A stretch of 10,575 bases of DNA from contig PEUR01000141.1 in the NCBI GenBank assembly GCA_002780675.1, positions 1-10,575 of the forward strand, read 5' to 3'. Source of the DNA: Gallionellales bacterium CG03_land_8_20_14_0_80_55_15 (lineage in GTDB: Bacteria > Pseudomonadota > Gammaproteobacteria > Burkholderiales > Gallionellaceae). The notes beneath the pieces were generated by a model. That model did not search any database. It was not told the DNA's origin and saw only the letters and a list, made by a program, of their open reading frames with translations. Of the stretch, positions 1 to 10,575 are shown in pieces. Each line of letters opens with the position of its first letter. Within the stretch, counting starts at the first letter, position 1. A program made the position numbers and the translations under genes.

Positions 1-408
1 ACCGCCGAAGGGCAAATTCGTGATGATGTGACGTATGCGCAACTGGCGGAATTTGTCTGGTTTGTGGAGACAGGAACGGGGCTTAAATCCCCCCTAACCC
101 CCCTTTTGCAAAGGGGGGAGAAGATGAATGTGGTGCGAGAATTCCCCACTTTGAAAAAGGGGGGGGAGGGGGGGATTTCTCCTTTGTTGGGCATCCACCA
201 AGGCCGCGCGATTTACCTGCTGTACAACGGCATTCTCAAGGATAAGTCAGTGGCGGGCGGCAATGTGCTTACATCGCAAGTATTTGATTTACTTGAAATT
301 TTTGACGGATCAAAAGTGATCTATGCCGCCGCTTGCCGTTTGGGCGCGGCACGTTTGCAGCGGGAAAATATCGTCTTCAAGCAAACCCCTTACGCGTTGG
401 CGGTATAA
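1..408 (+). CDS. Site-specific DNA methyltransferase, probably type III Mod subunit (3' end only)
   Basis: The frame is open from the first base to a TAA at 406-408, giving the last 135 residues of a gene whose start lies outside the window. After the repeat-derived block the protein reads SPLLGIHQGRAIYLLYNGIL, then GGNVLTSQVFDLL. From memory this resembles the C-terminal part of type III adenine-specific Mod proteins, where a VWFTETG-like segment precedes PLLG and GRAIYLLYNG. The catalytic motifs (DPPY and the AdoMet FxGxG) are not in the window, so methylation is inferred from this C-terminal match and from the res gene downstream. Residues encoded by about 85-178 come from a pair of palindromic repeats inserted between ETGTG and SPLLG, adding roughly 30 residues without breaking the frame. 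The gene could instead be another beta-class methyltransferase subtype. The target sequence cannot be read from this fragment. Confidence 0.62.
   Translation, partial: TAEGQIRDDVTYAQLAEFVWFVETGTGLKSPLTPLLQRGEKMNVVREFPTLKKGGEGGISPLLGIHQGRAIYLLYNGILKDKSVAGGNVLTSQVFDLLEIFDGSKVIYAAACRLGAARLQRENIVFKQTPYALAV
85..119 (+). repeat. Palindromic C/G-rich repeat, left unit in mod
   Basis: The unit is AAAT, C6, TAA, C6, TTTTGCAAA, G6, A. Bases 98-118 form a near-perfect palindrome: C6, a TTTTGCAAA centre, G6. It lies inside the methyltransferase reading frame and is translated as KSPLTPLLQRGE. It matches, with small differences, the unit at 7296-7330 in aceF. The reverse complement of 143-178 is a diverged copy, so this is the left member of an inverted pair. 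Confidence 0.9.
143..178 (-). repeat. Palindromic C/G-rich repeat, right (inverted) unit in mod
   Basis: On the + strand it reads TCCCCACTTTG, A5, G8, A, G7, ATTT. Its reverse complement starts AAAT, C7, T, C8, and aligns along its length with the unit at 85-119. The spacer between the two is about 23 bases. It is translated as LKKGGEGGI. The KGGxGG peptide recurs as AKGGLGG in the aceF right unit. The G8 and G7 runs, separated by a single A, are the longest G-rich stretch in the left part of the window. Confidence 0.85.
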
Positions 409-427
409 ACTTACATTACATTTTTTC

Positions 428-432
428 AGGAG
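428..432 (+). promoter_or_regulatory. Shine-Dalgarno for the antitoxin gene
   Basis: AGGAG lies 9 bases upstream of the ATG at 442, in the 33-base gap after the methyltransferase stop. It is the clearest ribosome binding site in the left third. It marks the entry point of the coupled antitoxin-toxin-res-fau unit, whose later genes overlap one another. No convincing -35/-10 pair was seen in the gap. Confidence 0.7.
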
Positions 433-441
433 TGTTAAATC

Positions 442-648
442 ATGATTACGGCTGAAGTTATGGAGCAGGCATTGAGCCTGAAATCTGCTGATCGCTATGC
501 GCTGCTGGAGCTGTTGCATTCTAGCCTGGACAAGCCTGACCCTGAAATCAACCAGGTTTGGCATGAGGAAATCTTGCGTCGGATAAAAGCTTTTAACGAA
601 GGAAGGCTTGAAACGGTCTCGATGGAAGAAGCCTTCAGGGATTTATAG
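442..648 (+). CDS. Addiction module antitoxin (PF09720/TIGR02574-like)
   Basis: A 68-residue acidic protein beginning MITAEVMEQALSLKSADRYA. The central LKSADRYALLELLHSSLD (residues 13-30) matches the pattern LsxxeRxxLxxxLlxSLd of the small putative addiction module component family, which pairs with RelE/ParE toxins. The C-terminal half (W40 to L68) is charged, with EEILRRIKAFNEGRLETVSMEEA, as in this family, where it is expected to wrap the toxin. The start is set by AGGAG at 428-432. The TAG stop at 646-648 overlaps the GTG start of the toxin by one base, so the pair is translationally coupled. Family assignment is by recognition. Toxin neutralisation is inferred from the pairing. Confidence 0.82.
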   Translation: MITAEVMEQALSLKSADRYALLELLHSSLDKPDPEINQVWHEEILRRIKAFNEGRLETVSMEEAFRDL

Positions 649-947
649 TGAAGCTGATTTTTTTACGCATTGCGCGCAATGAAATGGCGGAAATAAAACG
701 CTATTACAATTTTCAGCAAAAAGGATTGGGGGATGCCTTTCAGCGTGAGGCACAGACCGCTGCCCAGCTGATACTGGCACGTCCACTTTCCTGGCAAATT
801 GAAATTGAACCAACCCGGCGGTTCATCTTGAATCGTTTTCCCTACAAGATGGTATATCTGGTGCAGGCCGAGCAAGTCGTTATCGTTGCTGTCATGCATC
901 AACATCGTCGCCCGGATTACTGGGTAGATCACCTTCCAAACCCATGA
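648..947 (+). CDS. RelE/ParE family toxin
   Basis: A 99-residue basic protein starting at GTG 648, one base inside the antitoxin stop. It has the usual ParE/RelE layout: an N-terminal strand and helix with ARNEMAEIKRYY (residues 9-20), a GLGDAFQREA helix (26-35), then RFILNRFPYKMVYLV (58-72) and AVMHQHRRPDYW (81-92). The FPY and H-x-x-R-x-P-x-YW ends are characteristic of the superfamily. Members either cleave mRNA at the ribosome (RelE) or poison gyrase (ParE), and the sequence does not decide which. The length is normal and all conserved segments are present, so it looks intact. Its TGA overlaps the ATG of res in an ATGA (944-947), placing toxin and restriction subunit in one coupled mRNA. 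Confidence 0.85.
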   Translation: MKLIFLRIARNEMAEIKRYYNFQQKGLGDAFQREAQTAAQLILARPLSWQIEIEPTRRFILNRFPYKMVYLVQAEQVVIVAVMHQHRRPDYWVDHLPNP

Positions 948-3616
948 CCACTTTCCTTCCCAAGCTATACCAGCAAGCGGTACTCGATAGCGTCGAGACT
1001 TATTTCCGCGCCTGTTTGCAATTAGGCGATGCCGACACCGCGTTTTACCAAACCACCCGCGAGTTGTGGGGCGAGGGCAGCAAGTATCAAGCCATCGCGG
1101 GGTTTTCATCGGACATGCCGTATTTCTGTCTGCGCGTTCCGACCGGCGGCGGTAAGACCTGGCTGGCGGCGAAGAGTGTGGCGCTGATCAACACACATTT
1201 ATTGCGCTGCGAACACAGTGTCATTTTGTGGCTGGTGCCAAGCAAGGCGATACGCGAGCAGACCCTGAAAGCCTTGCGCAACCCGCAACATCCCTATCAC
1301 GCCGCCTTGAAGGAAGCCGGGCCGCTGACGGTGCTGGCGCTGGAGGAGGCGAAAAATGTGACACGCGCCACGCTGGAGACCTCCACCACGGTGATCGTGG
1401 CGACGGTGCAGGCGTTCCGCCGCGAGGATACCGAGTGGTTAAAAGTCTATCAATCGAGCGGTGCGCTGATGCATCACTTCGAGCATTTGACCTCGGAACA
1501 AGGTGCGGAACTATTACGCGACGGCGAGACTACGCCCTATTCGCTGGCGAATGTGCTGCGCCTGCGCCGCCCGTTTGTGATTGTAGATGAGGCGCACAAC
1601 AACCGCACGCCGCTGTCATTCAAGACTTTTGCCGATTTTCGTCCGAGCGGCATTCTGGAACTGACCGCCACGCCGGATACCGAGCAAACGCCGAGCAATG
1701 TGCTACACAGTGTTTCCGCCGCCGAGTTGAAAGCGGAGCAGATGATTAAGCTACCAATCATGCTGGAGTCCGAACCGAACTGGCAGCAATGCCTAGCCGA
1801 TGCGCTGGCACGGCGTAGCGAGTTACAAACACTGGCCGAGCAGGAAGCACGCTGCGGCGCACCTTATCTGCGTCCGCTGGTGTTGATACAGGCAGAAAAG
1901 CGCCGACAAGGAGTCGAGACGCTGGATGTGGAACGGGTTAAACGTGAACTCGTCGAGAACCATCGCGTCCCCCCCGCAGAAATCATCATCGCCACTGGCG
2001 ACGAAAGAGGACTGGAAAAAGTGGATGCAGACTATCTGCACGGCATTGCTGATGCGGCGTGTCCGGTCAAGTTTGTTATCACCCAACAAGCCTTGGCGGA
2101 AGGCTGGGATTGCCCGTCTGCCTATATTTTGGTGAGTATGGCCGAGCTGCATTCGGCCACTTCGGTGGAACAATTGTTGGGGCGCGTATTGCGCCAACCG
2201 GATGCACAGCGGCGTACCAGTCAGGCGCTGAACCAGTCTTATGCGTTTGTGGTATCGCGCAATTTTGCCGAGACCGCATCCGCCTTGCGTGACCGGCTGG
2301 TACAGGGCGCGGGCTTTGATCGCCACGCGGCAGCGGAATTCGTGCAGGCGGTGAAACAACAGCAAAGACCGCTCGATCTTGAAGGCAACGCGGGAAGTAT
2401 CGTGATGCATCCGGTGGTGATTTCGTTAACGGAAAAGCCGGATGTAAAAAGCCTCCCCAAAGCACTGCGCAGCAAAATTAGCTGGGATGACAAGGCGCAA
2501 GCACTGACCATTTCACAGCCGTTGAGCGAGGCCGAACAGCTAAGCGTCGAGCAATCGGTGCAAAGCGAACCCGCCAGGGTTGCCATCGGGCAGGCAGCCG
2601 TGACCAGTCGCACCACGGCGGTGGAATTTTTCTATACACCCGCCGAGTTGGGTACACGCTTTGCCGTGCCGCAAATGGCGCTGTTCATGCAGGGCGAACT
2701 GACGCTGTTCGATGATGCGGAAGTGCTTGATTATCCTTGGGATTTATCCTGTTATGACGCAGCGCCGACGTTGCCGGATCTGTCTGAACTGAATGCCGCC
2801 CTCAAGGTATCCGAAGGCGGCGAGATAGATGTGGATGAGGCGGGCAGGATGACCGCGCGCTTTATCGCCGATATGCAGCGGGATTTGGGACTGGCGTATC
2901 GCCCGGACAATTGGGATGCAGTGAAATTGGCGGCGTGGCTGTGCCGCAATCTGCCTGAGCCCTCCATCACGCACGCCAGCAAACAAGCGTTCGTCGCGCA
3001 CTGGATCAGCGCACTCTTCGCCCGTCCCGGCTACGATCTGGGGCGCGCCAACCGGCAAAAATTCCTGATCCGCAACCTGCTGGAACGCCGCATAAAAGAC
3101 CTGCGCAGCGCAGCTGTCAAACAGGCTTATCAGCAAACCTTGTTTGGCGCAGACAATGCAAACCGCGTGGTGGTAGATGAACGCCATTGCTTCGAATATC
3201 ACCCGCAAGGCTATGCGCCCAGCCGCGACTACGATGGTCGCTTCGGCCAATTTACTTTCCAGAAACACTATTACGGGCGCATCGGCGATTTCGATAGCGG
3301 CGAGGAATTCGCCTGCGCGTGCTGGCTGGACACCCAGGCACAAAAAGGACGCATCAGTTTCTGGGTGCGCAATCTGGTGCGCAAGGAAGGCTGCGCGTTC
3401 TTTTTGCAAAAGGCCGATGGGCGCTTCTACCCCGATTTTTTATGCCAGCTACCGGATGGCACGGTACTCGTCGTCGAATATAAAGGCGCGGATCGCTGGA
3501 AAGAAGCCGAGGATGACCGCCTGATCGGTGGCTTATGGGCTGAATTGTCCGGCGGGCGCTGCCGGTTTGTGATGATAAAAGACAAGCAGTGGCAAGGAAT
3601 TGAGGCCATGCTATGA
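944..3616 (+). CDS. Type III-like restriction enzyme Res subunit (DEAH helicase plus PD-(D/E)xK nuclease)
   Basis: An 890-residue superfamily 2 helicase with a C-terminal nuclease. Walker A is PTGGGKT (66-72), motif Ia is near LVPSKAIREQT (98-107), motif II is DEAH (215-218) and motif III is TATP (241-244). Motif V is ALAEGWDCP (383-391) and motif VI is QLLGRVLRQP (410-419). These span two RecA folds, about residues 30-460. The C-terminus has FYPDF with D831 and VVEYKG with E845 and K847, the PD-x(n)-ExK catalytic pattern of type III Res proteins. In that family ATP hydrolysis drives communication along DNA and cleavage needs the Mod partner, whose gene end lies upstream. No frameshift or missing key residue is visible, so the subunit looks functional. 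The start overlaps the toxin stop (ATGA). Some relatives are annotated only as DEAD/DEAH helicases, so restriction activity is a family-based inference. Confidence 0.85.
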   Translation: MTTFLPKLYQQAVLDSVETYFRACLQLGDADTAFYQTTRELWGEGSKYQAIAGFSSDMPYFCLRVPTGGGKTWLAAKSVALINTHLLRCEHSVILWLVPSKAIREQTLKALRNPQHPYHAALKEAGPLTVLALEEAKNVTRATLETSTTVIVATVQAFRREDTEWLKVYQSSGALMHHFEHLTSEQGAELLRDGETTPYSLANVLRLRRPFVIVDEAHNNRTPLSFKTFADFRPSGILELTATPDTEQTPSNVLHSVSAAELKAEQMIKLPIMLESEPNWQQCLADALARRSELQTLAEQEARCGAPYLRPLVLIQAEKRRQGVETLDVERVKRELVENHRVPPAEIIIATGDERGLEKVDADYLHGIADAACPVKFVITQQALAEGWDCPSAYILVSMAELHSATSVEQLLGRVLRQPDAQRRTSQALNQSYAFVVSRNFAETASALRDRLVQGAGFDRHAAAEFVQAVKQQQRPLDLEGNAGSIVMHPVVISLTEKPDVKSLPKALRSKISWDDKAQALTISQPLSEAEQLSVEQSVQSEPARVAIGQAAVTSRTTAVEFFYTPAELGTRFAVPQMALFMQGELTLFDDAEVLDYPWDLSCYDAAPTLPDLSELNAALKVSEGGEIDVDEAGRMTARFIADMQRDLGLAYRPDNWDAVKLAAWLCRNLPEPSITHASKQAFVAHWISALFARPGYDLGRANRQKFLIRNLLERRIKDLRSAAVKQAYQQTLFGADNANRVVVDERHCFEYHPQGYAPSRDYDGRFGQFTFQKHYYGRIGDFDSGEEFACACWLDTQAQKGRISFWVRNLVRKEGCAFFLQKADGRFYPDFLCQLPDGTVLVVEYKGADRWKEAEDDRLIGGLWAELSGGRCRFVMIKDKQWQGIEAML

Positions 3617-4218
3617 GGGATATTCCCGCGATCAAACAAGCCCTGCGCAAGAACATCCTCTCTGTTCGCGAGCGGTTGTTGGCGGATGTTCGCAGCGCCT
3701 GTGACGCGGCGATTACCGAACGCCTGTTGCAATTGCCAGAATATAAACAAGCCACAACGGTGCTGGGCTATATGAACTTCGGCAGCGAATATGCCTGCGA
3801 GTTGTGGGTGGCGCAGGCGTTAATTGAGGGCAAAAGGCTGGTTTTGCCCAAGGTGAACCGCCATACCAATCACCTCGATCTGTATCGGGTGGACGACTTG
3901 GAAAACCAACTGGAGTCGGGCTTGTGGGGGATACGCGAGCCTATCGTCGAACGCTGTGAGCAGCTAAATGACATAAATGAGGTAGAATTCGCGCTATTGC
4001 CCGGCGTGGCATTTTGCCGGGAGGGTGCGCGGCTGGGCTATGGCGGCGGTTTTTACGACAAGTTGCTGGCGAATGTGTCGCCGCGCACCGCGCGGGTCGC
4101 CGCCGCTTATACGCTGCAGCTTGTGGCACAGCTGCCGCAGGAAGCGACCGATGTAAAGGTGGGCTGGATTGTTACCGAAGAAGAAACAATCAACTGTTTA
4201 ACCAGTAGAAATTCCTGA
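3613..4218 (+). CDS. fau: 5-formyltetrahydrofolate cyclo-ligase
   Basis: A 201-residue protein that converts 5-formyltetrahydrofolate to 5,10-methenyltetrahydrofolate using ATP (MTHFS; E. coli YgfA/Fau). The family signature is clear: LPGVAF (129-134) followed by RLGYGGGFYDK (140-150), the phosphate-binding and substrate region. The N-terminal basic helix IKQALRKNILSVRERL (7-22) and LGYMNFGSEY (51-60) also fit. The length is normal for the family. The ATG at 3613 overlaps the res stop in an ATGA, and GAGG at 3602-3605, inside the res coding end, is a well-placed Shine-Dalgarno. Expression therefore probably depends at least partly on the restriction cassette transcript. In gamma-proteobacteria this gene commonly follows the 6S RNA gene; no such RNA fits here. 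Confidence 0.93.
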   Translation: MRDIPAIKQALRKNILSVRERLLADVRSACDAAITERLLQLPEYKQATTVLGYMNFGSEYACELWVAQALIEGKRLVLPKVNRHTNHLDLYRVDDLENQLESGLWGIREPIVERCEQLNDINEVEFALLPGVAFCREGARLGYGGGFYDKLLANVSPRTARVAAAYTLQLVAQLPQEATDVKVGWIVTEEETINCLTSRNS

Positions 4219-4237
4219 AGTTCCGTCAGGCTGCTGC

Positions 4238-4277
4238 AGGCCGAAATCCAGTTGATTAAAAATCGGGGTTTCGGCCT
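4238..4277 (+). promoter_or_regulatory. Imperfect hairpin in the fau-aceE gap
   Basis: AGGCCGAAATCC (4238-4249) can pair with GGGTTTCGGCCT (4266-4277) over 12 positions with one U-G wobble, around a 16-base AT-rich loop. A smaller hairpin, CCTGA/TCAGG (4214-4218 with 4226-4230), lies just before it at the fau stop. No T-run follows the larger stem, so it is not a textbook intrinsic terminator. It sits about 65 bases upstream of the aceE ATG. It could be a terminator variant, an mRNA-stability element, or an operator or leader structure for aceEF. The rest of the 123-base gap shows no convincing sigma-70 promoter. Confidence 0.5.
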
Positions 4278-4341
4278 ACGTTCGGAACGATGAAATAGAC
4301 GTAATTTCCAAGCAGAATAACTTTAAGTGAGAGAGTGGAAG

Positions 4342-6999
4342 ATGGCAAATTTACCTGATAACGACCCGCAGGAAACGCAAGAGTGGCTGGATGCGCTCGA
4401 GTCTGTTCTTAAAAATGAAGGCGCGGAACGCGCCCATTTTCTGCTGGGACAACTGATAGATAAAGCCCGCAATTCGGGCGCGGGCGTACCGTTCAGCGCG
4501 ACCACACCGTATTGCAACACCATCGCCGTGGCGGACGAGGAACGTTCCAGCGGCAACCACGAAATCGAGCACCGCATCCGCGCCATGACCCGTTGGAACG
4601 CGATGGCGCTGATTTTGAATGCCAATCATGACTCTTCCGAACTAGGCGGACATATCGCCAGTTTTGCTTCGGCGGCGACTTTGTACGACGTGGCTTTCAA
4701 CCATTTCTTCCACGGCAAGACCGACACGCACGGCGGCGATCTGGTGTATTTTCAGGGTCACTCGTCCCCCGGCGTTTACGCGCGCGCCTTCCTCGAAGGC
4801 CGCATCAGCGAAGCAACTATGTACAAATTCCGTCAGGAAACGGCGGGCGGCGGTTTATCCTCCTACCCGCACCCCTGGCTGATGCCGGATTTCTGGCAGT
4901 TCCCCACCGTTTCGATGGGACTGGGTCCGTTGATGGCGATTTATCAGGCGCGCTTCCTGCGCTATATGGAACATCGCGGCATGGTCAAGACCGAAGGCCG
5001 CAAGGTCTGGGCTTATCTGGGTGACGGTGAAACGGATGAGCCGGAATCACTGGGCGCGGTTTCGATGGCCGGACGCGAAAAACTGGACAACTTAATTTTT
5101 GTGGTGAACTGCAATCTGCAACGTCTGGACGGCCCGGTGCGCGGCAACGGCAAAATTATCCAGGAACTGGAAGGCGTGTTCCGTGGCGCGGGCTGGAATG
5201 TCATCAAGGTGGTGTGGGGCGGCCAGTGGGATCGTCTGCTCGCCAAAGACAAGAACGGCTTGCTGCAACAACGTATGCAGGAAGTGGTGGACGGCGAATA
5301 TCAGACCTATAAATCCCGTGATGGCGCCTATGTGCGCGAACACTTCTTCGGCAAATATCCCGAGTTGCTGGAAATGGTAGCCGATATGTCCGACCACGAA
5401 ATCTGGCGCCTCAATCGCGGCGGACATGATCCGCACAAGGTTTATGCGGCCTACGCGGCGGCCACCAAACACACCGGCCAGCCTACCGTCATTCTGGCAA
5501 AAACGGTCAAAGGCTACGGCATGGGCGAAGCGGGCGAAGCACAGAACATCACCCACCAGCAAAAGAAAATGGCCGGTCAAGTGTTGCTCCAGTTCAGAGA
5601 CCGTTTCAACCTGCCGCTGAGCGATGAAGAAGTCGCCAGCCTGAAGTTCTACCGTCCTGCCGAAGGCAGTCAGGAAATGAAATATTTACAGGAACGAACC
5701 GCAGCGATGGGTTCGGTACCCGCGCGCAATCCGGCCAGCGAACCGCTGCAAATCCCGGAACTTGAAGCCTTCACCGCCTTGCTGAAAAGCACCGAAGGCC
5801 GCGAAATCTCCACCACCATGGCGTTCGTGCGAATGCTGGGCATTCTGGTCAAGGACAAGAATATCGGCAAACAAGTCGTGCCTATCGTGCCGGACGAATC
5901 GCGTACCTTCGGCATGGAAGGCATGTTCCGCCAACTGGGTATTTTCTCGCAGGTGGGCCAGCTCTACACCCCGCAGGATGCCGACCAGTTGATGTTCTAC
6001 AAGGAAGACAAGACCGGCCAGATTTTGCAGGAAGGCATCAACGAGGCGGGCGCGATGTCCTCCTGGATCGCCGCCGCCACGGCCTACGCCAACCACGGCC
6101 GTGCCATGCTGCCGTTCTACATTTACTACTCGATGTTCGGCTTCCAGCGCATCGGCGACCTGGCCTGGGCGGCGGGCGATATGCGCGCGCGCGGCTTTAT
6201 GATCGGCGGGACGGCAGGACGCACCACGCTGAACGGTGAAGGCTTGCAGCACGAAGACGGCCACAGCCATCTGATGTCGGCGACGATACCGAATTGCGTC
6301 TCTTACGATCCGACCTTCGCCTACGAGCTGGCGGTCATCATCCATGACGGGATGCGCCGCATGTATGTGAACCAGGAAGACGTGTTCTATTACCTCACCG
6401 TGATGAACGAAAACTATGCCCATCCTGCCATGCCAGAAGGCGCAGAAGCCAATATAATCAAGGGGATGTATTTGTTCAGCGAAGCCGCAGGGGACGACAG
6501 CAAGCCTCGGGTTCAGTTGATGGGCAGCGGCACGATATTGCGCGAAGCGATTGCCGCTGGCGGCTTGCTGGCCAACGATTTCGGCGTGGCAGCGGACATA
6601 TGGAGCGTGACCAGCTTTACCGAATTGCGCCGCGACGGCATTGATTGCGAACGCTGGAACACGCTGCATCCCGAAGATCAACCCCGCTTCAGCCATGTCG
6701 AGCAATGCATGGCCGACCGCGATGGTCCGGTGATCGCCGCAACCGATTACATGCGTTCCTTCGCCGACCAGATTCGCGGCTTTTTGCCCAAGAATTTCAA
6801 GGTGCTGGGCACGGATGGCTTCGGTCGTTCGGATACCCGCAAAAATTTGCGCCAGTTCTTTGAAGTGGATCGTTATTACATCGCCGTGACCGCGCTGAAA
6901 GCCCTGGCGGATGAAGGCACCCTGGATGCTTCCGAAGTCAGCCGTGCGATCAAGCTGTACAACATCAATCCAGAAAAAGCGAATCCGGTATCGGTTTAA
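4342..6999 (+). CDS. aceE: Pyruvate dehydrogenase E1 component, homodimeric type
   Basis: An 885-residue thiamine-diphosphate enzyme that decarboxylates pyruvate and reductively acetylates the lipoyl groups of E2. The ThDP/Mg motif is GDGETDEPES starting at G227 (D228) with N258 in VVNCNLQ, matching E. coli D230 and N260 with an offset of two. H405 in NITHQQKK corresponds to the active-site-loop His407. Other near-identical blocks include YFQGHSSPGVYARAFLEG and SSYPHPWLMPDFWQFPTVSM. The C-terminal domain ends with KVLGTDGFGRSDTR and FFEVDRYYI. The length agrees with E. coli AceE (887). I chose the ATG at 4342, giving MANLPDNDP; an in-frame GTG at 4327 would add five residues but has poorer support. 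Purine-rich GAGAG at 4330-4334 lies ahead of the ATG. The gap to aceF is 37 bases, so the two genes form one operon. Confidence 0.97.
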   Translation: MANLPDNDPQETQEWLDALESVLKNEGAERAHFLLGQLIDKARNSGAGVPFSATTPYCNTIAVADEERSSGNHEIEHRIRAMTRWNAMALILNANHDSSELGGHIASFASAATLYDVAFNHFFHGKTDTHGGDLVYFQGHSSPGVYARAFLEGRISEATMYKFRQETAGGGLSSYPHPWLMPDFWQFPTVSMGLGPLMAIYQARFLRYMEHRGMVKTEGRKVWAYLGDGETDEPESLGAVSMAGREKLDNLIFVVNCNLQRLDGPVRGNGKIIQELEGVFRGAGWNVIKVVWGGQWDRLLAKDKNGLLQQRMQEVVDGEYQTYKSRDGAYVREHFFGKYPELLEMVADMSDHEIWRLNRGGHDPHKVYAAYAAATKHTGQPTVILAKTVKGYGMGEAGEAQNITHQQKKMAGQVLLQFRDRFNLPLSDEEVASLKFYRPAEGSQEMKYLQERTAAMGSVPARNPASEPLQIPELEAFTALLKSTEGREISTTMAFVRMLGILVKDKNIGKQVVPIVPDESRTFGMEGMFRQLGIFSQVGQLYTPQDADQLMFYKEDKTGQILQEGINEAGAMSSWIAAATAYANHGRAMLPFYIYYSMFGFQRIGDLAWAAGDMRARGFMIGGTAGRTTLNGEGLQHEDGHSHLMSATIPNCVSYDPTFAYELAVIIHDGMRRMYVNQEDVFYYLTVMNENYAHPAMPEGAEANIIKGMYLFSEAAGDDSKPRVQLMGSGTILREAIAAGGLLANDFGVAADIWSVTSFTELRRDGIDCERWNTLHPEDQPRFSHVEQCMADRDGPVIAATDYMRSFADQIRGFLPKNFKVLGTDGFGRSDTRKNLRQFFEVDRYYIAVTALKALADEGTLDASEVSRAIKLYNINPEKANPVSV

Positions 7000-7024
7000 C
7001 CGTTTACGGTTTGGAGTTTAAAGT

Positions 7025-7032
7025 TAGGAGAG
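7025..7032 (+). promoter_or_regulatory. Shine-Dalgarno for aceF
   Basis: TAGGAGAG lies 4 bases before a GTG start at 7037. It fixes the non-ATG start, because the protein from there begins [18 protein letters not shown], the expected N-terminus of a lipoyl domain. Confidence 0.75.
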
Positions 7033-7036
7033 ACAA

Positions 7037-8347
7037 GTGGCAGAAATCAAGCAGGTATTAGTGCCGGACATCGGCGATTACAAGGATGTCAGCGTCATCG
7101 AAGTGATGGTCAAAGTCGGCGACACCCTCAACGCGGAAGACACGCTGTTGACGCTGGAAACGGACAAGGCGGCGATGGATGTGCCCTCGCCCTACGCCGG
7201 GGTGGTTAAGGAATTGCACGTCGAAATCGGTGACAAAGTGTCGCAAGGTTCGCTGATTCTGGTCTTGGAGTGCGCAGAACAAATCCCCCCCAGCGAAATC
7301 CCCCCCGCCCCCCCTTTTGCAAAGGGGGGAGTAGAAGCGGCAGCAGCATCAGCCTCGCCTGCCACTGCCGTAACCCAAGTCGCTACTGCGCAACCACCCG
7401 TTGTCACCCCCCCCCTTGCAAAAGGGGGGCTGGGGGGGGATTTGGCACATGCCAGCCCGGCGATCCGCCGCTTTGCGCGCGAATTGGGCGTGGACATTGC
7501 GCAGGTCAAGGGCAGCGGCGAAAAAGGCCGTGCAACCAAAGACGATGTGCAGAACTTCGTCAAGGCGGCGCTGGCACAGCCCCGCACAGCGGACAAACCA
7601 ACTGGCGGTAACGGTTTGCAAGTGCTCGATATGCCGGTATTCGATTTCGCCAAGTTCGGTGCCATTGAAATCCAGCCGCTATCGCGCATCCAGAAGATTT
7701 CCGGCGCAAACCTGCACCGCAACTGGGTGACGATTCCGCATGTCACGCAATTCGATGAGGCCGACATCACTGACATGGAAGCCTTCCGCAAACAACTGGG
7801 CGCGGAATACGCCAAACAGAACATCAAGATTACCCCGCTGGCTTTCATGCTCAAGGCCGCCGCCGCCGCCTTGCAAGCCTTCCCGAAATTCAACGCTTCG
7901 CTGGATGGCGAAAATCTGATCCTCAAGCAATACATCAACATCGGCGTGGCGGTAGATACGCCGGATGGCCTGGTCGTGCCGGTACTGCGCGATGTGGACA
8001 AGAAGGGCATCGTGCAACTGGCCAAAGAACTAGGCGAAATCAGTGCAAAAGCCCGCGACAAGAAAATCACTGCCGCCGATATGCAGGGCGGCTGCTTCAC
8101 CATTTCCAGCCTGGGCGGCATTGGTGGCACGGCGTTTACCCCCATCATCAACGCGCCTGAAGTGGCGATTCTGGGCGTGTCGCGTTCTTCCATGAAGCCG
8201 GTGTATCAGGACGGCCAGTTCGTGCCGCGCCTGATGCTGCCGCTGTCCGTTTCCTACGACCACCGCGTGATAGACGGTGCGGCGGCAGCGCGCTTCACCG
8301 CTTATCTGGCGAAAGTGCTGGCCGACTTGCGCCGTCTGGCCTTGTAG
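7037..8347 (+). CDS. aceF: Dihydrolipoamide acetyltransferase, E2 of pyruvate dehydrogenase
   Basis: A 436-residue E2 core protein that passes acetyl groups from E1 through lipoyl-lysine to CoA. There is one lipoyl domain (about 1-78) with the modified lysine K44 in [12 protein letters not shown] linker (about 79-138) and a peripheral subunit-binding domain follow, the latter about 139-175 ([14 protein letters not shown] then [13 protein letters not shown]). The catalytic domain runs from about 205 to the end, with H409 and D413 in HRVIDG. E. coli AceF has three lipoyl domains; this one has a single copy. Much of the linker is encoded by two inverted palindromic repeats (7281-7443), giving [16 protein letters not shown] and [13 protein letters not shown] around an Ala-rich stretch. 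All catalytic residues remain, so the insertion seems tolerated in the flexible swinging arm. The lpd gene for E3 is not next to it. Other 2-oxoacid dehydrogenase E2s are excluded by the adjacent homodimeric aceE. Confidence 0.95.
7281..7330 (+). repeat. Palindromic C/G-rich repeat, left unit in aceF, with duplicated end
   Basis: The full unit is 7296-7330: AAAT, C7, G, C7, TTTTGCAAA, G6, A. It differs from the mod unit at 85-119 mainly in C-run lengths and in G versus TAA between the runs. An exact 11-base copy of its first bases (AAAT plus C7) precedes it at 7281-7291, offset by 15 bases, so five codons are kept in frame. It encodes [16 protein letters not shown] in the E2 linker. The frame used for the unit is shifted by one base relative to the mod left copy. 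Confidence 0.9.
7407..7443 (-). repeat. Palindromic C/G-rich repeat, right (inverted) unit in aceF
   Basis: On the + strand: C9, TTGCAAAA, G6, CT, G8, ATTT. The reverse complement starts AAAT, C8, AG, C6, and aligns with the left unit, so the pair is inverted around a 76-base Ala/Pro-coding spacer. It is translated as [12 protein letters not shown]. The C9 and G8 runs are the longest homopolymers in the window. Confidence 0.9.
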
Positions 8348-8349
8348 CA

Positions 8350-9003
8350 TTGAAGCCCATCGGCATCCTCGGCGGCACGTTTGACCCGATTCATTACGGT
8401 CATTTGCGGCTTGCCGAGGAAATGCGCGAACTGGCGGGATTACAGCAGATTCGCTTCATCCCTGCGGGCAATCCTCCGCACCGGGAAATGCCGCAGGTCA
8501 CCGCAAGTCAGCGCAGCGCGATGGTGCGACTGGCGATAGCCGATCAGCCCGCCTTTGTGCTGGATGAGCGCGAAGTAAAATGCAATAAAAAATGCTTTAC
8601 AATCAATACGTTAATAGAATTACGCGACGAGCTTGGCGATACTCAACCGCTGTGCCTGCTGATGGGCGGTGACGCTTTTTTGCAGTTGCACACCTGGCAC
8701 CAATGGGAACAATTGCTCGATTTGGCGCACATCGTGGTAGGCTACCGACCGGGCTATACCCTGGAAGAACGCATCCACAGCGCACCCGCCAAATTGCGCG
8801 AACACTATTTACAACGCTTGTGTGCGGTGGATTATTTATCGCGCCATGCCGCTGGCGGCATCGCCGAACTGGCAATACCCAAACTGGAAATTTCTGCCAC
8901 GATGATCCGCAACCGTGTGGCGGAAAATCGCACCATCCGCTATCTTCTGCCCGTTACTGTGGCCAATTACATTTATCAACACCATTTATATACCCCATGC
9001 TAA
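8350..9003 (+). CDS. nadD: Nicotinate-nucleotide adenylyltransferase
   Basis: A 217-residue enzyme that adenylates nicotinate mononucleotide to deamido-NAD in NAD synthesis. The nucleotidyltransferase motif GILGGTFDPIHYGH occupies residues 5-18, with the HxGH-type H15/H18, and ISATMIR (181-187) is the second conserved ATP-binding motif. LLMGGDAFLQLHTWHQW is also typical of NadD. The start is a TTG at 8350, two bases after the aceF stop; an ATG start in this frame would lose the essential GGTFDP motif. No good Shine-Dalgarno is visible, so translation is probably coupled to aceF. Residues around EVKCNKKCFTINTL are encoded by a short AT-rich patch (8576-8620) unlike the rest of the gene, but the protein still fits the family there. 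Confidence 0.94.
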   Translation: MKPIGILGGTFDPIHYGHLRLAEEMRELAGLQQIRFIPAGNPPHREMPQVTASQRSAMVRLAIADQPAFVLDEREVKCNKKCFTINTLIELRDELGDTQPLCLLMGGDAFLQLHTWHQWEQLLDLAHIVVGYRPGYTLEERIHSAPAKLREHYLQRLCAVDYLSRHAAGGIAELAIPKLEISATMIRNRVAENRTIRYLLPVTVANYIYQHHLYTPC

Positions 9004-9365
9004 ATCTCGAAGAAAAAATCCTGGCCATTGTCTCCGCACTGGAAGACATCAAGGCAACCGACATCACCATCATTGATACCAGCAAGCGCAGCACGCTGTT
9101 TGATCGCATGGTTATCGCCAGCGCCAATTCCACCCGCCAAACCCGTGCGATTGCCGACAATGTGTCGGTCAAACTCAAGGAACTGGGCGAAGAAGTCATG
9201 GGCCGCGAAGGCGACGAAAGTTCCGACTGGGTACTGGTAGATCTGGGCGATGTGCTGGTTCATGTCATGCAACACGCCGCGCGCGAGTATTACAACCTCG
9301 AAGAACTGTGGAACCGTGCTGAAGCAGCGCGTCCAAAACTTGCCAAATTACCCGACGAAAAGTAA
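8997..9365 (+). CDS. rsfS: Ribosomal silencing factor RsfS
   Basis: A 122-residue RsfS/Iojap (DUF143) protein, which in the studied family binds uL14 on the large ribosomal subunit and blocks subunit joining when nutrients are short. Recognised segments are [16 protein letters not shown] (14-29), [21 protein letters not shown] (36-56), and [20 protein letters not shown] followed by [10 protein letters not shown] (71-105). The start ATG at 8997 lies inside the last codons of nadD, a 7-base overlap, and gives the usual short N-terminus MLNLEEK. The frame stays open further upstream, but that part is the shadow of nadD. No separate ribosome binding site is seen, which fits coupling to nadD. nadD-rsfS-rlmH is a widespread arrangement. 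Confidence 0.93.
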
Positions 9366-9409
9366 TCCGGGGTGAAGTTTTTTATAGCGGCGCATTCATT
9401 CGCACAACC

Positions 9410-9880
9410 ATGAAGCTGTTTATCGTCACCGTCGGACACAAAATGCCCGACTGGATTATTACGGGCTTCAACGAGTACGCCAAACGGATGCCGCGCGAGG
9501 CAAAAATTGAACTGCTGGAAATTAAGCCGGAACCGCGCACCACAGGCAAAAATACCCAGCAAATCATGGAGGCAGAAGCCCAGCGCATCCTGGCTGCACT
9601 GCCGCCAAATTGCCGACGTATCGCGCTGGATGAGCGTGGCGCACAGCCCACTACCAAACAGCTCGCGGCACAAATGCAAGACTGGAGGGGCGAAGGGCGG
9701 GATGTGGCCTTTATCATCGGCGGCGCGGATGGCTTGCACGACACGGTAAAACAGTCCGCTCAGCAACTGATGGCGTTGTCCGCGCTCACCCTGCCCCATG
9801 CCTTTGTTCGGGTACTGCTCGCGGAACAGTTGTATCGAGCCTACAGCCTGCTGCACAATCACCCCTATCACAGAGAATAG
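9410..9880 (+). CDS. rlmH: 23S rRNA (pseudouridine-1915-N3)-methyltransferase RlmH
   Basis: A 156-residue SPOUT-class methyltransferase, acting on pseudouridine 1915 in helix 69 of 23S rRNA in E. coli (155 residues there). Motifs are [15 protein letters not shown] (1-15), IALDERG (71-77), the AdoMet-binding [11 protein letters not shown] (101-111) and the C-terminal [16 protein letters not shown] (141-156), whose HNHPYH is diagnostic. The gap after rsfS is 44 bases, with no terminator seen, so it probably belongs to the same transcript. The ATG at 9410 gives the exact expected N-terminus. The stop at 9878-9880 is 10 bases before the maf start. Confidence 0.95.
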
Positions 9881-9890
9881 CGAGAACGTC

Positions 9891-10511
9891 ATGAGCCTCA
9901 AGCCAACACGCATCTACCTTGCCTCACAGAGTCCGCGCCGTCGCGAATTACTCAAACAAATCGGCATCAATTTTGAGTTGTTGTTGTTGCGTGCGAGTGC
10001 ACGTCGCCAGATTGATGTAGATGAGACCCCTTTGCCCGGTGAATCTGCCGAGGTATTTGCGCGGCGCATCTGTCAGGAAAAGGCACAAGCCGGTTATGAC
10101 ACGCTGCGGTTGCGAAATTTACCTGCGCATCCGGTGCTGGCCGCCGACACCATCGTCACGCTGGATGGGCAAATTTTTGGCAAACCCGAGGATGCCGAAC
10201 AGGCAGCCGCGATGCTGCGCCAACTTTCCGGGCGTGAACACCAGGTACTGAGTGCCGTCGCTATGGCGAGTGACAACCTTGTCGAAGTCAGACTTTCCCT
10301 TTCCACCGTGCGCTTCGCCGAACTCGGCGAAGCACGCATTCAACGCTATTTGCAAACTGGCGAATACCGTGACAAGGCGGGAAGCTATGCCATTCAAGGC
10401 CAGGCGGCAGCATTCATCGAGCATCTCTCCGGCAGTTATTCAGGCGTGATGGGCTTGCCGCTGGCTGAAACGGTGCAACTGCTACAACGCTTTGATTGCC
10501 CCTCGCCTTGA
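9891..10511 (+). CDS. maf: Maf family nucleoside triphosphate pyrophosphatase, YhdE type
   Basis: A 206-residue Maf/Ham1-fold enzyme that hydrolyses non-canonical or surplus nucleoside triphosphates. The YhdE branch, to which this appears to belong, acts on dTTP and UTP. Evidence is YLASQSPRRRELL (9-21), DVDETP (42-47), AADTIVTLDGQIFGKP (84-99) and DKAGSYAIQGQAAAFIEHLSG (151-171), ending with GLPLAET. The subfamily call rests on DTIV and KAGSYAIQG together with the neighbouring probable rng, as in E. coli yhdE-rng. The frame is open upstream to 9798, but that part overlaps rlmH. The ATG at 9891 gives the standard start MSLKPTRIYLASQSPRR. A weak purine stretch, GCGAGAA, at 9880-9886 is the only ribosome binding site candidate. 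Confidence 0.93.
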   Translation: MSLKPTRIYLASQSPRRRELLKQIGINFELLLLRASARRQIDVDETPLPGESAEVFARRICQEKAQAGYDTLRLRNLPAHPVLAADTIVTLDGQIFGKPEDAEQAAAMLRQLSGREHQVLSAVAMASDNLVEVRLSLSTVRFAELGEARIQRYLQTGEYRDKAGSYAIQGQAAAFIEHLSGSYSGVMGLPLAETVQLLQRFDCPSP

Positions 10512-10562
10512 CGATTCGCCCCGACCCAGACGCATAACACCTTAATTACATAATAAAAATTC

Positions 10563-10575
10563 ATGAGCGAAGAAA
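10563..10575 (+). CDS. rng: Start of next gene, probably ribonuclease G (partial)
   Basis: An ATG at 10563 is followed by only three more codons before the window ends, giving MSEE. RNase G proteins of betaproteobacteria often begin MSEEILINxTPQETRVA, and rng commonly follows maf (yhdE), so the call rests on position and these four residues. The 51 bases between the maf stop and this ATG are AT-rich near the start and show no clear Shine-Dalgarno. Without the downstream sequence this remains a guess from gene order. Confidence 0.45.

Follow-up and report, generated by a model that had tools for sequence, protein, structure and literature searches.

Palindromic repeats inside bacterial genes

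Elements of the REPIN/RAYT system are dispersed doublets of inverted palindromes with a spacer between them, and they carry a GTAG tag. Short palindromic elements have also been described within coding sequences. In Rickettsia, RPEs are short palindromic elements that lie in frame in many unrelated genes and can add peptide to the gene product, as described in the relevant passages of two accounts (PMC10969869, PMC3733652); the families that include RPE-4 and RPE-6 bear a CGTC tag (PMC3733652). The passages of the latter account that deal with intragenic REPs of the GTAG and CGTC types report singles and dimers in uvrA, recB, a tRNA synthetase gene and other genes, and note that two Xanthomonas species have a REP at nearly the same position in recB (PMC3733652). 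PATEs of Haloquadratum are short elements whose near-terminal palindromes resemble IS605-type ends and which, in the passages that describe them, have no terminal inverted repeats (PMC3119063). In-frame palindromic insertion, as exemplified by RPEs and intragenic REPs, is already known.

The repeat described here, called class A, was analysed in the gene for the E2 subunit of pyruvate dehydrogenase (PDH). It resembles REPINs in forming inverted doublets with a spacer, but it is not GTAG-tagged. Like RPEs, class A is short, palindromic and found in frame in unrelated genes; unlike RPEs, which the cited passages describe in Rickettsia, it lacks the CGTC tag of RPE-4 and RPE-6, occurs in many phyla and is associated with a host protein whose length varies by modules (PMC10969869, PMC3733652). 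It also differs from the GTAG/CGTC REPs as described, in that neither tag tetranucleotide is constant in class A, and section 15 of that account, on intragenic REPs, neither names PDH E2/E3 nor describes length alleles (PMC3733652). Class A and PATEs are both short and palindromic, but class A pairs have inverted ends, whereas PATEs are described as having none (PMC3119063). Among the titles and abstract openings listed from the open-licence literature, none dealt with the class A unit, a repeat-built E2 linker or arm-length alleles; exact peptides matched no paper, and the 30 papers listed of 46 matched by DNA strings did not concern this repeat. The class A family, its site in the E2/E3 arm and the modular length variation are apparently new within that literature.

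The aceF locus and its repeat pair

The window, i.e., the whole stretch of 10,575 nucleotides that was analysed, is contig C134 of the source genome (G000), whose assembly comprises 1.61 Mb in 222 contigs and is 81% complete. On its forward strand, aceF (7037..8347; ORF list and Pfam) encodes dihydrolipoyllysine-residue acetyltransferase, the PDH E2, a protein of 436 amino acids that starts at a GTG codon. AceF contains, in the order expected of a PDH E2, a lipoyl domain (residues 5-77, 7049..7267, forward strand; Pfam Biotin_lipoyl), an E3-binding domain (residues 138-172, 7448..7552, forward strand; Pfam E3_binding) and an acyltransferase domain (residues 211-435; Pfam 2-oxoacid_dh). The adjoining upstream gene, aceE (PDH E1; 4342..6999, forward strand), has no class A core.

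Between the lipoyl and E3-binding domains, positions 7281-7443 hold two units of approx. 34 bp in inverted orientation. The first (7281..7330, forward strand) comprises two heads (7281-7291 and 7296-7306) and a palindromic core (7308-7329); the second (7407..7443, reverse strand) comprises a core (7407-7429) and the complement of a head (7433-7443). They flank a 76-nt spacer ('cassette a'; 7331..7406, forward strand) rich in Ala, Pro and Val, and the whole is translated in frame as AceF residues 82-136; given the Pfam limits of the two neighbouring domains, the repeat thus takes up most of the AceF linker. Complementarity between the two arms amounts to 88% across 33 nt. In the left unit, doubling of the AAATCCCCCCC head (at 7281 and 7296) accounts for an extra in-frame 15 nt that is missing in a relative (G011). 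The distance between the two cores is 99 nt (33 codons), which places them in one reading frame, with the peptides PPFAKGG and PPLAKGG as products. The preliminary description had reported two inverted units between the lipoyl and subunit-binding domains, a 76-base spacer and, as their joint product, most of residues 82-136, and the coordinates and Pfam assignments agree with it on each of these points.

The pair in aceF is not due to chance: with up to three mismatches, the core pattern gave seven overlapping matches at four sites in the window, and 0.00 were expected from 200 dinucleotide shuffles. A second class A pair (85..178, no strand assigned) lies in frame in the open reading frame at 1-408, which has no Pfam match; the 5' part of this frame is cut by the contig end, and a type III restriction Res-like gene (944-3616) lies nearby. 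A known RNA family was considered as the identity of the repeat and rejected, as the window gave no Rfam match above the gathering score. The spacer was likewise rejected as a mobile repeat in its own right, since a 73-nt spacer query of 61 genomes matched aceF of G000 and G011 and otherwise gave one weak 34-nt match in G024. The predicted structure of AceF was poor (mean pLDDT 53, and below 50 for residues 1-136, lipoyl domain included); hence, no conclusion was taken from it.

Class A as a dispersed repeat family

The class A unit consists of a AAATCCCCCC head, usually one to three variable bases, and the palindrome CCCCCCTTTTGCAAAGGGGGG or a near variant. Its overall layout, AAATCCCCCC-nnn-CCCCCCTTTTGCAAAGGGGGG, spans approx. 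34 bp, and the palindrome, whose core is also written CCCCCTTTTGCAAAGGGGG, is of the C6-T3..A3-G6 type. When the source genome was searched with the core pattern, allowing at most one mismatch, 11 units were found at seven sites on six contigs, and the reversed control gave none. Pairs are present at four of these sites, i.e., in the frame at 1-408, in aceF, in the lipoyl linker of lpd (C27) and in ileS (C160); a Nudix/ThiE fusion gene (C140) carries one unit and, as judged by eye, a decayed second one, and two contigs (C110, C143) hold single units. The exact core occurs in 24 of the 61 genomes of the genus (reversed control, 0 in each), with up to 96 matches on one strand per genome when overlapping matches of one unit are counted separately; G019, G064 and G074 are the genomes richest in class A. 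Outside the genus, the core pattern was found in at least 118 stretches of named species genomes from many phyla; the record titles of 80 of them name Beta-, Gamma- and Deltaproteobacteria, Nitrospirae, Methylomirabilota, Acidobacteriota, Chloroflexi, Poribacteria and others. Viral contigs contributed 86 stretches. One 6.2-kb viral stretch (L431) carries the unit eight times.

In class A pairs, the AAATCCCCCC heads face outward and form terminal inverted repeats, as in MITEs, and the pairs are dispersed inverted doublets, as in REPINs, although single units occur too. Neither REP tag is a regular part of the unit: GTAG was found anywhere in the unit and its 20-nt flanks in 17 of 196 distinct contexts, and CGTC anywhere in the unit and flanks also in 17 of 196. 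A RAYT was considered as the driver of class A but gained no support: the presence of the Pfam family Y1_Tnp (51 of 61 genomes) is not tied to class A abundance (12/12 class-A-rich genomes vs. 39/49 others, p 0.19). Mobility of class A is suggested by its copy number and sites. The preliminary description had spoken of a mobile or amplifying repeat that became part of an essential enzyme; a genome-wide repeat does now encode the PDH E2 linker, but the mobility it assumed is a deduction, and no mobilising enzyme is tied to the family.

As in RPEs, the insertions are palindromic and keep the frame of conserved genes; insert-free relatives for comparison come from aceF, lpd and ileS only. Class A units are open in 4.76 of six frames, compared with 4.34 for letter shuffles, and this slight excess of stop-free frames indicates that the coding compatibility of the unit derives mostly from its composition.

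Other host genes

The preliminary description had called the site in E2 the one place where composition is loosely constrained. This wording is not supported: class A also resides in Lpd, IleS and the Nudix/ThiE fusion of the source genome and, in relatives, in Mpl, LeuS, RecJ, an MmeI-like methylase and an AddA-like protein. The lpd and ileS pairs of the source genome keep the reading frame open and are flanked on either side by Pfam domains. Among the 40 of 42 Lpd loci that could be parsed (four of these without a lipoyl motif in frame), the linker contains class A in three (G000, G003, G074). The loop that follows QWFIGM in IleS carries class A, called by eye, in four of the 55 loci parsed out of 56 (G000, G019, G064 and, in part, G003); the remaining loops are shorter or different, and three (G010, G029, G080) hold what by eye are other palindromic inserts. 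This loop of an essential synthetase is a second recurrent landing place (L205, L206, L207, L208, L313, L220, L227).

Two relatives, G019 and G082, were surveyed in 20 regions taken among the core matches listed. These regions contain 24 class A elements, 14 with an open frame that reaches 35 residues on both sides and 10 without one. The Pfam scan covered seven of the 14 open-frame candidates, picked by eye (the other seven seemed to run antisense to a gene or to lie ahead of one), and all seven scanned elements, i.e., 7 of the 24 and thus a minority, lie in frame inside known genes with Pfam domains: Mpl, the MetH activation region, an AddA-like gene in both G019 and G082, the MmeI-like methylase, LeuS and RecJ. 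In the Mur ligase, here called Mpl, the insert lies within the middle domain; in the MetH host, Pfam matches just one of the two sequences that flank the insert. The AddA-like gene (UvrD-type helicase and PD-(D/E)XK domains; L334, L343) carries a class A pair at what by eye is the same site in G019 and G082, which resembles the recB case described for Xanthomonas REPs (PMC3733652).

Repeats of other kinds were also seen in this set of genes. The aceE gene of G019 (L077) contains a palindromic insert (HPHPNLPPEGEG ... GSAGVGMG) that keeps the frame and belongs to a different family. A segment of the form ~SHSTxL..D..QVAGY recurs in aceF of G074, G076 and G019, in ileS of G029 and in the AddA-like gene of G019, sometimes beside class A units and sometimes alone; it may represent a third family of repeats. 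The Lpd linkers of G027, G028, P0124 and P0126 contain short repeated peptides (SRIQDAGVRMQD, RSEERGA), another repeat kind.

AceF linkers across the genus

The AceF linker was assessed in 54 of the 61 genomes; in six no full AceF was found (G003, G015, G023, G031, G034, G084), one has a run of N (G066), and a second aceF copy in G013, with another palindromic insert, was kept out of the count. The preliminary description had proposed comparing linkers of relatives with and without the repeat, and both kinds were found. Class A is present in seven of the 54 (G000, G005, G008, G011, G019 and G083, with a remnant in G002), six by pattern and G002 by eye; pattern matches in G020 and G021 were judged not to be class A. 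An unrelated palindromic family, class B (CTCCCCTTGTCAGGGGAG), occupies the linker in seven genomes (G016, G019, G020, G021, G064, G067, G081), and G019 has both. Class B is a genomic repeat too (25 of 61 genomes, control 0). Most other linkers are rich in Ala, Pro and Val, and those of G026, G074 and G076 have other inserts. In the protein database, the class A peptide signature was matched by pattern in 17 of the 120 best AceF matches.

Genomes rich in class A have it in aceF more often than the others do (5/9 vs. 2/45, Fisher p 0.0007), in a comparison whose cut-off of 8 was chosen after the counts were known, includes the matches of aceF itself and ignores kinship.

Length variants of the AceF linker

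Variation in linker length among near-identical proteins goes beyond the preliminary description. In a protein database search, P0001-P0006 were closest to AceF of the window; P0002-P0006 are independent entries, whereas P0001 has no source given, which is how the window's own protein would be listed. The window protein and P0001-P0005 differ from each other at 0-2 positions per pair over 370 residues (70 before and 300 after the linker), and their linkers measure 57 (window), 57 (P0001), 89 (P0002), 56 (P0003), 106 (P0004) and 73 residues (P0005). As assigned by reading, the linkers consist of PPFAKGG-type units (u) alternating with three cassettes (a, b and c), copies of one cassette being similar but not always identical. 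The layout is u-a-u in the window, u-b-u in P0003, u-a-u-b-u in P0002, u-c-u-b-u in P0005 and u-c-u-b-u-a-u in P0004. P0002 exceeds P0003, and P0004 exceeds P0005, by exactly 33 residues, i.e., one core plus one spacer; other differences include 32 residues (window and P0002), 1 (window and P0003) and 17 (P0003 and P0005). A search with the linker only returned eight proteins, all with AceF domains. The alleles are known solely as proteins from sequence collections, and at this protein level some may reflect assembly error at repeats. Clustering of the protein collection at 90% identity may also conceal additional alleles.

Tandem repeats are found in two host genes of relatives. The lpd linker of G003 is a tandem array with a period of 105 nt (2.1 copies, 94% matches), in which identity drops within the cores. 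That in mpl of G019 has a period of 48 nt (2.5 copies, 81% matches, 1% indels), and each period is divisible by three. No comparable tandem array was found in the window. The 120 best database matches of Lpd included no allele that was nearly identical and from the species of the window; the top matches were 85-86% identical over the full length.

Origin and evolution of the repeat-built arm

These findings are probably best explained by an AceF arm linker built from a dispersed palindromic repeat, with its length changing in modules by recombination between in-frame cores. Class A pairs would have spread genome-wide, probably by a REP/MITE-like route, and would survive inside genes at points that can accept additional peptide that is unstructured and free of stops, such as linkers and loops. 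The copies, their sites and their reading frame can be read directly from the genomes. The reverse complement of the core is almost identical to the core, so the inverted pair doubles as a direct repeat of approx. 20 bp. Unequal recombination or slippage between the aceF cores could then add, remove or swap core-plus-spacer modules, and the distance of 99 nt, or 33 codons, means that such exchange should keep the frame and might yield near-identical AceF proteins with linkers of 56 to 106 residues. Module recombination agrees with the tandem repeats that relatives carry in Lpd and Mpl. The change in linker length is most likely near-neutral because the arm need only be long and flexible; E2 linkers are not known to require more than length and disorder. 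The most economical view is thus one of tolerated selfish DNA and repeat recombination at a permissive linker site. A bolder version of this reading, put forward tentatively, is that the population holds a pool of E2 arms, of at least 56 to 106 residues, made by in-frame core recombination; the selfish repeat would then act as an arm-length generator, and the same device might operate in Lpd and Mpl of relatives.

It might be proposed instead that selection maintains core recombination as a contingency-like tuning of lipoyl-arm reach in E2 (and E3). Five linker lengths among proteins with 0-2 differences elsewhere would be in keeping with such switching, as would the presence of class A in both E2 and the lipoyl-bearing E3 of the source genome; the proposal is nevertheless unlikely, given a similar tandem expansion in Mpl, which has no swinging arm, the unrelated enzymes among the remaining hosts and the lack of class A in aceF of 47 of the 54 readable genomes. 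Slightly less credit is given to a role at the RNA level, in which a hairpin in aceF mRNA slows ribosomes or stabilises the message in the stretch that joins two folding domains, the peptide being a by-product. Positions 7281-7450 do fold at -92.1 kcal/mol, compared with -64.0 for shuffles (sd 4.5, z -6.3), but such an energy is expected of any inverted pair, and protein alleles with three or four units as well as a decayed remnant (G002) exist. It is very improbable that the linker is an artefact of misassembly, a frameshifted pseudogene or chance low-complexity Pro/Gly coding: the source assembly is indeed fragmented (222 contigs, 81% complete), yet the AceF frame is full-length with all three domains, a similar layout recurs in G005, G008, G011, G019 and database proteins, and the chance expectation of the core pattern is 0.

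A further alternative concerns history and is compatible with an arm built from class A and altered by module recombination. It posits a single old insertion in aceF that persisted in a few lineages and disappeared from others, linker segments passing now and then between species, in place of repeated insertion, and it has almost an even chance of being correct. The left junction is common to G000, G011 and G002, element ends lie at similar positions in distant lineages, and the spacer of G000 shares 93% identity with that of G011 across 56 nt; repeated independent insertion in aceF is thus not established. G011 moreover shows a mosaic pattern. Its identity to G014 is 92% in the 3' part of aceE, 96% in the lipoyl segment, 91% in the rest of aceF and 94% in nadD, and that to G000 is 84, 87, 85 and 78% in the same segments. 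Although the flanking segments of G011 that were measured are 91-96% identical to those of G014/G075, its linker matches that of G000 and is unlike theirs: a 200-nt block with most of the linker of G000 is 84% identical to G011, 70% to G014 and 72% to G075. In a concatenated tree, class A carriers fall in several separate lineages, and single-gene trees, read with branch support left unweighed, conflict on the placement of G011 and G000. Against a single event stands lpd of G074, where class A has its own junctions and is not found in the relatives read (G073, G071, G035, G006), so insertion seems to recur in that gene; a second family, class B, also sits in other aceF linkers. For G000 and G011, the choice lies between exchange of the linker segment across species and an old insertion that G000, G011 and G002 retained while other lineages lost it; the high identity of their spacer sequences leans towards linker exchange.

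Biological meaning

The host of the repeat-built arm is an iron-oxidising bacterium of the Gallionellaceae, and E2 is a central metabolic enzyme. The geometry is simple and general, in that a palindromic core lets an inverted pair act as a direct repeat. The AceF proteins form a natural series of E2 arm lengths on an otherwise near-identical enzyme, which could be used to test the length that a swinging arm needs. The locus offers a concrete route by which selfish palindromic DNA may turn into protein in essential enzymes and then evolve in whole-module steps.
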